In this document: positions 1-64,000 of the stretch, piece after piece
Position numbering within the stretch: position 1 is the stretch's first letter
Layout: every line of letters begins with the position of its first letter
From: Nisaea sp.
Lineage (GTDB): Bacteria; Pseudomonadota; Alphaproteobacteria; Thalassobaculales; Thalassobaculaceae
Assembly: GCF_017640745.1 (NCBI RefSeq)
Contig: NZ_JAEPQA010000003.1
Location: forward strand, 1 to 64,000
DNA length: 64,000 bases
Direction: 5' to 3'
Made by a program: the position numbers and the translations under genes
Notes under the pieces: model-generated
The model's input: only the letters and a program-made list of their open reading frames with translations
What the model was told of the DNA's origin: nothing
Databases searched by the model: none

Positions 1-110
1 GGGGGCTCGGCTCCGCGCTTTCGGTCGCCCTGCTGGTGGCGACGGCGCTAGTGCTGCTGGTGGCGGCGCGCTTCGTGAACCTCAAATCCGCCCTGCTGGA
101 ACGCCAGTAA
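1..110 (+). CDS. ABC transporter permease, C-terminal end (partial)
   Basis: Only the last 35 codons are present (reading from base 3), ending in LKSALLERQ and a TAA stop. The visible peptide is one hydrophobic helix followed by a short basic tail, as at the C-terminus of PotB-type inner-membrane permeases. Its stop overlaps the start of the next permease (TAATG), so the two are translationally coupled and presumably form the heterodimeric membrane channel of one importer. Function is inferred from the partner gene. Confidence 0.7.
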   Translation, partial: GLGSALSVALLVATALVLLVAARFVNLKSALLERQ

Positions 111-889
111 TGAAGACCTCGACCTTCCGCATCTTCTTCAATACCGGCGCCTGGCTCGTGCTGGCCTTCCTCGTGCTGCCGCTGCTCGTGGTCGTGCCGG
201 TGTCGCTGACCGACACCAGCTATATCGGCCTGCCGAAAGAGCATCTCTCGCTGCAGCACTACGAGTCCTATTTCACCTCGCCGGAATGGCTGCACGCGAC
301 CTGGACCAGCATCTGGGTCGGTCTTGCGGTCGCCGCGGCCGCGACCGTGCTCGGCACCGCCTTCTCCATCGGCTGCTGGTTCCTCTCGGACCGGGCGGCC
401 ACCATCGCCCGCTGGGTGCTGATCACGCCGATCCTGGTGCCGCCGGTGGTTCAGTCGCTCGGCTTCTACCGCTTCTGGGTGAAGCTCGACCTGATCGACA
501 CCCATACCGGCGTCATCCTGGCGCACACGCTCTTGGCGCTGCCCTATGTCTCGATCTCGGTCTTCGCGGCCCTCGCCAATCTCGACCGGCGCATTCCGCA
601 GGCCGCACGCAGCCTCGGCGCCTCGGTCTGGCAGACGGTCACGAACGTCGTCGTGCCGGCGGCCCGCCCGGGCATGCTCACCGGCGCGGTCTTCGCCTTC
701 ATCGTCAGCTTCGACGAGATCGTCGGCGTTCTGTTCATCACCGTGCGCGCGGTGAACACGCTGCCGAAGGTGATCTGGGAAGGTATCCAGGAGAATATCG
801 ATCCGACCATCGCCGCCGTCTCGACCTTCCTAGTCATGATCACGCTGGCGGCAACCGCCGTGGTTGTGCTGCGCAGACGGATCGCATGA
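110..889 (+). CDS. Polyamine/Fe3+-type ABC transporter permease (PotC-like)
   Basis: A 259-residue inner-membrane permease of the spermidine/putrescine PotBC class (binding-protein-dependent transport family). It has about six hydrophobic segments. The EAA loop that docks the ATPase is visible near residues 165-185 as QAARSLGASVWQTVTNVVVP. The segment FAFIVSFDEIVGVLF after it is typical of PotC. The start overlaps the upstream permease stop. The ATPase and binding protein must lie left of the window. The FAD amine-type oxidase downstream fits a polyamine or amino-compound substrate, but the substrate is not proven by sequence. Confidence 0.88.
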   Translation: MKTSTFRIFFNTGAWLVLAFLVLPLLVVVPVSLTDTSYIGLPKEHLSLQHYESYFTSPEWLHATWTSIWVGLAVAAAATVLGTAFSIGCWFLSDRAATIARWVLITPILVPPVVQSLGFYRFWVKLDLIDTHTGVILAHTLLALPYVSISVFAALANLDRRIPQAARSLGASVWQTVTNVVVPAARPGMLTGAVFAFIVSFDEIVGVLFITVRAVNTLPKVIWEGIQENIDPTIAAVSTFLVMITLAATAVVVLRRRIA

Positions 890-1002
890 CGCGGATTTCG
901 CGCTCCGGAAGGTCCCATGCGTGACAAGCCCGGCGGCTTCGCCGAAAAACGGAACGCGCCGCCTCGAATCCTTCGGGTGAAGGCGGGCGCGGGGAGAGAG
1001 AC

Positions 1003-1764
1003 ATGACCTTTTCGATCATCGGCCGCTGCGAGCGCACGGGCGCTTACGGTGCGGCGATCACGACCTCCGACCTCGCCGTCGGCTCGCGCTGCGTCCGGCT
1101 GGCGCACGGGCGCGGTGCCATGCTCTCCCAGCACCGCACCGACAGCCGGCTCGGCGATCTCGGGATCTCGATGCTGGCAGACGGCGAGTCGGCGGACCGT
1201 GTCGTCGCCAAGGTCTGCGCCTCGACAGACGACATCGAATGGCGGCAGGTCGGCGCGCTCGACAGCGAGGGACGCGCCGCCTTCTATCACGGCCGGCGGA
1301 TGTACTCGATCTATGCCCATGCGGTGGGCCGCAACTGTCTTGCCCTCGGCAATATTCTCGACAATCCGGATGTGCCCCAGCGCATGGTCGTGGCTTTCTC
1401 CCGCGATCCGGCCGCGCCGCTCGCGGAAAAACTCATGGCGGCACTCGAGGCGGGTCGCGATGCCGGCGGCGAAATCCTCGGACCGCTGCGCTCGGCGGCG
1501 CTCAAGGTTTCCGGAGACTACAAGATCGACACCTACGATCTCCGGATCGATATCTCCGGGACGGACGCGGTGGCCGACCTCCGCGCGCTCTACGAGTCCT
1601 ACAAGGACCGTGAGGACACGATCCGCAATGTCGCGCTGCGGCCTGACACAATGCCGGTGATGCGCAGCCTGTTCGACGCCAGCATCGCGCGGATCGAGGA
1701 ACTCGGTCTGCAGGACCGGTTTCCGACGGCGCGGAGCCGGGAAAGCTGGACGGTGAAAGGCTGA
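1003..1764 (+). CDS. DUF1028 family protein (Ntn-hydrolase-like fold)
   Basis: A 253-residue soluble protein beginning MTFSIIGRCERTGAYGAAIT, the hallmark N-terminus of DUF1028. This family is often placed with Ntn-hydrolase folds and commonly sits beside amino-acid or amine catabolic genes; its reaction is not established. A GAGAG ribosome site precedes the ATG. It lies between a polyamine-type importer and an FAD oxidase, 5 bases from the latter. It may therefore hydrolyse an amide or gamma-glutamyl intermediate of the imported compound (inference). There is no signal peptide. Confidence 0.82.
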   Translation: MTFSIIGRCERTGAYGAAITTSDLAVGSRCVRLAHGRGAMLSQHRTDSRLGDLGISMLADGESADRVVAKVCASTDDIEWRQVGALDSEGRAAFYHGRRMYSIYAHAVGRNCLALGNILDNPDVPQRMVVAFSRDPAAPLAEKLMAALEAGRDAGGEILGPLRSAALKVSGDYKIDTYDLRIDISGTDAVADLRALYESYKDREDTIRNVALRPDTMPVMRSLFDASIARIEELGLQDRFPTARSRESWTVKG

Positions 1765-1769
1765 CGGCC

Positions 1770-3062
1770 ATGGTCAAGCACGGGGTCTACTGGAACGAAG
1801 CGGGGGCGCCGGAACTTGACGTGCCGGCCGCCCGGCCGCCGCGGGAAATCGATGTGGTGGTGGTCGGTGGCGGTTTTACCGGGCTCTCGACGGCGATCCA
1901 TCTCGCGCGTGGCGGCCGATCGGTGGCTCTGTTCGAGGCCGGGCAGATCGGGCACGGCTGTTCCTCTCGGAATGGCGGAATGGTCGGCCCGAGCTTCCAC
2001 AAGCTCGGCATGACCGGATTGACGGCCAAGTACGGCGAGACGAAAGCCTACGCGATCATGCAGGAGGGGATGAATGCGCTCGATCATTTCGAGGCTTTCG
2101 TCGGTGCCGAGAAACTCGAGTGCGACCTGCAGATGCGCGGACGGTTCCGCGGCGCGCGGACGGTGGCGGACTACGACGCGATGGCGCGGGAATGCGAGCG
2201 TCTGAACAAGGCGGTCGGGCTACCGTTCGAGATGATATCCGCCGCGGACCAGCGCGCCGAGATAGGTTCCGACTTTTATCGGGGTGGCGTCGTCTATCAG
2301 CGTGACGGTGGGATTCAGCCGCGCAAGCTGGTCGTCGCGCTTGCCGCCAAGGCGCTCGAGGCGGGTGTGCAGCTGTTCCCGGAAACGCCCGTTACCGGTA
2401 TCCGGCGGGACGGCGAGGGGACCGAGCTCAGATGCGGCGGTGAGATCGTCAGGGCGCGTGACGTCGTCGTCGCGACCAATGCCTATGCCGACCGTCGCAC
2501 CGATGCAATGCACAGCCGCGTGGTCCAGATCGAGACCGGCGCGGTCGCGACGGAGGAAATCCCTGCGGCGCGGATGGCCGAGCTGTCGCCGAAAGGCCGT
2601 ATGTTCGGCGAGTCGGGGCGCATCTTCATGTGGTACCGGCCGACCTCGGATGGCAAACGCTTCATCTTCGGCGGCCGCATGGGCGGTCCCGGCTGCAGCG
2701 CGGATGAGCGGGCGGCCGCGACGAAGAGGGCAATCCTGCGGGTCTTCCCGCAGCTTGAGGATGTCGGCATCAGCCATGCCTGGTCGGGTGACGTCGCCTA
2801 CACGCCCGACCATGCACCGCATCTCGGATTCGAGGACGGAGTCTGGCTTGCCGGTGGCTATTGCGGCTCCGGCGTCACCCGCAGCCTCTATTTCGGTGCA
2901 AAGCTCGCGCGCCGCATACTGGGAGAGAAGGACGCAGAGACCGCGTTCGACGATCTGCCGTTTGCAAAGGTGCCGTTCAAGCCGTTCTCGCGCATGGCCG
3001 CCGATTTGATGACGCGCTGGTGGTCCTTGCAGGACGCGCGGGACTTGCGCCGTCGTGGATGA
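1770..3062 (+). CDS. FAD-dependent amine/D-amino-acid oxidase family protein (PuuB/DadA-like)
   Basis: A 430-residue flavoenzyme of the DAO fold. The dinucleotide-binding motif VVGGGFTGLS is at residues 31-40 and the acidic end of strand 2 (LFEA) at about 54. The C-terminal FAD-closing segment WLAGGYCGSGVTRS is near 360. The layout is that of gamma-glutamylputrescine oxidase (PuuB) and related secondary-amine oxidases, which oxidise a C-N bond with O2. It starts 5 bases after the DUF1028 gene and ends the run that begins with the importer permeases, so the likely role is oxidation of the imported amine. Exact substrate unknown. Confidence 0.85.
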   Translation: MVKHGVYWNEAGAPELDVPAARPPREIDVVVVGGGFTGLSTAIHLARGGRSVALFEAGQIGHGCSSRNGGMVGPSFHKLGMTGLTAKYGETKAYAIMQEGMNALDHFEAFVGAEKLECDLQMRGRFRGARTVADYDAMARECERLNKAVGLPFEMISAADQRAEIGSDFYRGGVVYQRDGGIQPRKLVVALAAKALEAGVQLFPETPVTGIRRDGEGTELRCGGEIVRARDVVVATNAYADRRTDAMHSRVVQIETGAVATEEIPAARMAELSPKGRMFGESGRIFMWYRPTSDGKRFIFGGRMGGPGCSADERAAATKRAILRVFPQLEDVGISHAWSGDVAYTPDHAPHLGFEDGVWLAGGYCGSGVTRSLYFGAKLARRILGEKDAETAFDDLPFAKVPFKPFSRMAADLMTRWWSLQDARDLRRRG

Positions 3063-3156
3063 GTGACTAACTGCCGTAAGCTGTCGCCGCTCAATCGTCG
3101 AAACCATGTCGCGACTGCTTCGTGCGATGCATCGACGCCGAGCCGAACAGACCTGA

Positions 3157-3176
3157 ATTCTGAGCCAGTTCAGAAT
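3157..3176. promoter_or_regulatory. Perfect 7-bp inverted repeat upstream of katG
   Basis: ATTCTGA-GCCAGT-TCAGAAT reads as two perfect 7-bp arms around a 6-base spacer. It sits 118 bases before the katG start and 51 bases before the Irr/PerR-like box. No T-tract follows, so a terminator for the oxidase gene is less likely than a protein-binding site. The CTGA...TCAG half-sites resemble those described for iron-responsive boxes in some alphaproteobacteria, but I cannot confirm the spacing. Confidence 0.4.
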
Positions 3177-3226
3177 CTCTCTAAAAAGTGAATCATCCCC
3201 CTTGCGCTCGGCGGCGAAAACGGCAT

Positions 3227-5447
<2,221 letters not shown>

Positions 5448-5470
5448 TAGCGGACTGACATCTAGAGGGG

Positions 5471-5496
5471 ACGGCCCGGCCATTCGGCCGGGCCGT
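5471..5496. terminator. Bidirectional intrinsic terminator between katG and LysR gene
   Basis: A perfect 11-bp stem, ACGGCCCGGCC / GGCCGGGCCGT with an ATTC loop, followed by TTCTATTT. It lies 23 bases after the katG stop and 2 bases before the stop of the converging LysR gene, so it can serve both. Confidence 0.88.
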
Positions 5497-5498
5497 TT

Positions 5499-6437
5499 CT
5501 ATTTGGGCGGCGTGCCGTCGAACAGCAGGCTGCCTTCCCACATGCCTTGCCGGACCATTGCCGCGGTCTCGGCTTTCAGAGTGTCGGCGAAGATGCGGAC
5601 CGCGTTGGTTTCCGGCCGGGCGAGGGAGCGCACCAGCACCATCTTGCGGGTCACGGTCGGCGAACGGATCGCGATGGCGGAAAGCTCTCCCGCCTCCACC
5701 TGCGCATGCACCGCCGCGAGCGGCAGTACCGTGTAGCCGAGGCCGCGGACGACGAGGTCCTTCAGGGTCTGCAGCGCATCGGCCTCGACGATGACCCGGA
5801 GTGCGATGTCATGCTCGCGCGCCGCCGCCTCCAGCAGTTTGCGGAGCCCGTGGCGCGGGCCGGGCAGGATCAGCGGCCTGCCGGCGAGGGAGCGGAACTC
5901 GGCAGGCTCCGGTGTCGCAGCGGTTGGCGGACCGATCAGGTAGAGCGTTTCCTCGATCAGCGGCTCGGAGCGGACATTCAGCACCGCGCCGGTCTCGTAC
6001 ATCACGGCGAGATCGGCCTCGCCGCGCTGGATCATGTCGAGCAGGTAGCCGCTGAAGGCGGGCACGATGCGCAGCGTGACCTCGGGATAGTCGGTGAGGA
6101 AGCGTTCCGCGAGATGGCCTGCGATGACCTCTCCGACGGTCGGCGGCACGCCGAGGCTCACCGTGCCCTTTACCGCGTTGGCGTCGGAGGAGATCGCGGC
6201 GCGGGTATCCTCGACCATGCGGAGGATTGCCGTCGCCCGGTCGGCCAGCAGCTCTCCGGAGGGCGTCGGCATCATGCCGCGTCCGTGCCGGGTGAAGAGC
6301 GGGACCGATAGTTCCTCCTCCAGAAGCCGGATCTGCCGGCCGAGCGCGGGCTGGGCGATGTTGAGCCGTTCGGCCGCCCGGCTGAGGCTGCCGGTCTCGG
6401 CGACGGTGAGGAAGGTGCGCAGCTGCTTCAGATCCAT
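5499..6437 (-). CDS. LysR-family transcriptional regulator
   Basis: A 312-residue LysR-type regulator. The N-terminal winged helix-turn-helix covers residues 1-60 (MDLKQLRTFLTVAETGSLSR, then AAERLNIAQPALGRQIRLLE). A two-lobe effector-binding domain follows from about residue 90. It is divergent from the TPP decarboxylase/acyl-CoA operon beginning at 6545. The 107-base gap holds a palindrome with the exact LysR T-N11-A layout, so it most likely controls that operon in response to its substrate or an intermediate. The C-terminus converges on the katG terminator. Confidence 0.93.
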   Translation of the reverse strand: MDLKQLRTFLTVAETGSLSRAAERLNIAQPALGRQIRLLEEELSVPLFTRHGRGMMPTPSGELLADRATAILRMVEDTRAAISSDANAVKGTVSLGVPPTVGEVIAGHLAERFLTDYPEVTLRIVPAFSGYLLDMIQRGEADLAVMYETGAVLNVRSEPLIEETLYLIGPPTAATPEPAEFRSLAGRPLILPGPRHGLRKLLEAAAREHDIALRVIVEADALQTLKDLVVRGLGYTVLPLAAVHAQVEAGELSAIAIRSPTVTRKMVLVRSLARPETNAVRIFADTLKAETAAMVRQGMWEGSLLFDGTPPK

Positions 6438-6453
6438 TATCTATATAATCATG

Positions 6454-6476
6454 GCATATCTGAATAAGAAATATGC
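6454..6476. promoter_or_regulatory. LysR-type T-N11-A operator with adjacent -10 element
   Basis: GCATAT and ATATGC are perfect inverted arms separated by exactly 11 bases, giving the T-N11-A signature of LysR binding sites. A TATAAT hexamer stands just upstream at 6444-6449 within a smaller dyad (ATTAT-CTAT-ATAAT, 6436-6449) that touches the LysR start codon. The arrangement suggests control of both the regulator and the operon at 6545. Confidence 0.65.
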
Positions 6477-6544
6477 TTCTCGTATTTTGCTCGGCAGAGC
6501 CTTACTCAGGTGGAACCGACAATGATCGCGTCCGAGGAGGCGAG

Positions 6545-7081
6545 ATGAGCGCAGTTCCGGCCGAGAAGGCCCCGTCCTGGCAGGACCAGATCCTGCCGAT
6601 CCTGAAAAGCTTCGATGTCCGCCATCTGGTCTATGTGCCGGACGCGGGCCATGCCGCCGCGATCCGCGCCGCGGAACTCGACAACGGTATCGTCTCGCTG
6701 GCGCTGACCACCGAGGAGGAGGGCATCGGCTACCTGCTCGGCGCCCATCTCGGCGGCGAGCGGGGCGCGCTGCTGATGCAGTCGAGCGGCGTCGGCAACT
6801 GCCTCAACACGCTCGCGCTGCAGACCATGACGCGCTTTCCGCTGCTGATGCTGGTGACGATGCGGGGCGACTGGGCGGAGTTCAATCCGTGGCAGAACCC
6901 GATGGGGCAGGCAACGGAAGCGGCGCTGAAGCTGATGGGCGTCCGTACCTGGCGCGCCGACAAGCCGGAAGACGTGCCGCATCTGGTGCACGGCGCGGCC
7001 ACGATGGCCTTCAACGGGGATGAGGCGACGGCCGTTCTGCTCGGGCAGAGCCTCATCGGTGAGAAGAAGTGGGTGAAGTGA
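6545..7081 (+). CDS. TPP-dependent decarboxylase, alpha (PYR) subunit; sulfopyruvate/phosphonopyruvate decarboxylase-like
   Basis: A 178-residue PYR half of a thiamine-diphosphate enzyme, like ComD of sulfopyruvate decarboxylase or the N-terminal third of phosphonopyruvate decarboxylase. The cofactor-activating glutamate lies in LTTEEEGIGYLLGA (residues 55-68), followed by a typical ALLMQSSGVGNCLNTLA segment. The start is set by GGAGG at 6536-6540, four bases before the ATG; the longer reading frame back to 6473 would run through the operator. The stop overlaps the beta-subunit start (ATGA), implying a 1:1 complex. Substrate (a 2-oxo acid, possibly 3-sulfo- or 3-phosphono-pyruvate) is inferred from family only. 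Confidence 0.85.
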   Translation: MSAVPAEKAPSWQDQILPILKSFDVRHLVYVPDAGHAAAIRAAELDNGIVSLALTTEEEGIGYLLGAHLGGERGALLMQSSGVGNCLNTLALQTMTRFPLLMLVTMRGDWAEFNPWQNPMGQATEAALKLMGVRTWRADKPEDVPHLVHGAATMAFNGDEATAVLLGQSLIGEKKWVK

Positions 7082-7665
7082 TGGGCAAGCAACTCCTCGA
7101 CCGCCGCGCCGCCTCGGCGGCTCTCCTGCAGGACCGCGGCGACCTGCTCGTCGTCACCGGCCTCGGCTCGCCGAGCTACGATGCCATGGCCGCCGGCGAC
7201 AACGATCTCAACTACTATCTCTGGGCCGCCATGGGCAGCGCCGCGACGGTCGGTTTCGGCCTCGCCATGACCCAGCGGGACAGGCCGGTTCTGGTGCTGA
7301 CCGGTGACGGCGAGATGCTGATGGGCCTCGGCGCGCTTGCCTCGATCGGCCAGAAGCTGCCGCCGAACCTCACCATCGCGGTGCTCGACAACGGGCATTA
7401 CGGCGAGACCGGGATGCAGAAGAGCCATACCGGCAACGGGCTGGAACTGGCGCGTTTCGCCGAGGCGGCCAATTTCCCCTGGACCCGGGTGATCGAGGAC
7501 ATGGACGGTGTTGCCGCGCTGCGCACCCGCATGCACGAGAAGGCGGGCACCTCCTTCGCCGCTCTCAAGATCGGGTCGGACGAGCTGCCGCGCGTCCTGC
7601 CGTCGCGCGACGCGGTCCATGTGAAGAACCGTTTCCGGGCCGCCCTCGGCCATTCCACGATCTGA
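7081..7665 (+). CDS. TPP-dependent decarboxylase, beta (PP) subunit; ComE-like
   Basis: A 194-residue PP half of the same enzyme. The Mg2+/thiamine-diphosphate motif runs from GDG (residues 75-77) to Asn104 in LDNGHYGET, the usual GDG-X26-N spacing. Start overlaps the alpha-subunit stop. Separate PYR and PP chains are characteristic of sulfopyruvate decarboxylase (ComDE) and some phosphonopyruvate decarboxylases. The product would be an aldehyde, which fits the oxidoreductases later in the run. Confidence 0.85.
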   Translation: MGKQLLDRRAASAALLQDRGDLLVVTGLGSPSYDAMAAGDNDLNYYLWAAMGSAATVGFGLAMTQRDRPVLVLTGDGEMLMGLGALASIGQKLPPNLTIAVLDNGHYGETGMQKSHTGNGLELARFAEAANFPWTRVIEDMDGVAALRTRMHEKAGTSFAALKIGSDELPRVLPSRDAVHVKNRFRAALGHSTI

Positions 7666-7676
7666 GAGGAGAGGCC

Positions 7677-8834
7677 ATGTCTGCCGCCAACGAGTACCAG
7701 GACATCCGTGACGCCGTCCGCGCGCTCTGCGCCGAGTTTCCGCCCGAATATCACCGCGAGGTGGACGAAAAGCGCGGCTATCCGGAAGCCTTCGTCGACG
7801 CGCTGACCAAAGCCGGCTGGCTCTCCGCCATGATCCCCGAGGAATATGGCGGGTCGGGTCTCGGCCTTACCGAAGCCTCCATCATCATGGAGGAGATCAA
7901 CCGCGCGGGCGGCAATTCCGGCGCCTGCCACGGCCAGATGTACAATATGGGCACGCTGCTCCGGCACGGCTCGGAGGCGCAGAAGAAGCTCTACCTGCCG
8001 AAGATCGCGAGCGGCGAGTTGCGCCTGCAGTCCATGGGCGTCACCGAGCCGACCACCGGCACCGACACCACAAAGCTGAAGACCAAGGCGGAGCGCAAGG
8101 GCGACCGCTATGTGGTAAACGGGCAGAAGGTCTGGATTTCCCGCATCCAGCATTCCGACCTGATGATCCTGCTCGCGCGCACCACGCCGCTCGAGGAGGT
8201 GAAGAAGAAGTCGGAAGGCATGTCGATCTTTATCGTCGACCTGCACCAGGCGATTGGCAACGGCATGACCGTGCGCCAGATCCCGAACATGGTGAACCAC
8301 GAGACCAACGAGCTCTTCTTCGACAATCTGGAGATCCCGGCGGAGAACCTGATCGGCGAGGAGGGCAAGGGCTTTAAATACATCCTCGACGGGCTCAATG
8401 CCGAGCGCACGCTGATCGCTGCCGAATGCATCGGCGACGGCTACTGGTTCGTCGACAAGGCGGCCGCCTATGCCAAGGACCGCGTCGTCTTCGGGCGGCC
8501 GATCGGGCAGAATCAGGGCGTCCAGTTCCCGCTTGCCGAGGCGCATATCGAGATCGAGGCCGCGAACCTGATGCGCTACGAGGCCTGCCGCCTGTTCGAC
8601 GCGCACCAGCCCTGCGGCGCCCAGGCCAACATGGCGAAATACCTCGCCGCGAAGGCCTCCTGGGAGGCGGGCAACGCCTGCCTGCAGACCCATGGCGGCT
8701 TCGGCTTCGCCTGCGAATACGATGTCGAGCGCAAGTTCCGCGAGACCCGGCTCTACCAGGTGGCGCCGATCTCGACCAACCTGATCCTGAGCTACGTCGC
8801 CGAGCATATCCTCGGCCTGCCGCGTTCGTTCTGA
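7677..8834 (+). CDS. Acyl-CoA dehydrogenase family protein with displaced catalytic base
   Basis: A 385-residue flavoenzyme with full acyl-CoA dehydrogenase length. It has an N-terminal helical domain, a middle beta domain (SMGVTEPTTGTDTTKLKTKA, residues 119-138) and C-terminal helices with RKFRETRLYQVAPIST. At the position of the usual catalytic glutamate of medium-chain enzymes (YEGT) the sequence reads VAPIST, with no Glu. A glutamate at residue 243 (LNAERTLIA) sits where isovaleryl- and long-chain acyl-CoA dehydrogenases keep theirs, so it probably serves as the base. A GAGAGG ribosome site precedes it, 11 bases after the decarboxylase. Confidence 0.9.
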   Translation: MSAANEYQDIRDAVRALCAEFPPEYHREVDEKRGYPEAFVDALTKAGWLSAMIPEEYGGSGLGLTEASIIMEEINRAGGNSGACHGQMYNMGTLLRHGSEAQKKLYLPKIASGELRLQSMGVTEPTTGTDTTKLKTKAERKGDRYVVNGQKVWISRIQHSDLMILLARTTPLEEVKKKSEGMSIFIVDLHQAIGNGMTVRQIPNMVNHETNELFFDNLEIPAENLIGEEGKGFKYILDGLNAERTLIAAECIGDGYWFVDKAAAYAKDRVVFGRPIGQNQGVQFPLAEAHIEIEAANLMRYEACRLFDAHQPCGAQANMAKYLAAKASWEAGNACLQTHGGFGFACEYDVERKFRETRLYQVAPISTNLILSYVAEHILGLPRSF

Positions 8835-8848
8835 GGGGGGGCAACCTC

Positions 8849-9625
8849 ATGCACGCCCATTTCGTCCTCGCGCATCCGGAGCCTCAGTCCTACAACGCGC
8901 ATCTCGTTCGGTCCGGCGTCGAGGCGCTGGAGGCCGAGGGCTGGACCGCGACGGTCTCCGATCTCTACGCGATGGGCTTCGATCCGTCCGAACGGCCGGA
9001 GCATTTCGCCGACCCGCTGAACCCGGCGCGCTTCGACGTGCAGGCCGAGCAGCGTCACGCCTCGGCGAACGGTACCCTGCCGGAGCACGTGACGGCGGAA
9101 CTGGAGCGGATGGAAGCGGCCGACCTTCTGGTCCTCCAGTATCCGATGTGGTGGCATTTGCCGCCGGCAATGCTGAAGGGATGGATGGATCGGGTTTTTG
9201 CCTATGGCGAGGCCTATACCAGCACCAAGCGCTTCGAGAACGGGCGCTTTGTCGGCAAGCGGGCGATGCTGTCGGTGACGGTGGGGACCAGCCGCGAGAC
9301 CTACGAGCATGACGGGCGCAGCGGCGATATCGACTTGATGCTGTGGCCGGTCAATTTCTCCCTCGCCTATCTCGGTTACACGGTGCTCGATCATTTCGTG
9401 GCCTACGGCGTCGAGGCTGGGCTGAGATATTCGGACCCGGCTACGGTCGAGGCACGTCTGAAGAAAGTCGCCGAAGACTTCAAGATGACTTTGACCGGAC
9501 TCGACGGCCGGCCGGTGATCCCCTTCAACCGCAAGGCAGAGTGGGGCGAGGATGGCCGCATCGTTCCGGGGGCGCCGGTTTATTCGCCCTTCATCCGCCG
9601 CCGCCGCGAACTTGAGCTGGAGTAG
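8849..9625 (+). CDS. NAD(P)H dehydrogenase (quinone), flavodoxin-like fold
   Basis: A 258-residue FMN/FAD-binding NQO1/MdaB-type reductase. The N-terminal phosphate-binding turn is FVLAHPEPQSYNAHLV. The flavin-ring and dimer segment is VLQYPMWWHLPPAMLKGWMD near residue 90-110, followed by RVFAYGEAY. These enzymes carry out two-electron reduction of quinones or electrophiles. The ATG at 8849 follows GAGGGGGG; longer in-frame starts lie within the acyl-CoA dehydrogenase gene. It may accept electrons or detoxify an intermediate of the pathway (inference). Confidence 0.87.
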   Translation: MHAHFVLAHPEPQSYNAHLVRSGVEALEAEGWTATVSDLYAMGFDPSERPEHFADPLNPARFDVQAEQRHASANGTLPEHVTAELERMEAADLLVLQYPMWWHLPPAMLKGWMDRVFAYGEAYTSTKRFENGRFVGKRAMLSVTVGTSRETYEHDGRSGDIDLMLWPVNFSLAYLGYTVLDHFVAYGVEAGLRYSDPATVEARLKKVAEDFKMTLTGLDGRPVIPFNRKAEWGEDGRIVPGAPVYSPFIRRRRELELE

Positions 9626-9628
9626 TCC

Positions 9629-10741
9629 GTGACCGCAGGAACACTTCCCCTCAAGGGCCTGACCGTGCTCGCGCTGGAACAGGCGGTCGCGGCGCCGTTC
9701 TGCACCTCGCGGCTCGCCGATGCGGGCGCGCGGGTGATCAAGATCGAGCGGCCGGAGGGCGATTTTGCGCGCGGCTACGACGATGTGGCGAAGGGCCAGA
9801 GCAGCTATTTCGTCTGGCTCAATCGCGGCAAGGAATCGGTCGTGTTGAACCTCGCCGCGGACGATGGGAAAGAGGCGTTCCGCGAACTCGTCGCAGAGGC
9901 CGACGTGCTGGTGCAGAACCTGAAGCCGGGAGCTCTTGCCCGCCTCGGCTTTCCGGTCGAGGAATTGCGCCGGACCTATCCGAAGCTCATTACCCTCTCG
10001 ATCAGCGGCTACGGCGACGAGGGACCGCTTGCTGCGCGCAAGGCCTACGATCTGCTGATCCAGGCGGAGTCCGGGCTCTGCTCGGTGACCGGCGGTCCGG
10101 AGGAGCCGGCGCGGGTCGGTGTCTCCATCGTCGATATCGCGACCGGGCAGACCGCCCATGCCGCGATCCTCGAAGCGCTGATCGCCCGCTCGATTTCCGG
10201 GGAGGGGGCGGATATCCGGATCTCCATGTTCGACGTCATGGCGGACTGGATGACGGTGCCGCTGCTGAACCATGAGGGCGGCAAGTCGCCGAAGCGGCTC
10301 GGCCTCCGGCATCCTTCCATCGCGCCCTACGGCGTCTTCCCGACGGCGGACGGTCCCTCGGTCCTGATCTCGATCCAGAGCGAGCGGGAATGGGCGGTGC
10401 TCTGCCGCAAGGTGCTGGAAGACGAGGGTGCGATCACCGACCCGCGCTTCTCGACCAATGTCGCGCGGGTGCAAAACCGGGCGGAAACCGACGCGTTGGT
10501 GGGTGGCGTGTTCGGAAAGTTGCCGGTCGAGGCGCTGGAGGCGAAACTCGACGCAGCGGATATTGCCTTCGCGCGCGTCAACGATACCGGCGCGCTCTCG
10601 AGCCACCCGCATCTCCGCCGGATCACCGTGGACACGCCGAACGGTCCGGTTGCCTATCCGGCACCCGCCGCGATCTTTGTCGGTGCGGAGCGGGCTTACG
10701 GTCCGGTGCCGGCGGTGGGAGACGCGCCGGGGCTGTCCTAA
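9629..10741 (+). CDS. CaiB/BaiF family CoA-transferase
   Basis: A 370-residue family III CoA-transferase that moves CoA between carboxylic acids through aspartyl-anhydride/thioester intermediates. The start is GTG, 3 bases after the reductase stop. The conserved N-terminus GLTVLALEQAVAAPFCTSRL is present. Asp169 in VSIVDIATG corresponds to the catalytic Asp of formyl-CoA transferase. In this run it would activate a carboxylate for the acyl-CoA dehydrogenase. Substrate not identifiable. Confidence 0.9.
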   Translation: MTAGTLPLKGLTVLALEQAVAAPFCTSRLADAGARVIKIERPEGDFARGYDDVAKGQSSYFVWLNRGKESVVLNLAADDGKEAFRELVAEADVLVQNLKPGALARLGFPVEELRRTYPKLITLSISGYGDEGPLAARKAYDLLIQAESGLCSVTGGPEEPARVGVSIVDIATGQTAHAAILEALIARSISGEGADIRISMFDVMADWMTVPLLNHEGGKSPKRLGLRHPSIAPYGVFPTADGPSVLISIQSEREWAVLCRKVLEDEGAITDPRFSTNVARVQNRAETDALVGGVFGKLPVEALEAKLDAADIAFARVNDTGALSSHPHLRRITVDTPNGPVAYPAPAAIFVGAERAYGPVPAVGDAPGLS

Positions 10742-10790
10742 TTCCTCGGAGCCGCTAAGCTGCCTCCCAATCAAAATCGGGGGAAACGGC

Positions 10791-11681
10791 ATGAGCGGAA
10801 AACTGCGTGTGGGCTTCATCGGCGCCGGGCTGATGGGGCACGGCATGGCGAAGAATCTGGTCGAGAAGGGCTTTCCCCTGACGGTTATGGGGAACCGCAA
10901 CCGGCAGCCGATCGATCATCTGGTCTCGCTCGGGGCGATGGAAGCGACGACGCCCCGCGTCGTGGCCGAGGCGTCCGACATCGTCTTCCTCTGCCTGCCG
11001 AACTCGGCGGTGGTGGACAAGGTGGTCCTCGGACCGGGTGGAGTCGCCGAGGGCGCGCGCGAGGGCCTCATCGTCGCGGATTCGACCACGGCCGATCCGA
11101 TGGAGACGAAGCGCATCGGCGCTGCGCTGGCGGAAAAGCGTGTCCGGATGCTCGACACGCCGCTCACCATGACCCCGAAGGAGGCTGAGGCCGGGACGCT
11201 GAACGTGCTGGTTGGCGGCCCGGAGGAGGTTCTGGAGACGGCGCGCCCCGCCATCGCCTGTTTCGGCAGGAACATCTTCCATGTCGGGCCGCTCGGCGCC
11301 GCGCACAGTCTCAAGCTGATCAACAACTTCATGTCCATGAGCATGGTCGCGCTCTTCGCGGAGGCGGTGACGACCGCCCGCAAGGCGGGCGTCAGCGTGG
11401 AGGACCTGCACGAGCTGATCTCCGCCGGCGCGCTCAACAACGCGCTCTTCCAGAAGGTCATGGACTGGCCGCTGAAGGGCGATGCGAGCGGGCTGCAATT
11501 CGCCATCGAGAACGCGCTGAAGGACGTCTCCTATTACAACCGCGTCGCCGCGGATGCGGGGGCGACGGCCCCGATCGGTGCGACCGTGCAGCAGATCTAT
11601 GCCCTCGCCAATGCCCAGGGCGAGGGCAAGACCCATGTGCCGAAGCTGATGGACGTGCTCGGCCGCCTCAACGGTCTCTGA
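10791..11681 (+). CDS. NAD(P)-dependent beta-hydroxyacid dehydrogenase family (HIBADH-like)
   Basis: A 296-residue two-domain dehydrogenase of the 3-hydroxyisobutyrate/tartronate-semialdehyde reductase family. The Rossmann motif GFIGAGLMGHGMA is at residues 8-20, and the catalytic lysine is Lys175 with Asn179 in SLKLINN. The substrate-binding segment that usually reads DAPVSGG is here DTPLTMTPKEAEAGTL, so the carboxylate-binding Ser-Gly-Gly is missing and the substrate probably differs from 3-hydroxyisobutyrate. It ends the six-gene run from 6545. The 49-base gap before it is short enough for cotranscription. Confidence 0.87.
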   Translation: MSGKLRVGFIGAGLMGHGMAKNLVEKGFPLTVMGNRNRQPIDHLVSLGAMEATTPRVVAEASDIVFLCLPNSAVVDKVVLGPGGVAEGAREGLIVADSTTADPMETKRIGAALAEKRVRMLDTPLTMTPKEAEAGTLNVLVGGPEEVLETARPAIACFGRNIFHVGPLGAAHSLKLINNFMSMSMVALFAEAVTTARKAGVSVEDLHELISAGALNNALFQKVMDWPLKGDASGLQFAIENALKDVSYYNRVAADAGATAPIGATVQQIYALANAQGEGKTHVPKLMDVLGRLNGL

Positions 11682-11700
11682 ACCGCGAGGCGGGCGCCGA

Positions 11701-12444
11701 TCAGACCAGCAGGAAGTCGGATGCGGCGAGGTTTGCCGGCGCGACACCGATCAGCGTGACCGTATTGCCGTCGCCGAGCGCGACGACGGCGTCGCCCGTC
11801 TCCGTCTGGGACGCGGTCCGGAGCAGGTCCTCGACCGAGGTCTGCGCCTGATCCGGGGTGCGGACCCAGACGATCCTGTCGCCTTCCGCGGCATTGAAAT
11901 CGAAGATGGTGTCGTTGCCGGAACGGCCGGAAAAGGTGAAGACGTCCGCGCCCGTGCCGCCGATGAGAAGGTCGTTGCCGACACCGCCGTTCAGCGTGTC
12001 GTCGCCGTCACCTCCGGAGATCGTGTCCTGATCGCGGCCGCCGTGGATCCAGTCGTTCCCGGCATCGCCGATCAGATTGTCATTGCCGAAATTTCCGTAG
12101 ATCACATCGTTGCCGGCACCGCCTTCGGCGATATCGTCGTTCTGCCCGGTGAAGATGACGTCGTCGCCATTCTCGCCGTACACGTGGTCGTTGCCCCGGT
12201 TGCCATAGATCAGGTCGCTCCCGTCCATGCCATGGATGCTGTCGTCGCCGTCGAGGCCGCGGAGCTCGTCATGGCCGTCGTGGCCGGAGATGTCATCATC
12301 CTCTGCGTGAGACCTGTCGTCCTCGCGGTCGTCCCGGTGATGATCGTCGTCCTCATCATCGTGGTCATCGTAGCTGTCATGCTCGTCGTGATCCTCGAGG
12401 TGGAAGCGGTAGAGTTCGTCCTCATACTGTTCGTAGCCGGACAT
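11701..12444 (-). CDS. RTX-type calcium-binding protein with Asp/His-rich N-terminus
   Basis: A 247-residue, very acidic protein. Residues 16-60 are almost all Asp, His and Glu (for example HDEHDSYDDHDDEDDDHHRD). From about 60 to 170 there are at least ten GGxGxDxL-type nonapeptides (GGAGNDVIYGNFGNDNLIG, GGDGDDTLNGGVGNDLLIG), which form a Ca2+-binding beta-roll. The tail from 168 (DVFTFSGRSGNDTIFDF) is the C-terminal module common in type I-secreted RTX proteins. No catalytic domain and no Sec signal are seen, so secretion by a type I system encoded elsewhere is likely. Function is unknown. It is divergent from the LuxR-type gene. Confidence 0.88.
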   Translation of the reverse strand: MSGYEQYEDELYRFHLEDHDEHDSYDDHDDEDDDHHRDDREDDRSHAEDDDISGHDGHDELRGLDGDDSIHGMDGSDLIYGNRGNDHVYGENGDDVIFTGQNDDIAEGGAGNDVIYGNFGNDNLIGDAGNDWIHGGRDQDTISGGDGDDTLNGGVGNDLLIGGTGADVFTFSGRSGNDTIFDFNAAEGDRIVWVRTPDQAQTSVEDLLRTASQTETGDAVVALGDGNTVTLIGVAPANLAASDFLLV

Positions 12445-12586
12445 GGCGTTCTCCTCTCTGCGGACATTCGTTGTCAGTGTTGGGAGGAAGATGCGTCGAT
12501 CTGTCCGGCTCCTCTATTGGACGCGGGTTTGTTTGCCGCCGGTTCCGGGGGCATAATCCAAAGTCGTATGACCGACGGAGGACGTC

Positions 12587-13132
12587 TTGCAGACTGGAGA
12601 ACGGCCCGAACCGACCGGCAAGTCCCACCCGCGCACCACTGCCGTGATTGCCGCTGCCGCGAGCCTGCTGGCCTGCATGCTGTTCTTCGCCTTCGATGTC
12701 GTCTGGGATCTCCGGGAGCATCTGGGCGAAGGCAGCGGATACGGTACCGGGGAGTCCGTGCATCTGGCCTTCGAGATCCTGGCTGTCGTCGGGCTCGGCT
12801 ACGGTGCCTGGCTGCTCCGCGGCTATGTCGTCTTCCTGCGCCGCGAGACCGACCGGAACCAGCAGACCATCGCCTCGCTCAGAGGCAGTTTCGAGCAGGT
12901 CCTGTCGGAGAAGTTCGACGGCTGGAACCTGACGCCCGCCGAGAAGGACGTGACGCTCCTGATCATCAAGGGACTCAGCATCAACGACATCGCGGGCGCC
13001 CGGAACACCGCTCCCGGAACGGTGAAGGCCCAGTCCTCCTCGATCTTCCGCAAGATCGGCGTCTCGTCGCGCACCGAGCTGATGAGCAGCGTGCTGGACG
13101 AATTCATCGACGTCGCGAACGTGGAGACGTGA
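12587..13132 (+). CDS. Membrane-anchored LuxR-type transcriptional regulator
   Basis: A 181-residue protein with two hydrophobic helices (about residues 17-37 and 59-84), a short linker, and a LuxR/GerE helix-turn-helix at 113-170. The motif is LTPAEKDVTLLIIKGLSIND, with TVKAQSSSIFRKIGVSSR as the recognition helix. No receiver or autoinducer domain is present. The start is TTG, chosen because GGAGGA lies 4 bases upstream at 12577-12582. It should bind DNA while held at the inner membrane. Divergent placement 142 bases from the RTX gene suggests it may control it (inference). Confidence 0.83.
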   Translation: MQTGERPEPTGKSHPRTTAVIAAAASLLACMLFFAFDVVWDLREHLGEGSGYGTGESVHLAFEILAVVGLGYGAWLLRGYVVFLRRETDRNQQTIASLRGSFEQVLSEKFDGWNLTPAEKDVTLLIIKGLSINDIAGARNTAPGTVKAQSSSIFRKIGVSSRTELMSSVLDEFIDVANVET

Positions 13133-13171
13133 GGAGCGGTCCGGACTGACGGGGGCGGAATGGCGGAAAAC

Positions 13172-13248
13172 TGGCGACCCCGACAGGATTCGAACCTGTG
13201 ACCTACAGATTAGGAATCTGTTGCTCTATCCTGCTGAGCTACGGGGTC
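13172..13248 (-). tRNA. tRNA-Arg (anticodon CCT), CCA encoded
   Basis: Reading the minus strand, a full cloverleaf can be drawn: acceptor GACCCCG/CGGGGTC, D arm GCTC...GAGC, anticodon stem ACAGA/TCTGT with loop TTCCTAA (anticodon CCT), T arm ACAGG-TTCGAAT-CCTGT, discriminator G and encoded CCA. It decodes AGG. Confidence 0.97.
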
Positions 13249-13315
13249 GCACGGGACGAAGTGATACAGGACCGTTCCGCGCTTGCCAATGGCGGAGCGG
13301 GATCGTCTGCAACGC

Positions 13316-13705
13316 TTATTCCGCCGGCGCCCGGTTGTCGTTGAGATCCACGCTCTCAAGCGGACCCGGCGTCACCAGGCAGCTGATGTAATGCACCTTT
13401 TCCCGGAACAGGTTCGAGAGCCACTCCTCGGCGACCTTGCGGGCGGCGGAGAGGCGGTGGCCGCCGTCGACCAGCACAAAACTGTCGTCGAGATAGAAGA
13501 TGCGGAGCGGGTCGGAGGAGGCGTAGCCGTGGTCGCGGATCGCGCGCACCAGGCGCCAGAAGCGGTCGTTCTGCCGGTCCGTGCCGCGATCGTCGTTGAT
13601 CAGGTGCAGCTTCTGGATCTGGTCGAGCGTCAGGTCCACCTCCGCGTAGCCCTGCTCGCGAAGCTGTTTTTTGATCGATTTCTTGACCTTGCCCTTGATG
13701 ACCAT
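13316..13705 (-). CDS. Small ParB N-terminal-like (sulfiredoxin-fold) protein
   Basis: A 129-residue protein carrying SFVLVDGGHRLSAARKVAEE (about residues 79-98). This is like the GHRR box of ParB/Spo0J/Srx-fold domains, which in ParB binds CTP and in sulfiredoxin ATP. The N-terminus is basic (MVIKGKVKKSIKKQL). No helix-turn-helix or partner ParA is present, so a partition role is not supported. I placed the start at MVIKGK, since the upstream in-frame ATGs at 13744 and 13798 lack a ribosome site. It stands alone beside tRNA-Arg. Function unknown. Confidence 0.6.
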   Translation of the reverse strand: MVIKGKVKKSIKKQLREQGYAEVDLTLDQIQKLHLINDDRGTDRQNDRFWRLVRAIRDHGYASSDPLRIFYLDDSFVLVDGGHRLSAARKVAEEWLSNLFREKVHYISCLVTPGPLESVDLNDNRAPAE

Positions 13706-13893
13706 ATCCGTCGGTCCTGAATCCTCACAGGAATCGTTGCACATCAACGTTGTTAACTTAGGTTCGGATGAATTCGGTTTCCAGCAAAAAATGCGCACTG
13801 GTTGCGCTTTGTTTTTCCGTTCGCCGCTTTGGACGGTCCGGCGCGAGCGACCTGTGTCTCTGAAAAACTACCGCAAAGGTAGACGGCAATGGG

Positions 13894-14706
13894 CTACGGG
13901 CGGCGATAGATCATCCAGTAGATGAAGGCGACGAATCCGCCGCCGCCAACCATGTTGCCGAGGGTGACGGGCAGGATATTGCCGGCGATTGCTGCAATCG
14001 TCGCCTCGGCAACGCCTGCAAACGCGGCCAGAGGCAGGAAGTACATGTTCGCGATCGAGTGTTCGAGGCCGATCGCGACGAAGGCGCTGATCGGGAACAG
14101 GATGGCGAGAATTTTCCCCGGCACCGACCGGGCCGCGACGCAGAGCCAGACCGCGAGACAAACCAGAACGTTGCAGAGCAGGCCGCGCCAGAAAGCTTGT
14201 TCGAATGAAAGTTCGAATTTGCCAAGGGCGATGCGTGAGGCGGTTTCCAGAACCGCCCCGCCGCCGATCTCGAGCACGCCGGCGCGCCAGGCAATGAAGG
14301 CGGTGGCGACCGCGCCCGCCAGGTTGCCGAGATAGACCAGCCCCCAGTTCCGGGCGAGCGCGGATATCCCGATCTTTCCGTCGACCCAGGCCATCACCAT
14401 CAGGCTGTTGCCGGTGAAGAGCTCGGCGCCGCCGACAACGACGAGGACGAGCCCGAGGGAAAAGGCGAGGCCGCCGAGCAGCCGGGTCGGGCCGAGACCG
14501 AGATCGCTCCCGGTGACGGTCACGGTGAAGACCATGGCGCCGAAGGAAATGAAGGCGCCGGCGAGGACTGCGAGGAGCAGGATCTTCAGGGCCGGGAGGT
14601 GCGCCTTGCCGACGCCGGAGGTCTCGACGAGCTCGGCGATCCTTGCCGGCGTGTGGGCCTCGAAGGCCGACGGCTGCGCATCCGACCCGGTTTCCTCTTG
14701 CGCCAT
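13894..14706 (-). CDS. Formate/nitrite transporter family channel (FocA/NirC-like)
   Basis: A 270-residue inner-membrane protein with six hydrophobic helices and both FNT signatures: GGAELFTGNSLMVMAW near residue 100 and TLGNMVGGGGFVAFIYW at the C-terminus. The central-pore histidine is visible in GLEHSIANMYF. FNT proteins form pentamers that pass formate, nitrite, hydrosulfide or lactate. The start is the ATG after GGGGGAGTGAAG. No formate lyase or nitrite reductase lies nearby, so the anion is undetermined. Confidence 0.93.
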   Translation of the reverse strand: MAQEETGSDAQPSAFEAHTPARIAELVETSGVGKAHLPALKILLLAVLAGAFISFGAMVFTVTVTGSDLGLGPTRLLGGLAFSLGLVLVVVGGAELFTGNSLMVMAWVDGKIGISALARNWGLVYLGNLAGAVATAFIAWRAGVLEIGGGAVLETASRIALGKFELSFEQAFWRGLLCNVLVCLAVWLCVAARSVPGKILAILFPISAFVAIGLEHSIANMYFLPLAAFAGVAEATIAAIAGNILPVTLGNMVGGGGFVAFIYWMIYRRP

Positions 14707-14855
14707 CTTCACTCCCCCATATCCAGACGTCCGCACATGACTTCCCTTGCCGAAGAGTGACATGACCGGGCCGCGGGTCAAGCGGCGGCCGGGCTTGTGG
14801 GGCGGTCCCGGATCGGAGAGACTGCCGCCACGCGCGCGCGATGGAGGGACCGAGC

Positions 14856-15659
14856 ATGACCGGCGGGACTATCGAAAAGGAACGGGCGATCGCCAGGCAT
14901 CTTCTGGCGGAACATGCGTCCCGGACGCCCTACCACACCCTGACCGGCGAACTGGCGCTCGCGGACATGGCAGAGGCCTACCGGGCGCAAGAGGCTTTCA
15001 TCGCCCAGCGCCGGGAGGCCTCGGGCGCCGGGATCGCCGGCTACAAGATCGCTCTGACCTCCAAGGCGATGCAGGATTTCGTCGGCGTCGGCCATCCGCT
15101 GCTCGGCGCCATCTTCGACGACACGGTGCATGCCTCTTCGGCGGCGATCTCTCTCGCCACCTTCCAGCGCGTCGGCATCGAGTTCGAACTGGCGCTCCGG
15201 CTCGGCCGCGATGTGCCTGCGGCACCGGCGCGGTATGACGCCGAAAGCATTGCGCCCTTCGTCGATGCGGTGATTCCCGCCTTCGAACTGGTCGAGGACC
15301 GCAACGCGGTCTACGAGAATTTCGATGCCCTCTCCCTGGTTGCCGACAATGCCTGGAGCGCGGGCGTCATACTCGGCACGCCGGTCGCAGACTGGCGTGG
15401 GCTCGATCTTGCCGCCACCCCGGCGCGGCTCGAGGCGAATGGCGAGGTCGAGACGGCGACCACCGGGGCGGCGCTCGGCAGTCCGCTGAACGCGCTGGCC
15501 TGGGCGGCGAACGAGCTCGGGACGCAGGGCCGTCCGCTATCGGCCGGCATGATCGTGATGACCGGTTCGACCATGAAGACGCGATTTCCGGCGGCTGGGG
15601 AGGCATTCCGGTACGGGGTCGAGGGCGTGGGCGAGGTCCGGTTGACCATCTCGCCATGA
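14856..15659 (+). CDS. 2-keto-4-pentenoate hydratase family (MhpD-like)
   Basis: A 267-residue member of the FAH/hydratase superfamily, which adds water to 2-hydroxypenta-2,4-dienoates or decarboxylates 4-oxalocrotonate in meta-cleavage pathways. Visible features are GYKIALTSKAMQDFVGVGHP, the metal-binding pair in GIEFELAL, and ELVEDRN. The TGSTMKTRFPA segment is the usual C-terminal substrate loop (G[S/A]). The ATG at 14856 has GGAGGG 8 bases upstream; an in-frame ATG at 14841 would contain that site. No ring-cleavage genes are adjacent. Its stop overlaps the next start (ATGA). Confidence 0.88.
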   Translation: MTGGTIEKERAIARHLLAEHASRTPYHTLTGELALADMAEAYRAQEAFIAQRREASGAGIAGYKIALTSKAMQDFVGVGHPLLGAIFDDTVHASSAAISLATFQRVGIEFELALRLGRDVPAAPARYDAESIAPFVDAVIPAFELVEDRNAVYENFDALSLVADNAWSAGVILGTPVADWRGLDLAATPARLEANGEVETATTGAALGSPLNALAWAANELGTQGRPLSAGMIVMTGSTMKTRFPAAGEAFRYGVEGVGEVRLTISP

Positions 15660-16528
15660 CCGGATCTCGCGCGCCGGCCCGCAGGCAGGTGCTGGCGGGA
15701 TTGATGGCGGCGGCGCTCGGTGGCTGCTCCGGTCTCGGCGCCTATCGCGCGGACCGTCCCTTCCGGCCGGGTCCGGTGCGGCCGCTGGAACACTGGCGGG
15801 CGCACAGCCCCGGCTCGCAGCGCCTGGTCGATCACAGTCTCTGGGACCGATTCCTGCGAACCTATCGCCGGCTGCGTTCGGACCGGGTGCCGCTGCTGCC
15901 CTACGGAGAGGTGGCGAGTGCCGAGCTGGAACTGCTCGACGAATATCTCGCGCTGCTTGCCGCAACCCCGGTCGGCAGTCTCGACCGTCCTGAGCAATAT
16001 GCCTTCTGGCTGAACCTTCACAATGCGCTGGTGGTCCGCCTGATCGAGCGGACCTATCTGGTGCTCTCGATCCGCGACATCGATTTCGGCGACGGAACGC
16101 CCTGGAACCGGCCGATCGTCGAGGTCGAAAGGCAGCGCCTCAGCCTCGCCGATATCCGCGACCGGATCCTGCGTGCCTATTGGCGGGACGGGCGGGTGCA
16201 TTACGGCCTCTGCTACGGTGCCATCGGGTCGCCTGGTCTGCTCGGCGAGGCTTTTACCGGGACCAATGTCGACAGGCTGCTCGATGAGCAGGCGCTCGAT
16301 TTCGTCAATCATCCGCGTGGCGTCTGGGTCGGCGACGGCAAGGCGATGCTGTCCGCCATCTACGACTGGTACGCGGAGGATTTCGGGGGCACGCGCGAGG
16401 CGGTCCTGGCACATCTGAGGCTCTATGCTCTGCCGGGGCTGAGGCCGCTCTTGCGCGAGGACCTCGTTCTCGACTACGCGTTCGACTGGTCGCTCAACGA
16501 CGCGACCGGCAGCCTCGGAAAGATCTGA
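15656..16528 (+). CDS. DUF547 lipoprotein
   Basis: A 290-residue predicted lipoprotein. The N-terminus has twin arginine followed by a hydrophobic stretch and lipobox (RRQVLAGLMAAALGGC), suggesting Tat-type export and lipid anchoring. The DUF547 core is clear: YAFWLNLHNALVVRLI, then the loop around residue 185. That loop usually reads LNCGSxSCP but here is LCYGAIGSP, so both typical cysteines are moved or lost. Function of the family is unknown. It is coupled to the hydratase by a 4-base overlap. Confidence 0.83.
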   Translation: MTGSRAPARRQVLAGLMAAALGGCSGLGAYRADRPFRPGPVRPLEHWRAHSPGSQRLVDHSLWDRFLRTYRRLRSDRVPLLPYGEVASAELELLDEYLALLAATPVGSLDRPEQYAFWLNLHNALVVRLIERTYLVLSIRDIDFGDGTPWNRPIVEVERQRLSLADIRDRILRAYWRDGRVHYGLCYGAIGSPGLLGEAFTGTNVDRLLDEQALDFVNHPRGVWVGDGKAMLSAIYDWYAEDFGGTREAVLAHLRLYALPGLRPLLREDLVLDYAFDWSLNDATGSLGKI

Positions 16529-16755
16529 GGGTCCGCTTTGCACGCCGGAACATTCGGGGGAGGCTTCGCGTTGGTCCATCACGGGCAGGCGAGAACATAT
16601 TTTCAGTCCGGATTTGATCTTGCCGCCGCAATCGGGTTGAGTGGGGGCTCTTTCCACTGGGACGAAATTCTGTCCCGCCCTCGCTCTTGACGCGCTACTG
16701 TCTTTCAAAGGCATCACCGCCGCAGCACAACCGGTCTGGCAAGGAGACGCATGCA

Positions 16756-17568
16756 ATGAAACAAGTCCTTCTCCCGTTCGGGTCTGACAATGCCGATGTC
16801 ACGCCGGTCGCGGCGGCCGCCCAGTTCGCGAGCCGGTTCGACGGTAAGGTCACGGCCCTCTTTTATCCCCGGCTCCCGGATCCGGTGATCGTCGATCCGA
16901 TGAGCGGCGGCGTTGTCTCCTACGAGGGCATCGACGAGGAGGTCGCGGCTCAGCGCGAGCAGGCACAGGGTCAGTTCGCGACCCTGAAAGATGGACTCGC
17001 GGCGGACCTCGCGTCCCGGATCTCTGTCGACATGCAACGGCTTTCCAACTGGCGTCAGATCGGCGAGGAATCGCGGGTCTTCGATATCACCGTGGTGGCG
17101 CGGGCGAGCAAGAGCCCGCATTGGCAGACACTCTTCGAGATGGCCCTTTTCGAGGGCGGACGGCCGGTCATGCTGGTGCCGGAAGGCTGGAGCAAGCCGT
17201 TCGGCGATACCGTTGTCATCGCCTGGAACCGCAGCACCGAGACGGCGCGCCTGATCGGCCAGAGCCTCGGCGCGCTGAAGGCGGCGAAATCCGTGCATAT
17301 CGTCGAGCTGGAAGGCTGGTACACGGCCGGTCCGGACGGAAAGGCGCTGCAGAACTATTTCGCCGGTCACGGGATCGAAGCCGCGACCCACAAGGCCGAC
17401 GCGCCGAACGGACCGGGCGCGAAGATGGTGGAACTGTCGCGCGATCTCGGAGCCGATCTGATGCTGAAGGGGGCCTATACGCAAAGCCGCCTGACGCAGC
17501 TGATCTTCGGCGGCGCGACCCGTCAGGTGCTCGAGCAATCGGATATCCCGGTCATCTTCGCGCACTGA
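16756..17568 (+). CDS. Tandem universal stress protein (UspA family)
   Basis: A 270-residue cytoplasmic protein made of two Usp domains. The first begins MKQVLLPFGSDNADVTPVAA. The second carries VVIAWNRSTETARLIGQSL and ends in GGATRQVLEQSDIPVIFAH, where the ATP-binding G-x2-G-x9-G-S/T motif is only partly kept. AAGGAG sits 9 bases before the ATG. It is a single-gene unit. The 227 bases before it hold a TTGACG -35-like hexamer at 16687 but no convincing -10, and a GGGAC/GTCCC hairpin. Role: stress tolerance, mechanism unknown. Confidence 0.9.
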   Translation: MKQVLLPFGSDNADVTPVAAAAQFASRFDGKVTALFYPRLPDPVIVDPMSGGVVSYEGIDEEVAAQREQAQGQFATLKDGLAADLASRISVDMQRLSNWRQIGEESRVFDITVVARASKSPHWQTLFEMALFEGGRPVMLVPEGWSKPFGDTVVIAWNRSTETARLIGQSLGALKAAKSVHIVELEGWYTAGPDGKALQNYFAGHGIEAATHKADAPNGPGAKMVELSRDLGADLMLKGAYTQSRLTQLIFGGATRQVLEQSDIPVIFAH

Positions 17569-17667
17569 TCCTGGCGGGACCGGTTCGTCAGAGCCGGACT
17601 ATGATGAGCCGCTCCGATTTGTTATGATTCCCAATCGCATGGGTTGATCTGAGAGAGGGCTCCCACC

Positions 17668-18690
17668 ATGGGCATGCGGGTCCGTGAGGATTACCGGGGC
17701 ATTACCGGACCGGAGAAGGCCGCGATCCTTCTGATGTCGCTTGGGGAAGATCAGGCGGCCAAGATTTTTGCTCTGCTCGACGATGAGGAGATCAAGGAAG
17801 TCTCCCAGGTCATGGCCGGACTCGGCACGGTCAGCTCCAACATCGTGGAGCGGCTGTTCGTGGAGTTCGCCGAGCAGGTCTCCTCCACCGGCTCCCTCGT
17901 CGGCTCCATGGACTCGACCGAGCGTCTGCTGACCAAGGTGCTCGGCGGCGATCGCGTCAACGAGATCATGGAAGAGATCCGCGGTCCGGCCGGCCGCACC
18001 ATGTGGGACAAGCTCGCAAACGTGAACGAGCAGGTCCTCGCGAATTACCTGAAGAACGAATATCCGCAGACCGTCGCCGTCATCCTCGGCAAGATCGGCC
18101 AGGCGCATGCCGGCAAGGTGCTCTCCATCCTGCCGGAGAACTTCGCGATGGAAGTTGTCATGCGCATGCTGCGCATGGAGGCGGTGAACAAGGAGATCGA
18201 GAAGGACGTGGAGCGCGTGCTGCGCACCGAGTTCATGTCCAACCTCGCGCGCACCAACCGGCGCGACGCGCACGAGATGATGGCGGAGATCTTCAACCAT
18301 CTCGACCGGGCGACGGAGAGCCGCTTTCTCTCCGCGCTGGAAGAGCGCAACAAGGACAGCGCGGAGAAGATCCGCAGCCTGATGTTCACCTTCGAGGATC
18401 TGGCGCGGATCGATCCGGCGGGCGTGCAGACGCTGCTCCGGGCGGTGGACAAGGACAAGCTGACGATCGCGCTGAAGGGCGCCTCGGAGGAACTGAAGGA
18501 CCTCTTCTTCTCGAACATGTCGGAGCGTGCGGCGAAGCTGCTGCGCGAGGACATGCAGTCGCTCGGGCCGATGCGGCTGAAGGACGTGGAAGAGGCGCAG
18601 ACCGCGATGGTGACAGCCGCGAAGGATCTGGCCGACCGCGGCGAACTCGTCATCGGAGGCTCCGGCGGCGACGACCAGCTGGTCTACTGA
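17668..18690 (+). CDS. fliG: Flagellar motor switch protein FliG
   Basis: A 340-residue cytoplasmic C-ring protein. The N-terminal MS-ring (FliF) binding part starts [20 protein letters not shown]. The middle domain carries [20 protein letters not shown], the EHPQT FliM-binding motif with Tyr for His. The C-terminal torque domain contains [20 protein letters not shown] with charged residues for stator contact. Length is normal. It is isolated from other flagellar genes except a flagellin 13 kb away. A GAGAGGG ribosome site precedes it. Confidence 0.96.
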
Positions 18691-18715
18691 TCCGCTGTCG
18701 GGTGCCGGAGGCGTC

Positions 18716-19051
18716 ATGGGGTCCGATTTCGACCATTTCCGCGAACGTCTTCTCGCCCGGCGGGCGGAAATCCAGTCCGTGATGGAAGCGGCGTCCGACT
18801 CCGCGAAACCGGTGGAGCTGGACCAGGCGCGGGTCGGACGCCTGTCGCGGATGGACGCCTTGCAGGGACAGGCCATGGCCAAGGAAACCGAACGCCGGCG
18901 CGGGCTCGAATTGCAGCGCATCAGAACCGCCCTCGAGCGGATTGAGGAGGCGGAGTTCGGCTATTGCGTTTCCTGCGGCGAGGAAATTCCCCTGAAGCGC
19001 CTCGAACTCGATCCGGCGGTCACGACCTGTATCGATTGTGCCGGCAAATGA
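18716..19051 (+). CDS. DksA/TraR family zinc-finger protein
   Basis: A 111-residue protein with an N-terminal coiled region and a C-terminal C4 zinc finger (CVSCGEEIP ... CIDC, residues 83-109). It is shorter than DksA, and the coiled-coil tip lacks a clear DxxDxA motif, so it is closer to the TraR/YbiI-like group that binds RNA polymerase through the secondary channel. It follows fliG by 25 bases and may be cotranscribed. Confidence 0.88.
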   Translation: MGSDFDHFRERLLARRAEIQSVMEAASDSAKPVELDQARVGRLSRMDALQGQAMAKETERRRGLELQRIRTALERIEEAEFGYCVSCGEEIPLKRLELDPAVTTCIDCAGK

Positions 19052-19094
19052 TGGTGCTTGCGGGGCCGCGGCGCCCTTGGCACTCTCCGGCCCC

Positions 19095-20162
19095 ATGAAC
19101 GATCTCAGCCAAAAGACCGACGACGGGTTTCTACGCGACCTCTGGTATTTCGCCCTGCCGGCATCGGCGCTCAAGCCGGGGCAGATGGTGGCGAAGACGC
19201 TTCTCGGCGAGCCGGTCGTGATCGCCCGCCAGGCGGACGGCAAGGCCTATGCGCTGCGCGATATCTGCCCGCATCGCGGCATCCCGCTCTCCGACGGCCG
19301 CATGGTGGGCGACGAGGTCGAGTGCTGCTATCACGGCTGGCGCTTCAACTGCGAAGGCACCTGCACGCTGATCCCGTCGATCACGACGGAGCAGGATTTC
19401 GATTCGACCCGGATCCGGGTGCGGAACTATCCGCTGGTGGAGAAGCATGGCGGGCTCTGGATCTTCATGGCCCGGCCCGATGCCAAGTCGCTGCCGTCGG
19501 ACCTGCCGGATCCGGGACTGCCGGACATTCCGGATTTCGCCGGGGTACCGAACATCCAGGTCAGCATGGACTTCCCATGTCATATCGACCATGCGGTCAT
19601 CGGCCTGATGGATCCGGCGCACGGGCCCTATGTGCACAAGAGCATCCTCTGGCGCGACGAGAAGAGCATGCACGACAAGGCCAAGGAGTTCGGCCCGTCC
19701 GAATTCGGTTTCGCCATGAAGCGCCATCCGCCGTCGAAGAACGCGGCCGCCTACAAGATCCTCGGCGGCGAGATCACGACCGAGATCCGCTTCCGCCTGC
19801 CGGGTATCCGGGTAGAGCACATCATCGCCGGGCGCTATCAGCTCTGCAACCTGACCTGCGTGACGCCGATCGGCCCGATGCAGACCGAGGTCCATCACAT
19901 GGTCTACTGGACGGCGCCATGGCTCTCGCCGCTGAAGCCGCTGCTGATCCCGCTGGTGAAGCGCTTTCTCGGGCAGGACAGGGATGTGGTGGTCAAGCAG
20001 CAGCGCGGGCTCGCCTTCAACCCGCAGCTCATGCTGATCAACGACTCGGACATCCAGGCGAAATGGTATTTCCGCCTGAAGAAATCCTTCGAGACCTGGC
20101 GCAAGGAGGGCGGGGCCTTCGATAATCCGGTGCGCGACACGGTGCTGCGCTGGCGGAGTTGA
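19095..20162 (+). CDS. Rieske non-haem iron oxygenase, alpha subunit
   Basis: A 355-residue ring-hydroxylating oxygenase component. The Rieske [2Fe-2S] ligands are CPH (residues about 59-61) and CYH (about 79-82) in the C-x-H ... C-x2-H pattern. The mononuclear iron site is DPAHGPYVH near residue 175-183. It resembles VanA/toluenesulfonate-type monooxygenases that use a separate reductase. No reductase or ferredoxin lies adjacent. The ATG at 19095 was chosen because the Rieske domain begins normally from there; no strong ribosome site is seen. Substrate unknown. Confidence 0.9.
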   Translation: MNDLSQKTDDGFLRDLWYFALPASALKPGQMVAKTLLGEPVVIARQADGKAYALRDICPHRGIPLSDGRMVGDEVECCYHGWRFNCEGTCTLIPSITTEQDFDSTRIRVRNYPLVEKHGGLWIFMARPDAKSLPSDLPDPGLPDIPDFAGVPNIQVSMDFPCHIDHAVIGLMDPAHGPYVHKSILWRDEKSMHDKAKEFGPSEFGFAMKRHPPSKNAAAYKILGGEITTEIRFRLPGIRVEHIIAGRYQLCNLTCVTPIGPMQTEVHHMVYWTAPWLSPLKPLLIPLVKRFLGQDRDVVVKQQRGLAFNPQLMLINDSDIQAKWYFRLKKSFETWRKEGGAFDNPVRDTVLRWRS

Positions 20163-20219
20163 CCTCGGCCCGGTCGCGGCGCAGCATGGCCGCTCCTTAA
20201 TCACTCCCGGACGAAAATC

Positions 20220-20831
20220 ATGGCGAAGATCGAGACCGTCGAGGCGCTGCGCGCCATCTACAAACCCGTGCACGAGCGGGCGCGGCAGAAGGAGATTCCG
20301 GTTCTCGACCAGCATTGCCGCCGCTTCATCGAGCTCTCGCCCTTCCTGCTGCTGGCGACCCACAACGCGGACGGCGTGGTCGATATCTCGCCGCGCGGGG
20401 ACGGGCCCGGCTTCGTCGCCATGCCGGACGACAAGACGCTGCTGATCCCGGACCGGCCGGGCAACAACCGCCTCGATTCCCTGCAGAACATCCTTGAGAA
20501 CCCGACCGTCTCGGTCATCTTCCTGGTGCCCGGCGTCGACGAGACCCTGCGGATCCGGGGCCGGGCCGAGGTGCGCGACGACGAGGAGCTGCGCACCGGC
20601 TTCGAGGTCCAGAAACGGCTGCCGGCGACCGTGATCCGGATCGCGATCGACACCGCCTTCCTGCATTGCGCCAAGGCGCTGATGCGCTCCCGCCTCTGGG
20701 ACCCCGCGGCGGTGAACGACCGTTCCGTGCTGCCGAGCCTCGGTCAGATGATCAAGGATCAGATCGGCATCGACATGCCGGTCGAGAGCCAGGAAGAGAT
20801 GGTCGCGCGCTACAAGGAAGCTCTGTACTGA
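20220..20831 (+). CDS. Pyridoxamine 5'-phosphate oxidase-like flavoprotein (MSMEG_1061 type)
   Basis: A 203-residue FMN-binding split-barrel protein. LATHNADGVVDISPRGDGPG (residues 41-60) and LLIPDRPGNNRLDSLQNILE (about 78-97) are typical of the MSMEG_1061/PPOX group of FMN reductase-like proteins. It starts 57 bases after the Rieske oxygenase on the same strand and may supply reduced flavin or act on its product (inference). Confidence 0.86.
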   Translation: MAKIETVEALRAIYKPVHERARQKEIPVLDQHCRRFIELSPFLLLATHNADGVVDISPRGDGPGFVAMPDDKTLLIPDRPGNNRLDSLQNILENPTVSVIFLVPGVDETLRIRGRAEVRDDEELRTGFEVQKRLPATVIRIAIDTAFLHCAKALMRSRLWDPAAVNDRSVLPSLGQMIKDQIGIDMPVESQEEMVARYKEALY

Positions 20832-20844
20832 GCCAAATCGGCGT

Positions 20845-20861
20845 CGTCATCCCGGCGCAGG
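20845..20861 (+). repeat. Half copy of the CGTCATCCCGG palindromic repeat
   Basis: CGTCATCCCGGCGCAGG matches one arm of the longer palindromic element at 25538-25619. It stands between two genes and no second arm follows, so it looks like a truncated copy. Confidence 0.5.
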
Positions 20862-20867
20862 GGCAAA

Positions 20868-21773
20868 CTAGGCCACCCCCTCAAGCACCCCTTTTTCCTT
20901 CTGAAACAGCCGCGCCAGTTCGTCCATCATCGCGCGGACGCGGGGCAGGGTGCGGAGGTCGCGGTGGACCAGCATCCACTGGTCGGCGATCACATCCTCC
21001 AGCACCGGCGTCGCGCGGACGAGATTGGGGTCGATATCGCCGATGAAGCAGGGCAGCACGGTCACCCCGGCACCCGACGAGACGGCGTAATGCAGGCTGT
21101 TGCCATTGTTGGTCCGGATGGCCGGCGCGCGGTTGCCCAGCAGGCGGCGGATCCAGGCCTGTCCGGGCATGTAGTGATGCTCCTCGTCGAAACCGATCCA
21201 GGGCAGATAGGCAAGGGACCCGTTCAAGGCGTCTCTTCTGGAGCTGCCGATCTGTCCGACAAGCTGAGGCGTGCCGTAGACCGCGTATCGGAAGCGGCCG
21301 ATCCGCCTCGTCACCAGATCCGCCGCATCGGGCACCACTTCGCGGATCGAGATGTCCGCCTCCCGTCGCGAGAGATTCGCCATCAGGTGGGTGACGTGGA
21401 ACTCGATCTCGATCTCCGGCAGGCGGTCGCGCAGCTCGACGAGATGCCGGGTCAGGAACTGCATCATATGCTCGCCGACGGAGACCCGGACCGTGCCGCG
21501 CGCGGTGTCGGAGAGGCCGAGGCTGCGCCGCTCGATCGCCTGCGCGGCATCGTCCATCGCCTCGACATCGGCCAGCAGCTGCTCCGCCGCCGGGGTCAGG
21601 ACATAGCCGTCCGGCAGCCGGTCGAACAGCCGGGCGCCGATCGCGTCCTCCAGCGATTTCACCCGCCGCGCCACGGTCGGGTGGCTCACATTCAGCGCTT
21701 TCGCCGCCGCCGTCAGGCTGCGTTCGCGCGCGAGGGTCAGAAAGACCCGGTAATCGTCCCAGTCGGTCAACAT
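20868..21773 (-). CDS. LysR-family transcriptional regulator
   Basis: A 301-residue LysR regulator with the N-terminal helix-turn-helix at residues 1-62 (DDYRVFLTLARERSLTAAAK, HPTVARRVKSLE) and a substrate-binding domain after it. It is divergent from the fused ABC exporter at 21939. The 165-base gap carries two perfect dyads (21787-21801 and 21856-21872), so control of the exporter and of itself is plausible. Confidence 0.93.
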   Translation of the reverse strand: MLTDWDDYRVFLTLARERSLTAAAKALNVSHPTVARRVKSLEDAIGARLFDRLPDGYVLTPAAEQLLADVEAMDDAAQAIERRSLGLSDTARGTVRVSVGEHMMQFLTRHLVELRDRLPEIEIEFHVTHLMANLSRREADISIREVVPDAADLVTRRIGRFRYAVYGTPQLVGQIGSSRRDALNGSLAYLPWIGFDEEHHYMPGQAWIRRLLGNRAPAIRTNNGNSLHYAVSSGAGVTVLPCFIGDIDPNLVRATPVLEDVIADQWMLVHRDLRTLPRVRAMMDELARLFQKEKGVLEGVA

Positions 21774-21786
21774 GGGCGCAGATTAC

Positions 21787-21801
21787 TGCGAGCGGCTCGC
21801 A
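21787..21801. promoter_or_regulatory. Perfect 7-bp palindrome just upstream of the LysR start
   Basis: TGCGAGC-G-GCTCGCA lies 14 bases upstream of the LysR start codon in the divergent intergenic region. Its position suggests an autoregulatory operator or a leader hairpin. Confidence 0.4.
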
Positions 21802-21855
21802 AATAGGCAGTACAAATTTGTTCGCTGCGATGCAAAAATTATCCAGTCCCGGAAA

Positions 21856-21872
21856 ATTATCTTTCCGATAAT
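21856..21872. promoter_or_regulatory. ATTATC/GATAAT dyad upstream of the ABC exporter
   Basis: ATTATC-TTTCC-GATAAT is a perfect 6-bp inverted repeat nested with CGGAAA...TTTCCG (21850-21867). It lies about 70 bases before the exporter start in the region shared with the LysR gene. It is a candidate operator. Confidence 0.4.
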
Positions 21873-21938
21873 CTGATTGCGATTGGATTTCCGGGCGATG
21901 GCTTTCTTGTGTCCGGACTATCGCGAGGGGACCAAGCG

Positions 21939-24900
21939 ATGCATTTCGAGACCCGGCTCTGGCAGTTTACCGAAGGCGTCCGCGGGCGCATTTCCTGGGC
22001 GATCCTCATCGGCCTGCTCGGGGTCAGCCTCGGCGTCGCGCGCCTCGGACTGCTCGGCTGGTTGATCGGGCAGGTCTTCGCCGGAAAGTCGCTGCAGGAG
22101 CTGTGGCCCGCCATCGCCGGTATCGCTCTCGTGATGATCGCCCGCGGCTGGGTCGAGCAGTGGCGCAACATGGTGGCGCACGAGACCGCGGCCAAGGTGC
22201 AGATCAGTCTCCGCCGCAAGGTCTACGACAAACTCGCCAGCCTCGGTCCCGCCTATGTCGGCCGCGAGCGCTCCGGAACGATCTCTCTCGCCCTGACCGA
22301 CGCGGTCGATCGGCTCGAGGTCTATTTCGGCCAGTACCTGCCGCAGCTCGCGGTCTCGCTGCTGACACCGGTTCTGATTTTCGTCTTCGTCGCCTGGATC
22401 GATCTGCCGGTCGCGGCCGTGATGCTCGCCTTCGCCTTGATCGCGGTCTTCGCTCCCTCGCTCTGGCACAGCTCGAACGAGAAGAGCGCCCGGCGCCGTC
22501 AGCAGGCCTATGCCTCCTTCGCGGCCGAGTTCCTCGACAGCCTGCAGGGCCTCGCCACGCTGAAGGCCTTCGGGCAAAGCAAGGCGCGCGGCGACATTCT
22601 GGAAGTGAAGGCGCGCGAAGTCTTTCGCAGCACCATGTGGGTGCTGAGCGGCAATGTCCTCGCCCGCGGGATCACCGACAGTTCCATCGCCTGCGGTGCC
22701 GCTGCGGCGCTTGCGCTCGGCGCCTTCCGAGTGACCGAGGGACAGCTTGAGTTGACCTCGCTGCTCGTGATCCTGATGCTCGGGGTCGAAGTCTTCCGGC
22801 CGATGCGCGAGCTGCGCAACGTGCTGCACGAGGGCATGGTGGGCCTCTCCGCCGCCAAGGGCATCTACCGGGTGCTCGACGGTGAGCCGGACGTCGAGGA
22901 TACGCTGGGCGCCGCCAATGCCAGGCTCGAACCCTCCATCGCCTTCGAGCAGGTCGGCTTCCGCTATCCGGGCAACCAGCGCACCGTGCATGACGGTCTC
23001 GACTTCGCCGTGAAGCCGGGCGAGCGCATCGGCCTCGTCGGCCCGAGCGGCTGCGGCAAGAGCTCCGTCGTTCGCCTGCTGCTGCGCTTCTTCGACCCGG
23101 TCGAGGGCCGTATCCTGCTTGGCGGCAAGCCCTTGAACGAGCTTTCCTTTGAGCAGATCCGCTCGATGATCTCCGTGGTCAACCAGGACACTTTCCTCTT
23201 CCACGGCACGGTGGAGGAGAATATCCGCATGGGGGATCCCGGTGCGGATCACGCCGCCGTCGTCGCAGCGGCGAAGGCCGCCAATATCCACGATTTCATC
23301 GAGGGTCTGCCTGACGGCTACCGCACCGTGATCGGCGAGCGCGGCATCAAGCTCTCCGGCGGCCAGCGCCAGCGCGTGGCGATCGCCCGGGCACTGTTGC
23401 GCGACACTCCGATCCTGGTGCTCGACGAGGCGCTGTCGGCGGTGGACGCGGAGAACGAGGCGGTGATCCAGGATGCGCTCAACCGGCTGATGAAGGGACG
23501 GACGACGCTGGTCCTGGCGCATCGGCTCTCCAGCGTGATCGATTGCGACCGCATTCTCGTGCTCGACCACGGCAAGGTGGTAGAGGAGGGAACCCATGCC
23601 GCGCTGATGAAGGCGGGCGGCATCTATGCGGGGCTGATGGCGGAGCAGGCGCGAGAGGCTGCCGCCGCGAAGAAGTCCGAACCGGTGGTCCGCGAGGAAG
23701 CGCCGAAGCCTGCCACCGAGACGCTCTCCGACATTCCGGGCGGGGCCGTGCAGGCGCCGACCGAGGGCATCATCAAGGCCGAGGGGCTCAGCTGGTTCGA
23801 GGTCGTGGTTGAGTTGATGAAGGTGATCATGCCCTGGAAGGGCCGGCTGATCTTCACCTTCCTTTTCGGCGTGCTCCGTGTGGTCGGTTTCATCGGTGTC
23901 GGGGTGCTGAGCGCGCTCGTCGTGCTGGCGCTCAAGAACGGCGAGGATTTCACGCCGTACCTCTGGGGCCTCGCGGCGGTCGCGCCGCTCTCCGGCGTGC
24001 TGCACTGGCTGGAGTCTTGGCTCGCCCATGACATGGCCTTTCGGCTGCTCGCAGAGATGCGGGTCGAGGCCTATCGAAAGCTCGACGCCCTCGCGCCCGC
24101 CTATCTCGTCCGGAGGCGTACCGGCGACCTGATGACGCTGGTGACGCACGATATCGAACTGGTCGAGTATTTCTTCGCCCACACCGTGGCGCCCGCTTTC
24201 GTCGCCATCCTCGTGCCCGGATGCGTCCTGCTTTGGCTCGGGGCGGAAAGCCCGACACTGGCGCTCGCGCTCATTCCGTTCCTGCTGGCGGTTGGGATCA
24301 GCCCGTTCCTGATGCGCCGCCGGGTCGACCGGCTCGGCTCGGAGGCGCGCGAGGCTTCGGGCGAGCTCGGTGCCTTCGCGGTGGACAGCGTGCAGGGGCT
24401 CGGCGAGATCGTCGCCTTCCAGCAGGAGGCGGAGCGCGGCGACAAGCTGGACCAACTCGGGCAACGCCATATCGATCTGAGGCTGCCGTTCTTCCGGGAA
24501 CTCACGGCGCAGCAGAGCCTGCTGGAGGCGCTGACCGGCCTCGGCGGCCTCGCCATCGTCGTCACCGGCGCCGCGCTCGCCGCTGCGGGCACGATCGATG
24601 CCGGCGTGCTGCCGCTTTTGACCATCCTCGCCATGGCCGCCTTCCTGCCGGTCTCCGAGATCGCGCAGATCGGCCGCCAGCTCGCCGACACGCTCGGCTC
24701 CACCCGCCGGGTCTACGGGCTCTGGAACGAGCCGGTGCCGGTGAGGGACGGCCCGGGTGTGGCCGCCAAGGAGGGGCCGGTCTCGCTGGCGCTGGAGAAG
24801 GTGGATTTCCGCTATCCGGGGCAGAACCGCCGCGCGATCCGCGATTTCACGCTGGAGGTCCCGGCCGGCAGGACGGTGGCGCTGGTCGGCACGTCCGGCG

Positions 24901-25523
24901 CCGGCAAGACCACGCTGGCGCAGATGCTCATGCGCTTCTGGGATCCGGACGCGGGCAGGGTGCTGATGAACGGCACCGACCTCCGCGACTACAGGCTCGA
25001 CGAGCTGCGCAGCCGGATCGCGCTGGTCGCCCAGGACACCTATCTCTTCAACGACACGCTTCGCGCCAACATCCTGCTGGCGAAGCCCGGCGCGAGCGAG
25101 GAGGAGCTGAAGGCGGCGGTCCGCCATGCCTCGCTGGAGGATCTGGTTGCGATGCTGCCGGACGGGCTCGACACGCCGGTCGGGGAGCGCGGGACCAGCC
25201 TCTCCGGCGGCCAGCGCCAGCGCGTCGCCATCGCCCGGGCGTTTCTGAAGGACGCGCCGGTGCTGATCCTCGACGAGGCGACCTCGCATCTCGACGCGGT
25301 GAACGAGCGCGCGGTTCGCGTGGCCCTCGACCGCCTGCAGTCCGACCGCACCACGGTGGTGATCGCCCACCGCCTCTCCACCATCCGTGACGCCGACCTG
25401 ATCGCGGTGCTGAGCGAGGGCGCGCTGATGGAGACCGGGACGCACGAGGATCTGGTGGCGAAGGGCGGGCTCTACGCGAAGCTCGTGTCCCACCAGCTCG
25501 CATCGGCCGTGGCGGCGGAGTAG
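21939..25523 (+). CDS. Fused CydDC-type ABC exporter (two TMD-NBD halves in one chain)
   Basis: A 1194-residue inner-membrane protein made of two complete half-transporters. The first half has a CydD-like membrane domain (FGQYLPQLAVSLLTPVLIFV, about 145-164), Walker A GPSGCGKSS near 366 and LSGGQRQR near 471. The second half has a CydC-like membrane domain, Walker A GTSGAGKTT near 982 and LSGGQRQR near 1087. Both Walker B motifs end in DEA, so both ATP sites look active. CydDC exports cysteine/glutathione or haem for cytochrome bd assembly and normally consists of two proteins. No cydAB is near, so an unrelated substrate is possible. Start chosen at MHFETR, preceded by GAGGGG. Confidence 0.88.
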   Translation: MHFETRLWQFTEGVRGRISWAILIGLLGVSLGVARLGLLGWLIGQVFAGKSLQELWPAIAGIALVMIARGWVEQWRNMVAHETAAKVQISLRRKVYDKLASLGPAYVGRERSGTISLALTDAVDRLEVYFGQYLPQLAVSLLTPVLIFVFVAWIDLPVAAVMLAFALIAVFAPSLWHSSNEKSARRRQQAYASFAAEFLDSLQGLATLKAFGQSKARGDILEVKAREVFRSTMWVLSGNVLARGITDSSIACGAAAALALGAFRVTEGQLELTSLLVILMLGVEVFRPMRELRNVLHEGMVGLSAAKGIYRVLDGEPDVEDTLGAANARLEPSIAFEQVGFRYPGNQRTVHDGLDFAVKPGERIGLVGPSGCGKSSVVRLLLRFFDPVEGRILLGGKPLNELSFEQIRSMISVVNQDTFLFHGTVEENIRMGDPGADHAAVVAAAKAANIHDFIEGLPDGYRTVIGERGIKLSGGQRQRVAIARALLRDTPILVLDEALSAVDAENEAVIQDALNRLMKGRTTLVLAHRLSSVIDCDRILVLDHGKVVEEGTHAALMKAGGIYAGLMAEQAREAAAAKKSEPVVREEAPKPATETLSDIPGGAVQAPTEGIIKAEGLSWFEVVVELMKVIMPWKGRLIFTFLFGVLRVVGFIGVGVLSALVVLALKNGEDFTPYLWGLAAVAPLSGVLHWLESWLAHDMAFRLLAEMRVEAYRKLDALAPAYLVRRRTGDLMTLVTHDIELVEYFFAHTVAPAFVAILVPGCVLLWLGAESPTLALALIPFLLAVGISPFLMRRRVDRLGSEAREASGELGAFAVDSVQGLGEIVAFQQEAERGDKLDQLGQRHIDLRLPFFRELTAQQSLLEALTGLGGLAIVVTGAALAAAGTIDAGVLPLLTILAMAAFLPVSEIAQIGRQLADTLGSTRRVYGLWNEPVPVRDGPGVAAKEGPVSLALEKVDFRYPGQNRRAIRDFTLEVPAGRTVALVGTSGAGKTTLAQMLMRFWDPDAGRVLMNGTDLRDYRLDELRSRIALVAQDTYLFNDTLRANILLAKPGASEEELKAAVRHASLEDLVAMLPDGLDTPVGERGTSLSGGQRQRVAIARAFLKDAPVLILDEATSHLDAVNERAVRVALDRLQSDRTTVVIAHRLSTIRDADLIAVLSEGALMETGTHEDLVAKGGLYAKLVSHQLASAVAAE

Positions 25524-25537
25524 CTCAAACTTGAGAT

Positions 25538-25619
25538 CGTCATCCCGGACCTGATCCGGGACCTCTCGACGGCTAAGCGCGGTGTTCGATAAGGTCCCGG
25601 CTCTGCGGCCGGGATGACG
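25538..25619. repeat. Intergenic palindromic repeat (CGTCATCCCGG family)
   Basis: The 82-base element begins CGTCATCCCGGACCTGATCC and ends CGGCCGGGATGACG. Its ends are mutual inverted repeats (CGTCATCCCGG / CCGGGATGACG), and an inner hairpin GTCCCGGCTCTGCGGCCGGGA sits in the right arm. This sequence type is common as scattered intergenic repeats in alphaproteobacterial genomes. It lies between the convergent exporter and M20 genes and may act as a transcription stop or mRNA stabiliser. A half copy is at 20845. Confidence 0.75.
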
Positions 25620-25631
25620 GTTTGGGAGAAA

Positions 25632-26789
25632 CTACTCGAGCGTCTCCAGCAGGCGCACCCACATCTTGGCGCGGGGCTCGAGCGAGGAGAAATAGATCTT
25701 CTCTTCGAGCGTATGGGCACCCGCGCCGTCGGCGCCGAGGCCGTCGAGGGTGGGGACGCCGAGGGCGGCGGTGAAGTTACCGTCGCTGCCGCCGCCGGTC
25801 GTGACCGTGGCCTCGAGCTCCAGGCCGGCTTCGGCGGCGCATTTCCGCGCATGTTCGAAGAGCTTCAGGCTCTCCGGCGTCGCCTCGAAGGGCGGGCGGT
25901 TCATGCCGCCGGTGACCTCGACCGTGACGTCCGGATTCTGCGCCTTGAGGGCGAGCATCTTTGCCGTCATCTCCTCGCCGTCCTCTTTCGTCAGGACGCG
26001 CAGGTCGATCTCGGCGACCACGTCACGCGCAACCACGTTCACCGCGGTGCCGCCACTGATCAGCCCGACATTGGTGGTGATGCCGCGCTCGTAATCGACC
26101 ATGGCGTCGATCGCCTTGATCTGGTTGGCGAGCTCGCTGATCGCGCTGCGGCCGTCCTCGTGCTTGGCGCCGGCATGGGCCGGGCGGCCGGTGATCTTCA
26201 TCACGAAACGGCCGACGCCCTTGCGCGAGACCACGACCTTGCCGCCGTCGCGGGCGGGCTCGGTGACCAGCACGTATTTCGCCTTGCGGCCTTCTTCCTC
26301 GATGATCTCCTGGGAGATCGGGCTGCCGACCTCCTCCTCGGAGACGTAGAGGAAGGTCACCGGAAGCCTGGTCGTCCGGCCGAGGCGCTGCAGGTGGCGG
26401 TAGGCGTAGTAGGGCAGGTAGGCGCCGGACTTCATGTCGTAGATGCCGGGGCCGTAGACCTCGTCGCCCTCGCGGCGGATCTTCAGCTCGCCCTCCTTCA
26501 CGCCGACCGGATGCACCGTGTCGATATGGCAGAGCACCAGGATGCCCTTCTCGCCGGAGGCGTTCTCGGTGCGGGCGCGGATGATGTCGCCATAGCCGTC
26601 CCGGCCCGCCGTACGTTCGATGGCGAGGCCGAGGCCGGCATAGAGGCCCTGAACCTTGTCCGCGACCTTGTTGACCGCCGCCGCGTCGGTGGTCGGGCTC
26701 TCCGCCTCGACCCAGTCGAGGATGCCGTCGAGGATCTCTTCCGGTTCGATTTTCGGGGTGTTGGATTGGGCGCTGGAGTCCGTGCTCAT
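25632..26789 (-). CDS. M20 family metallopeptidase (glutamate carboxypeptidase-like)
   Basis: A 385-residue di-zinc amidohydrolase. The metal ligands are visible as His88 and Asp90 in CHIDTVHP, Asp118 in GIYDMKSG, Glu151-152 in YVSEEEVGS, Glu near 178 (VTEPAR) and the C-terminal His in GAGAHTLEE. The ITGRPAHAGAKHEDGRSA segment is the dimerisation domain. The closest class is carboxypeptidase G2 / ArgE-DapE-like; no signal peptide is seen, so it probably acts on intracellular peptides or N-acyl amino acids. Confidence 0.93.
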   Translation of the reverse strand: MSTDSSAQSNTPKIEPEEILDGILDWVEAESPTTDAAAVNKVADKVQGLYAGLGLAIERTAGRDGYGDIIRARTENASGEKGILVLCHIDTVHPVGVKEGELKIRREGDEVYGPGIYDMKSGAYLPYYAYRHLQRLGRTTRLPVTFLYVSEEEVGSPISQEIIEEEGRKAKYVLVTEPARDGGKVVVSRKGVGRFVMKITGRPAHAGAKHEDGRSAISELANQIKAIDAMVDYERGITTNVGLISGGTAVNVVARDVVAEIDLRVLTKEDGEEMTAKMLALKAQNPDVTVEVTGGMNRPPFEATPESLKLFEHARKCAAEAGLELEATVTTGGGSDGNFTAALGVPTLDGLGADGAGAHTLEEKIYFSSLEPRAKMWVRLLETLE

Positions 26790-26820
26790 GGGCGCGCGGC
26801 CTTTCGTTGGTATGCTGGTT

Positions 26821-28629
26821 TTATGCTGCGTCTTCCGGCGGGAGCCGCCGGAAACTGACGGGATTGCTGAAGCCTCTTATAGCTTGGCGATCCTGCTCCA
26901 TCCATTGCGAATTCAGAATGTCCGCCGCCGCCGGATCGGCCGCAATGGTCTCGCTGAGGACGATCTCGCCCGGCCGCGCCTCGCCCTGCAGGCGGGCCGC
27001 CATGTTCACCGTCCCGCCGAAATAGTCGAGCCGTCCGTTGAGTGTCACGGCGATGCACGGACCCGCGTGAATGCCGAGCTTCAGGCCGATCGGAGAGGTC
27101 CGGTGCTGGCGGTTGAACTCGCGCACATGGGCGCGGATGTCGAGGGCTGCGGCGAGCGCATTCTCCGGCTCGGTGAAGGCGGCCATCACGGCGTCGCCGA
27201 TGGTTTTCACCACGCCGCCGTCATGCTCGCGGACGATGCGGGAGAGAAAGTCGAAATGCTCGCGCACAAGACCGTAGGCCGGCGCGTCGCCGATCCGCTC
27301 GTAGAGCGCCGTCGAGCCGGACAGGTCGGTGAACATCAGCGCGATATGGGAGATACCGACCTCGTCGCCGCCGCGCAGCACGTCTTCGGCGAAGAGGTGG
27401 CGGAAGGCCTGCATGGTGGTCACGCGGTGGGCGGTCAGCGCGTCCTCGGCCCAGTCGCGCGCCTCCACGATGACGACCCGGGGACGGGCGCAGCGGTTTC
27501 GCAGCGGGACCGTGCCGGCTTCGGCGGCTTCACTGCCGACGGAGATATCCTCCTCATCGACCGTGATCGGGGGAAAGCCGCCGCCCGAATAGTCGAGGAT
27601 CCGTTCCGGCCCGGGCTCCAGGGTGCGGATCCGGTAGGAGCCGGGCGCGAGCACCGTCTCGACGCTTTCGCTGCCCCCGGGCGCGACGCGGACCTGGAGC
27701 CGGACATGGGGTGTCGACATCGGGCCGAACAGGCAGAATTCGCCATGCACCACCTTGCGGATGCTGGCCGCAGGCTGGAAGGTCAGCTCCACATTGCGGG
27801 CGAAATCCCGGTCGTAGCTGACGTTGCAGGAGGCGCAGTGCGCACCCTTCGGCAACTCGTCGAGACTGGCCTCCGAAAGCTTGGCGCCCTTGCAGCGCGG
27901 GCAGAGCAGGTCCCAGCGGCTCTCCAGCAATCCGTCCTTCACCGCCTCGAGACAAAGCTCGATGACATGGCGTTCCTCTTCCTGCCACATCCGGGCGAGC
28001 TTCAGAGGCCGGATGCTCATCAGGTCGATTTCCTGCGCCGAGAGCAGCCAGTCAGCCAGCTTGCGCCCCAGACCGTGCCCGTAGCGCGAGGCGTCGAGGC
28101 GGCCAAGCGCTGTCTCGAGGCGCCGGGTATGGGGCTCGTCGAGCGTCAGTGGTTCGGTCGGATAGGGCGTTTCCGCCCGTTCCTGCGCCCAGGCTTCCAC
28201 CTGGTCGGCGACACGGAAGAAATCGCGCTCGCTCGCCGCGAAGACGGCCTTGCGGGCTATCAGTCTGCCGAGCAGCCCTGCCGGCTCGACCTCGATGCGG
28301 TAGCGGACGGTGCAGCCGGCACCGTCGTCCTCGAACCGGACGTAGACGTTGAGCTGCTTGAGCGGACCTTTCAGGAACAGGCGCCGGTGCCGGAACCAGC
28401 GCCCGGCGGCCCATTCCTGGGGAATGTCCTCCCAGTGCAGCGTGACGGGGCCGACTTTCGCCGTGGCGAAGAAGCGGACGCTGCCGTCCGGCTGAGTCTC
28501 CTCGCGGATCTCGTGTTTCGGCAGCCCGATGGATTCGTTGTACCGCTTGGTGTCAGCGAGCGCTTCCCACACGAGCTCACGCGGCGCCTCGAAATGCCGC
28601 ACGAACTCCCGGGAGAGCAGATTGTTCAC
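26821..28629 (-). CDS. Multidomain class III nucleotide cyclase (SRPBCC - zinc ribbon/DUF5939 - cyclase)
   Basis: A 602-residue soluble protein. Residues 1-150 look like an SRPBCC/START-type ligand pocket (FEAPRELVWEALADTKRYNE). The middle region fits DUF5939 and contains a four-cysteine ribbon, CPRC near 243 and CASC near 266. The C-terminal 190 residues are a class III cyclase. Metal aspartates lie in FTDLSGS (about 432) and GDAVM (about 477), a purine-selecting Lys in VVKTIGD, and transition-state Asn and Arg in VNMAARLQ (about 542). It makes cAMP or cGMP. Start is GTG, overlapping the DUF455 stop (GTGA). Confidence 0.88.
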   Translation of the reverse strand: MNNLLSREFVRHFEAPRELVWEALADTKRYNESIGLPKHEIREETQPDGSVRFFATAKVGPVTLHWEDIPQEWAAGRWFRHRRLFLKGPLKQLNVYVRFEDDGAGCTVRYRIEVEPAGLLGRLIARKAVFAASERDFFRVADQVEAWAQERAETPYPTEPLTLDEPHTRRLETALGRLDASRYGHGLGRKLADWLLSAQEIDLMSIRPLKLARMWQEEERHVIELCLEAVKDGLLESRWDLLCPRCKGAKLSEASLDELPKGAHCASCNVSYDRDFARNVELTFQPAASIRKVVHGEFCLFGPMSTPHVRLQVRVAPGGSESVETVLAPGSYRIRTLEPGPERILDYSGGGFPPITVDEEDISVGSEAAEAGTVPLRNRCARPRVVIVEARDWAEDALTAHRVTTMQAFRHLFAEDVLRGGDEVGISHIALMFTDLSGSTALYERIGDAPAYGLVREHFDFLSRIVREHDGGVVKTIGDAVMAAFTEPENALAAALDIRAHVREFNRQHRTSPIGLKLGIHAGPCIAVTLNGRLDYFGGTVNMAARLQGEARPGEIVLSETIAADPAAADILNSQWMEQDRQAIRGFSNPVSFRRLPPEDAA

Positions 28630-29474
28630 GCGTCCCGTCCGCTATCCTGCTGCGCCTGGAACTCCTCGCCGAGAGGTACGTAGAAGGCGGCCGCGAAACC
28701 GGCGAGTTCGCGGGCCGGGACATTGAAGGGAGGCTTCACGCCGCCGCGGAAATGGGTGCGCACAAGGTGCTGCCAGGTTTCGATCCGGGGTTTGCCCTCG
28801 CGGTCGCAGACATGGTCGAACCAGCGCTTGCCGACGGCGACATGGGTGATCTCGTCGTCGAAGATCACCTGCAGGATCGCGGCGCTCGCATCGTCGCCGA
28901 CTTCCCGCATCTTCTTGATCATCGCCGGCGTCACGTCGAGCCCCCGCGCCTCCAGCACCAGCGGTACGATGGAGAGCCGGGCGAGCAGGTCGTCCGCCGT
29001 CTCCGTTGCGGCCTGCCAGAGCCCGTCATGGGCATTCAGCGCGCCGTAATGCGAGCCCAGTTCCTCCAACCGGTCGGAGATCATCAGGAAATGCTTCGAC
29101 TCGTCGTCGGCAACCTTCATCCAGTCGATGTAGAAGCCTTCCGGCAGGTCGTGATCGGTGTAGCGGGCGATCATGTCCCAGGAGAGGTCGACGGCATTCA
29201 GCTCGATATGGGCTAGCGCATGCAGCAGGGCGATCCGGCCCGCGGGCGCCTCGGTGATCTTGCGCTTCGGCACCTCGCGCGGCGGACGCAGGGCGGGTGT
29301 TTCCGGCCGGCCAGGGCGTTCCGGCGCCGCGGCGCTGCCGATACCTTCGAAGGCGCCCTCGCGCCAGGCGGCGACGGCGGCCCTGCCGAGTCTTGCCTTT
29401 TCGCGCGGATCGGCGGTCTCGAGCACGGCCACCGCCGCCTCTGCCAGTGTGGTGAAATCTTTTGCCTCGGACAT
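28626..29474 (-). CDS. DUF455 ferritin-like di-iron protein
   Basis: A 282-residue helical protein. Likely iron ligands are seen in HIELNAVDL, DDESKHFLM (E-x2-H) and DDEITHVAVG (E-x2-H), the pattern of ferritin-like DUF455 proteins. The reaction is unknown. I took the ATG at 29474 (MSEAKDFT) rather than a longer frame to 29570 that has no conserved content and would run into the hisI promoter region. Its stop overlaps the GTG of the cyclase gene, so the two are translationally coupled. Confidence 0.88.
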   Translation of the reverse strand: MSEAKDFTTLAEAAVAVLETADPREKARLGRAAVAAWREGAFEGIGSAAAPERPGRPETPALRPPREVPKRKITEAPAGRIALLHALAHIELNAVDLSWDMIARYTDHDLPEGFYIDWMKVADDESKHFLMISDRLEELGSHYGALNAHDGLWQAATETADDLLARLSIVPLVLEARGLDVTPAMIKKMREVGDDASAAILQVIFDDEITHVAVGKRWFDHVCDREGKPRIETWQHLVRTHFRGGVKPPFNVPARELAGFAAAFYVPLGEEFQAQQDSGRDA

Positions 29475-29606
29475 GCCGTTGCGGTCCCTATCGCTTTCCC
29501 TCTTGATGGTTTTACGCGCTCGCAGCCCTTTTGGTCCACTTTCGGTGACGTTGCGGCCGGCGCGCGCCACGGCCTATAACCGGTCCGGACAGTTGGAGCA
29601 TGTGTC

Positions 29607-30056
29607 ATGACAGCAGACATCTTGTTTGCCGCGCGCGGGAGCAAGGCGGAGATCGAGGAAGGCAGTGCCTTCCAGCCGAAATTCGATGCGGACGGCCTGA
29701 TCCCCTGCATTACCCAGCATGCGGAAACCGGCGAGGTCCTGATGTTCGCCTTCATGAACAGGGAAGCGCTCGCCCGAACGCTTGAACTCGGGGAGGCGGT
29801 TTACTGGAGCCGGTCGCGGAACGAGATCTGGCACAAGGGCGCAACCAGCGGTCATGTGCAGAAGGTCGTCGAGCTCAGGACCGACTGCGATCAGGACGTG
29901 GTGCTCTTGCGGGTCCTTTCCGGGCCGGCTTGCCATGTCGGCTACGACAGCTGCTTCTACCGCGCGGCGACGGTCCAGGATGGCAGAGCGGTGCTGTCGG
30001 TGGTGAAGGACGGCAAGGCGTACGATCCCGACGCGGTCTACGGAAAGAAGGGCTGA
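29607..30056 (+). CDS. hisI: Phosphoribosyl-AMP cyclohydrolase HisI
   Basis: A 149-residue enzyme of histidine synthesis that opens the adenine ring of phosphoribosyl-AMP. Diagnostic segments are [20 protein letters not shown], the Mg2+ site RTDCDQD and the zinc cysteines in [13 protein letters not shown]. It is the single-domain type without HisE. The gene is outside a his operon and is followed 4 bases later by cytidine deaminase. Confidence 0.97.
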
Positions 30057-30060
30057 GCCC

Positions 30061-30612
30061 ATGGCCGGGATCGAAATCGTTCTGCCGGAGATTGAGGCCG
30101 AGGACCGGGTGATCGAGACGGAGGCCGGACGCTTTCGTGTCGCAGGCGTGAGGATCCCCGAGAAGCGGGTCATGGCCGATCCCGCGCTGCTGCGCGACCT
30201 GGTGAAGGCGGCGCGCGCGGCGGCGGCAAAGGCCCATGTGCCCTATTCGCATTTCCATGTCGGCGCCGCCGTGATCATGGCGGACGATCCGGAAGGACGG
30301 ATCATCACCGGCGCCAATATCGAGAACGCCTCCTACGGCGCAACGGTCTGCGGCGAGCGCAACGCGTTGCACGCGGCGGCGGCGAAGGGGTTCCGCAAGA
30401 TCCGGTTCCTCGCCCTCTCGACGGCTGACAGTCTGGGCGGCCCGCTGCAGGAGCGATCGCCCTGCGGTATCTGCCGCCAGGTGATGCGGGAATTCATCGA
30501 CCGCAACGAGGCCGGTGACGCGGCCCTCATCCTGGTCGATACCGGAGATGACGAGTTCACCGCCGACATTCTCGACATCGACCGTCTGCTGCCTTACGGA
30601 TTCCGTCTCTAG
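30061..30612 (+). CDS. cdd: Cytidine deaminase with N-terminal extension
   Basis: A 183-residue homologue of Cdd (cytidine to uridine, pyrimidine salvage). Zinc and catalytic residues are in TVCGERNALHAA (Cys, Glu) and SPCGICRQVM (two Cys). SHFHVGAAV and GANIENASYG bind the nucleoside. About 37 residues precede the normal Cdd N-terminus; an internal ATG at 30172 would give the standard length but lacks a ribosome site. Four bases separate it from hisI, so coupling is likely. Confidence 0.93.
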   Translation: MAGIEIVLPEIEAEDRVIETEAGRFRVAGVRIPEKRVMADPALLRDLVKAARAAAAKAHVPYSHFHVGAAVIMADDPEGRIITGANIENASYGATVCGERNALHAAAAKGFRKIRFLALSTADSLGGPLQERSPCGICRQVMREFIDRNEAGDAALILVDTGDDEFTADILDIDRLLPYGFRL

Positions 30613-30618
30613 GCCGCC

Positions 30619-30636
30619 TACCTGCCGTCGCAGGTA
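30619..30636. terminator. Hairpin between convergent cdd and flagellin genes
   Basis: TACCTGC-CGTC-GCAGGTA is a perfect 7-bp stem with a 4-base loop, 6 bases after the cdd stop. No direct T-run follows in either direction (a TTTTT lies 18 bases away), so it may be a weak or factor-dependent stop. Confidence 0.4.
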
Positions 30637-30655
30637 TGATGCCTTTCGGAGATTT

Positions 30656-31498
30656 TTACTGGAACAGCCCGAGGATCGTCTGCGGGCGCTGGTTGGCGAG
30701 ACCGAGGGTCTGGACGGCGAGCTGCTCCTGGACCTGAAGGGCGGTCAGGCGGGCGCTCTCGCGGGCCATGTTTGCATCGACGATATTGCCGAGACCTTCA
30801 TCGACGGCGTCCCGCGTGCTCTCGAGGAAATTCGTCTGTAGGGAAAGTGCGCGCGCGTCGGCACCGAGCTGGCCGAGAGCCGTGCCGATATCCGTCATCG
30901 CGGTTTGCCAGACGGTGAGGGCGGTCTGCGCATTTGCAGGCGTGCTGATGTCCTCGTTGGCGAGCCGTGCATAGCTGACGTCGATACGCTGGCCGCGCAC
31001 GGTCAGCGTGCTCCCGTCGACATTCGAGAGCACATTGATGTCGTTCACCGTACCGACCGCGAGATTGAACGGGATCGCGACCTCGATCAGGATATTCTCG
31101 CCATTGAAGGTGGAGTTCTCGAGGATCTGGCGCATCTGCGCGATCATGTCGCTGTAGTCGTTCTGCAGGATCTGCTGCTGTTGCGTCGTGTTGCCCGGGT
31201 TGGCGCCCTCGGTGATCTTCTTGCGAATGTCGGTCATCAGGTTGGAGACAGCCGTCGCCCCGGCGATTCCGACCTGTGCGACGCCCTTGGCGTTATTCAA
31301 ACCCTTGATGACGGCATCGATCGCCCGGAGTTCCGTCCGGATACCCTGTGCGATGGCAAAGTTGGAAGCGTCCTCCTCCGCGCCGGTGACACGGAGGCCG
31401 GTAGAGACATGGTTTTGCACCCTGTCCTTGGCCATCTGGATGCCGGTCAGGTTTCTGAGCGCCGTCATCGCGGGCGGATTTGTGAGCACAGAGATCAT
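30656..31498 (-). CDS. Flagellin (short, D0-D1 only)
   Basis: A 280-residue flagellin with both conserved ends. The N-terminal D0/D1 begins MISVLTNPPAMTALRNL and includes HVSTGLRVTGAEEDASNFAI. The C-terminal D1/D0 ends ARLTALQVQEQLAVQTLGLA. The surface-exposed middle is only about 60 residues, so the filament would lack large outer domains. No flaF, flbT or chaperone gene is adjacent. A sigma-54 type promoter matches just upstream. The start fits the family N-terminus although no ribosome site is visible. Confidence 0.92.
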   Translation of the reverse strand: MISVLTNPPAMTALRNLTGIQMAKDRVQNHVSTGLRVTGAEEDASNFAIAQGIRTELRAIDAVIKGLNNAKGVAQVGIAGATAVSNLMTDIRKKITEGANPGNTTQQQQILQNDYSDMIAQMRQILENSTFNGENILIEVAIPFNLAVGTVNDINVLSNVDGSTLTVRGQRIDVSYARLANEDISTPANAQTALTVWQTAMTDIGTALGQLGADARALSLQTNFLESTRDAVDEGLGNIVDANMARESARLTALQVQEQLAVQTLGLANQRPQTILGLFQ

Positions 31499-31512
31499 AA
31501 CGACGAATCGTT
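31499..31512 (-). other. Small hairpin abutting the flagellin start codon
   Basis: On the minus strand AACGA-TTCG-TCGTT forms a 5-bp stem with a TTCG loop immediately before the ATG, where a ribosome site would normally be. It could be a translational control element, but the predicted start of transcription falls within it. Confidence 0.3.
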
Positions 31513-31513
31513 A

Positions 31514-31530
31514 AGCAATGACTGTGCCAA
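31514..31530 (-). promoter_or_regulatory. Sigma-54 (-24/-12) promoter candidate for flagellin
   Basis: The minus strand reads TTGGCACAGTCATTGCT. It matches the sigma-54 consensus YTGGCACGRNNNTTGCW at every fixed position except one (A for G), with correct spacing. Sigma-54 control of flagellin genes is established in several alphaproteobacteria. The implied transcript start is only about 6 bases before the assigned ATG. Confidence 0.65.
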
Positions 31531-31629
31531 ATTCGTATTTGAGTTATGGGATATTCAATGGCGGCCGGATTTTCAGGAAACCGCGCTCCGCGCCGGGGAG
31601 GAAAAAACCCGGCGCGGCGGTGGCTTACC

Positions 31630-32091
31630 TCAGATTTCCCTCGCGGCGGCCAGGACCTCGTCCGCGTGGCCCGGGACCTTCACCTTGCGCCAGACGTTGC
31701 GGATCTTGCCGTCGCCGTCGATCAGGAAGGTGGCGCGCTCGATGCCCATGTACTTCTTGCCGTACATGTTCTTCTCGACCCAGACTCCATAGCGCTCGCA
31801 GACGTCGCTGTCCTCGTCTGACGCGAGGGTGAAAGGCAGATCGTATTTCGCCTTGAACTTGTCGTGCTTGGCTGCCGGATCCTTGGAAACACCAATGATC
31901 TCGGCATCGATACCGGAAAAGTCCGGCATCGCATCCCTGAACGCGCAGGCTTCCTTGGTGCAGCCGGGGGTGTCGTCCTTCGGATAGAAATAGAGGACGA
32001 CCTTCTTTCCCTTCAGACCGGCGAGCGAGACGGTCCCGCCGCCATCCGTGGCCATGTTGAAATCAGGTGCCTTGTCGCCGACATCGGCCAT
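31630..32091 (-). CDS. bcp: Thioredoxin-dependent peroxiredoxin (Bcp/PrxQ)
   Basis: A 153-residue thiol peroxidase. The peroxidatic and resolving cysteines lie in DDTPGCTKEACAFRD with the 5-residue spacing of atypical 2-Cys Bcp/PrxQ proteins. It reduces hydroperoxides using thioredoxin. The start is MADVGDKAPDF, the normal N-terminus; an upstream in-frame ATG at 32160 adds nothing conserved. It is on the same strand as recQ. Confidence 0.95.
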   Translation of the reverse strand: MADVGDKAPDFNMATDGGGTVSLAGLKGKKVVLYFYPKDDTPGCTKEACAFRDAMPDFSGIDAEIIGVSKDPAAKHDKFKAKYDLPFTLASDEDSDVCERYGVWVEKNMYGKKYMGIERATFLIDGDGKIRNVWRKVKVPGHADEVLAAAREI

Positions 32092-32168
32092 GAAACTTCT
32101 CCGGATTGTGGATTGCAGTAAGGACAGGAGGCAATCTGGCGCGCTCGGGGCCGCCGTCAAGAGAGGGG

Positions 32169-34088
32169 CTAGGCGGACGCCTCCTCGCTGAGGATCAGAT
32201 CGATGAACGGCGCCGCGAATTTCTCCAGCTTGGCCTGCCCGACGCCATGGATCGAGGCGAAGCTCTCCTTGCAGGTCGGCCGTTTGGCCGCCATGTCGGC
32301 GAGGCTGCGGTCGGTGAAGACGACATAAGCTGGCACGTTGCCTTCGCGCGCGATCTCGGAGCGTAGCTGTTTCAGGGCCTTGAAGAGGCGCAACTCCGGG
32401 CCGCTCATGGATTCGGTCGGTGCGGCGGTCGAGCGCGCGGTCTTCGCCTTGCGCTCGCGCCGGAGACTGTCCTGGCGGTAGCGGAATTCCACCTCCCCGC
32501 CGAGCAGGGCCTTGCCCTTGGCGCTGACAGACAAGCCGCCGAAGCCCTGGATGTCGAGATCGAGGAAGCCGCCCGCCACCAGTTGCCGGATCAGGGATTG
32601 CCAGTCCTTCGCCCCATGCGCCGTGCCCGCGCCGTAGGTCGAGACCTTGTCATGCCCGAACTTGCGGATGCGTTCGGTATTTCCGCCGCGAAGCACGTCG
32701 ACGATATGCACGGTGCCGAAGCGCTCCCCGGTTTCCTGGATCGTCTTCAGGGCCAGTTTTGCATCCTCGGTGCCGTCGGCGGTTTCTGCCGGGTTGAGAC
32801 AGGCATCGCAATTGCCGCAGGGCTCCGACTCCTCGCCGAAATAGCGCAGCAGCGACTGGCGCCGGCACTCCGGCGCCTCGCAATAGGCGATCAGCGCGTC
32901 GAGGCGCTTGTGTTCGCGGCGCCGCCGGTCGCCTTCCTCGTGCTCCTGATCGATGAACATGCGGCGCATGCGGATATCGTCGAGACCGTAGAGCATCAGC
33001 GCGTGCGCGGGCGCCCCGTCGCGTCCGGCGCGGCCGAATTCCTGATAATAGGCCTCGACGCTGCCGGGCATGTCGGTATGCAGCACGAAGCGGACGTCCG
33101 GTTTGTCGATCCCCATGCCGAAGGCGATGGTCGCGACCATGATGACCGCGCTCTCCGACATGAAGAGGTCCTGGTTGCGGTCGCGCTCTTCCTTGTCCAT
33201 GCCGGCATGGTAGGCGAGGGCGTTGTAGCCCTTCTCGCGCAGGAAACCTGCGATCTCTTCCGTCTTCTTGCGGGAGAGGCAGTAGACCACGCCGCTCTCG
33301 CCGGCATGGGTTTCGAGGAAATCCAGAACCTGCGCCTTCCAGTCGGCGCGCAAAGCGACGTCGAGGCGGATGTTCGGCCGGTCGAACCCGTGCACGAAGA
33401 TCTCTGCTTTCCCGGCAAAGAGCTTCTCGGCGATGTCGAGGCGCGTCACCTGATCCGCGGTCGCCGTGAAGGCGGCGATCGGGACATTCGGGAAGACGGT
33501 TCGCAGGCGGGCGAGATCGTCATATTCCGGTCGGAAGGAGGCGCCCCATTGCGAGATGCAGTGCGCCTCGTCGACGACCAGAAGGGAGAGCGGCAGCTTC
33601 GAGATCGCCGCCAGCATGCGGTCCGTCATCAGCCGTTCGGGCGAGAGATAGAGGAGGTCGAGCTCGCCCGCGGCGACCTTGTGCCAGACCGCGACATTGG
33701 CCGCCCGGTCCTTCGCCGAGTTGATCGTATCGGCGCGCACGCCCGCCAGTTTCAGGGCCGCCACCTGGTCCTGCATCAGCGCGACGAGGGGGGAAACGAC
33801 GATTGTGAGACCGCCCTTTACCAGCGCTGGAAGCTGGAAGCAGAGCGATTTCCCGGAGCCGGTCGGCATCACTGCGAGGGCGTTGTTGCCGCCGAGGATC
33901 GCGTCCACCACCGGCTCCTGTCCCGGCCGGAAACCGTCGAACCCGAAAACATCCTTCAGAACGCGGTATTTGTCGCTTTCCGGGTCCGGGCGGACGGCAT
34001 GCATCATTGGAGTGTAGGTCCAAGTCTGGTGGGGTTCGGCCTGGGAACCGTCAAGATCTGGTGTTCTTGGTACAGGAGGCACCGTCAT
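32169..34088 (-). CDS. recQ: ATP-dependent DNA helicase RecQ
   Basis: A 639-residue 3'-5' helicase of recombination and fork repair. It has Walker A PTGSGKS near residue 75, the DEAH box in VVDEAHCISQWG, helicase motif VI in QEFGRAGRDG, the RecQ zinc cysteines (CRRQSLLRYF ... CGNCDAC, about 405-430), a winged-helix domain and a C-terminal HRDC domain (about 565-630). The ATG at 34088 has GGAGGG 11 bases upstream and lies 19 bases after the glnE stop. The frame continues upstream but would overlap glnE. Confidence 0.96.
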   Translation of the reverse strand: MTVPPVPRTPDLDGSQAEPHQTWTYTPMMHAVRPDPESDKYRVLKDVFGFDGFRPGQEPVVDAILGGNNALAVMPTGSGKSLCFQLPALVKGGLTIVVSPLVALMQDQVAALKLAGVRADTINSAKDRAANVAVWHKVAAGELDLLYLSPERLMTDRMLAAISKLPLSLLVVDEAHCISQWGASFRPEYDDLARLRTVFPNVPIAAFTATADQVTRLDIAEKLFAGKAEIFVHGFDRPNIRLDVALRADWKAQVLDFLETHAGESGVVYCLSRKKTEEIAGFLREKGYNALAYHAGMDKEERDRNQDLFMSESAVIMVATIAFGMGIDKPDVRFVLHTDMPGSVEAYYQEFGRAGRDGAPAHALMLYGLDDIRMRRMFIDQEHEEGDRRRREHKRLDALIAYCEAPECRRQSLLRYFGEESEPCGNCDACLNPAETADGTEDAKLALKTIQETGERFGTVHIVDVLRGGNTERIRKFGHDKVSTYGAGTAHGAKDWQSLIRQLVAGGFLDLDIQGFGGLSVSAKGKALLGGEVEFRYRQDSLRRERKAKTARSTAAPTESMSGPELRLFKALKQLRSEIAREGNVPAYVVFTDRSLADMAAKRPTCKESFASIHGVGQAKLEKFAAPFIDLILSEEASA

Positions 34089-34107
34089 CCCGCAACCGTC
34101 CCTCCGT

Positions 34108-37100
34108 TCACTCCGCAGAATTCGCATCCACCGGCGGCAGAGCGGCGGCGGGCTCCTCGATCAGGGTCCTGAAAGCGTCGCGCACCTCGGCCCCGCGCTT
34201 CTCGATGATTCTGTCCAGATCCTCGAACTTGCTGACTCCGGCGGACATGGCGAGCCGGGCCTTCAATGCGGCGGGCGCGGTTTCCGGATCGAAACTCTCG
34301 TCCACGGTCAGCCTGAGGATCCACTGGATCGCACGCCAGAGCCGGGTGGTGCCGGCGAGTTTGTCGGCGAGGTCCCGCTCAAGGAGCTTCGCATCGCCCA
34401 CACGGTCGAAAACGTCCGCGGTATTGCCGGTCAGCAGCTCCGGATGCTCCCGGCAGTGTTTCAGGAGGAGATACTGGGCCATGAATTCGAGGTCCACGAG
34501 GCCGCCGCGCCAATGTTTGATCTTCCAATGGGAGGCGCTGGAATGTTCCTTCGCGATCCGCTCGCGCATGTCCGCCACGTCTCGGAGCAGCTTTTCCCGG
34601 TCCCGCTCCTCGGTGAGCAGATCCGCGAAGAGGGTATCGAGCTTGGCGGTCATTTCCTGTGAGGCCGCGACTACCCGGGCGCGGGTGAGCGCCATGCGCT
34701 CCCAGGTCCAGGCTTCCTCACGGTGATATTTCTCGAACCCCTCGAGGCTCGGCACCATCGTGCCCTTGTTCCCGCTCGGGCGCAGGCGCAGATCGACCTC
34801 GAAGAGTCCTCCCTCCGCCGTCTGGGCGGTCAGGGCCGCGAGCAGGCGCTGGCCGAGGCGGGTGAAATAGGTACTGGCCGGCAAAGGCTTCTCGCCGTCG
34901 GACTCGGCGTCGAACGGCGCGTCGTAGAGAAAAACCAGATCGAGATCGGATCCGGCCGAGATCTCCCGCGCCCCGAGCTTGCCGTAGGCGATGACGGCGA
35001 GTGCGGGGAGCGGACAGCCGGTAATGCGTCCGTGCCGGAGCGCGAATTCCGCTTCGACCCGCGGCAGCAGCACACGGATCCCCACATCGACGATATCGGA
35101 GAGGCATTCGGCCGCGCGGGTTGCAGGAACCCGGCCCTGGAGGACCTGGATGCCGACCAGGAAGCGCTGGTCGTTGATCCAGCGCCGGGCGATGTCGAGC
35201 ACGTCCTCGTAATAGCGGGCGCCCGCGAGATCGCGCTCGAGTTCCGCCTCGAGGCTGTCCCGGTCGCCGAGCTTGGCGGAGGGATCGTGGGTCAGCACGC
35301 CTTCGAAGAGGGAAGGATGATGGCCGAGCTGGCGTGCCAGCGACGGTGCCATGCCCATGATGTCCGCCAGCATCTCGAGCAGCGGCGGATTCGCCTGGAA
35401 GAGAGAAAAGAGCTGCACGCCTGCGGGCAGTCCTTCCAGAAACCGGTCGAACCGGCGGAAGGCGGTATCCGGCTCGGGCGCCTTTCCGAACGATGTGAGC
35501 AGCGCCGGGACGATCTCGGTCAGGATCTGGCGCGAGCGTTCGCTCCGGGTCGCCCGGTAGCGCCCATGGTGCCAGGTGCGGATCCGGGTGGCGACGAATT
35601 CCGGGTCCTCGAAGCCGAGAGATTCAAGGGTTTTAAGCGTCTCGGGGTCGCTTTCGACCCCTGTGAAAACGAGACTGCCGGCGTCCTCGACATCGGAAGA
35701 TAGCGGCGCACTTTCCTCGAACAGGTTCCGGTAATGATGCGCCACGGTGGAGAGCTGGTGGATCAGTTCGCGGCGGAACCGGTCGACCTCCTCGATGCCG
35801 AGGAATCCAGAGATCTTTGCGAGCCCGTCCGTGGTTTCCGGAAGCGAATGGGTCTGCGCGTCGTTGACCATCTGCAGGCGGTGTTCGACCGTGCGCAGGA
35901 AGCGGTAGGCATCCATCATCGCCTTGGCGACGTCCGCCTTGACGCGGCCGAGATCGACCAGGGCCTGCATCGCTTCGGCGGTCTTCTTGCCGCGCAGACG
36001 CGCGTCCCGCCCGCCCCAGATCAGCTGCTGGGTCTGGACGAAGAACTCGATCTCGCGGATGCCGCCTCGTCCGAGCTTCACGTTGTGACCCTCTACCTTG
36101 ATCTTGCTGCCGCCCTTGTGCGCGGCGATCTGGCGCTTGATCGAATGGATGTCCTCGATCGCGGCGAAGTCGAGATGCTTGCGCCAGACGAAGGGGCGGA
36201 TCAGGGAGAGAAACATCTCCGCCGCCTTCATGTCGCAGCCGATCGGGCGCGCCTTGATCATGGCTGCGCGTTCCCAGTTCTGGCCGAGACTCTCGTAATA
36301 GATCTCGGCCGCGGCGACTGAGACTGCGATCGGCGTCGCGCTGGCATCGGGGCGCAGGCGCAGGTCGGTGCGGAAGACATAGCCGTCGGGTGTCCGCTCC
36401 TCAAGGAGCCGGACGACGAGGCGCGTCATGGTGACGAAATGCTTCTGAAGTTCCTCGACCCCGGCATAGGCCGGCAGCTCGTTGTCGTAGAAGACGATCA
36501 GGTCGATATCGCTGGAATAGTTGAGTTCCTTCGCCCCGAGCTTGCCCATGCCGAGGCAGATCAGTCCGGAGCCGTCGAGGATGTCCCCCGGTCCGTCCGC
36601 GTCGAGCGGCAATCTGCCGGCACGCGCCTCGATCCCGAGAGCGTGGCGCCAGGCCGCCGCGATCGCGATGTCGGCAAGCTCGCTCAGAGCCCCGGTCACG
36701 CGCTCCAGCGGCCAGACACGGGTGATGTCGGCGACCGCCGTCGTCAGCGAGTAGTGCCGCTTCAGGACCCGCAGGGCCGACATCAGAGCAACGGTATCCA
36801 TTGCGAGCGGGTCAAGGGCGGCCGCCCGTTCCTGTAGCCGGACTTCCATTGCGTCCGGGCCGTTTTCCAGAAGGTCGGCGGCGAACTCGATGTCCCGAAT
36901 CATCAGACGGGTAAGGTAGGGACTGTTTGCGAACAGCCCTTGTAACAGCGGCGTCCCGTTCCGATGTTCGGCAAGGGCCGCTACGCGCGCCGCAAGAGCG
37001 TCGTCGCCCGTCAGCCCCGGCTGCTCGCACCAGCGCTCAAGCCCGATCCGGGCGGCCTCGCTGTCCGTGACCGTCGGAAAATAAGTGATTTGGTCCAGAA

Positions 37101-37131
37101 ACACCGGTGCCCCCGCTGCAATATTATCCAT
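34108..37131 (-). CDS. glnE: Bifunctional glutamine synthetase adenylyltransferase/deadenylylase GlnE
   Basis: A 1007-residue enzyme that adds and removes AMP on glutamine synthetase in response to PII. Two nucleotidyltransferase domains are visible, with catalytic aspartates in SSDIDLIVFYD (about residue 206) and GSDLDLVFLYD (about 727), separated by a helical regulatory region. Length is normal. It is followed on the same strand by recQ and bcp and is divergent from the AsmA-like gene across a 131-base gap. Confidence 0.96.
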   Translation of the reverse strand: MDNIAAGAPVFLDQITYFPTVTDSEAARIGLERWCEQPGLTGDDALAARVAALAEHRNGTPLLQGLFANSPYLTRLMIRDIEFAADLLENGPDAMEVRLQERAAALDPLAMDTVALMSALRVLKRHYSLTTAVADITRVWPLERVTGALSELADIAIAAAWRHALGIEARAGRLPLDADGPGDILDGSGLICLGMGKLGAKELNYSSDIDLIVFYDNELPAYAGVEELQKHFVTMTRLVVRLLEERTPDGYVFRTDLRLRPDASATPIAVSVAAAEIYYESLGQNWERAAMIKARPIGCDMKAAEMFLSLIRPFVWRKHLDFAAIEDIHSIKRQIAAHKGGSKIKVEGHNVKLGRGGIREIEFFVQTQQLIWGGRDARLRGKKTAEAMQALVDLGRVKADVAKAMMDAYRFLRTVEHRLQMVNDAQTHSLPETTDGLAKISGFLGIEEVDRFRRELIHQLSTVAHHYRNLFEESAPLSSDVEDAGSLVFTGVESDPETLKTLESLGFEDPEFVATRIRTWHHGRYRATRSERSRQILTEIVPALLTSFGKAPEPDTAFRRFDRFLEGLPAGVQLFSLFQANPPLLEMLADIMGMAPSLARQLGHHPSLFEGVLTHDPSAKLGDRDSLEAELERDLAGARYYEDVLDIARRWINDQRFLVGIQVLQGRVPATRAAECLSDIVDVGIRVLLPRVEAEFALRHGRITGCPLPALAVIAYGKLGAREISAGSDLDLVFLYDAPFDAESDGEKPLPASTYFTRLGQRLLAALTAQTAEGGLFEVDLRLRPSGNKGTMVPSLEGFEKYHREEAWTWERMALTRARVVAASQEMTAKLDTLFADLLTEERDREKLLRDVADMRERIAKEHSSASHWKIKHWRGGLVDLEFMAQYLLLKHCREHPELLTGNTADVFDRVGDAKLLERDLADKLAGTTRLWRAIQWILRLTVDESFDPETAPAALKARLAMSAGVSKFEDLDRIIEKRGAEVRDAFRTLIEEPAAALPPVDANSAE

Positions 37132-37262
37132 CGGAGGGTGCGCACCGGGACAGCCCGCGTCAACCGGGACCGACTGGGGCGTCCCGGGGTTGTTCCAGTG
37201 GCGCCTCTTTGGCGTCGCGCCGTCCGGCGCCCTATGTTAAGCGGAATGACCCCGAGCCAAGA

Positions 37263-40200
37263 GTGCCCCGCGTGCTGAGAAGAACCACCAAGATTGCCCT
37301 GGAAGTCGTTGCCGCGGTTTTTACGGGTATCGTCGTCCTCTCGGCCTTGGTGTTCTGGCGTGCCAGCACACAGCCCATCCAGCTTGAGTTTCTGAAGGAT
37401 CGGGTCGCGGCGGCGATTTCGCCGGCCGATCTCGGAACGGCGACGATCGGCGAGCTCCGAATGGAGTGGCGCGGCTGGAGCCGGCTCTTCGAAGTGAGGG
37501 TCACCAGCCTCAAATTCGAGAATGACGCAGGCGGCGTGATTCTCTTCGCCCCGTCGGCCGATATCGCTCTCTCCGGCCCGCGCCTTCTGCTTGGCGAGAT
37601 CGCGCCCGTGCAGATCGCCGTCGACCAGCCGGTTCTCAATCTCGAGCGCCGCTCCGACGGGACCTACCAGCTCTATGGCGCCGCACCCGGTGACGGAGGC
37701 GCGATCGCGGGCGATCTCTTTTCCATCCTTCAGCAACCGACCGGAGACGGGGCCGCGGGGCTTGCAGGTCTGGAGCGGCTGGAGCGGTTCCTGCTCCGGC
37801 GCGCGACCGTCCGCATGACGGACCGCGCCGGCACGTTCGACAATCTTCGTCTGTCGGGCCTCGACAGCGTGTTTGCGCGGGAACGCGACGGCTGGCGCGT
37901 GGAAGCCCGCGCCGATCTCACGCTCGGCGACGAGACCGTGGAGATCCGGGGCGACGGAAACTATTTCTTCCGCAGCCGTGAGCTCGACGGCTCGGTTCTG
38001 TTCCAGGGATTGGCGCCTGATCTCGTACTTTCGCATCTGCCGCATTCTCCGGCGGACCTGACCGTGTCGAGCCGTCTCAGCGGCAGCATCGCCTTCTCGC
38101 TCGCGGATTTCCGCTCGCTGCTCAACGTGGACGTGATCGCCACCACGACAAAGGGAGAGGTCGCTTTCGGATCCGTGCTGCCGGCGCCGATTCCTTACGA
38201 CAGCCTGCGCTTCCAGGTCGGCTACGATGCGCATGACGACGCCGTCATGCTGCGGAATTTCGTCCTCGAACGGGGCGGGATGACCGCCATGCTGAGTGGC
38301 TCCCTGCGTGATCTCGCGGCTCCCAAGCTGGAACTGCGGACCAAGGTCACCGGCATGCCGGTGGATGAGATCGAAGATTTATGGCCCGCGGATCTCTTCG
38401 AACTGGCACGGGATTGGACGACCGGCAACCTGCTGTCCGGAACCGTCACCGAGATGGTCGCCACGCTCGACGGGCATCTGGAGGTAGGCGAGAAGACTCG
38501 CCTGCGCGACGTGTCGCTCGAAGGCTTCATGAGCTTTGACGGCGTGACGGTGCATTATCTCCGGCCGCTTCCGCCCGCCCTGGAGGTCGGCGGGCGCGCC
38601 ACATTCACGGAAAAACGCATCGACGCGGAGGTGACCGAGGGACATCTCGGCGACATTCAGCTGAAGCGCGCCGATGTTTCCCTGACCGGGATCCATACGG
38701 TCAGCGACGATTTTGCCAGCATCGAGGCCGAAATCGACGGCCCGATCTCGGAAATTCTCCGCGTTCTCGATACCGAACCGTTCGGGTACGCGCAGGCGCT
38801 CGGCCTCAAGCCGGAGGAAGTCGGCGGCACGGGCACTGGAATCATGCGCTTCGATATGCCATTGCGGCGAAAAATGACCTTCGAGATGGTCGAACTCCAG
38901 GCCTCCGGGCAATTCACCGGGGTCTCGCTTCCGACGCGGACGACCCGGCTGCCATTCGAGAACGGCGCCATGACTCTGGATCTCGACAAGACTGGTATGC
39001 TGCTCGACGGCACCGGCGATCTCTCCGGGCAGCCGGCCCAGATCGCCTTTCTGCAATCCTTCGAGGATGCGGCGGAGATTCGCCGCCGGACCCACGTGAT
39101 CGTCCGTCCGGATGTGGAGAAAATCGCTCAGCTTGGCCTCGACATGCGCCGTTTCGCCAGGGGAGAGGTCGAGCTCGACGCGACCATACAGGAGCCGCGC
39201 GACGGCGATACGCGGGTTGATCTGGTCATGGGGCTGCAGAAAACCGAGTTCAAGGTCGACGAACTCGGCTGGGAGAAGCCTGCCGGTGCTGCCGGAACCT
39301 TCCGGGCACAGATCCGGGCCCGGAACGATGCCGTCGTCGCGATCGACCAGTTCAGCGTTGCGACCGCGGATCTGGCAGCGTCGGGATCGGTGGAGTTCTC
39401 CGAAGTTACCCTGAGACCGACCCGTTTCACCGTCGACCAGCTGCAGCTTGGCAGGACCGACCTCTCGGGTGTCATCGCGACTGACGGGGCGGGCGGCTAC
39501 ACCGCGAATGTGCAGGGCCCCTTCGCCGATCTCCGCAAAGTGGTGGAAAGGTTCGACGAGGAGTCCGCGCCGTCAAAGGTTCCCCTCGTGGTGAACGCCC
39601 GGATCGATCAGGTCCTTATCGGCAAGCTGGAGCCGATGAAGGACGTGACCCTGCTGATCGAGGATGACGGAAAGGGGCGGTTCTCGCTCGCGGCAAACGG
39701 TTTGATCGGCAATGAGTCCGCCGATCTTCTCTACAGTACGGCCTCAGGCACCCCTCATTTCGACCTGAACACCCAGAACGCAGGCAATGTGATGCAGGCG
39801 TTCGAGGGATTTGACTCGATCTCGGGCGGCAAGCTGGTGGCCTCGGGCGAGATGGAGGAACGGGACGGCGGCCGGGGCTGGAACGTTGCGCTCACCGTGC
39901 TTGATTTCGATCTGGTCGAAGCGCCTGTCATGGCGCAGCTGTTGAGCGCCGTTTCAATCACCGGGCTGCCGGCGGTCGTGCAGGGGCGCGGCGTTCATTT
40001 CGACCGGCTGGATGTGAACATGCATGTCGGCGACGAAAAGCTCGTCCTCGACCGTCTGCTTGCCCAGGGACCGTCGCTCGGGATTTCGGCTTCGGGGGAG
40101 ATCGACCGGGTCATCGACGAGAGCGACCTGACCGGAATGGTCGTGCCTGCTTATGTGCTGAACCAGATCCTCGGATCGATCCCCATTCTCGGCACCCTGC

Positions 40201-40394
40201 TCACGGGCGGCGAGGGTGAGGGATTCCTCGCCTCCGAATTCTCGGTCAAGGGGCCGATCCAGCGGCCCGAAGTCACGGTGAACCCGCTGACGGCGCTGAC
40301 GCCGGGGATCTTCCGCAATCTGTTCCGTCTGGAGGATGCGCGCCCGAAGGATCCCGAGCCGGCCGAACCGCCGCGGCAGGACCGCAGCCCCTGA
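37263..40394 (+). CDS. AsmA-like/DUF3971 (YhdP-type) envelope protein
   Basis: About 1043 residues: a short basic N-terminus (VPRVLRRTTK), one membrane helix (about 11-33), then a long periplasmic part rich in beta-strands, with DUF3971 in the middle and the AsmA-C/YhdP module near the end (VVQGRGVHFDRLDVNMHVGD). Members of this superfamily form long grooves between inner and outer membranes and carry phospholipids. The start is uncertain: GTG at 37263 or 37272 both precede the helix, and neither has a strong ribosome site. It is divergent from glnE. Confidence 0.85.
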   Translation: MPRVLRRTTKIALEVVAAVFTGIVVLSALVFWRASTQPIQLEFLKDRVAAAISPADLGTATIGELRMEWRGWSRLFEVRVTSLKFENDAGGVILFAPSADIALSGPRLLLGEIAPVQIAVDQPVLNLERRSDGTYQLYGAAPGDGGAIAGDLFSILQQPTGDGAAGLAGLERLERFLLRRATVRMTDRAGTFDNLRLSGLDSVFARERDGWRVEARADLTLGDETVEIRGDGNYFFRSRELDGSVLFQGLAPDLVLSHLPHSPADLTVSSRLSGSIAFSLADFRSLLNVDVIATTTKGEVAFGSVLPAPIPYDSLRFQVGYDAHDDAVMLRNFVLERGGMTAMLSGSLRDLAAPKLELRTKVTGMPVDEIEDLWPADLFELARDWTTGNLLSGTVTEMVATLDGHLEVGEKTRLRDVSLEGFMSFDGVTVHYLRPLPPALEVGGRATFTEKRIDAEVTEGHLGDIQLKRADVSLTGIHTVSDDFASIEAEIDGPISEILRVLDTEPFGYAQALGLKPEEVGGTGTGIMRFDMPLRRKMTFEMVELQASGQFTGVSLPTRTTRLPFENGAMTLDLDKTGMLLDGTGDLSGQPAQIAFLQSFEDAAEIRRRTHVIVRPDVEKIAQLGLDMRRFARGEVELDATIQEPRDGDTRVDLVMGLQKTEFKVDELGWEKPAGAAGTFRAQIRARNDAVVAIDQFSVATADLAASGSVEFSEVTLRPTRFTVDQLQLGRTDLSGVIATDGAGGYTANVQGPFADLRKVVERFDEESAPSKVPLVVNARIDQVLIGKLEPMKDVTLLIEDDGKGRFSLAANGLIGNESADLLYSTASGTPHFDLNTQNAGNVMQAFEGFDSISGGKLVASGEMEERDGGRGWNVALTVLDFDLVEAPVMAQLLSAVSITGLPAVVQGRGVHFDRLDVNMHVGDEKLVLDRLLAQGPSLGISASGEIDRVIDESDLTGMVVPAYVLNQILGSIPILGTLLTGGEGEGFLASEFSVKGPIQRPEVTVNPLTALTPGIFRNLFRLEDARPKDPEPAEPPRQDRSP

Positions 40395-40422
40395 TCTCCC
40401 CGGCGCGGGCCGGAGGCCTGGA

Positions 40423-41670
40423 TCAGACTTCCAGCAGGACGTGTTTCTTCTTGCCCGAGGAGAGCTTGATCACGCCGTCGGCGATGTCGCCCTTGCCGAG
40501 CTTCAGGTTCTCGTCCGTCACCTGCACGTCGTTCACCCTGGCGCCGCCGCCCTTGATCAGCCGGCGCGCTTCGCCGCTGGAGGCGGCAAAACCGGCGAGA
40601 CGCAGGGCATCGACGATCCAGAACCCTTCCGCAAGTTTGGATGCTTCGACCGGAACGCGCGGCAGACCTTCGCCGAGCGCGCCCTGTTCGAAGGTCTTGC
40701 GCGCGGTCTCGGCGGCGGCATCGGCTTCGTCCTTGCCGTGCAGCAGCGTCGTTGCCTCGTTGGCGAGAACCTTCTTCGCCTCGTTCAGTTCAGCGCCTTC
40801 GAGCTTTTCCAACCGGGCAATTTCGTCCAGCGGCATCTCGGTGAAGAGACGCAGGAACTTGCCGACGTCGGCATCCTCGGTATTGCGCCAGAACTGCCAG
40901 TAATCGTAGGGCGAGAGACGCTCCTTATTGAGCCAGATGGCGCCTTTCTCCGTCTTGCCCATCTTCTGCCCGGAGGCGGTGGTGAGCAGCGGTGTGGTCA
41001 GCCCGAAGACGGTCTGCTGGTCGACCCGACGAGTCAGCTCGACGCCGTTGACGATATTGCCCCACTGGTCCGAACCGCCCATCTGCAGCTGGCAGCCGTA
41101 GCGCCGGCGCAGCTCGAGGAAGTCGTAGCCCTGCAAGATCATGTAGTTGAACTCGAGGAAGCTCAGCGACTGCTCGCGGTCGAGGCGCAGCTTCACGCTG
41201 TCGAAGCTCAGCATCCGGTTGACCGAGAAGTGCTGGCCGATCTTGCGCAGGAACGGAATGTATTCGAGTCCGTCGAGCCATTCCGCGTTGTCGCACATGA
41301 TGGCATCGCTGGCCTCGTCCCCGAAGGTCAGGAACTTCTGGAAGACCTTCTTGATGCCGTTCTTGTTGTGCTCGATATCCTCGTCGGAGAGCAGCTTGCG
41401 CGCCTCGTCCTTGAAGGACGGGTCGCCGATCTTGCTGGTGCCGCCGCCCATAAGGACGATCGGGCGATGCCCGGACTTCTGCAGGTGGCGCAGCATCATG
41501 ATCTGGATCAGGCTTCCGACATGCAGGCTGTCCGCCGTGCAGTCGAAGCCGATATAGGCGGTCACGACCTGGTTGGTCAGCAGCTCGTCCAGCGCTTCGG
41601 CATCGGTGCACTGATGCACGAAACCGCGCTCGGTCATGGTCTGCATGAAGCCCGACTTGAACTGGCTCAT
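40423..41670 (-). CDS. tyrS: Tyrosyl-tRNA synthetase
   Basis: A 415-residue class I synthetase of the TyrRS-1 type. The HIGH-like motif is SLHVGSL (about residues 48-54), tyrosine and tRNA recognition lie in [12 protein letters not shown], and the KMSKS-like motif is GQKMGKT near 231. A C-terminal S4 domain ([18 protein letters not shown]) completes it. It is divergent from anmK, a common arrangement in alphaproteobacteria. Confidence 0.97.
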
Positions 41671-41801
41671 GGTCGTGTTCCCGGTGAAGATGTGTCAGAA
41701 TCCAAGGGGCGTGGACTTAGCACATGGCCTGCGGCGTCTCAACCGGAACCGCCGTTGTGGGATGCGCGCACGGACGGCTTTTCGGACAATGAGGCTTTCG
41801 G

Positions 41802-42905
41802 GTGAACGGGCAGAAGACATTCAAGGCAATCGGACTGATGAGCGGAACCTCGATGGACGGGGTCGATGCGGCGCTGATCGAGAGCGACGGCGAGGGCAGC
41901 GTGCGCCGCTTCGGGTTCTTCAGCCTGCCCTATTCGGACGCGTTCCGCGACCGTCTGAAAGCAATTCTTGGCACCTCCGAGGCGGACCCTGAACTTGCCC
42001 GGGAGCTGACGGAGCGCCATGCGGAAGCGGTCGCCGGCCTGCTGGAGCAAGAGGGCTGTCCTGCCAGCGCAGTCGACGTGATCGGCTTTCACGGTCAGAC
42101 AATCCTGCATGAGCCGCATCTCCGCCGGACGCTGCAGATCGGCGCACCGGATCTACTGGCGAGGGTCACGGGGCGGCCCGTCGTATTCGGCCTCCGGCTG
42201 GCGGACGTTGCGGCCGGAGGGGAGGGGGCACCGCTGGTGCCGGTCTATCACCGGGCGCTGACCCGCTCGCTCGGGGCGACGGTCGCCGTGCTGAACCTCG
42301 GCGGTGTCGGCAACGTCACCTGGATAGACGGCAGCGAGGAAGCCGGTCCCGAAGCCATGCTGGCCTTCGATACGGGGCCTGCGAACGCGCCGGTCGACGA
42401 TTTTGTGCGCCGGCGTCTCGGCTCGCAGTGCGATCTGGACGGAGCGCTCGCGGCGGCGGGCAGGGTCGATGAGGAGCGGCTATCCGAGCTTCTCGCGGAT
42501 CCCTATTTCGAGCGGCGTCCGCCCAAGTCACTCGATCGCGATCATTTCGCGGCACGTACGGCAAAAGCGGTCGAAGATCTCTCCGATGCGGACGGCGCGG
42601 CACTGCTGACCGCCTTCTCCGCGGCTGCGGTGGCTGCGGCGCAGCAATGGTTCCCGCATCCGCCGGGACAGTGGATCGCCTGCGGCGGCGGCCGCCGGAA
42701 TGTCACCCTGATGCGGGAATTGGCCAGTCGGCTCGACGCTCCGATCGTTCCGTCGGACAGCCTCGGATGGAACGGTGACGCGGTCGAAGCCGAGGCTTTC
42801 GCCTATCTGGCGATCCGCAGCGTGCTCGGGCGTCCGCTGACCTTTCCGGGCACAACAGGCGTTCCCGCGCCGCTGACAGGCGGCACGTTGCACCGGCCGG
42901 ACTGA
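41802..42905 (+). CDS. anmK: Anhydro-N-acetylmuramic acid kinase AnmK
   Basis: A 367-residue sugar kinase that phosphorylates and opens 1,6-anhydroMurNAc during cell-wall recycling. The start is GTG (VNGQKTFKAIG), followed by the family signature LMSGTSMDGVDAAL. The ATP-binding AFDTGPANAPVDDFV and the C-terminal ACGGGRRNVTLM are clear. A GAGG site is 9 bases upstream. Confidence 0.96.
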   Translation: MNGQKTFKAIGLMSGTSMDGVDAALIESDGEGSVRRFGFFSLPYSDAFRDRLKAILGTSEADPELARELTERHAEAVAGLLEQEGCPASAVDVIGFHGQTILHEPHLRRTLQIGAPDLLARVTGRPVVFGLRLADVAAGGEGAPLVPVYHRALTRSLGATVAVLNLGGVGNVTWIDGSEEAGPEAMLAFDTGPANAPVDDFVRRRLGSQCDLDGALAAAGRVDEERLSELLADPYFERRPPKSLDRDHFAARTAKAVEDLSDADGAALLTAFSAAAVAAAQQWFPHPPGQWIACGGGRRNVTLMRELASRLDAPIVPSDSLGWNGDAVEAEAFAYLAIRSVLGRPLTFPGTTGVPAPLTGGTLHRPD

Positions 42906-42916
42906 GCCGTCGGGGT

Positions 42917-43582
42917 TTACTTCGCTTCGACCAGCTGTTCGGTCTCGGGCAGCGACTTGTTGAGATAGTCCGTGACGATCTTGTTCACCTCGTCGAGATG
43001 CTTGCCGAAATAGTGGTCGGCGTTCTTCACCAGGACATGGTCGATGGTGATGCCCTTCTGCGTCGAGAGCTTGTCGACCAGTTTCTTCACCGAGTCCGGC
43101 GGCACGACATCGTCGGAATCGCCGTGCAGCATCAGCCCCGAAGAGGGGCAGGGGGCGAGGAAGCTGAAGTCGAACATGTTGGCCGGCGGGGCGATCGAGA
43201 TGAAGCCGGTGATTTCCGGCCGGCGCATCAGCAGCTGCATGCCGATCCAGGCGCCGAAGGAGAAGCCGCCGATCCAGCAATAGGGCGCGTTCGGATTGTA
43301 GGTCTGCAGCCAGTCCAGCGCGGACGCGGCATCGCTGAGCTCACCCTCGCCGCGGTCGAACACGCCCTGGCTTCGTCCGACGCCCCGGAAGTTGAAGCGC
43401 AGGGTCGAGAAACCGCGATTCACGAAGTTCTGGAACAGGGAATAGACGACCTTGTTGTTCATGGTTCCGCCATGCTGCGGATGCGGATGCAGCAACAGGG
43501 CGATGGGCGCGTTCTCTTTCTTGCTGTGGACGTAACGTCCTTCGAGACGCCCCTCGGGACCATTCATGATTACTTCAGGCAT
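42917..43582 (-). CDS. Alpha/beta hydrolase (YtaP/dienelactone-like)
   Basis: A 221-residue serine hydrolase of the small 'LLLHPHPQHGGTMNNKVV' group. The nucleophile serine lies in GGFSFGAWIG (about residue 108), the acid in LHGDSDDVVP and the histidine in NADHYFGKH. No signal peptide. It converges on anmK with 11 bases between stops. Substrate unknown. Confidence 0.9.
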   Translation of the reverse strand: MPEVIMNGPEGRLEGRYVHSKKENAPIALLLHPHPQHGGTMNNKVVYSLFQNFVNRGFSTLRFNFRGVGRSQGVFDRGEGELSDAASALDWLQTYNPNAPYCWIGGFSFGAWIGMQLLMRRPEITGFISIAPPANMFDFSFLAPCPSSGLMLHGDSDDVVPPDSVKKLVDKLSTQKGITIDHVLVKNADHYFGKHLDEVNKIVTDYLNKSLPETEQLVEAK

Positions 43583-43816
43583 TCGATCCGTTCCTCAACA
43601 CCGGCAGGCCGGTTTTTCCAGTTCCGGGAAGGGGTTAAGAGTCGCAATGGTTTTCTTTCCGCGACCCGGAAATTAACCGCCGCTATCCCGGTTTACTTTC
43701 ATTGCGCGATGGCTGTAATCTCATTCTGACAGTCGGAGTCTGGCTTTAGCCCACTCAGGCTGTTGAGTTCAAGTGTAGCATTGCTGCTGTGAAACGGAAG
43801 CATGGCTCAACGCTAC

Positions 43817-43841
43817 GGACGGCCGAGTTCTTCGGTCGTCC
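43817..43841 (+). promoter_or_regulatory. Ten-bp stem-loop in the iscR leader
   Basis: GGACGGCCGA / TCGGTCGTCC pair over 10 positions (one G-U) around a GTTCT loop. No T-run follows. It may be a leader structure or mRNA stabiliser. Confidence 0.4.
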
Positions 43842-43881
43842 AAGGGTACTGAACGGATGGGACCCCGTTCTGCTGAAAAGA

Positions 43882-43905
43882 TCGCCGTCGTTGGGGGAAC
43901 GGCGA
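43882..43905 (+). promoter_or_regulatory. Second stem-loop in the iscR leader
   Basis: TCGCCGT / ACGGCGA form a perfect 7-bp stem around a 10-base G-rich loop, 33 bases before the iscR start. The GGGGGT ribosome-site candidate lies downstream at 43925. Confidence 0.35.
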
Positions 43906-43938
43906 TGGGTAACGTGTTCGGCACGGGGGTCATATAAA

Positions 43939-44352
43939 GTGAAATTCAGTACTAAGGGGCGATATGCCGTAATGGCGGTATGTGATCTTGCGCGACACGA
44001 CGATGGCCGTCCGGTCTCGTTGGCCGAGATTGCTTCGCGACAAAAAATTTCAGTCTCCTATCTCGAACAGATGTTTGCACAGCTCCGCAAGGCGCGGTTC
44101 GTTCGCAGTGTCAGAGGGCCGGGTGGCGGCTATCTGCTTGCGATAGAGCCGGACCAGATCAAGGTCTCCGAGGTGATGACGGCGATCGAGCAGCCGGTGC
44201 GCGGCAACAGCGACGACGACGGGATGTTCGCGACCAGGGGCTGTGCCGACGATCCGACGAAACCGCTCTGGGAGGAGGTCGGACGTCAGGTGCTCGGATA
44301 TCTCGATCAGGTCACGGTCGACGATATCGTCTCGGGGCGAATACCCCATTAA
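43939..44352 (+). CDS. iscR: Rrf2-family Fe-S regulator IscR (single-cysteine type)
   Basis: A 137-residue winged-helix regulator starting at GTG (VKFSTKGRYAVMAVCDLARH). The Rrf2 helix-turn-helix includes SVSYLEQMFAQLRKARFVRS and the wing GPGGGYLL. Enterobacterial IscR uses three cysteines for its [2Fe-2S] cluster. Here the cluster loop has only Cys102 (TRGCADDPTKPLW), resembling the Rhodobacter IscR type with unusual ligation. It starts a same-strand run: desulfurase, ferredoxin, tenA, mnmA. It probably senses Fe-S status and controls that run. Confidence 0.93.
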   Translation: MKFSTKGRYAVMAVCDLARHDDGRPVSLAEIASRQKISVSYLEQMFAQLRKARFVRSVRGPGGGYLLAIEPDQIKVSEVMTAIEQPVRGNSDDDGMFATRGCADDPTKPLWEEVGRQVLGYLDQVTVDDIVSGRIPH

Positions 44353-44425
44353 CTCCGGAGATTCTTGACGGGATTGTTCCGTCTGCCTATCTCGGCTGTG
44401 CGTTTCACCGGGATCCGGATCTCCC

Positions 44426-45547
44426 ATGCCTGCAGCAATCTACGCCGACTACAATGCGACCGCGCCGCTTCGGGACGTTGCCATAGAGGCGATGTCGGAC
44501 GCGATGCGGACGGTCGGCAATCCGTCTTCGGTGCATGGGCCGGGGCGGACCGCGCGGGCCGCGATCGAGAAGGCCCGCGCGCAGGTCGCCGCCCTGATCG
44601 GCGCCGCGCCGCAGGCCATCGTCTTTACGAGCGGCGGAACAGAGGCCTCTGCACTGGCGCTCAAAGGCGCGGGCCGCCGCCGGGTCGTGACCAGCACCGT
44701 GGAGCATGAAGCGGTCCTCGCGGCGGTTCCGGACGCGGTCCGGCTTCCCGTCGACGCGAACGGCATCCTCGATCTCGACGCCCTCCGCTCCGTGCTCGAG
44801 GCGGATGGAGGTGAGATTCTCGTCTCGGTGCAGTGGGCCAACAATGAAACCGGAGCCCTGCAGCCGATCGAGGAGATCGCCGCCATCGCCCGCAGGTTCG
44901 GCGCGCTGCTGCACAGTGACGCCGTGCAGGCTGCCGGCAAGCTTCCGCTCGATGTCGCCACCGCCGGCCTCGATCTGCTGTCGCTCTCCGCGCACAAGAT
45001 CGGCGGGCCTGCCGGAGTGGGTGCCCTCTATGTCCGAGAAGGGCTGGACCTCGCGGCGGTTCAGTCCGGTGGGGGACAGGAAAAGGGTCGCAGGTCCGGG
45101 ACCGAGAACAAGATCGGAATCGTCGGGTTCGGCGCTGCTGCCGAAGCCGCCCGCGAAACGCTGGCCGACTGGGATCGCGTCGCCGTTCTGCGTGACCGTT
45201 TCGAGGCCGCGGTCCGGGCCGCGGGGCCGGGTGCACGGATCTTTTCCGCCGATGCCCCGCGATTGCCGAATACGAGCTGCGTCTCGCTTCCGGGCGTGCG
45301 CGGCGAGACCCAGGTGATCGCGCTCGATCTTGCCGGTATCGCGGTCAGTTCGGGCTCGGCCTGCTCCTCCGGAAAGGTCCGCCGCAGTCACGTGCTCGAC
45401 GCGATGGACCCGGGGTCCGCCGACGCCGAGACGGCGATCCGCGTTTCCCTTGGCTGGGAAAGCATTGACGGAGATGTCGACAGGCTTGTCGACGCATGGT
45501 GCGATTTGTACAACCGCGCGTCAGCCGACACAGAGCGATCCGTCTGA
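44426..45547 (+). CDS. Cysteine desulfurase (NifS/IscS-like)
   Basis: A 373-residue PLP enzyme converting cysteine to alanine and a protein persulfide. PLP-lysine is Lys191 in SAHKIGGPAG, the stacking His is in TSTVEHEAVL (about 94), and the active-site Cys313 is in SSGSACSSGKV with the long flexible loop of group I enzymes. It lies 73 bases after iscR. With mnmA three genes downstream, it may feed tRNA thiolation as well as Fe-S clusters. No IscU, IscA or HscBA gene follows. Confidence 0.95.
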   Translation: MPAAIYADYNATAPLRDVAIEAMSDAMRTVGNPSSVHGPGRTARAAIEKARAQVAALIGAAPQAIVFTSGGTEASALALKGAGRRRVVTSTVEHEAVLAAVPDAVRLPVDANGILDLDALRSVLEADGGEILVSVQWANNETGALQPIEEIAAIARRFGALLHSDAVQAAGKLPLDVATAGLDLLSLSAHKIGGPAGVGALYVREGLDLAAVQSGGGQEKGRRSGTENKIGIVGFGAAAEAARETLADWDRVAVLRDRFEAAVRAAGPGARIFSADAPRLPNTSCVSLPGVRGETQVIALDLAGIAVSSGSACSSGKVRRSHVLDAMDPGSADAETAIRVSLGWESIDGDVDRLVDAWCDLYNRASADTERSV

Positions 45548-45572
45548 GATCGAGAGAGCAACGGAGAGAAAC

Positions 45573-45893
45573 TTGCCCCGCATGACATTCATCGGCCGCG
45601 ACGGCACCCGGCAGGAAGTCGATGCCCCGCTTGGGTACACGCTGTTGCAGATCGCACGCGAGAACGACGTTGATATCGAGGGGGCCTGCGAGGGGTGCCT
45701 TGCCTGCGCCACCTGTCACGTCCATGTCGCGGCGGAATGGTTCGACAAGCTGCCTGCACCGAGCGACGACGAGGAAGACATGCTCGATCTCGCATTCAAT
45801 CTCTCCGACACTTCGCGTCTCGGCTGCCAGATCCGCATCACCGAAGAGCTCGACGGGTTGGTCGTCGCCCTGCCGCCGGACGGCTCGGCATGA
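45573..45893 (+). CDS. fdx: [2Fe-2S] ferredoxin (adrenodoxin type)
   Basis: A 106-residue electron carrier of the isc/adrenodoxin group. Cluster cysteines follow the C-x5-C-x2-C pattern in CEGCLACATC, with one extra Cys inside, and the fourth in RLGCQI. I prefer the TTG at 45573 (giving MPRMTFIGRD) because GGAGAG is 4-5 bases upstream; ATG at 45582 is the alternative. It likely supplies electrons for Fe-S assembly. The stop overlaps tenA (ATGA). Confidence 0.93.
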   Translation: MPRMTFIGRDGTRQEVDAPLGYTLLQIARENDVDIEGACEGCLACATCHVHVAAEWFDKLPAPSDDEEDMLDLAFNLSDTSRLGCQIRITEELDGLVVALPPDGSA

Positions 45894-46582
45894 GCGCTGC
45901 GCTCGTTCCGGAGGGAAGTTATCTCGATCGCCTGATCCGTTCCGCTTCTGGGGCATGGTCGGCCTATACCGAACATCCTTTCGTCGCCGGCATGGCGGAC
46001 GGAACGCTCCCGGAAGCGGCCTTCCGGCATTATCTCGGGCAGGACTATCTCTTCCTGATCCATTTCGCCCGCGCCTACGGCCTTGCGGTTTACAAGTCCG
46101 ACCGTCTTGAGGACATGCGCGCGGCTTCCGCCGTGATCAGCGGCATTCTCGACGTCGAGATGGAGCTGCACGTCAAATATTGCGCCGGCTGGGGACTTTC
46201 AGAGGCGGAGATGGCCGCCCTTCCCGAAGATCCGGCCTGCATGGCTTACACCCGCTACGTGCTGGAGCGCGGCATGGCAGGGGACGTGCTGGATCTGCAT
46301 GTCGCGCTGGCGCCGTGCGTTGTCGGCTATGGAGTCATCGGGCAAAGGCTTGCCGCCGATCCGGAGACGAAGCGCGAGGGAAACCCGTATCTCGCCTGGA
46401 TCGAGATGTATTCGGGGGAGGAGTATCTCGACGTCGCCCGCGGCGCCGCCGCGCATATCGAGGATCTTGCCGAGCGGCGCGGGGGCGAGGCGCGCTTCGG
46501 CGAACTCTCGAAGACCTTCGATGCGGCGACCGTGCTGGAACGGGACTTCTGGCAAATGGGGCTGAGTGCCGCCGGGGCGTAA
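45890..46582 (+). CDS. tenA: TenA-family thiaminase II
   Basis: A 230-residue helical aminopyrimidine hydrolase that salvages the thiamin pyrimidine (4-amino-5-aminomethyl to hydroxymethyl form). The active-site Cys143 is in LAPCVVGYG, Asp52 in LGQDYLFLIHFARAY and the C-terminal Glu in ERDFWQMG. The start overlaps the ferredoxin stop. There is no TPP riboswitch in front. Its place between ferredoxin and mnmA is odd; sulfur and thiamin supply may be linked. Confidence 0.93.
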   Translation: MSAALVPEGSYLDRLIRSASGAWSAYTEHPFVAGMADGTLPEAAFRHYLGQDYLFLIHFARAYGLAVYKSDRLEDMRAASAVISGILDVEMELHVKYCAGWGLSEAEMAALPEDPACMAYTRYVLERGMAGDVLDLHVALAPCVVGYGVIGQRLAADPETKREGNPYLAWIEMYSGEEYLDVARGAAAHIEDLAERRGGEARFGELSKTFDAATVLERDFWQMGLSAAGA

Positions 46583-46611
46583 TCCTGCTGGCTGCCATGC
46601 GCCGAGATTTC

Positions 46612-46639
46612 TTGTCTCCGGCGCGGCTTTTCCTATATT
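46612..46639 (+). promoter_or_regulatory. Sigma-70 promoter candidate for mnmA
   Basis: TTGTCT and TATATT are separated by 16 bases. Transcription would begin near 46646, three bases before the mnmA ATG, so the message would be almost leaderless. No ribosome site is visible before mnmA, which agrees with this. Confidence 0.45.
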
Positions 46640-46648
46640 GCGCCCATC

Positions 46649-47824
46649 ATGACCGCCACGAAGCTCAACTCGCTCGGAATTGCAAAGGCCCCGAAGGATA
46701 CGCGGGTCGTCGTCGCCATGTCAGGCGGCGTCGACAGTTCCGTGACCGCGGCGCTGATGGCGGAGCAGGGCTATGACGTGGTCGGCATCACCCTGCAGCT
46801 CTACGACCACGGAGCCGCGCTCGCCAAGAAAGGCGCGTGCTGTGCAGGGCTCGACATCCACGACGCGCGGAACGTCGCCGACAAGCTTGGCTTTCCGCAC
46901 TACGTGCTCGATTACGAAAGCCGCTTCCGTCAGGAAGTGATCGACGATTTCGCCGACAGCTATCTGCGCGGCGAGACGCCGATCCCCTGCGTGCGCTGCA
47001 ATCAGACGGTCAAGTTCCGCGACCTGCTGGCGACCGCGAAGGATCTTCAGGCGGACGTACTCTGCACCGGTCATTACGTGCGCCGGGAGGAGGGGGCCGG
47101 CGGCGCCGAGCTGCACCGGGCGATCGATCCGCAGAAGGATCAGAGCTACTTCCTCTTCGCCACCACGCGCGAACAGCTCGAGTTTCTCCGTTTCCCGCTC
47201 GGCGGGATGGAGAAGGAAGAGACCCGCGAACATGCGCGGCGCTTCGGTCTTGCCATCGCGGACAAGCCGGACAGCCAGGATATCTGCTTCGTGCCGAACG
47301 GCCGCTATGCCGAACTGGTCGAGAAGCTGCGTCCGGGCGCCGCGGAGCCGGGCGAGATCGTGCATCTCGACGGCACCGTGCTGGGGCGGCACGAGGGGAT
47401 CATCCATTACACGGTCGGCCAGCGCAAAGGCCTCGGCATCGGCGGGCGCCGGGACGAGGACGGCAACGGCGATACCGAGGCGCTCTACGTCGTACGGCTC
47501 GATCCGGCAGCGCGAAAGGTCGTGGTCGGCCCGCGTGCGGCACTCGGGCGCGATACCGTGTTCGTCGGAGAGCTGAACTGGCTCGGTGACGCATTGCCGG
47601 GCAACGAGGGCGTGGCCGTCGAGGTGAAGCTGCGTTCGGCCTCCAGACCGGCCTCTGCGCGGCTCTACAGCGATGCGGACGGATCGGGCCGGGTGGTTCT
47701 CGATACCCCGCAGCACGGCATCGCGCGCGGTCAGGCGGCTGTGTTCTATGCACCGGGCGAGTCCACCCGGGTGCTCGGCGGCGGCTGGATCACCGGTACG
47801 GAAGAACGCGCCGAAGCGGCCTGA
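46649..47824 (+). CDS. mnmA: tRNA-specific 2-thiouridylase MnmA
   Basis: A 391-residue enzyme that adds sulfur to U34 of tRNA-Lys, -Glu and -Gln. The ATP-pyrophosphatase loop is MSGGVDSS (residues 24-31). Catalytic cysteines are Cys117 in [10 protein letters not shown] and Cys213 in DSQDICFV. The C-terminal [14 protein letters not shown] is typical. It follows tenA by 66 bases in the cluster with a cysteine desulfurase, the usual sulfur donor. Confidence 0.97.
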
Positions 47825-47830
47825 TCCCGT

Positions 47831-48412
47831 CTATCCGAGATATTTCACAAGCGCGAAGCCTCCGACCAGCAGCAGGAAGGCGGCCGTGGTCCAGAGCCCG
47901 AGGTTTTTCTCGATCGTCTTCTGCACCGCCGGGCCAAAGCGCCAGCAGAGCGCCGCGACAAGATAAAAGCGGATACCGCGTGCCAGGACTGAGGCGATGA
48001 CGAAGATCGCGAGATCGAGATGGGTCACCCCACTGGCGATCGTGATCACCTTGTAGGGAAACGGCGTGATCCCCGCGCCGAAAACGATCCAGGCGCCCCA
48101 CTCGTTGTACTGCGCGGTGAAGGCGGCGAATTTCTCCGCATATCCGTAGAATTCTAGCAACGGCAGACCCACGGCCTCGTAAAGCAGGGCGCCGATGGCA
48201 TAGCCGGCCAATCCGCCGAGCACCGAAGCGGCGGTGCAGATGCCGGCGGCGCGCCAGGCGTTCCTGCGGTCGGCCAGCACCATCGGGATCAGCATCGTGT
48301 CGGGCGGGATCGGGAAGACGGAGCTTTCGATGAAGGAAATCAGCGCCAGCCAGTAATTGGCGTGCCTGTGGGCGGCGGCCCGCATCAGTCGGTCGTAGGT
48401 CGCTTGCAGCAT
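47831..48412 (-). CDS. YqaA/DedA family membrane protein
   Basis: A 193-residue inner-membrane protein of the VTT/DedA superfamily (YqaA type). It begins with FIESSVFPIPPDTMLIPMVL, has re-entrant loops with GAGITPFPYKVITIASG, and ends with a C-terminal helix. DedA-type proteins act in phospholipid or polyprenyl-phosphate translocation. It converges on mnmA with 6 bases between stops. Confidence 0.9.
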   Translation of the reverse strand: MLQATYDRLMRAAAHRHANYWLALISFIESSVFPIPPDTMLIPMVLADRRNAWRAAGICTAASVLGGLAGYAIGALLYEAVGLPLLEFYGYAEKFAAFTAQYNEWGAWIVFGAGITPFPYKVITIASGVTHLDLAIFVIASVLARGIRFYLVAALCWRFGPAVQKTIEKNLGLWTTAAFLLLVGGFALVKYLG

Positions 48413-48553
48413 GTCGTCCTTACTGTCCTGAAGCCGGAACGGGCGCGTCTCCGCTTCGCTTTATCAGCCGCCGGCGGCAGCGCGCAAGGCCGCCGCTTGG
48501 CGATTGACCGGGCAAGACGTTTGGCTATGATGCGCGCTCCTCGCCGAGGCGGG

Positions 48554-48640
48554 GCCCCTGTGGCGGAATCGGTAGACGCGGCAGACTCAAAATCTGTTTC
48601 CGGCAACGGAGTGGGAGTTCAAGTCTCCCCGGGGGCACCA
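48554..48640 (+). tRNA. tRNA-Leu (anticodon CAA), CCA encoded
   Basis: An 87-base class II tRNA: acceptor GCCCCTG/CGGGGGC, anticodon stem GCAGA/TCTGT with loop CTCAAAA (anticodon CAA), long variable arm, T arm GGGAG-TTCAAGT-CTCCC, discriminator A and encoded CCA. It decodes TTG. Confidence 0.97.
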
Positions 48641-48925
48641 TTCGGATATTCCGTGAATGCGACTGCGCCGATTGCTGCTCTTGCACAATCGCGAGCCCGA
48701 AGAAACCAGGGAAAAATGTGGCGAGGCGGATCACGCGACGGCCCGGTGTACAGCTACAGTCTGCGCGCCGACACGACGTCGCCGGACTGGCTCACGGGAA
48801 CGCGTTTTCGCAGAGAGCGGTAACCAATCTTTAACCAGCTCGTGGTCACATAGTTCTAAATTCTTGCAAAAACAGAGAATTTTTGCCGTAATTACAGCTT
48901 ACACAGATGCTCGGGACGCCGCCGA
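48641..48925 (+). other. 285-base intergenic region with AT-rich dyad
   Basis: Between tRNA-Leu and the 410-residue protein gene. The left part shows nothing recognisable. The right part is AT-rich and holds an inverted repeat AAATTCT...AGAATTT (48858-48864 and 48876-48882), 44 bases before the next start, probably within its promoter. Confidence 0.4.
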
Positions 48926-50158
48926 ATGGCGAACAATATCAGTGTCGCGCAGACCTTTGAACGGCGTGGAACGACGGTGCCTTTCACGGCAAACGAGTCG
49001 CTGCGCCATACGCGCGCGCGTATCTACAAGCACGGGAACGACCGAATTCTCGAAGCCGTGATCCCCAGCCTTGGCGGCGGACGTCGCGGCGAGCTGATGG
49101 TCGTGCCGTGGAAGGATCTGCCCGATTTTGTTCCGCTCAACGATCGCGACCGCCAACTGCACGACGGCATTCCTGGGATCGTCGGCAAGAACGGGATCGA
49201 CCCGTTGCAGGTCCGCGAACTGGTGAACAAGATCAACGCCGCCCACTCGGATGACCCGGACATCCGGGCCAAGGCGCAGGCCCAGGCGAAGCAGGACAGC
49301 GAGGACAAGGAAGTCGTCCGTATGTCCTGTATCGCGCAGCTGATGCGGGAATGCGGCATCGAACGGGGCGATCCGGTGATGGCGAATGCCAATACCAAGA
49401 CGCTCGTCGAACTGATGACCGCCGAGGAATCCAAGACCCACTTCGATCTCGAGATGCTGATCGACCGGGTGTTTCTCTTCGCCTCGCAGCGCAGCGGGGT
49501 CAGTGTCGAGAATGTCCGCGAATGGCTCGAGCCGCTGGTTGGACTGATCACTCCGTTTGGTACCGTGAAGGGCACGCAGAAGGACCGCACCAACGGGCAT
49601 CTGTTTCTCGAGCATGTGAACCTGATGGAGTTCCGCAAATCCGTTGCCGCCTATCTGGCGCAGAAGCCGGAAGAGTACGGCGCCACCGCCGAGATCCTCC
49701 TTCAGGTGATCGACCAGACCATCATGTATGTCGACGAGCGCATCGTGACGCTGGACTCCCTCTTGGGCAGCTTCGCCAATGTCTTCGGCAAGCAGGACGC
49801 GAACGTCTCCTACCTGATCAAGCTGCGCCGGGATGTGGCCTATGCACTCGATGGCTGGGCAAGCCTGATCGAACGCTGGACGGAGGCGGACGCGGAGGAC
49901 TGCAAGGTCGCGGGCAACGTTGAACACCGCGACAAGGCGGTTGCCTACGTGATGAATTTCCTGCCGATCATCCCGCACAAGGAACTCTACCCGGACGACG
50001 GCTTCGATACCCAGGCGAGCATTGAACGGGCCCGTGTCAAAATTGTCTCGGCCATGCATTCCTGGTCGACCGAGGAACTTGATGTGGAACTCGCGCGCCG
50101 GGTCGAGAAGGGTCAGAAACAGGTCGAGACCGAGGACGCCGGACGGCTGATTTCCTGA
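48926..50158 (+). CDS. Unrecognised conserved-looking protein of 410 residues
   Basis: I do not recognise this protein. It is soluble, has no signal peptide or membrane helix, and reads as mixed alpha/beta at the N-terminus (RILEAVIPSLGGGRRGELMV) followed by mainly helical, charged sequence. A segment around residues 130-200 (VVRMSCIAQLMRECGIERGD, LVELMTAEESKTHFDLEMLI) has no known motif. Codon usage and composition match the neighbours, arguing for a real gene. It is monocistronic with an AT-rich upstream region. A weak GGGA lies before the ATG. No function is proposed. Confidence 0.75.
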   Translation: MANNISVAQTFERRGTTVPFTANESLRHTRARIYKHGNDRILEAVIPSLGGGRRGELMVVPWKDLPDFVPLNDRDRQLHDGIPGIVGKNGIDPLQVRELVNKINAAHSDDPDIRAKAQAQAKQDSEDKEVVRMSCIAQLMRECGIERGDPVMANANTKTLVELMTAEESKTHFDLEMLIDRVFLFASQRSGVSVENVREWLEPLVGLITPFGTVKGTQKDRTNGHLFLEHVNLMEFRKSVAAYLAQKPEEYGATAEILLQVIDQTIMYVDERIVTLDSLLGSFANVFGKQDANVSYLIKLRRDVAYALDGWASLIERWTEADAEDCKVAGNVEHRDKAVAYVMNFLPIIPHKELYPDDGFDTQASIERARVKIVSAMHSWSTEELDVELARRVEKGQKQVETEDAGRLIS

Positions 50159-50171
50159 TCGCCGTAAGAGT

Positions 50172-51050
50172 TCAGGCGCGTTTCGCCTGCGGCAGCACCA
50201 CCATCGCCACGCCGCCTGCCGTTACCAGAATGCCGATGCCGGCAAGTACGCTGATCTCCTCCCCGAACGCGATATAGGCCATGACGGCCGCCGTCGGCGG
50301 TACGAGATAGAACAGGCTCGCCACCTTGGTCGCCTGTCCGTGCTTGATCAGCATCATCAGAAGCGAGAAGGCGCCGAGCGAAACGGCGAGAGAGAGCCAT
50401 AGAAAGGCGCCGATAAAGGCCGGCTCCCAGACCAGCTGCATGGTTTCGAAGAGTGCGGCGCCGGCAAGCGTGACAAGGCAGCCGGTGGCAGCCATCACAG
50501 CGTTTCCGGTCAGGAGGTTCATCTTGGCGGCGTTGCGCTTCTGGTAGAGCGTGCCGAAGCTGATGGAGACCAGGGCCAGAACGGAAAACCCGATCCCGAG
50601 CAGGGTGACGCCCTCGACGCTGATCCGGTCAGAGAGGACGAGCACCATGCCCGCGAAGCCGACGAAACATCCGACCCATTGCCGGATACTGGGCGGCTCG
50701 CCTAGGAAGAGCCCGGCGGCGACCGCTGTCAGCACCGGCTGCAGCCCCGAGACCAGCGCCACCAGACCCGAGGGCATCCCGCCCCGGATGGCGATGAAGA
50801 CGCTCGACAGATAGAAGGCGTGCAGGAAGAGGCCGACCACTGCGATGTCGAAATACGCCCGTGGCGAGCGCGGCCAGGGGGCTCTCGCCGCCAGGGCCAT
50901 GGCGGCAAAGATCACAGTGACGAAACCGAAACGGCTGGTCAGAAAGGTGAACGGTTCGACGTGAGCGACGCCGAATTTGGCGGCGATAAAGGCAGAGCTC
51001 CAGAGGATCACGAAGATCATCGGCGCCACGATCTGCGACAGGAACGTCAT
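50172..51050 (-). CDS. DMT-superfamily EamA transporter
   Basis: A 292-residue inner-membrane protein with ten hydrophobic helices in two EamA repeats (ILWSSAFIAAKFGVAHVEPF in the first, GTLYQKRNAAKMN at the start of the second). This family exports amino acids or other small metabolites. The start overlaps the glycosyltransferase stop by four bases (ATGA), so they are cotranscribed. Confidence 0.93.
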   Translation of the reverse strand: MTFLSQIVAPMIFVILWSSAFIAAKFGVAHVEPFTFLTSRFGFVTVIFAAMALAARAPWPRSPRAYFDIAVVGLFLHAFYLSSVFIAIRGGMPSGLVALVSGLQPVLTAVAAGLFLGEPPSIRQWVGCFVGFAGMVLVLSDRISVEGVTLLGIGFSVLALVSISFGTLYQKRNAAKMNLLTGNAVMAATGCLVTLAGAALFETMQLVWEPAFIGAFLWLSLAVSLGAFSLLMMLIKHGQATKVASLFYLVPPTAAVMAYIAFGEEISVLAGIGILVTAGGVAMVVLPQAKRA

Positions 51051-52309
51051 TCAAGGAAATCCGGGTTGGAGCTGTTGTTGGCCACGGAGAGTCGCGTCCA
51101 GGGCAAAGCGTAGGCAAACTGTGTAAGGGGCGCTGTCAGGGTGCGCGGGTCGCGCGGATGGCCTGTCTCTTCCAGAAAGTGCTGGTACGCTCTGCCGATC
51201 TCGAGAAAGCGTTCCGCGTCGGGTGACCCTGTCTCGTGGGTCCCGATCGTTGCATCCATCTCTTCGACAGCCGCGAGGATCTCGGCCGGGCTGTTGTCCT
51301 CGGCGACATAACCGCACCGTTCCACTGCCTCGGCATCGGCATGAAGAGCGGTACCGCTTTCCAGCAGGGCGGCCAGCCGGGCCGGTTTGCCGCCGTCAAC
51401 GGTGCGATAGGATTTGAACAGCAGCCGGTCGCCTGGATTTGTCCACATCTCGCATTGCATGACGCAGTTAACCAACAGCTGCGGGACGCCGAGCACGCGG
51501 AAAACGGCCTCCGGTCCCGACGAGCAGGTGATCCCGAAACATGCGCGCGCGATCAGTCCCGGATCGAGCATCGTGGTGTAATCCGGCTCCTGCCAGACCT
51601 CGATATAGCGCGGGTCGTCGATCGGGCAGGCGACCGAGCCGTCGACGCCGAGACGCAGCACCCAGTAACCCTTCTCGAGCAGATGCCGGATTGCCGGGAC
51701 ATATGTCGCGATATCGGCGGAGCGATAAAAATGCATGGTTTGGTCGGGGAGAAAGTTCCGGTCCCGGACATTCAGGACGACCACGCGGTCGCTATCCGCA
51801 ATTCCGCGCTTCTCGCAGAAAGTGCGGGCTACTTGCCGTACCGCCGGAGCTGATTGGAAATGTCGCGGACGCGCGCCGGTCCGGTTCAGCTGTTTGATAT
51901 AGTCGTCGAGAACTCCGCTCGGTCCGCGCTGATACCAGGTAAGCCCCTGCAGATTGAGAATTCCGGCATTCACATGACCCATGATCATGATGCCGGGTTC
52001 GTTGGTTTCCTGAATCCGGAAGTAGGGATCGAGGACGGCGCGCATGCCGAGGCTGTGGGGAGCCACGCGGCTGTCCGGAAAGAGCAGGACCATGCGGTCG
52101 TGGGACTCTCCGTAGAGTTCCCAGAGCGCGTGAGGTTCCATGGCAATATGCCCGATGCGCCAGGCCAGCGGCATGATATGCAGGACGGAGCAGCCAGCTC
52201 CCGCAAGATGGGGGGCGACGATCTGGATCAGCCGGGTCACGCGTTCCGGGTCAAAGATGCTCAGGAGCTGTGCTTCTCCGAGCCGGTTCATGGATCCCGA
52301 TTCCGCCAA
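51047..52309 (-). CDS. TIGR04372-type glycosyltransferase family protein
   Basis: A 420-residue soluble protein resembling the TIGR04372 putative glycosyltransferases. Features seen: VVVLNVRDRNFLPDQTMHFY and ADIATYVPAIRHLLEKGYWV, then GITCSSGPEAVFRVLGVPQL. The last resembles the nucleotide-sugar site of GT-B enzymes. A second ATG at 52291 (MNRLGEAQ) is possible. It is coupled to an EamA transporter and follows a nucleotide-sugar epimerase, suggesting a surface-glycan or glycolipid role. Confidence 0.75.
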   Translation of the reverse strand: MAESGSMNRLGEAQLLSIFDPERVTRLIQIVAPHLAGAGCSVLHIMPLAWRIGHIAMEPHALWELYGESHDRMVLLFPDSRVAPHSLGMRAVLDPYFRIQETNEPGIMIMGHVNAGILNLQGLTWYQRGPSGVLDDYIKQLNRTGARPRHFQSAPAVRQVARTFCEKRGIADSDRVVVLNVRDRNFLPDQTMHFYRSADIATYVPAIRHLLEKGYWVLRLGVDGSVACPIDDPRYIEVWQEPDYTTMLDPGLIARACFGITCSSGPEAVFRVLGVPQLLVNCVMQCEMWTNPGDRLLFKSYRTVDGGKPARLAALLESGTALHADAEAVERCGYVAEDNSPAEILAAVEEMDATIGTHETGSPDAERFLEIGRAYQHFLEETGHPRDPRTLTAPLTQFAYALPWTRLSVANNSSNPDFLE

Positions 52310-52319
52310 AAACCTCTCC

Positions 52320-53381
52320 TCAGGATAGCAGCGGTTGAAGTTCTTCCCGCTCTGTCTCCAGCCAATCGAAGATCTCGTCGATCACGGTGTCGAGAGATTT
52401 CTTCGGTGTCCAGCCGAAGGCAGTTGCGGCGCGCCGCGCGTCGGTAACGAACCAGGGAATGTCCGCCGGATTTGTGTCCGGATGCGATGCGATCTCGAGC
52501 TCCCGGCGCGCGCGGTCAGCGCATGCCGCACTCAGCCGGCGGAGCGAGGTGGCGTTCGCGGCGCCGCCTCCGACATTCCATACCCCCTTGGCCGAAGTCT
52601 CAAGGTCGGCAAGCTGGCGAACGAGGAGATCGTAGAGGTCGGCGACATGCAATACGTCGCGGACCTGGTGCCCGAGACCGCCGAAGCCGTTGTAGCTGAG
52701 CTTGCCGCCATAGAGATGTCGGGCGGCCCAGAGGCACATGAAGCCCTGGTCCACCTTGCCCATCTGCCACGGTCCCGCAAGCACTCCGCAGCGGTTGATG
52801 ACGGCCTTGAGGCCGAAGGCGGCGCGGTATTCCTCGATGAACTGCTCAGAGGCGAGTTTCGTGGCTCCGTAGAGCGAGCGATGCCCGTCGAGCGGAAAGT
52901 CCTCGGCAATGCCGTGTGCCGACCAGCCGGGACCGTTCGCCCCGCCGGGGATCGTCAGAGCGTCGTTTTTCGCTGTCAGCGGCAAGGCGCGCAGCGGATC
53001 GATCGGGTAGACCCGGCTGGTGGAGAGGAAAACGAAGGTGGCATCGTGGCGCCGCGCGGTTTCCAGGCAATTCAGCGTGCCGCGGAGGTTCGTGTCGAGC
53101 AGGTAGGCCGGGCTGCCGGAATAGCCGGCCTGGACCGAGGGTTCGGCCGAACATTCCAGCAGCAGATCCATCGGTCCCAGCGCCGCGAGGTCTTCCGGCT
53201 CGCGAATGTCGGCATGCTCGAAACGGATCCCCGCGTCCCTAAGGCGCGGCAGGTTGAGCTCGCTCCCCCGACGTTTCAGGTTGTCGGCGGCGATAATGTC
53301 GGCGGTCGGGTTGTCGCGTTTGAAGGCGAGGGCGAGACTTGAGCCGACGAAGCCGGCGCCGCCGGTTACGAGAATGCGCAT
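52320..53381 (-). CDS. NAD-dependent epimerase/dehydratase, CDP-paratose 2-epimerase-like
   Basis: A 353-residue short-chain-type sugar-nucleotide enzyme. The NAD motif GGAGFVGS is at residues 7-14 and the catalytic YxxxK in SLYGATKLASE (about 171-175). The segment DNLKRRGSELNLPRLRDAGI followed by HADIRE is characteristic of CDP-paratose/CDP-tyvelose epimerases. It starts a three-gene minus-strand run with the glycosyltransferase and EamA transporter. Sugar identity is uncertain. Confidence 0.87.
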   Translation of the reverse strand: MRILVTGGAGFVGSSLALAFKRDNPTADIIAADNLKRRGSELNLPRLRDAGIRFEHADIREPEDLAALGPMDLLLECSAEPSVQAGYSGSPAYLLDTNLRGTLNCLETARRHDATFVFLSTSRVYPIDPLRALPLTAKNDALTIPGGANGPGWSAHGIAEDFPLDGHRSLYGATKLASEQFIEEYRAAFGLKAVINRCGVLAGPWQMGKVDQGFMCLWAARHLYGGKLSYNGFGGLGHQVRDVLHVADLYDLLVRQLADLETSAKGVWNVGGGAANATSLRRLSAACADRARRELEIASHPDTNPADIPWFVTDARRAATAFGWTPKKSLDTVIDEIFDWLETEREELQPLLS

Positions 53382-53551
53382 GGGTTTATCGTCAGCTCCC
53401 GGGCTCTGCTTGACCCGGCTTAGCGCAGCCCTGTCGGCGGGGCAAACTCAAATGAGAACCATTCATTCCAAAAATGCAATTGTATCCCACCATGCGGAAA
53501 CTTAGAATGACTCAAAACCGGACGTCGGCAGTAAAGTCGCGCCAGCAAAAA

Positions 53552-53561
53552 TTGTATACAA
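53552..53561. promoter_or_regulatory. TTGTATACAA palindrome upstream of IclR gene
   Basis: A perfect 10-bp palindrome, 22 bases before the IclR start; a related ATTGTAT half-site lies near 53480. Its position suits autoregulation. Confidence 0.35.
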
Positions 53562-53583
53562 AGCTAGGGAAACATACGAGCAC

Positions 53584-54393
53584 ATGACCGCATCTCCGAA
53601 GCGATCGGATGCAGAACGGTCAGGCCAGATCCAGTCTGTCGCGCGCGCTATAAGCGTTCTGAATGCGCTCGCGGCGGACGAGGACGGCATGACCCTGACA
53701 GAGATTGCCCACACCGTCACATTGCCACCCTCAACGGTGCACCGGCTGCTCACGACGTTGCAGCAGGAGCGCTATGTCCGTTTCGACACCGAACGCGGAG
53801 CCTGGCAGATCGGCGTGCAGTGTTTCGCCGTCGGCAATGCCTTTCTGCGGACCCGCGATCTCGTCGCGATTACCCGTCCCTATATGCGGCGCCTGATGGA
53901 GGAGAGCGGGGAGACCGTCAATCTGGCGGTGCGAGACCATGACGAAATGGTCTATCTGGCGCAGGTGGAATGCCGCGAGATGATGCGGGCCTTTGCCAAG
54001 CCCGGCGCGCGCGTGCCGATCGCCGGCTCCGCCGTCGGCAAGACCTTGCTGGCGCGGATGAAGACCGACGAGGTGTCGAAGCTGCTGGCCCGGGTCAGTG
54101 CGGAATACAAGACGCGCCGGACCATCGATGCTCTGCCGCGGATGGAAGCGGAACTCCAGCGTGTCCGCGACGTCGAATTCGCTGTCGATAACGAGGAACA
54201 TTCGGTCGGGCTGCGTTGCGTCGCCTCGGCCGTGTTCGGCCACCACAGCGAGCCGCTGGCGGCGATCTCGATCTCGGGCCCGACCGCGCGTATCACCGAC
54301 GAGCGCATCGACAAGCTCGGAAAGATCGTGTGCTCGGTCGCCCGCGAGGCGACCGCCGCGCTTGGAGGAATCTGGCCGCAGAAGGCAGCCTGA
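53584..54393 (+). CDS. IclR-family transcriptional regulator
   Basis: A 269-residue regulator. The N-terminal winged helix (SVARAISVLNALAADEDGMT, LPPSTVHRLLTTLQQERYV) is followed by the IclR effector domain (SGETVNLAVRDHDEMVYLAQ, RVPIAGSAVGKTLLA, EEHSVGLRCVASAVF). No obvious target is adjacent; cysE and the glycan genes are on the other strand. It ends in a shared terminator. Confidence 0.94.
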   Translation: MTASPKRSDAERSGQIQSVARAISVLNALAADEDGMTLTEIAHTVTLPPSTVHRLLTTLQQERYVRFDTERGAWQIGVQCFAVGNAFLRTRDLVAITRPYMRRLMEESGETVNLAVRDHDEMVYLAQVECREMMRAFAKPGARVPIAGSAVGKTLLARMKTDEVSKLLARVSAEYKTRRTIDALPRMEAELQRVRDVEFAVDNEEHSVGLRCVASAVFGHHSEPLAAISISGPTARITDERIDKLGKIVCSVAREATAALGGIWPQKAA

Positions 54394-54410
54394 GCGCATT
54401 CGCGCTCAGG
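54389..54410. terminator. Bidirectional hairpin terminator, IclR/cysE
   Basis: CCTGAGCGC-ATTC-GCGCTCAGG is a perfect 9-bp stem spanning the IclR stop codon and 13 bases from the cysE stop. T-tract is short (TTC), so its strength is uncertain. Confidence 0.6.
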
Positions 54411-54422
54411 TTCGACTGCAGG

Positions 54423-55241
54423 TCAGTCGTAATCTTCCTCGAGGAACTGCTGGTTCATGGAGAGGGCCGGCTGCTCGCAGCCGGCCGTGCCTACCTCTTT
54501 CGCCGGCACACCGGCGACGGTGGTGTTCGGCGGCACGTTCTTCAGCACCACGGAACCTGCGCCGACGCGGGAGCATTCGCCGACCTCGATATTACCGAGG
54601 ATCTTCGCCCCGGCCCCGATCATGGTGCCGCGGCGGACCTTCGGGTGCCGGTCGCCGGTTTCCTTGCCGGTACCGCCGAGGGTGACCGCATGCAGCAGCG
54701 ACACACCGTCCTCCACCACCGCGGTCTCGCCGATGACGAGGCCGGTACCGTGATCGACCATGATCCCCTTGCCGATGCGGGCGGCCGGGTGGATGTCCAC
54801 GCCGAACACGCTGGCGATTCGGCTCTGGAAATACTTGGCGAGATATTCGCGCCCGTGGCCCCAGAGCCAGTGGGAGATGCGATAGGCCTGCAGGGCATGG
54901 AAGCCCTTGAAATAGAGGAACGGCTCCAGATAGCTGGTGCAGGCGGGGTCGCGCTCGTAAGTGGCGGAAAGGTCCGCCCGGGCCGCCTCGCCGATCCTTG
55001 GATCGGACAGCACGGCGCTGTGCACGACCTGGTAGACCGAGAGATCACTCATTTCTGGCCCGCCGATCTTCTGCGAGATCAGATAGGAAAGCGCGTCTTC
55101 GAAAGTCTGCTGATCCAGGACGCTGGCATGCATCCAGCTCGCCAGCGCGGACTCCTGGTCCGCCCAGGCCGCCGCGTCCCTCAACATGTCGTTCCAGACC
55201 GGGTCGAGGACCGCTTTAGGTCTCGGATTGACGTCCACCAT
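54423..55241 (-). CDS. cysE: Serine O-acetyltransferase CysE
   Basis: A 272-residue enzyme that makes O-acetylserine, the first step of cysteine synthesis. It has the N-terminal helical SAT domain, then left-handed beta-helix hexapeptide repeats (GVDIHPAARIGKGIMVDHGT). Catalytic His residues lie in VDHGTGLVIGET and LLHAVTLGGTGKETGDRHPK. Length is normal. It is a single gene converging on IclR. Confidence 0.96.
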   Translation of the reverse strand: MVDVNPRPKAVLDPVWNDMLRDAAAWADQESALASWMHASVLDQQTFEDALSYLISQKIGGPEMSDLSVYQVVHSAVLSDPRIGEAARADLSATYERDPACTSYLEPFLYFKGFHALQAYRISHWLWGHGREYLAKYFQSRIASVFGVDIHPAARIGKGIMVDHGTGLVIGETAVVEDGVSLLHAVTLGGTGKETGDRHPKVRRGTMIGAGAKILGNIEVGECSRVGAGSVVLKNVPPNTTVAGVPAKEVGTAGCEQPALSMNQQFLEEDYD

Positions 55242-55360
55242 TCAGTCCTCCCCGCCGCAACTGCGGCGTCGTTGGCTGCCGGGCCCGTCAGGAGCCCGGC
55301 GGTGTCTGCTCAAGTAAGCACGTCGCTTGCTGAAGCAATAACGGGCTAGATGCAAGGATA

Positions 55361-56407
55361 TCATGCCGAAATCGCAAGATAGAGGGCAAATCCGTAGGCC
55401 GTGGCGAGCGACCCTAGCAGACCGAGCGCCAGGTACCAGGCGAAGACGCCGCCGCGGACCAGGGCGAACACCGCCATGGACGCGGGAATGCTGGTGATCC
55501 CGCCCGCGATCATGAAGGCGAGGCCGGCCGCCGGCGTCATGCCGAGGTCCATCAGACCGCCGACCAGCGGGATCGCGGCGTAGCCGTTCAGGTAGGTCGG
55601 TACCCCGACAAGGATGGCAGCCGGAATGGTCCACCATTCGCCGCCGCCGAGATAGGCCGCGATCTGGTCTGCCGGGACGTAGCGCACCATGAGGCTCTCG
55701 AGCACGAAGGCGAGGGTCAGCCATTTGAGCAGGAAGAGCCCCGTGGTCTTTGCCTCGCCGGTGAAGGCGGAGCGGCGCTCGGGCTCGAACCAGAAGGACC
55801 AGACGATTTTTTCCGTCTTGAGGGCGTTCGAGGCGCTGCAGCCGCAGCGCTTCGTCAGTTGCGGGCGCAGCGCATCGGCAAAGGCGCCGCCCTTGATCAG
55901 AAGGTGGGTGGTGAAACCGGCGACGGCGCCGATGCCGAAGGCGGCCAGCATCTTCGCGACGGTGAATTCAAGTCCCATCACCGGCAGCATCAGGATGAAC
56001 ATTTCAGGATCCATCAGCGGCGAGGCGAGCCAGAAGGCCATGACCGGTGCCAGCGGTACACCGGCACCGAGCAGCCCGGCGATGATCGGTACCACGCCGC
56101 AGGAACAGAAGGGCGAGAGAGCGCCGAAGGCGGCCGCCAGCAGGATGGCCCGCGTGGCATTGCCGGAGAAGGCCCGGCCGATCTGGTGATCGAGCCCGCT
56201 GGCACGCGCGAAGGCTGCCACAGCGACCGAGACCGCGAGATAGGGCGCAATGTGAACAAGCGCATCGATCGCGAAACGGGCGCTGGCCGGGACCTGCGGG
56301 GGCGTCAGAAGCGCGAGTGCGCCGAAGATCAGGGCAATGGCGATCCAGACCCGGTCGATGCGTCCGAAGCGGAGGGAGAGGGAACGTGTCAGTTCTGCGG
56401 TGGTCAT
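55361..56407 (-). CDS. ArsP/SO_0444-like permease (DUF318)
   Basis: A 348-residue inner-membrane permease with about eight helices. The cysteine motif SPFCSCGVVPIIAGLLGAGV (about 99-118) and ASPLMDPEMFILMLP are typical of the DUF318/ArsP family, some of which export methylarsenite. A cytoplasmic loop carries KRCGCSASN, a further thiol pair. It is directly downstream of an ArsR-type repressor (53 bases), which supports a metal or metalloid role. Confidence 0.87.
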   Translation of the reverse strand: MTTAELTRSLSLRFGRIDRVWIAIALIFGALALLTPPQVPASARFAIDALVHIAPYLAVSVAVAAFARASGLDHQIGRAFSGNATRAILLAAAFGALSPFCSCGVVPIIAGLLGAGVPLAPVMAFWLASPLMDPEMFILMLPVMGLEFTVAKMLAAFGIGAVAGFTTHLLIKGGAFADALRPQLTKRCGCSASNALKTEKIVWSFWFEPERRSAFTGEAKTTGLFLLKWLTLAFVLESLMVRYVPADQIAAYLGGGEWWTIPAAILVGVPTYLNGYAAIPLVGGLMDLGMTPAAGLAFMIAGGITSIPASMAVFALVRGGVFAWYLALGLLGSLATAYGFALYLAISA

Positions 56408-56460
56408 GATCGTGTCCCGTGATTCCAGAATTGTCGAATTATCAGCTCAAATAAAAAGGC

Positions 56461-56781
56461 TCAGGCGCCTTCCTGTTCTTCCATCGGCACAACATCGAGC
56501 CCGCTGCAGCATTCCGCGCAGAGATAGGCGACGAGCTGATCGGCCAGCTCGAAATTCGCCGTGCAGCGTAGCACCCGTCCCTCCCGTTCCTGGCGGGCAA
56601 GACCGGCCCAGACCAGGTGCGAGATGTGATGCGAGAGGGTCGATTTCGGGATGTTGAGATGCCTCTGAATATCGCCGACAGACACGCCCTCGGGCCCGGC
56701 CTTGATCAGCAGGCGGAACGCCTCCAGCCGGTGCGGGTTGCCCAGTTCGGAGAGGCACTTCGATGCGGTTTCGATATCCAT
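56461..56781 (-). CDS. ArsR-family metalloid-responsive repressor
   Basis: A 106-residue winged-helix repressor (NIPKSTLSHHISHLVWAGLA as recognition region). The classical ELCVCDL arsenic motif at helix 4 is absent. Instead a C-terminal Cys pair lies in YLCAECCSGL (three cysteines, about 87-92), which is likely the inducer site, as in C-terminal-sensing ArsR subtypes. It precedes the ArsP-like permease on the same strand and presumably represses both. Confidence 0.93.
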   Translation of the reverse strand: MDIETASKCLSELGNPHRLEAFRLLIKAGPEGVSVGDIQRHLNIPKSTLSHHISHLVWAGLARQEREGRVLRCTANFELADQLVAYLCAECCSGLDVVPMEEQEGA

Positions 56782-56964
56782 GTCGCCAATCTAATCCCGC
56801 ATAGTGGCAGTGTCAACGATTGTTCTAGACTTATCGAAATGATATAAATCCGCAACCATCCTGTCGCATTCCGTAACGCAGCTTTCACGTCTAGGCATCT
56901 TGCCCGACCTCAGAGGCGGGTGGAGAATGCCGCATTGTTCTCCGGTTTCTCATGAGGGTTTCCC

Positions 56965-58458
56965 ATGGCGCGGCCGCGTTTTCTCTTCGTGCTTTTCGAC
57001 GGCCTCCGCCGGGACATGGTGCGCGCCGACACAGCGCCGGCGATCCACGGCTTCCGTCAGTCCTGGACGGACTTTCCCAACAGCGCCTCCGTCTTTCCGG
57101 TGGAAACGCGGGTGCAGGTCTCCAGCTTCGTGACCGGTTCCTTTCCGGGCCACGCCGCGCTGCATCCGGCGGGCGACAATCAGCGCCCGGGCCACGGGAT
57201 CATGGGCAACAGCTTCTACGATCCGGATCTCGGTTTCGACGGGCCCATGGATACCTCCGACGACGCCAAGATGTCGGCGGCGGCGAAGCATTACGGGCGT
57301 CTGCAGGGCTCCCGAAATATCGGCGAGATCCTGCACGAGGCGGGACGGAAATACGCCGTGGTCACAACCGGCAAGATCGGCAACGCGCGTTTGCTGAACC
57401 TTGGCGCAGCAGCCCAGGGCCAGCCGGTTTTCTCGATCTGGGGCGCGGACATTTCCAGCCCGGCGGCTGAATTCGACGCCGTGATCGAACGTTTCGGTCC
57501 GGTGCCCAAGCAAGAGTTCCCAAACGTCGCGGTGATGGACTATGCGGCGAATGTGCTGCTTGAGGAGTTCATCCCGAAGCATGACGCCGACGTCCAGGTC
57601 GTCTGGTTTAACGAGCCGGACCTCAGTTTCCATTACCGGGAGATTGGCTCGCCGGAGAGCCTCAGGGCGATCAAGGCGGTGGACGATGCCTTCCGCCGGA
57701 TTCTCGAATGGTGGGAGGCCGAGGGCCGGGAGGACGGCTGGCAGATCGTCGCCGCCTCCGACCACGGCCAGATCACCGTTACGGGACAGATCAATGTCGC
57801 CGACGAGCTGGCAAAGGCCGGTTTCCGCGTCGGCCGGGCGATCGGGCCCGATGTGGATGTGGTCGTCAAGCGGAGCTATGCGGGCGGTATCAGCATTCGG
57901 GATCGCGACCCGGAAATCACGGAGCAGGTCTTCGGCTGGCTGATCCGGCAGGACTGGTGCGGACTGGTCTTCAGCCGTGAGGAGCGGCAGGGCGCGCTGC
58001 CGATGAGCGCGATCAATGTCGCCGGCAGCCGGGCGCCGGATCTCTACATGGTTTTGCGCACCTCGGACGGCGCCAACGCGCATGGTTATCCGGGACTGGC
58101 CTATGCCGACAACGGCGACATCGCGGTCGGCGGCGGCATGCATGGCGGGCTCCACCAGCACGAGCTGAACAATCTTCTGACCGCCGGAGGCGATCTGTTC
58201 CGCAAGGCGCATGTGGTCGAAACGCCGACCGGGCTGGTCGATATCGTGCCGACCATGCTGGTGGCGCTGGAGGTCGAGGCGCCTGCGAGCATGACCGGGC
58301 GGGTGCTGGCCGAAGCCTTCCGCATCGAGACCCGTCCGCCGTTCTGGCAGGAAATGCTGCTGCGCGCGGAGCGCGGCGACTATGCCCAGGAACTCCGGGT
58401 TGCGCAGGTCGAGGGCGCGCCGAACCACTATCTGCGCGGTGGCCGGCGCACCGCCTGA
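56965..58458 (+). CDS. Alkaline-phosphatase-superfamily phosphodiesterase
   Basis: A 497-residue metal-dependent phosphodiesterase/pyrophosphatase (NPP-like). The first metal Asp is in FVLFDGLRRDM (about residue 12). Other metal ligands are in WFNEPDLSFHYRE (Asp, His), ASDHGQI (Asp, His) and GGMHGGLHQHE. The expected nucleophile Thr/Ser is in PVETRVQVSSFVTGSFPGHA. No signal peptide, so it is cytoplasmic, unlike many NPPs. It lies alone; substrate unknown. Confidence 0.88.
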   Translation: MARPRFLFVLFDGLRRDMVRADTAPAIHGFRQSWTDFPNSASVFPVETRVQVSSFVTGSFPGHAALHPAGDNQRPGHGIMGNSFYDPDLGFDGPMDTSDDAKMSAAAKHYGRLQGSRNIGEILHEAGRKYAVVTTGKIGNARLLNLGAAAQGQPVFSIWGADISSPAAEFDAVIERFGPVPKQEFPNVAVMDYAANVLLEEFIPKHDADVQVVWFNEPDLSFHYREIGSPESLRAIKAVDDAFRRILEWWEAEGREDGWQIVAASDHGQITVTGQINVADELAKAGFRVGRAIGPDVDVVVKRSYAGGISIRDRDPEITEQVFGWLIRQDWCGLVFSREERQGALPMSAINVAGSRAPDLYMVLRTSDGANAHGYPGLAYADNGDIAVGGGMHGGLHQHELNNLLTAGGDLFRKAHVVETPTGLVDIVPTMLVALEVEAPASMTGRVLAEAFRIETRPPFWQEMLLRAERGDYAQELRVAQVEGAPNHYLRGGRRTA

Positions 58459-58461
58459 CGG

Positions 58462-59859
58462 TCAGGCCGGTGCGCCTTGCCCCGCGATCGCCCGGCGCAT
58501 CAGCACCTCGAAGCGGATCATCAGCGCGAAGCAGGCGGCAGTGAGGCCGACCGCGAGCCCGCTCCAGACGCCCGCGCCCTTCAGGTCGAAATCGAACGCG
58601 AGCAGGGCGCCGGCGGAGAACCCGAAGACCCAGTAGCCGAGGAGAGCGAGGATCGCCGGGATCGTGGTGTCCTTGAGGCCGCGCAGATTGCCTGCCGCCA
58701 CCGCCTGACCGGCATCGACGAGCTGGAATACCGCGCTGATCCAGAGGAACAGGACGGCCAACCTGATGGCGTCGGCATTCTCCGGATCGTCGAGGCGCAG
58801 ATAGAACCCGACCAGGATCTCGCTTCCGAACCAGAAGGTGAGAGCGGCGACAACGGCAAAACCGACCCCGACACAGGCCGATGTCCGCCCGGCGAGCAGG
58901 GCGTCGTGCAGCCGCCTGCGGCCCATGGCGAGACCGACACGGATGGTCGCCGCCTGGCTGACGCCGAGCGGCACCATGAAGGCGACCGAGGAGCATTGCA
59001 GCGCGACCGCGTGCGCGGCGAGCTGGTCAGGGCCGAACAGGCCGACCATGAAGGAGCTGGCGGCGAACAGCCCGGCCTCGGCGAGAACGGTCAGGCCGAT
59101 CGGCACGCCGATCTTCAGGATCTCGAAATAGCGGTGCCAGTCCGGACGCCAGAAGCGGCCGAACAGGTTGTAGCGCCGGAACTTGCGGTCGGTCAGCACG
59201 AAGGCCGTCTGGGCCAGGAACATGAAGCACTGCACGGCGACCGTGGCGATGGCGGCGCCGACCAGACCCAATTCCGGAAAGCCGAACTTGCCGAAGATCA
59301 GGCCGTAATCCAGCACGGCGTTGAGACCGATGGAGAGGATCAGGATCACCATCGCGGAACGCGGCCGGGAATGGGCGGTGACGAAATTGCGCAGCACCGT
59401 GAAGCACATCAGCGGCAGCAGCCCCCATTTCGCATACGCGACATAACTGTCGGCGGTGGTTGCGAGCCACGGGTCCTGGCCCATCAGAAGCAACAGGGCT
59501 TCCGCATTCGAGAGCAGGGCGATGCACGGGATGCAGAGGGTGATCGCGACCCAGAAACCCTGGCGCAGCGTCCGCCTGACGCCGCGCAGATGGATGGCGC
59601 CGATCTCGTGGCTGAACATCGCGGCAGTCGCAGCAAGCAGGCCGATGCCGAAGAAAACCAGCGGGAAGATCGTGGAGGTTGCCAAAGTGGCGGCGGCCAG
59701 TTCGTCCGGGCCGAGCCAGCCGATCATGATGACGTCGATGGTGTTGAGCGCGATGGTGGCGAGCTGGGTCAGAACCAGCGGCCAGGCGAGCTTCAAGGTC
59801 GCCGAAAGTTCATGGCGCCACGGCGTGCGGGCAGGAGTGATCGTGGAGAAATCGGACAT
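58462..59859 (-). CDS. MATE-family multidrug/toxin efflux transporter
   Basis: A 465-residue inner-membrane antiporter with 12 hydrophobic helices in two six-helix bundles (LPLVLTQLATIALNTIDVIM-like N-terminal helix, GLAMGRRRLHDALLAG between bundles). It is of the NorM/DinF type, driven by Na+ or H+. It converges on the phosphodiesterase with 3 bases between stops and is divergent from lysE. Confidence 0.93.
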   Translation of the reverse strand: MSDFSTITPARTPWRHELSATLKLAWPLVLTQLATIALNTIDVIMIGWLGPDELAAATLATSTIFPLVFFGIGLLAATAAMFSHEIGAIHLRGVRRTLRQGFWVAITLCIPCIALLSNAEALLLLMGQDPWLATTADSYVAYAKWGLLPLMCFTVLRNFVTAHSRPRSAMVILILSIGLNAVLDYGLIFGKFGFPELGLVGAAIATVAVQCFMFLAQTAFVLTDRKFRRYNLFGRFWRPDWHRYFEILKIGVPIGLTVLAEAGLFAASSFMVGLFGPDQLAAHAVALQCSSVAFMVPLGVSQAATIRVGLAMGRRRLHDALLAGRTSACVGVGFAVVAALTFWFGSEILVGFYLRLDDPENADAIRLAVLFLWISAVFQLVDAGQAVAAGNLRGLKDTTIPAILALLGYWVFGFSAGALLAFDFDLKGAGVWSGLAVGLTAACFALMIRFEVLMRRAIAGQGAPA

Positions 59860-60205
59860 GGAAAAAAGCTCAGGCGAAAATGGACGAAAATCGGCGGGCG
59901 GAAACCGCGTAGCGCGGCCGCTTATTCGGACATTCGTGGCGGTAGGGCCTGGAGCTTGATTTCCATAAAGCTGTCTTTACGCCTCCGGTGAGGGGTGGTC
60001 AACCCGGCCGGGAGGCGTTCCGCGGGCAGACACACGGGGGCGGCGGAGTTTCAGTGACTTCCCGGGAATCCCGCGTCATCGGCAACGGTGGAGCCGTTTG
60101 CCGCTTGTCTTTCCTCCTGCGAGCGCCTGTTATGCAGGTGCGGGGTATCGACCGATGCCGGGCGGCACCCGTAGCCCCTCCAACTCCTCCGACCGGAGCC
60201 AACCC
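59860..60205 (+). other. 346-base divergent region with structured leader for the LysE exporter
   Basis: Between the MATE and LysE genes. Two strong structures lie on the LysE side. The first is an outer CGCCTCC/GGAGGCG stem (59980-59986 with 60011-60017) holding an inner GGGT/ACCC hairpin. The second is GGCAACGG/CCGTTTGCC (60081-60088 with 60094-60102), followed by a T-rich run and CCTCC. The latter could be a terminator or anti-Shine-Dalgarno element, so attenuation or a riboswitch is conceivable. I could not match any known riboswitch class. Confidence 0.45.
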
Positions 60206-60817
60206 ATGACACTGGAAACCGCGCTCGCCTTCGCGCTCGGCATGGTCATCCTGACCCTGACGCCCGGACCCTCGATGCTGACCACGATTGCGAAATCTCT
60301 CGCGAATGGGTTCTGGAGCGGCTTCCAGTACAATATCGGCGTCTGTATCGGCGATCTGATCTTTCTCATGCTCGCCATCTTCGGCCTGCAGATCGTCGCC
60401 GAATTGCTGGGCGACGTGTTCTTCGTCGTGAAGTGGGTGGGGGCGGCTTATCTGCTCTGGCTCGGAACGAAGCTCTGGCTGGCGAAGCCGGTCCCGCTCG
60501 ACGCGCGTCCGGTCGGCTCCAAAGGCCCGCTCAGGGAGGTGATGGCAGGGATCCTGATTACGCTCGGCAATCCGAAGGTGATCCTGTTCTACGGCGCGTT
60601 GCTGCCGACATTCGTCGATCTCAACGCACTTGTCGCGAGCGATATCGCGATCCTTGCCGGGATCGTGGTCGCGGCCATCGTGGTGGTGAACAATTTCTAC
60701 GGCCTGATGGCCGCGCGGGCCCGTAAACTGTTCCGCTCAGCCCGCGCCGTTCAGGTGTTGAACAGGAGCGCCGGCGGCGTGATGATCGGTGCGGGGCTTT
60801 TCATCGCCACGCGCTGA
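60206..60817 (+). CDS. LysE/RhtB-family amino-acid exporter
   Basis: A 203-residue inner-membrane protein with six hydrophobic helices and the family motif LTPGPSMLTTIAKSLANG (about 18-35). GILITLGNPKVILFY starts the second half. RhtB-type exporters release threonine, homoserine, lysine or other amino acids. The ATG follows CGGAGCC. The last 81 bases overlap the 3' end of the kinase gene on the other strand. Confidence 0.93.
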   Translation: MTLETALAFALGMVILTLTPGPSMLTTIAKSLANGFWSGFQYNIGVCIGDLIFLMLAIFGLQIVAELLGDVFFVVKWVGAAYLLWLGTKLWLAKPVPLDARPVGSKGPLREVMAGILITLGNPKVILFYGALLPTFVDLNALVASDIAILAGIVVAAIVVVNNFYGLMAARARKLFRSARAVQVLNRSAGGVMIGAGLFIATR

Positions 60818-62275
60818 TGCATCGGACGGCTTTGCCTCGATCTCGATCGTCCGCGACGGCGGAAGCAGAACCGACACGGCGAAGCCACCGGCCGCGAGAT
60901 TGGTGATCTCGATGGCGCCGCCATGCAGCTCCGCGAGGATCTTGCAGATCGGCAGGCCGAGGCCGGAGCCGTGAAAGCCGCGGTCCTCGAATTCGCGCGA
61001 TGCCGCGAACGGGATCAACAGGCGCTGAGCCTCTTCCTCGGGCATTCCCGGGCCCGGGTCCGTCACGGTAAAGCATGCGGTGCCGCTGGGTCTGACCTCG
61101 TATGACAGCTCCACCTTGCCCCCCTCGGGCGTGTGGCGCAGCGCGTTCTCGAGCAGTTTCCCGAGCAGGGATACCATGAGCCCTTCGTCGACGTTCAAAG
61201 GCCGGTCCGACTTGCCGCCGGTCACACGCAGGCGCACATCGCGGTTACGCGGGAGAGACGCGGCGTTTGCCTCGGCGCGGCGCAGGATCGAGACGACTGG
61301 CGTCGGAACAAAGACCGGCTCGACTTCGCCGCCTTCGAGCCGGGTGAGCTCAAGAACGTTCTCAATCAGAAACAGGAGATGGCGGGCGGCCTGGTTGATG
61401 TTGCCCGCATAGCTTATGTAACGCTGTATCGTGTCCGGCCCGAAACGCCGGGTGCTGACGATCTCGGAGAATCCGACGATCGAGTTGAGCGGGGTCCGGA
61501 TCTCGTCGATCACGCGGGCGACGAAGTCGGATTTCGATTGATGCGCGCGTTCCGCCTTGTCGCGCAGCCGCGTCAGGTCGGCTTCGGTCTTCGTCTGACG
61601 GCTCTGCAGCGCGTTGTAGGCCGCCACCACCTGGCCGATCTGGTCCTGGCTTTCCCAGTCGATGGGTATCCGCGCCCCGCTGTCGCGCTGGATATGGATG
61701 GCGTTCAGCATCATGTCGAGCGGTTGACTGACGGTTGCGCGGAGCACGAGATGCGCCGCGACCGCGGCGGACCCGATCAGAGCGAGCCCGAGTAGCGAAA
61801 TATAGACCAGCGAATTGACCAGGCTGGCGATCGCCGGCCCGTCGCTCATGCTGACGATGAGCGTTCCGACCCGCTCGTAGCTGTCCGCGCTCATGTGATT
61901 GATCGCCATACGCCCGACAAGGGCGTCCGCCCGGTCCGGAATGGAGCCGTACTTGTTCAGCACGTTGCCATTCTTGTCGAGCACGGCGATGGTCGCGACG
62001 TCCCGGTCTGCGATGGTCTGTGCGACGAGCAGGCCGATGCGGTCGTCGCGCCGGTTGGCGACGGCCTCCCCGAGCAAAAGCGACTGCCGGGCCAGCAGGG
62101 TATCGAGCTTGGCGGCGAGGTCGGCCTTCGACTCACGATAGGTAATGGTTCCGTAAATCGCGATGAGGACCGCGAAAACGACCACGATGATCGGCACAAA
62201 CCGCGTCAGGTATCGCGTGCTGATCGATTTGAGGACAGGTTGATGCCCCGGACGGGAGGCGGGCGGATTAGTCAT
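60737..62275 (-). CDS. Histidine-kinase homologue with Asp in place of the H-box His
   Basis: A 512-residue two-TM sensor (helices about 26-47 and 156-178) with a periplasmic loop, a HAMP-like segment, an H-box helix and an HATPase_c domain. The H-box reads FVARVIDEIRTPLNSIVGFS, so Asp257 (codon 61505-61507) stands where the phosphoacceptor His belongs. The ATP-binding N box (LLENALRHTPEGG), G1 (DPGPGMP) and G2 (GSGLGLPICK) are intact. It may be a pseudokinase, phosphatase or allosteric partner like DivL. The last 27 codons overlap lysE. The 5' end overlaps the YHS gene stop. Confidence 0.88.
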   Translation of the reverse strand: MTNPPASRPGHQPVLKSISTRYLTRFVPIIVVVFAVLIAIYGTITYRESKADLAAKLDTLLARQSLLLGEAVANRRDDRIGLLVAQTIADRDVATIAVLDKNGNVLNKYGSIPDRADALVGRMAINHMSADSYERVGTLIVSMSDGPAIASLVNSLVYISLLGLALIGSAAVAAHLVLRATVSQPLDMMLNAIHIQRDSGARIPIDWESQDQIGQVVAAYNALQSRQTKTEADLTRLRDKAERAHQSKSDFVARVIDEIRTPLNSIVGFSEIVSTRRFGPDTIQRYISYAGNINQAARHLLFLIENVLELTRLEGGEVEPVFVPTPVVSILRRAEANAASLPRNRDVRLRVTGGKSDRPLNVDEGLMVSLLGKLLENALRHTPEGGKVELSYEVRPSGTACFTVTDPGPGMPEEEAQRLLIPFAASREFEDRGFHGSGLGLPICKILAELHGGAIEITNLAAGGFAVSVLLPPSRTIEIEAKPSDASARGDEKPRTDHHAAGAPVQHLNGAG

Positions 62276-62774
62276 TCAGAACCGCCGCCGGGATCTTCGC
62301 GATCACGGGCCATGTCCGGTCGGCGATCGCGATGTTTTTGTCGAGATCCGCTTTCCAGAGCGCCTGTGTTGCGCGATCGAGCTGCAGGTACAGCTTGCCT
62401 TCGACCAGCAGGAACACTTCGGGGTCGCCGTCGAACTTCTGACCAACGGCAACGCCATAGGCACAGAAGCCTCCGTAGCTCGGCACATAGAGGCGCGGCT
62501 CGAGGAGAAAGGCCTCGCGGCGCGCCGCCGAGGCGAAGTGGTAGGTTGCGCCTTCGTAGGTCGCGGCGAAGGCGGCGTCGCCGCGCTCGGCGCGGCCGAC
62601 GACGAAATAGGCGACCGGATCGTAGCCGCGGAGCGCCAGTCCGTTCTCGCTCAGATTGCGGGACGGAGTCGCGCCGAAAGCCTGGGCGCACCAGAAAAGC
62701 GCCGCGATGAGCGCGGCGAGCGCCAGCGGTCTCAGGTCAATTGGTTGAAGGGCTTTGCTCTTGTTGCACTTCAT
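62268..62774 (-). CDS. Exported YHS-domain protein
   Basis: A 168-residue protein starting MKCNKSKALQPIDLRPLALA with a Sec-type signal ending near AQAFGA. The mature part carries a YHS-like segment (GLALRGYDPVAYFV, then YEGATYHFASAARREAFLLE and YGGFCAYGVA). YHS domains bind copper or other metals in some proteins; the usual Cys/His positions are only partly seen. The stop overlaps the kinase start by 8 bases, so it could supply the signal sensed by the kinase homologue (inference). Confidence 0.83.
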   Translation of the reverse strand: MKCNKSKALQPIDLRPLALAALIAALFWCAQAFGATPSRNLSENGLALRGYDPVAYFVVGRAERGDAAFAATYEGATYHFASAARREAFLLEPRLYVPSYGGFCAYGVAVGQKFDGDPEVFLLVEGKLYLQLDRATQALWKADLDKNIAIADRTWPVIAKIPAAVLND

Positions 62775-62966
62775 GCGAAGTCCCGCGAATCGTTTGCAAA
62801 AACAATATCCGCGCATTTCGTTACCAATTCCTAAACCCGGCCGTTTCTCATCCGCCGCTCGGAACGGCAATTGTTCCCGCGCGGCGGCTGGATCGGGCGG
62901 CGAAATCCGTTAGGATGCCGCCCGAAACCGGGAACCGGTGCGACACAGGCGACAGGAGTCAAGGAA

Positions 62967-63905
62967 ATGGCAAGGCCGACCAGGGTGGAAATTACGGAAG
63001 TCGGGCCGCGCGACGGCCTTCAGGCGGAGCCGAAATTCGTCCCGACGGAGCTCAAGATCAAATTGATCAACGAGCTGATCGACGCGGGCGTGAAGCGCAT
63101 GGAGTTCTCCTCCTTCGTATCGCCGCGCGCGGTGCCGCAGCTGGCAGATGTGCTCGATGTCCTCGCCGGCATAGACCGCACCAAGGGCGCCGTGCTGGCG
63201 GCTCTCGTCCCGAACGTGAAGGGCGCGATCCGCGCCGCCGAGGCCGGCGTGGACGAGATGATCGTCTTTGTCTCCGCCTCCGAGAGCCACAATCAAAAGA
63301 ACGTGAACCGCTCCACGGACGAGTCGCTCGCCGGCTTCGCCCAGGTGGCGAAGATCGCCGAGGAGGCGAAGATCCCCGTCTCGGCGGCGATCGCGACTGC
63401 CTTTGGCTGCCCGTTCGAAGGCAATGTGCCGGCCGAGAGGCTCGGCTATATCGCCAAGCATTTCGTCGATTTCGGCTTCCAGAGCGTGGCGCTCGGCGAC
63501 ACCACCGGCATGGCGACGCCGCCGCTGGTCTCCCGCAACGTGCGCTACCTCAAGGAACATGTGCCGAGCCTGCCGATCCATCTGCACTTCCACAACACGC
63601 GCGGCATCGGTCTGGTGAATGTCGTGGCTGGCCTCGACGAGGGCGTGACCCACTACGACAGCTCCTTCGGGGGTGCCGGCGGCTGTCCCTTCGCGCCGAA
63701 GGCGACGGGCAACATCTGCACCGAGGATCTGGTCTATCTCATGCACGAGATGGGGATCGAGACCGGTATCGACCTGGAGAAGCTGATGCATATCGCGAGC
63801 GAGGTCGAGGAGGCGCTGGATCATCCGCTGCCGGGCCAGGTGATGAAGGCAGGCCCGCGCCTGCAGCTTCATGGCATGGGGGATGTGCAGACGGCGGTGG
63901 GCTGA
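62967..63905 (+). CDS. Hydroxymethylglutaryl-CoA lyase family protein
   Basis: A 312-residue TIM-barrel lyase of the HMGL group that cleaves HMG-CoA to acetyl-CoA and acetoacetate, or a related 3-hydroxy-acyl-CoA. GPRDGLQAEP, the metal His pair in HLHFHNTRG, and the catalytic loop GGAGGCPFAPKATGN with its Cys are all present. AAGGAA lies before the ATG. A CaiB-type CoA-transferase begins 5 bases after it, as in HMG- or citramalate-type catabolic pairs. Confidence 0.92.
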   Translation: MARPTRVEITEVGPRDGLQAEPKFVPTELKIKLINELIDAGVKRMEFSSFVSPRAVPQLADVLDVLAGIDRTKGAVLAALVPNVKGAIRAAEAGVDEMIVFVSASESHNQKNVNRSTDESLAGFAQVAKIAEEAKIPVSAAIATAFGCPFEGNVPAERLGYIAKHFVDFGFQSVALGDTTGMATPPLVSRNVRYLKEHVPSLPIHLHFHNTRGIGLVNVVAGLDEGVTHYDSSFGGAGGCPFAPKATGNICTEDLVYLMHEMGIETGIDLEKLMHIASEVEEALDHPLPGQVMKAGPRLQLHGMGDVQTAVG

Positions 63906-63910
63906 TCCCG

Positions 63911-64000
63911 ATGCCGCTTTCCGATATCCGGGTCGTCGATCTGACCCGCATTCTGGCAGGACCGTTCTGTACCCAGCTGCTCGCAGATATGGGCGCCGAA
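63911..64000 (+). CDS. CaiB/BaiF CoA-transferase (5' end only)
   Basis: The first 30 codons are present. They read MPLSDIRVVDLTRILAGPFC followed by TQLLADMGAE, the standard N-terminus of family III CoA-transferases. It follows HMG-CoA lyase by 5 bases and is likely the partner that makes the lyase substrate. The rest lies beyond the window. Confidence 0.88.
   Translation, partial: MPLSDIRVVDLTRILAGPFCTQLLADMGAE

What the first reader, a model, noticed from the sequence alone, without database searches (positions are those of the whole stretch)
6454..11681. LysR-controlled catabolic operon with ComDE-like decarboxylase and two altered active sites
Six adjacent same-strand genes: two-chain TPP decarboxylase, acyl-CoA dehydrogenase, quinone reductase, CaiB transferase, beta-hydroxyacid dehydrogenase. 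A divergent LysR gene has a perfect T-N11-A operator. The acyl-CoA dehydrogenase lacks Glu at the standard place (VAPIST) but keeps Glu243; the dehydrogenase replaces the SGG substrate motif with LTMTPK. No known pathway has exactly this set. A sulfonate or phosphonate route is one idea.
Basis: partly seen in the sequence, partly recalled or inferred. Interest (0 to 1): 0.62.

Follow-up and report, generated by a model that had tools for sequence, protein, structure and literature searches.

The report
Probable methylsuccinate-route operon with two-chain decarboxylase
A small set of bacterial genes, shared by many soil and marine bacteria, joins an untested two-chain decarboxylase to enzymes already known to break down methylsuccinate, which suggests an unrecorded route for eating methyl-branched relatives of glutamate.

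Summary
The unit is not six genes. The conserved operon is lysR / tppA-tppB-acad-caiB; the quinone reductase is missing from the same place in the two nearest genomes, and the beta-hydroxyacid dehydrogenase is a separate neighbour.

The acyl-CoA dehydrogenase is 82% identical to the enzyme at the PA0879 position of the Pseudomonas aeruginosa itaconate cluster, shown in 2025 to be (RS)-methylsuccinyl-C4-CoA dehydrogenase. Its 'altered' site (Glu243 kept, VAPIST) is invariant in 50 orthologues, so it is normal for this enzyme. CaiB is the itaconate/methylsuccinate CoA-transferase type.

In Bosea, Haematobacter, Frigidibacter and Pseudomonas the same decarboxylase sits with an aldehyde dehydrogenase, this dehydrogenase, CaiB, itaconyl-CoA hydratase and citramalyl-CoA lyase. 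Elsewhere it sits with aminotransferase, glutamate dehydrogenase, amino-acid oxidase and 5-oxoprolinase genes. Best reading: TppAB decarboxylates a methyl-branched 2-oxoglutarate to a methylsuccinate semialdehyde. This is inferred, not assayed.

Sulfonate and phosphonate routes are not supported. In the window's own genome no hydratase of the known type was found, so the end of the pathway there is open.

The parts
5499..6437 (-). LysR-type regulator gene, divergent
   Evidence: Pfam HTH_1 and LysR_substrate above cut-offs; divergent from tppA in the whole Thalassobaculaceae clade
6454..6476 (.). LysR operator GCATAT-N11-ATATGC (T-N11-A)
   Evidence: perfect inverted repeat; conserved or nearly so in relatives; about 1% of shuffles give one
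6545..7081 (+). tppA: alpha chain (PYR domain) of two-chain TPP 2-oxo acid decarboxylase
   Evidence: TIGR03845 101 bits (cut-off 148), TPP_enzyme_N weak; E57, E59 and RGxxxE invariant in 107 relatives
7081..7665 (+). tppB: beta chain (PP domain) of the same decarboxylase; start overlaps the tppA stop
   Evidence: TIGR03846 120 bits (cut-off 221), TPP_enzyme_C above cut-off; G75-D76 ... N104 invariant
7677..8834 (+). acad: orthologue of (RS)-methylsuccinyl-C4-CoA dehydrogenase (PA0879 type)
   Evidence: 82% identical over 382 aa to the protein at the PA0879 position; E243 and VAPIST invariant in 50 orthologues
8849..9625 (+). nqo: Flavodoxin_2 NAD(P)H quinone-reductase-like gene, accessory; absent from this place in the two closest genomes
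   Evidence: recurs in the same pathway context in L044, L107, L186
9629..10741 (+). caiB: family III CoA-transferase, itaconate/methylsuccinate CoA-transferase (Ict) type
   Evidence: 48% identical to the protein at the PA0882 (Ict) position, 70-71% to CaiB in acd-caiB-ich-ccl clusters; Asp169 invariant
10791..11681 (+). hibadh: beta-hydroxyacid dehydrogenase; neighbour, probably not part of the module
   Evidence: not linked to tppAB in most relatives; own orthologous group with LTMTPKEA

Best explanation
This is a LysR-controlled entry module of methylsuccinate-type catabolism. Steps: (1) TppA+TppB, a thiamine-diphosphate decarboxylase split into two chains, removes CO2 from a 2-oxoglutarate carrying a methyl branch (4-methyl-2-oxoglutarate most likely, 3-methyl possible) and leaves a methylsuccinate semialdehyde. 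(2) An aldehyde dehydrogenase, encoded beside tppAB in many relatives but elsewhere in this genome, makes methylsuccinate. (3) CaiB puts CoA on it. (4) Acad oxidises methylsuccinyl-C4-CoA to mesaconyl-C4-CoA and passes electrons to ETF. (5) In many relatives hydratase and lyase genes of the itaconate pathway then give citramalyl-CoA and finally acetyl-CoA plus pyruvate. Step 4 is well supported by a tested close homologue; step 3 by family and position; steps 1 and 2 are inferred from neighbours; step 5 is not demonstrated in the window's genome.
For: Acad is 82% identical to the protein at the PA0879 position of a P. aeruginosa cluster with the order ich-acd-VOC-prpD-ict-ccl-TRAP. PA0879 and the Cupriavidus necator enzyme were purified and shown to be (RS)-methylsuccinyl-C4-CoA dehydrogenases (PMC12290011), and growth data agree (PMC9875883). 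tppAB lies near an acd relative in 45 of 88 loci. On the tppAB tree the linkage needs at least 11 changes, 6 of them forced by strongly supported branches, so it is not one inherited block. Loci with tppAB-ALDH-acd-caiB-ich-ccl together or nearly so: Bosea, Haematobacter, Frigidibacter L057 and Pseudomonas BN102 L083; most of the set in Variovorax. Going the other way, of the plasmid records picked by acd similarity and read, Variovorax, Paracoccus yeei, Haematobacter and Bosea also carry tppAB within about 16 kb, while six others show none in the stretch read. Gene sets that would feed a 2-oxoglutarate-type acid lie beside tppAB: aminotransferase with three RraA genes in Pseudomonas and Burkholderia, glutamate-type dehydrogenase and 5-oxoprolinase in Bradyrhizobium, amino-acid-oxidase-like gene with 5-oxoprolinase in Ruegeria and Variovorax, hydroxyacid oxidase in Burkholderia and Sphingobium, NADP isocitrate dehydrogenase in Bosea, and an MFS transporter above the cut-off of the PRK10406 family (formerly annotated as 2-oxoglutarate permease, my knowledge).
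Against: No decarboxylase of this group has been assayed. The window's genome (97% complete) has no hit to itaconyl-CoA hydratase, only 32-36% matches to the lyase, no close copy of the linked aldehyde dehydrogenase (best 45%, another contig) and no crotonyl-CoA carboxylase/reductase above cut-off, so the chain is incomplete as found. About half of the tppAB loci show no acd within 9 kb (some are cut short by contig ends). The entry-enzyme evidence comes from relatives whose TppA is only 48-77% identical, and the substrate may differ between branches: the peanut-nodule Bradyrhizobium stretch (about 11 kb on either side of tppA) shows caiB and ich but no acd.
Confidence: 0.55

Rival explanations
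1. Same pathway, other branch of substrate: TppAB acts on 4-methylene-2-oxoglutarate or 4-hydroxy-4-methyl-2-oxoglutarate (parapyruvate) and makes itaconate or citramalate semialdehyde; acad then serves only a side substrate.
For: RraA/LigK-like genes (the family of 4-hydroxy-4-methyl-2-oxoglutarate aldolase) with an aminotransferase beside tppAB in Pseudomonas and Burkholderia. Bradyrhizobium peanut-isolate plasmid with glutamate-type dehydrogenase, ALDH, tppAB, caiB and ich but no acd in the stretch read. Parapyruvate forms chemically from pyruvate (PMC11951559).
Against: In the window and all nearest relatives acad is inside the operon directly behind tppAB while ich is absent; itaconate or citramalate would not need acad.
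Confidence: 0.25
2. Sulfonate or sulfinate route: TppAB is a sulfopyruvate or 4-sulfino-2-oxobutyrate decarboxylase and acad is a 3-sulfinopropionyl-CoA desulfinase with CaiB as its CoA-transferase.
For: TppA and TppB find sulfopyruvate decarboxylase models first; a family III CoA-transferase plus an acyl-CoA dehydrogenase is also the set-up of 3-sulfinopropionate breakdown (my knowledge); acad hits the desulfinase model.
Against: All scores far below cut-offs: 101 of 148, 120 of 221, 205 of 600 bits. Acad is 82% identical to the protein at the PA0879 position. Itaconate-pathway hydratase, lyase and ETF genes recur beside it; a desulfinase would not need hydratase or lyase. No Xsc or sulfite-handling gene showed up among the neighbours that were read.
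Confidence: 0.06
3. Phosphonate route: TppAB is a phosphonopyruvate decarboxylase.
For: Family resemblance; nearest solved beta chain is named putative phosphonopyruvate decarboxylase (9iz3).
Against: Model scores 49 and 88 of 312 bits; no PEP mutase, phosphonatase or phn gene among the neighbours read in the window.
Confidence: 0.04
4. A species-specific six-gene pathway in which nqo and hibadh carry out extra steps, for example hibadh reducing the semialdehyde instead of oxidising it.
For: All six genes lie on one strand with short gaps. hibadh also follows caiB directly in one congener. Nqo-like genes recur in this pathway context in L044, L107 and L186.
Against: nqo is missing in the two closest genomes; hibadh is unlinked in most relatives while tppAB-acad-caiB stays together.
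Confidence: 0.1

Closest known systems
Itaconate/methylsuccinate degradation cluster of Pseudomonas aeruginosa and Cupriavidus necator (PA0878-PA0883 type; PMC12290011, PMC9875883)
   Same: Orthologous methylsuccinyl-C4-CoA dehydrogenase (82%), CoA-transferase of the Ict type, LysR gene nearby, dependence on ETF expected
   Different: Adds a two-chain TPP decarboxylase; lacks hydratase, lyase, methylsuccinate isomerase and TRAP genes in the window; CaiB belongs to a shorter subgroup (48% to Ict)
Sulfopyruvate decarboxylase ComDE / phosphonopyruvate decarboxylase
   Same: Same fold family and split into PYR and PP chains; GDG...N and catalytic Glu kept
   Different: Well below curated cut-offs; partners point to carbon-only 2-oxo dicarboxylates
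3-Sulfinopropionyl-CoA desulfinase (Acd of Advenella)
   Same: Acyl-CoA dehydrogenase superfamily, works with a family III CoA-transferase (my knowledge)
   Different: 205 of 600 bits; the window enzyme keeps Glu243 and is a close relative of a tested dehydrogenase
(2S)-Methylsuccinyl-C1-CoA dehydrogenase of the ethylmalonyl-CoA pathway (6es9 by my knowledge)
   Same: Same reaction type
   Different: Acts on the C1 ester (PMC12290011), longer protein; only E = 1.4e-47 to the window protein; crotonyl-CoA carboxylase/reductase not above cut-off here

Membership tests
(RS)-methylsuccinyl-C4-CoA dehydrogenase (PA0879 type) | High identity to the tested enzyme | tested here: met
   82.5% over 382 aa to the P. 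aeruginosa protein at the PA0879 position; identity of that gene rests on its order, which matches PMC9875883
(RS)-methylsuccinyl-C4-CoA dehydrogenase (PA0879 type) | Same active-site residues | tested here: met
   E243 and APIST invariant in 50 orthologues
(RS)-methylsuccinyl-C4-CoA dehydrogenase (PA0879 type) | Activity on methylsuccinyl-C4-CoA | not testable with these tools
   needs the purified protein
Itaconate/methylsuccinate degradation pathway | Family III CoA-transferase of the Ict type | tested here: inconclusive
   48% to PA0882 type, 70-71% to CaiB of other acd-caiB-ich-ccl clusters; Asp169 kept
Itaconate/methylsuccinate degradation pathway | Itaconyl-CoA hydratase present | tested here: not met
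   no hit in the window's genome with two queries; a MaoC protein on C38 is not similar
Itaconate/methylsuccinate degradation pathway | Citramalyl-CoA lyase present | tested here: inconclusive
   three lyase-like genes at 32-36% identity on other contigs
Sulfopyruvate decarboxylase ComDE | TIGR03845 and TIGR03846 above curated cut-off | tested here: not met
   101.2 of 147.95 and 120.3 of 221.5 bits
Phosphonopyruvate decarboxylase | TIGR03297 above curated cut-off | tested here: not met
   49.1 and 87.7 of 312.5 bits
3-Sulfinopropanoyl-CoA desulfinase | NF042439 above curated cut-off | tested here: not met
   204.7 of 600 bits
TPP-dependent 2-oxo acid decarboxylase superfamily | Catalytic Glu in the PYR chain and GDG...N in the PP chain | tested here: met
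   E57/E59 and G75-D76...N104 invariant in 107 relatives

The most novel reading that the evidence does not exclude
TppAB with its aldehyde dehydrogenase is the missing natural feeder of methylsuccinate and itaconate: a widespread route by which proteobacteria break down methyl-, methylene- and hydroxymethyl-glutamates and 2-oxoglutarates, including plant non-protein amino acids such as the 4-methyleneglutamine of peanut (my knowledge) and alkyl-isocitrate products of TCA-type enzymes.
Probability: 0.35. Interest if true: 0.7.

Novelty: new variant of a known kind. Interest (0 to 1): 0.52.

Why it matters
[quoted passage not shown] A decarboxylase and aldehyde dehydrogenase repeatedly placed beside that dehydrogenase offer a testable source: branched 2-oxoglutarates, hence branched glutamates. 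It would also give a function to a large uncharacterised group of 'phosphonopyruvate decarboxylase'-named proteins.

Tried and rejected
Sulfonate, sulfinate and phosphonate routes: scores below cut-offs and wrong neighbours. Ethylmalonyl-CoA route for mesaconyl-CoA: no crotonyl-CoA carboxylase/reductase above cut-off. The MaoC protein on C38 near a second tppAB pair as a replacement hydratase: no similarity to itaconyl-CoA hydratase. hibadh and nqo as core genes: rejected by comparison of congeners. Paper searches for the TPP decarboxylase linked to methylsuccinate or to methyl/methylene-2-oxoglutarate catabolism found no paper on it. Structure prediction was not used: a model of either chain would not settle the substrate.
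Full report
WHAT IS THERE. The window lies in an alphaproteobacterial genome (G000, 4.5 Mb, 97% complete); the closest named records are Nisaea and Thalassobaculum. The genes of the finding are intact: lysR 5499-6437 (-), tppA 6545-7081, tppB 7081-7665, acad 7677-8834, nqo 8849-9625, caiB 9629-10741, hibadh 10791-11681. Upstream, on the far side of lysR, lies an unrelated katG.

THE OPERATOR IS REAL. Between lysR and tppA, at 6454-6476, is GCATATCTGAATAAGAAATATGC, two perfect 6-bp arms around 11 bases. The arms are perfect in several relatives and one base off in others. Shuffles of the intergenic region give a perfect site of this type in about 1%.

THE SIX-GENE UNIT IS NOT REAL. Two genomes of the same genus whose acad is 98% identical have acad followed directly by caiB. 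The quinone-reductase gene is not found in those two genomes at E 1e-20. hibadh follows caiB in one of them, is separated by an MFS gene in the other, is about 10 kb away in a third congener and is on another contig in Thalassobaculum. What stays together across Thalassobaculaceae is lysR / tppA-tppB-acad-caiB. Related nqo genes do recur in the same pathway context elsewhere: between tppA and tppB in L044 (59% identity), between acd and caiB in L107 (40%), and beside an oxidase, SDR and 5-oxoprolinase in Variovorax L186 (42%). The gene is therefore probably an accessory of the pathway, not a core step.

THE 'ALTERED' SITES ARE NORMAL FOR THEIR FAMILIES. In 50 acad orthologues of at least 75% identity, E243 and the stretch VAPIST-N are invariant; nine more distant ones also keep E243. 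Placing the catalytic base at this other position is known from isovaleryl-CoA and long-chain acyl-CoA dehydrogenases (my knowledge). LTMTPKEA in hibadh is shared, with small changes, by orthologues at 58-94% identity in this bacterial family.

WHAT ACAD DOES. The window protein is 82.5% identical over 382 residues to the acyl-CoA dehydrogenase of a P. aeruginosa cluster with the order MaoC hydratase, acyl-CoA dehydrogenase, VOC protein, MmgE/PrpD, CaiB, CoA ester lyase, TRAP transporter. This is the order reported for PA0878-PA0886 (PMC9875883). PA0879 and its C. necator counterpart were purified and shown to be (RS)-methylsuccinyl-C4-CoA dehydrogenases making mesaconyl-C4-CoA (PMC12290011). 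The assignment for the window is by close homology; the tested PAO1 protein itself was not in hand.

WHAT CAIB DOES. It is a family III CoA-transferase, 48% identical to the protein at the Ict (PA0882) position and 70-71% to the CaiB of Limimaricola, Rhizorhabdus and Paracoccus clusters of the form acd-caiB-ich-ccl. Asp169 is invariant. An itaconate/methylsuccinate CoA-transferase is the natural reading.

WHAT TPPAB DOES (INFERRED). Both chains belong to the sulfopyruvate/phosphonopyruvate decarboxylase group but score well below the curated cut-offs. In 88 loci with tppAB, 45 have an acd relative, 40 a caiB, 24 an ALDH, 18 an ich-like and 17 a ccl-like gene within the stretch held; a few loci are the same genome twice and some are cut short by contig ends. 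On a tree of 107 tppAB pairs the acd link needs at least 11 changes, 6 of them forced by starred branches; the tree is a quick one with several long branches. By chance an acd gene should fall within 9 kb in roughly 1% of genomes (my estimate from genome size). Bosea, Haematobacter, Frigidibacter L057 and Pseudomonas BN102 L083 hold a linear set: decarboxylase, aldehyde dehydrogenase, CoA-transferase, methylsuccinyl-CoA dehydrogenase, hydratase, lyase. Reading that set backwards, the decarboxylase product must become methylsuccinate after one oxidation, so its substrate is 4-methyl- or 3-methyl-2-oxoglutarate.

INDEPENDENT CLUES TO THE SUBSTRATE. Genes beside tppAB in different lineages would all yield a 2-oxoglutarate-type acid: an aspartate-transaminase-like gene with three RraA/LigK-like genes in Pseudomonas and Burkholderia; a glutamate-type dehydrogenase and 5-oxoprolinase genes in Bradyrhizobium from peanut; an amino-acid-oxidase-like gene, SDR and 5-oxoprolinase genes in Ruegeria and Variovorax; hydroxyacid oxidase in Burkholderia and Sphingobium; NADP isocitrate dehydrogenase and PrpD in Bosea; and a transporter above the cut-off of the PRK10406 family. 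These genes are common ones, and each is seen in few lineages, so this is supporting evidence only. The Bradyrhizobium stretch read, about 11 kb on either side of tppA, contains caiB and ich but no acd, which would fit a methylene (itaconate) branch; peanut is a known source of 4-methyleneglutamine (my knowledge; the papers held did not cover it). However, the plasmid collection may sample peanut Bradyrhizobium heavily (one search lists seven such records), so the host link may be a sampling effect.

WHAT IS MISSING HERE. The window's genome has no itaconyl-CoA hydratase hit with two different queries, only weak lyase relatives, no close copy of the linked ALDH and no crotonyl-CoA carboxylase/reductase above cut-off. 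The fate of mesaconyl-C4-CoA in this organism is unexplained: an unknown hydratase, release of mesaconate by CaiB, or a gap in the 97%-complete assembly.

VERDICT. A real, widely conserved four-gene operon; one of its enzymes is a close relative of an enzyme characterised in 2023-2025 and a second fits the same pathway, and its decarboxylase is an untested entry enzyme with a clear prediction. The sulfonate/phosphonate idea and the two 'altered sites' should be dropped.

Noticed in passing
window:8849-9625; L107:5434-6174; L044:3686-4457; L186:2226-3008: Flavodoxin_2 quinone-reductase-like genes recur in the tppAB/acd context in unrelated genomes, twice between acd and caiB, although the gene is absent there in the window's closest relatives.
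   Followed up: partly
window:10791-11681: The beta-hydroxyacid dehydrogenase belongs to an orthologous group of Thalassobaculaceae in which SGG is replaced by (L/V/M)TMTPKEA; in one genome (L163) it follows a 63%-identical acd paralogue. Its substrate is unknown.
   Followed up: partly
L157:8081-10322 (own genome, contig C5): A second acd (67%) plus caiB (53%) pair in the same genome, in a neighbourhood with a TctA transporter, DUF1611 and MR_MLE genes; the acd paralogue is conserved across the family.
   Followed up: partly
L166:5054-6158 (own genome, contig C38): A second tppAB pair (49% and 43%) with an isocitrate/isopropylmalate-type dehydrogenase, MFS, molybdopterin enzyme, MaoC protein and sulfatase nearby; another substrate is likely.
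   Followed up: partly
L180 (Bradyrhizobium guangxiense plasmid): Peanut-isolate plasmids carry tppAB with glutamate-type dehydrogenase, 5-oxoprolinase-like genes, ALDH, caiB and ich; a possible 4-methyleneglutamate breakdown set.
   Followed up: partly
L187 (Shinella), L183 (Paracoccus yeei): tppAB near tricarballylate dehydrogenase TcuA, and in Shinella also near aconitase, PrpD and tripartite tricarboxylate transporter genes, pointing to a tricarboxylate-derived 2-oxo acid in these lineages.
   Followed up: no
L137 (P. aeruginosa plasmid p2014S05-249-1): The whole itaconate/methylsuccinate cluster lies on an 847-kb plasmid typed as conjugative.
   Followed up: no
window:110-3062: ABC permease, DUF1028 gene and a DAO-type FAD oxidoreductase in a row upstream of katG; not seen beside the operon in relatives.
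   Followed up: partly
window:11701-12444: Gene for a protein with RTX calcium-binding repeats, followed by a LuxR-type (GerE) regulator gene at 12587-13132.
   Followed up: no
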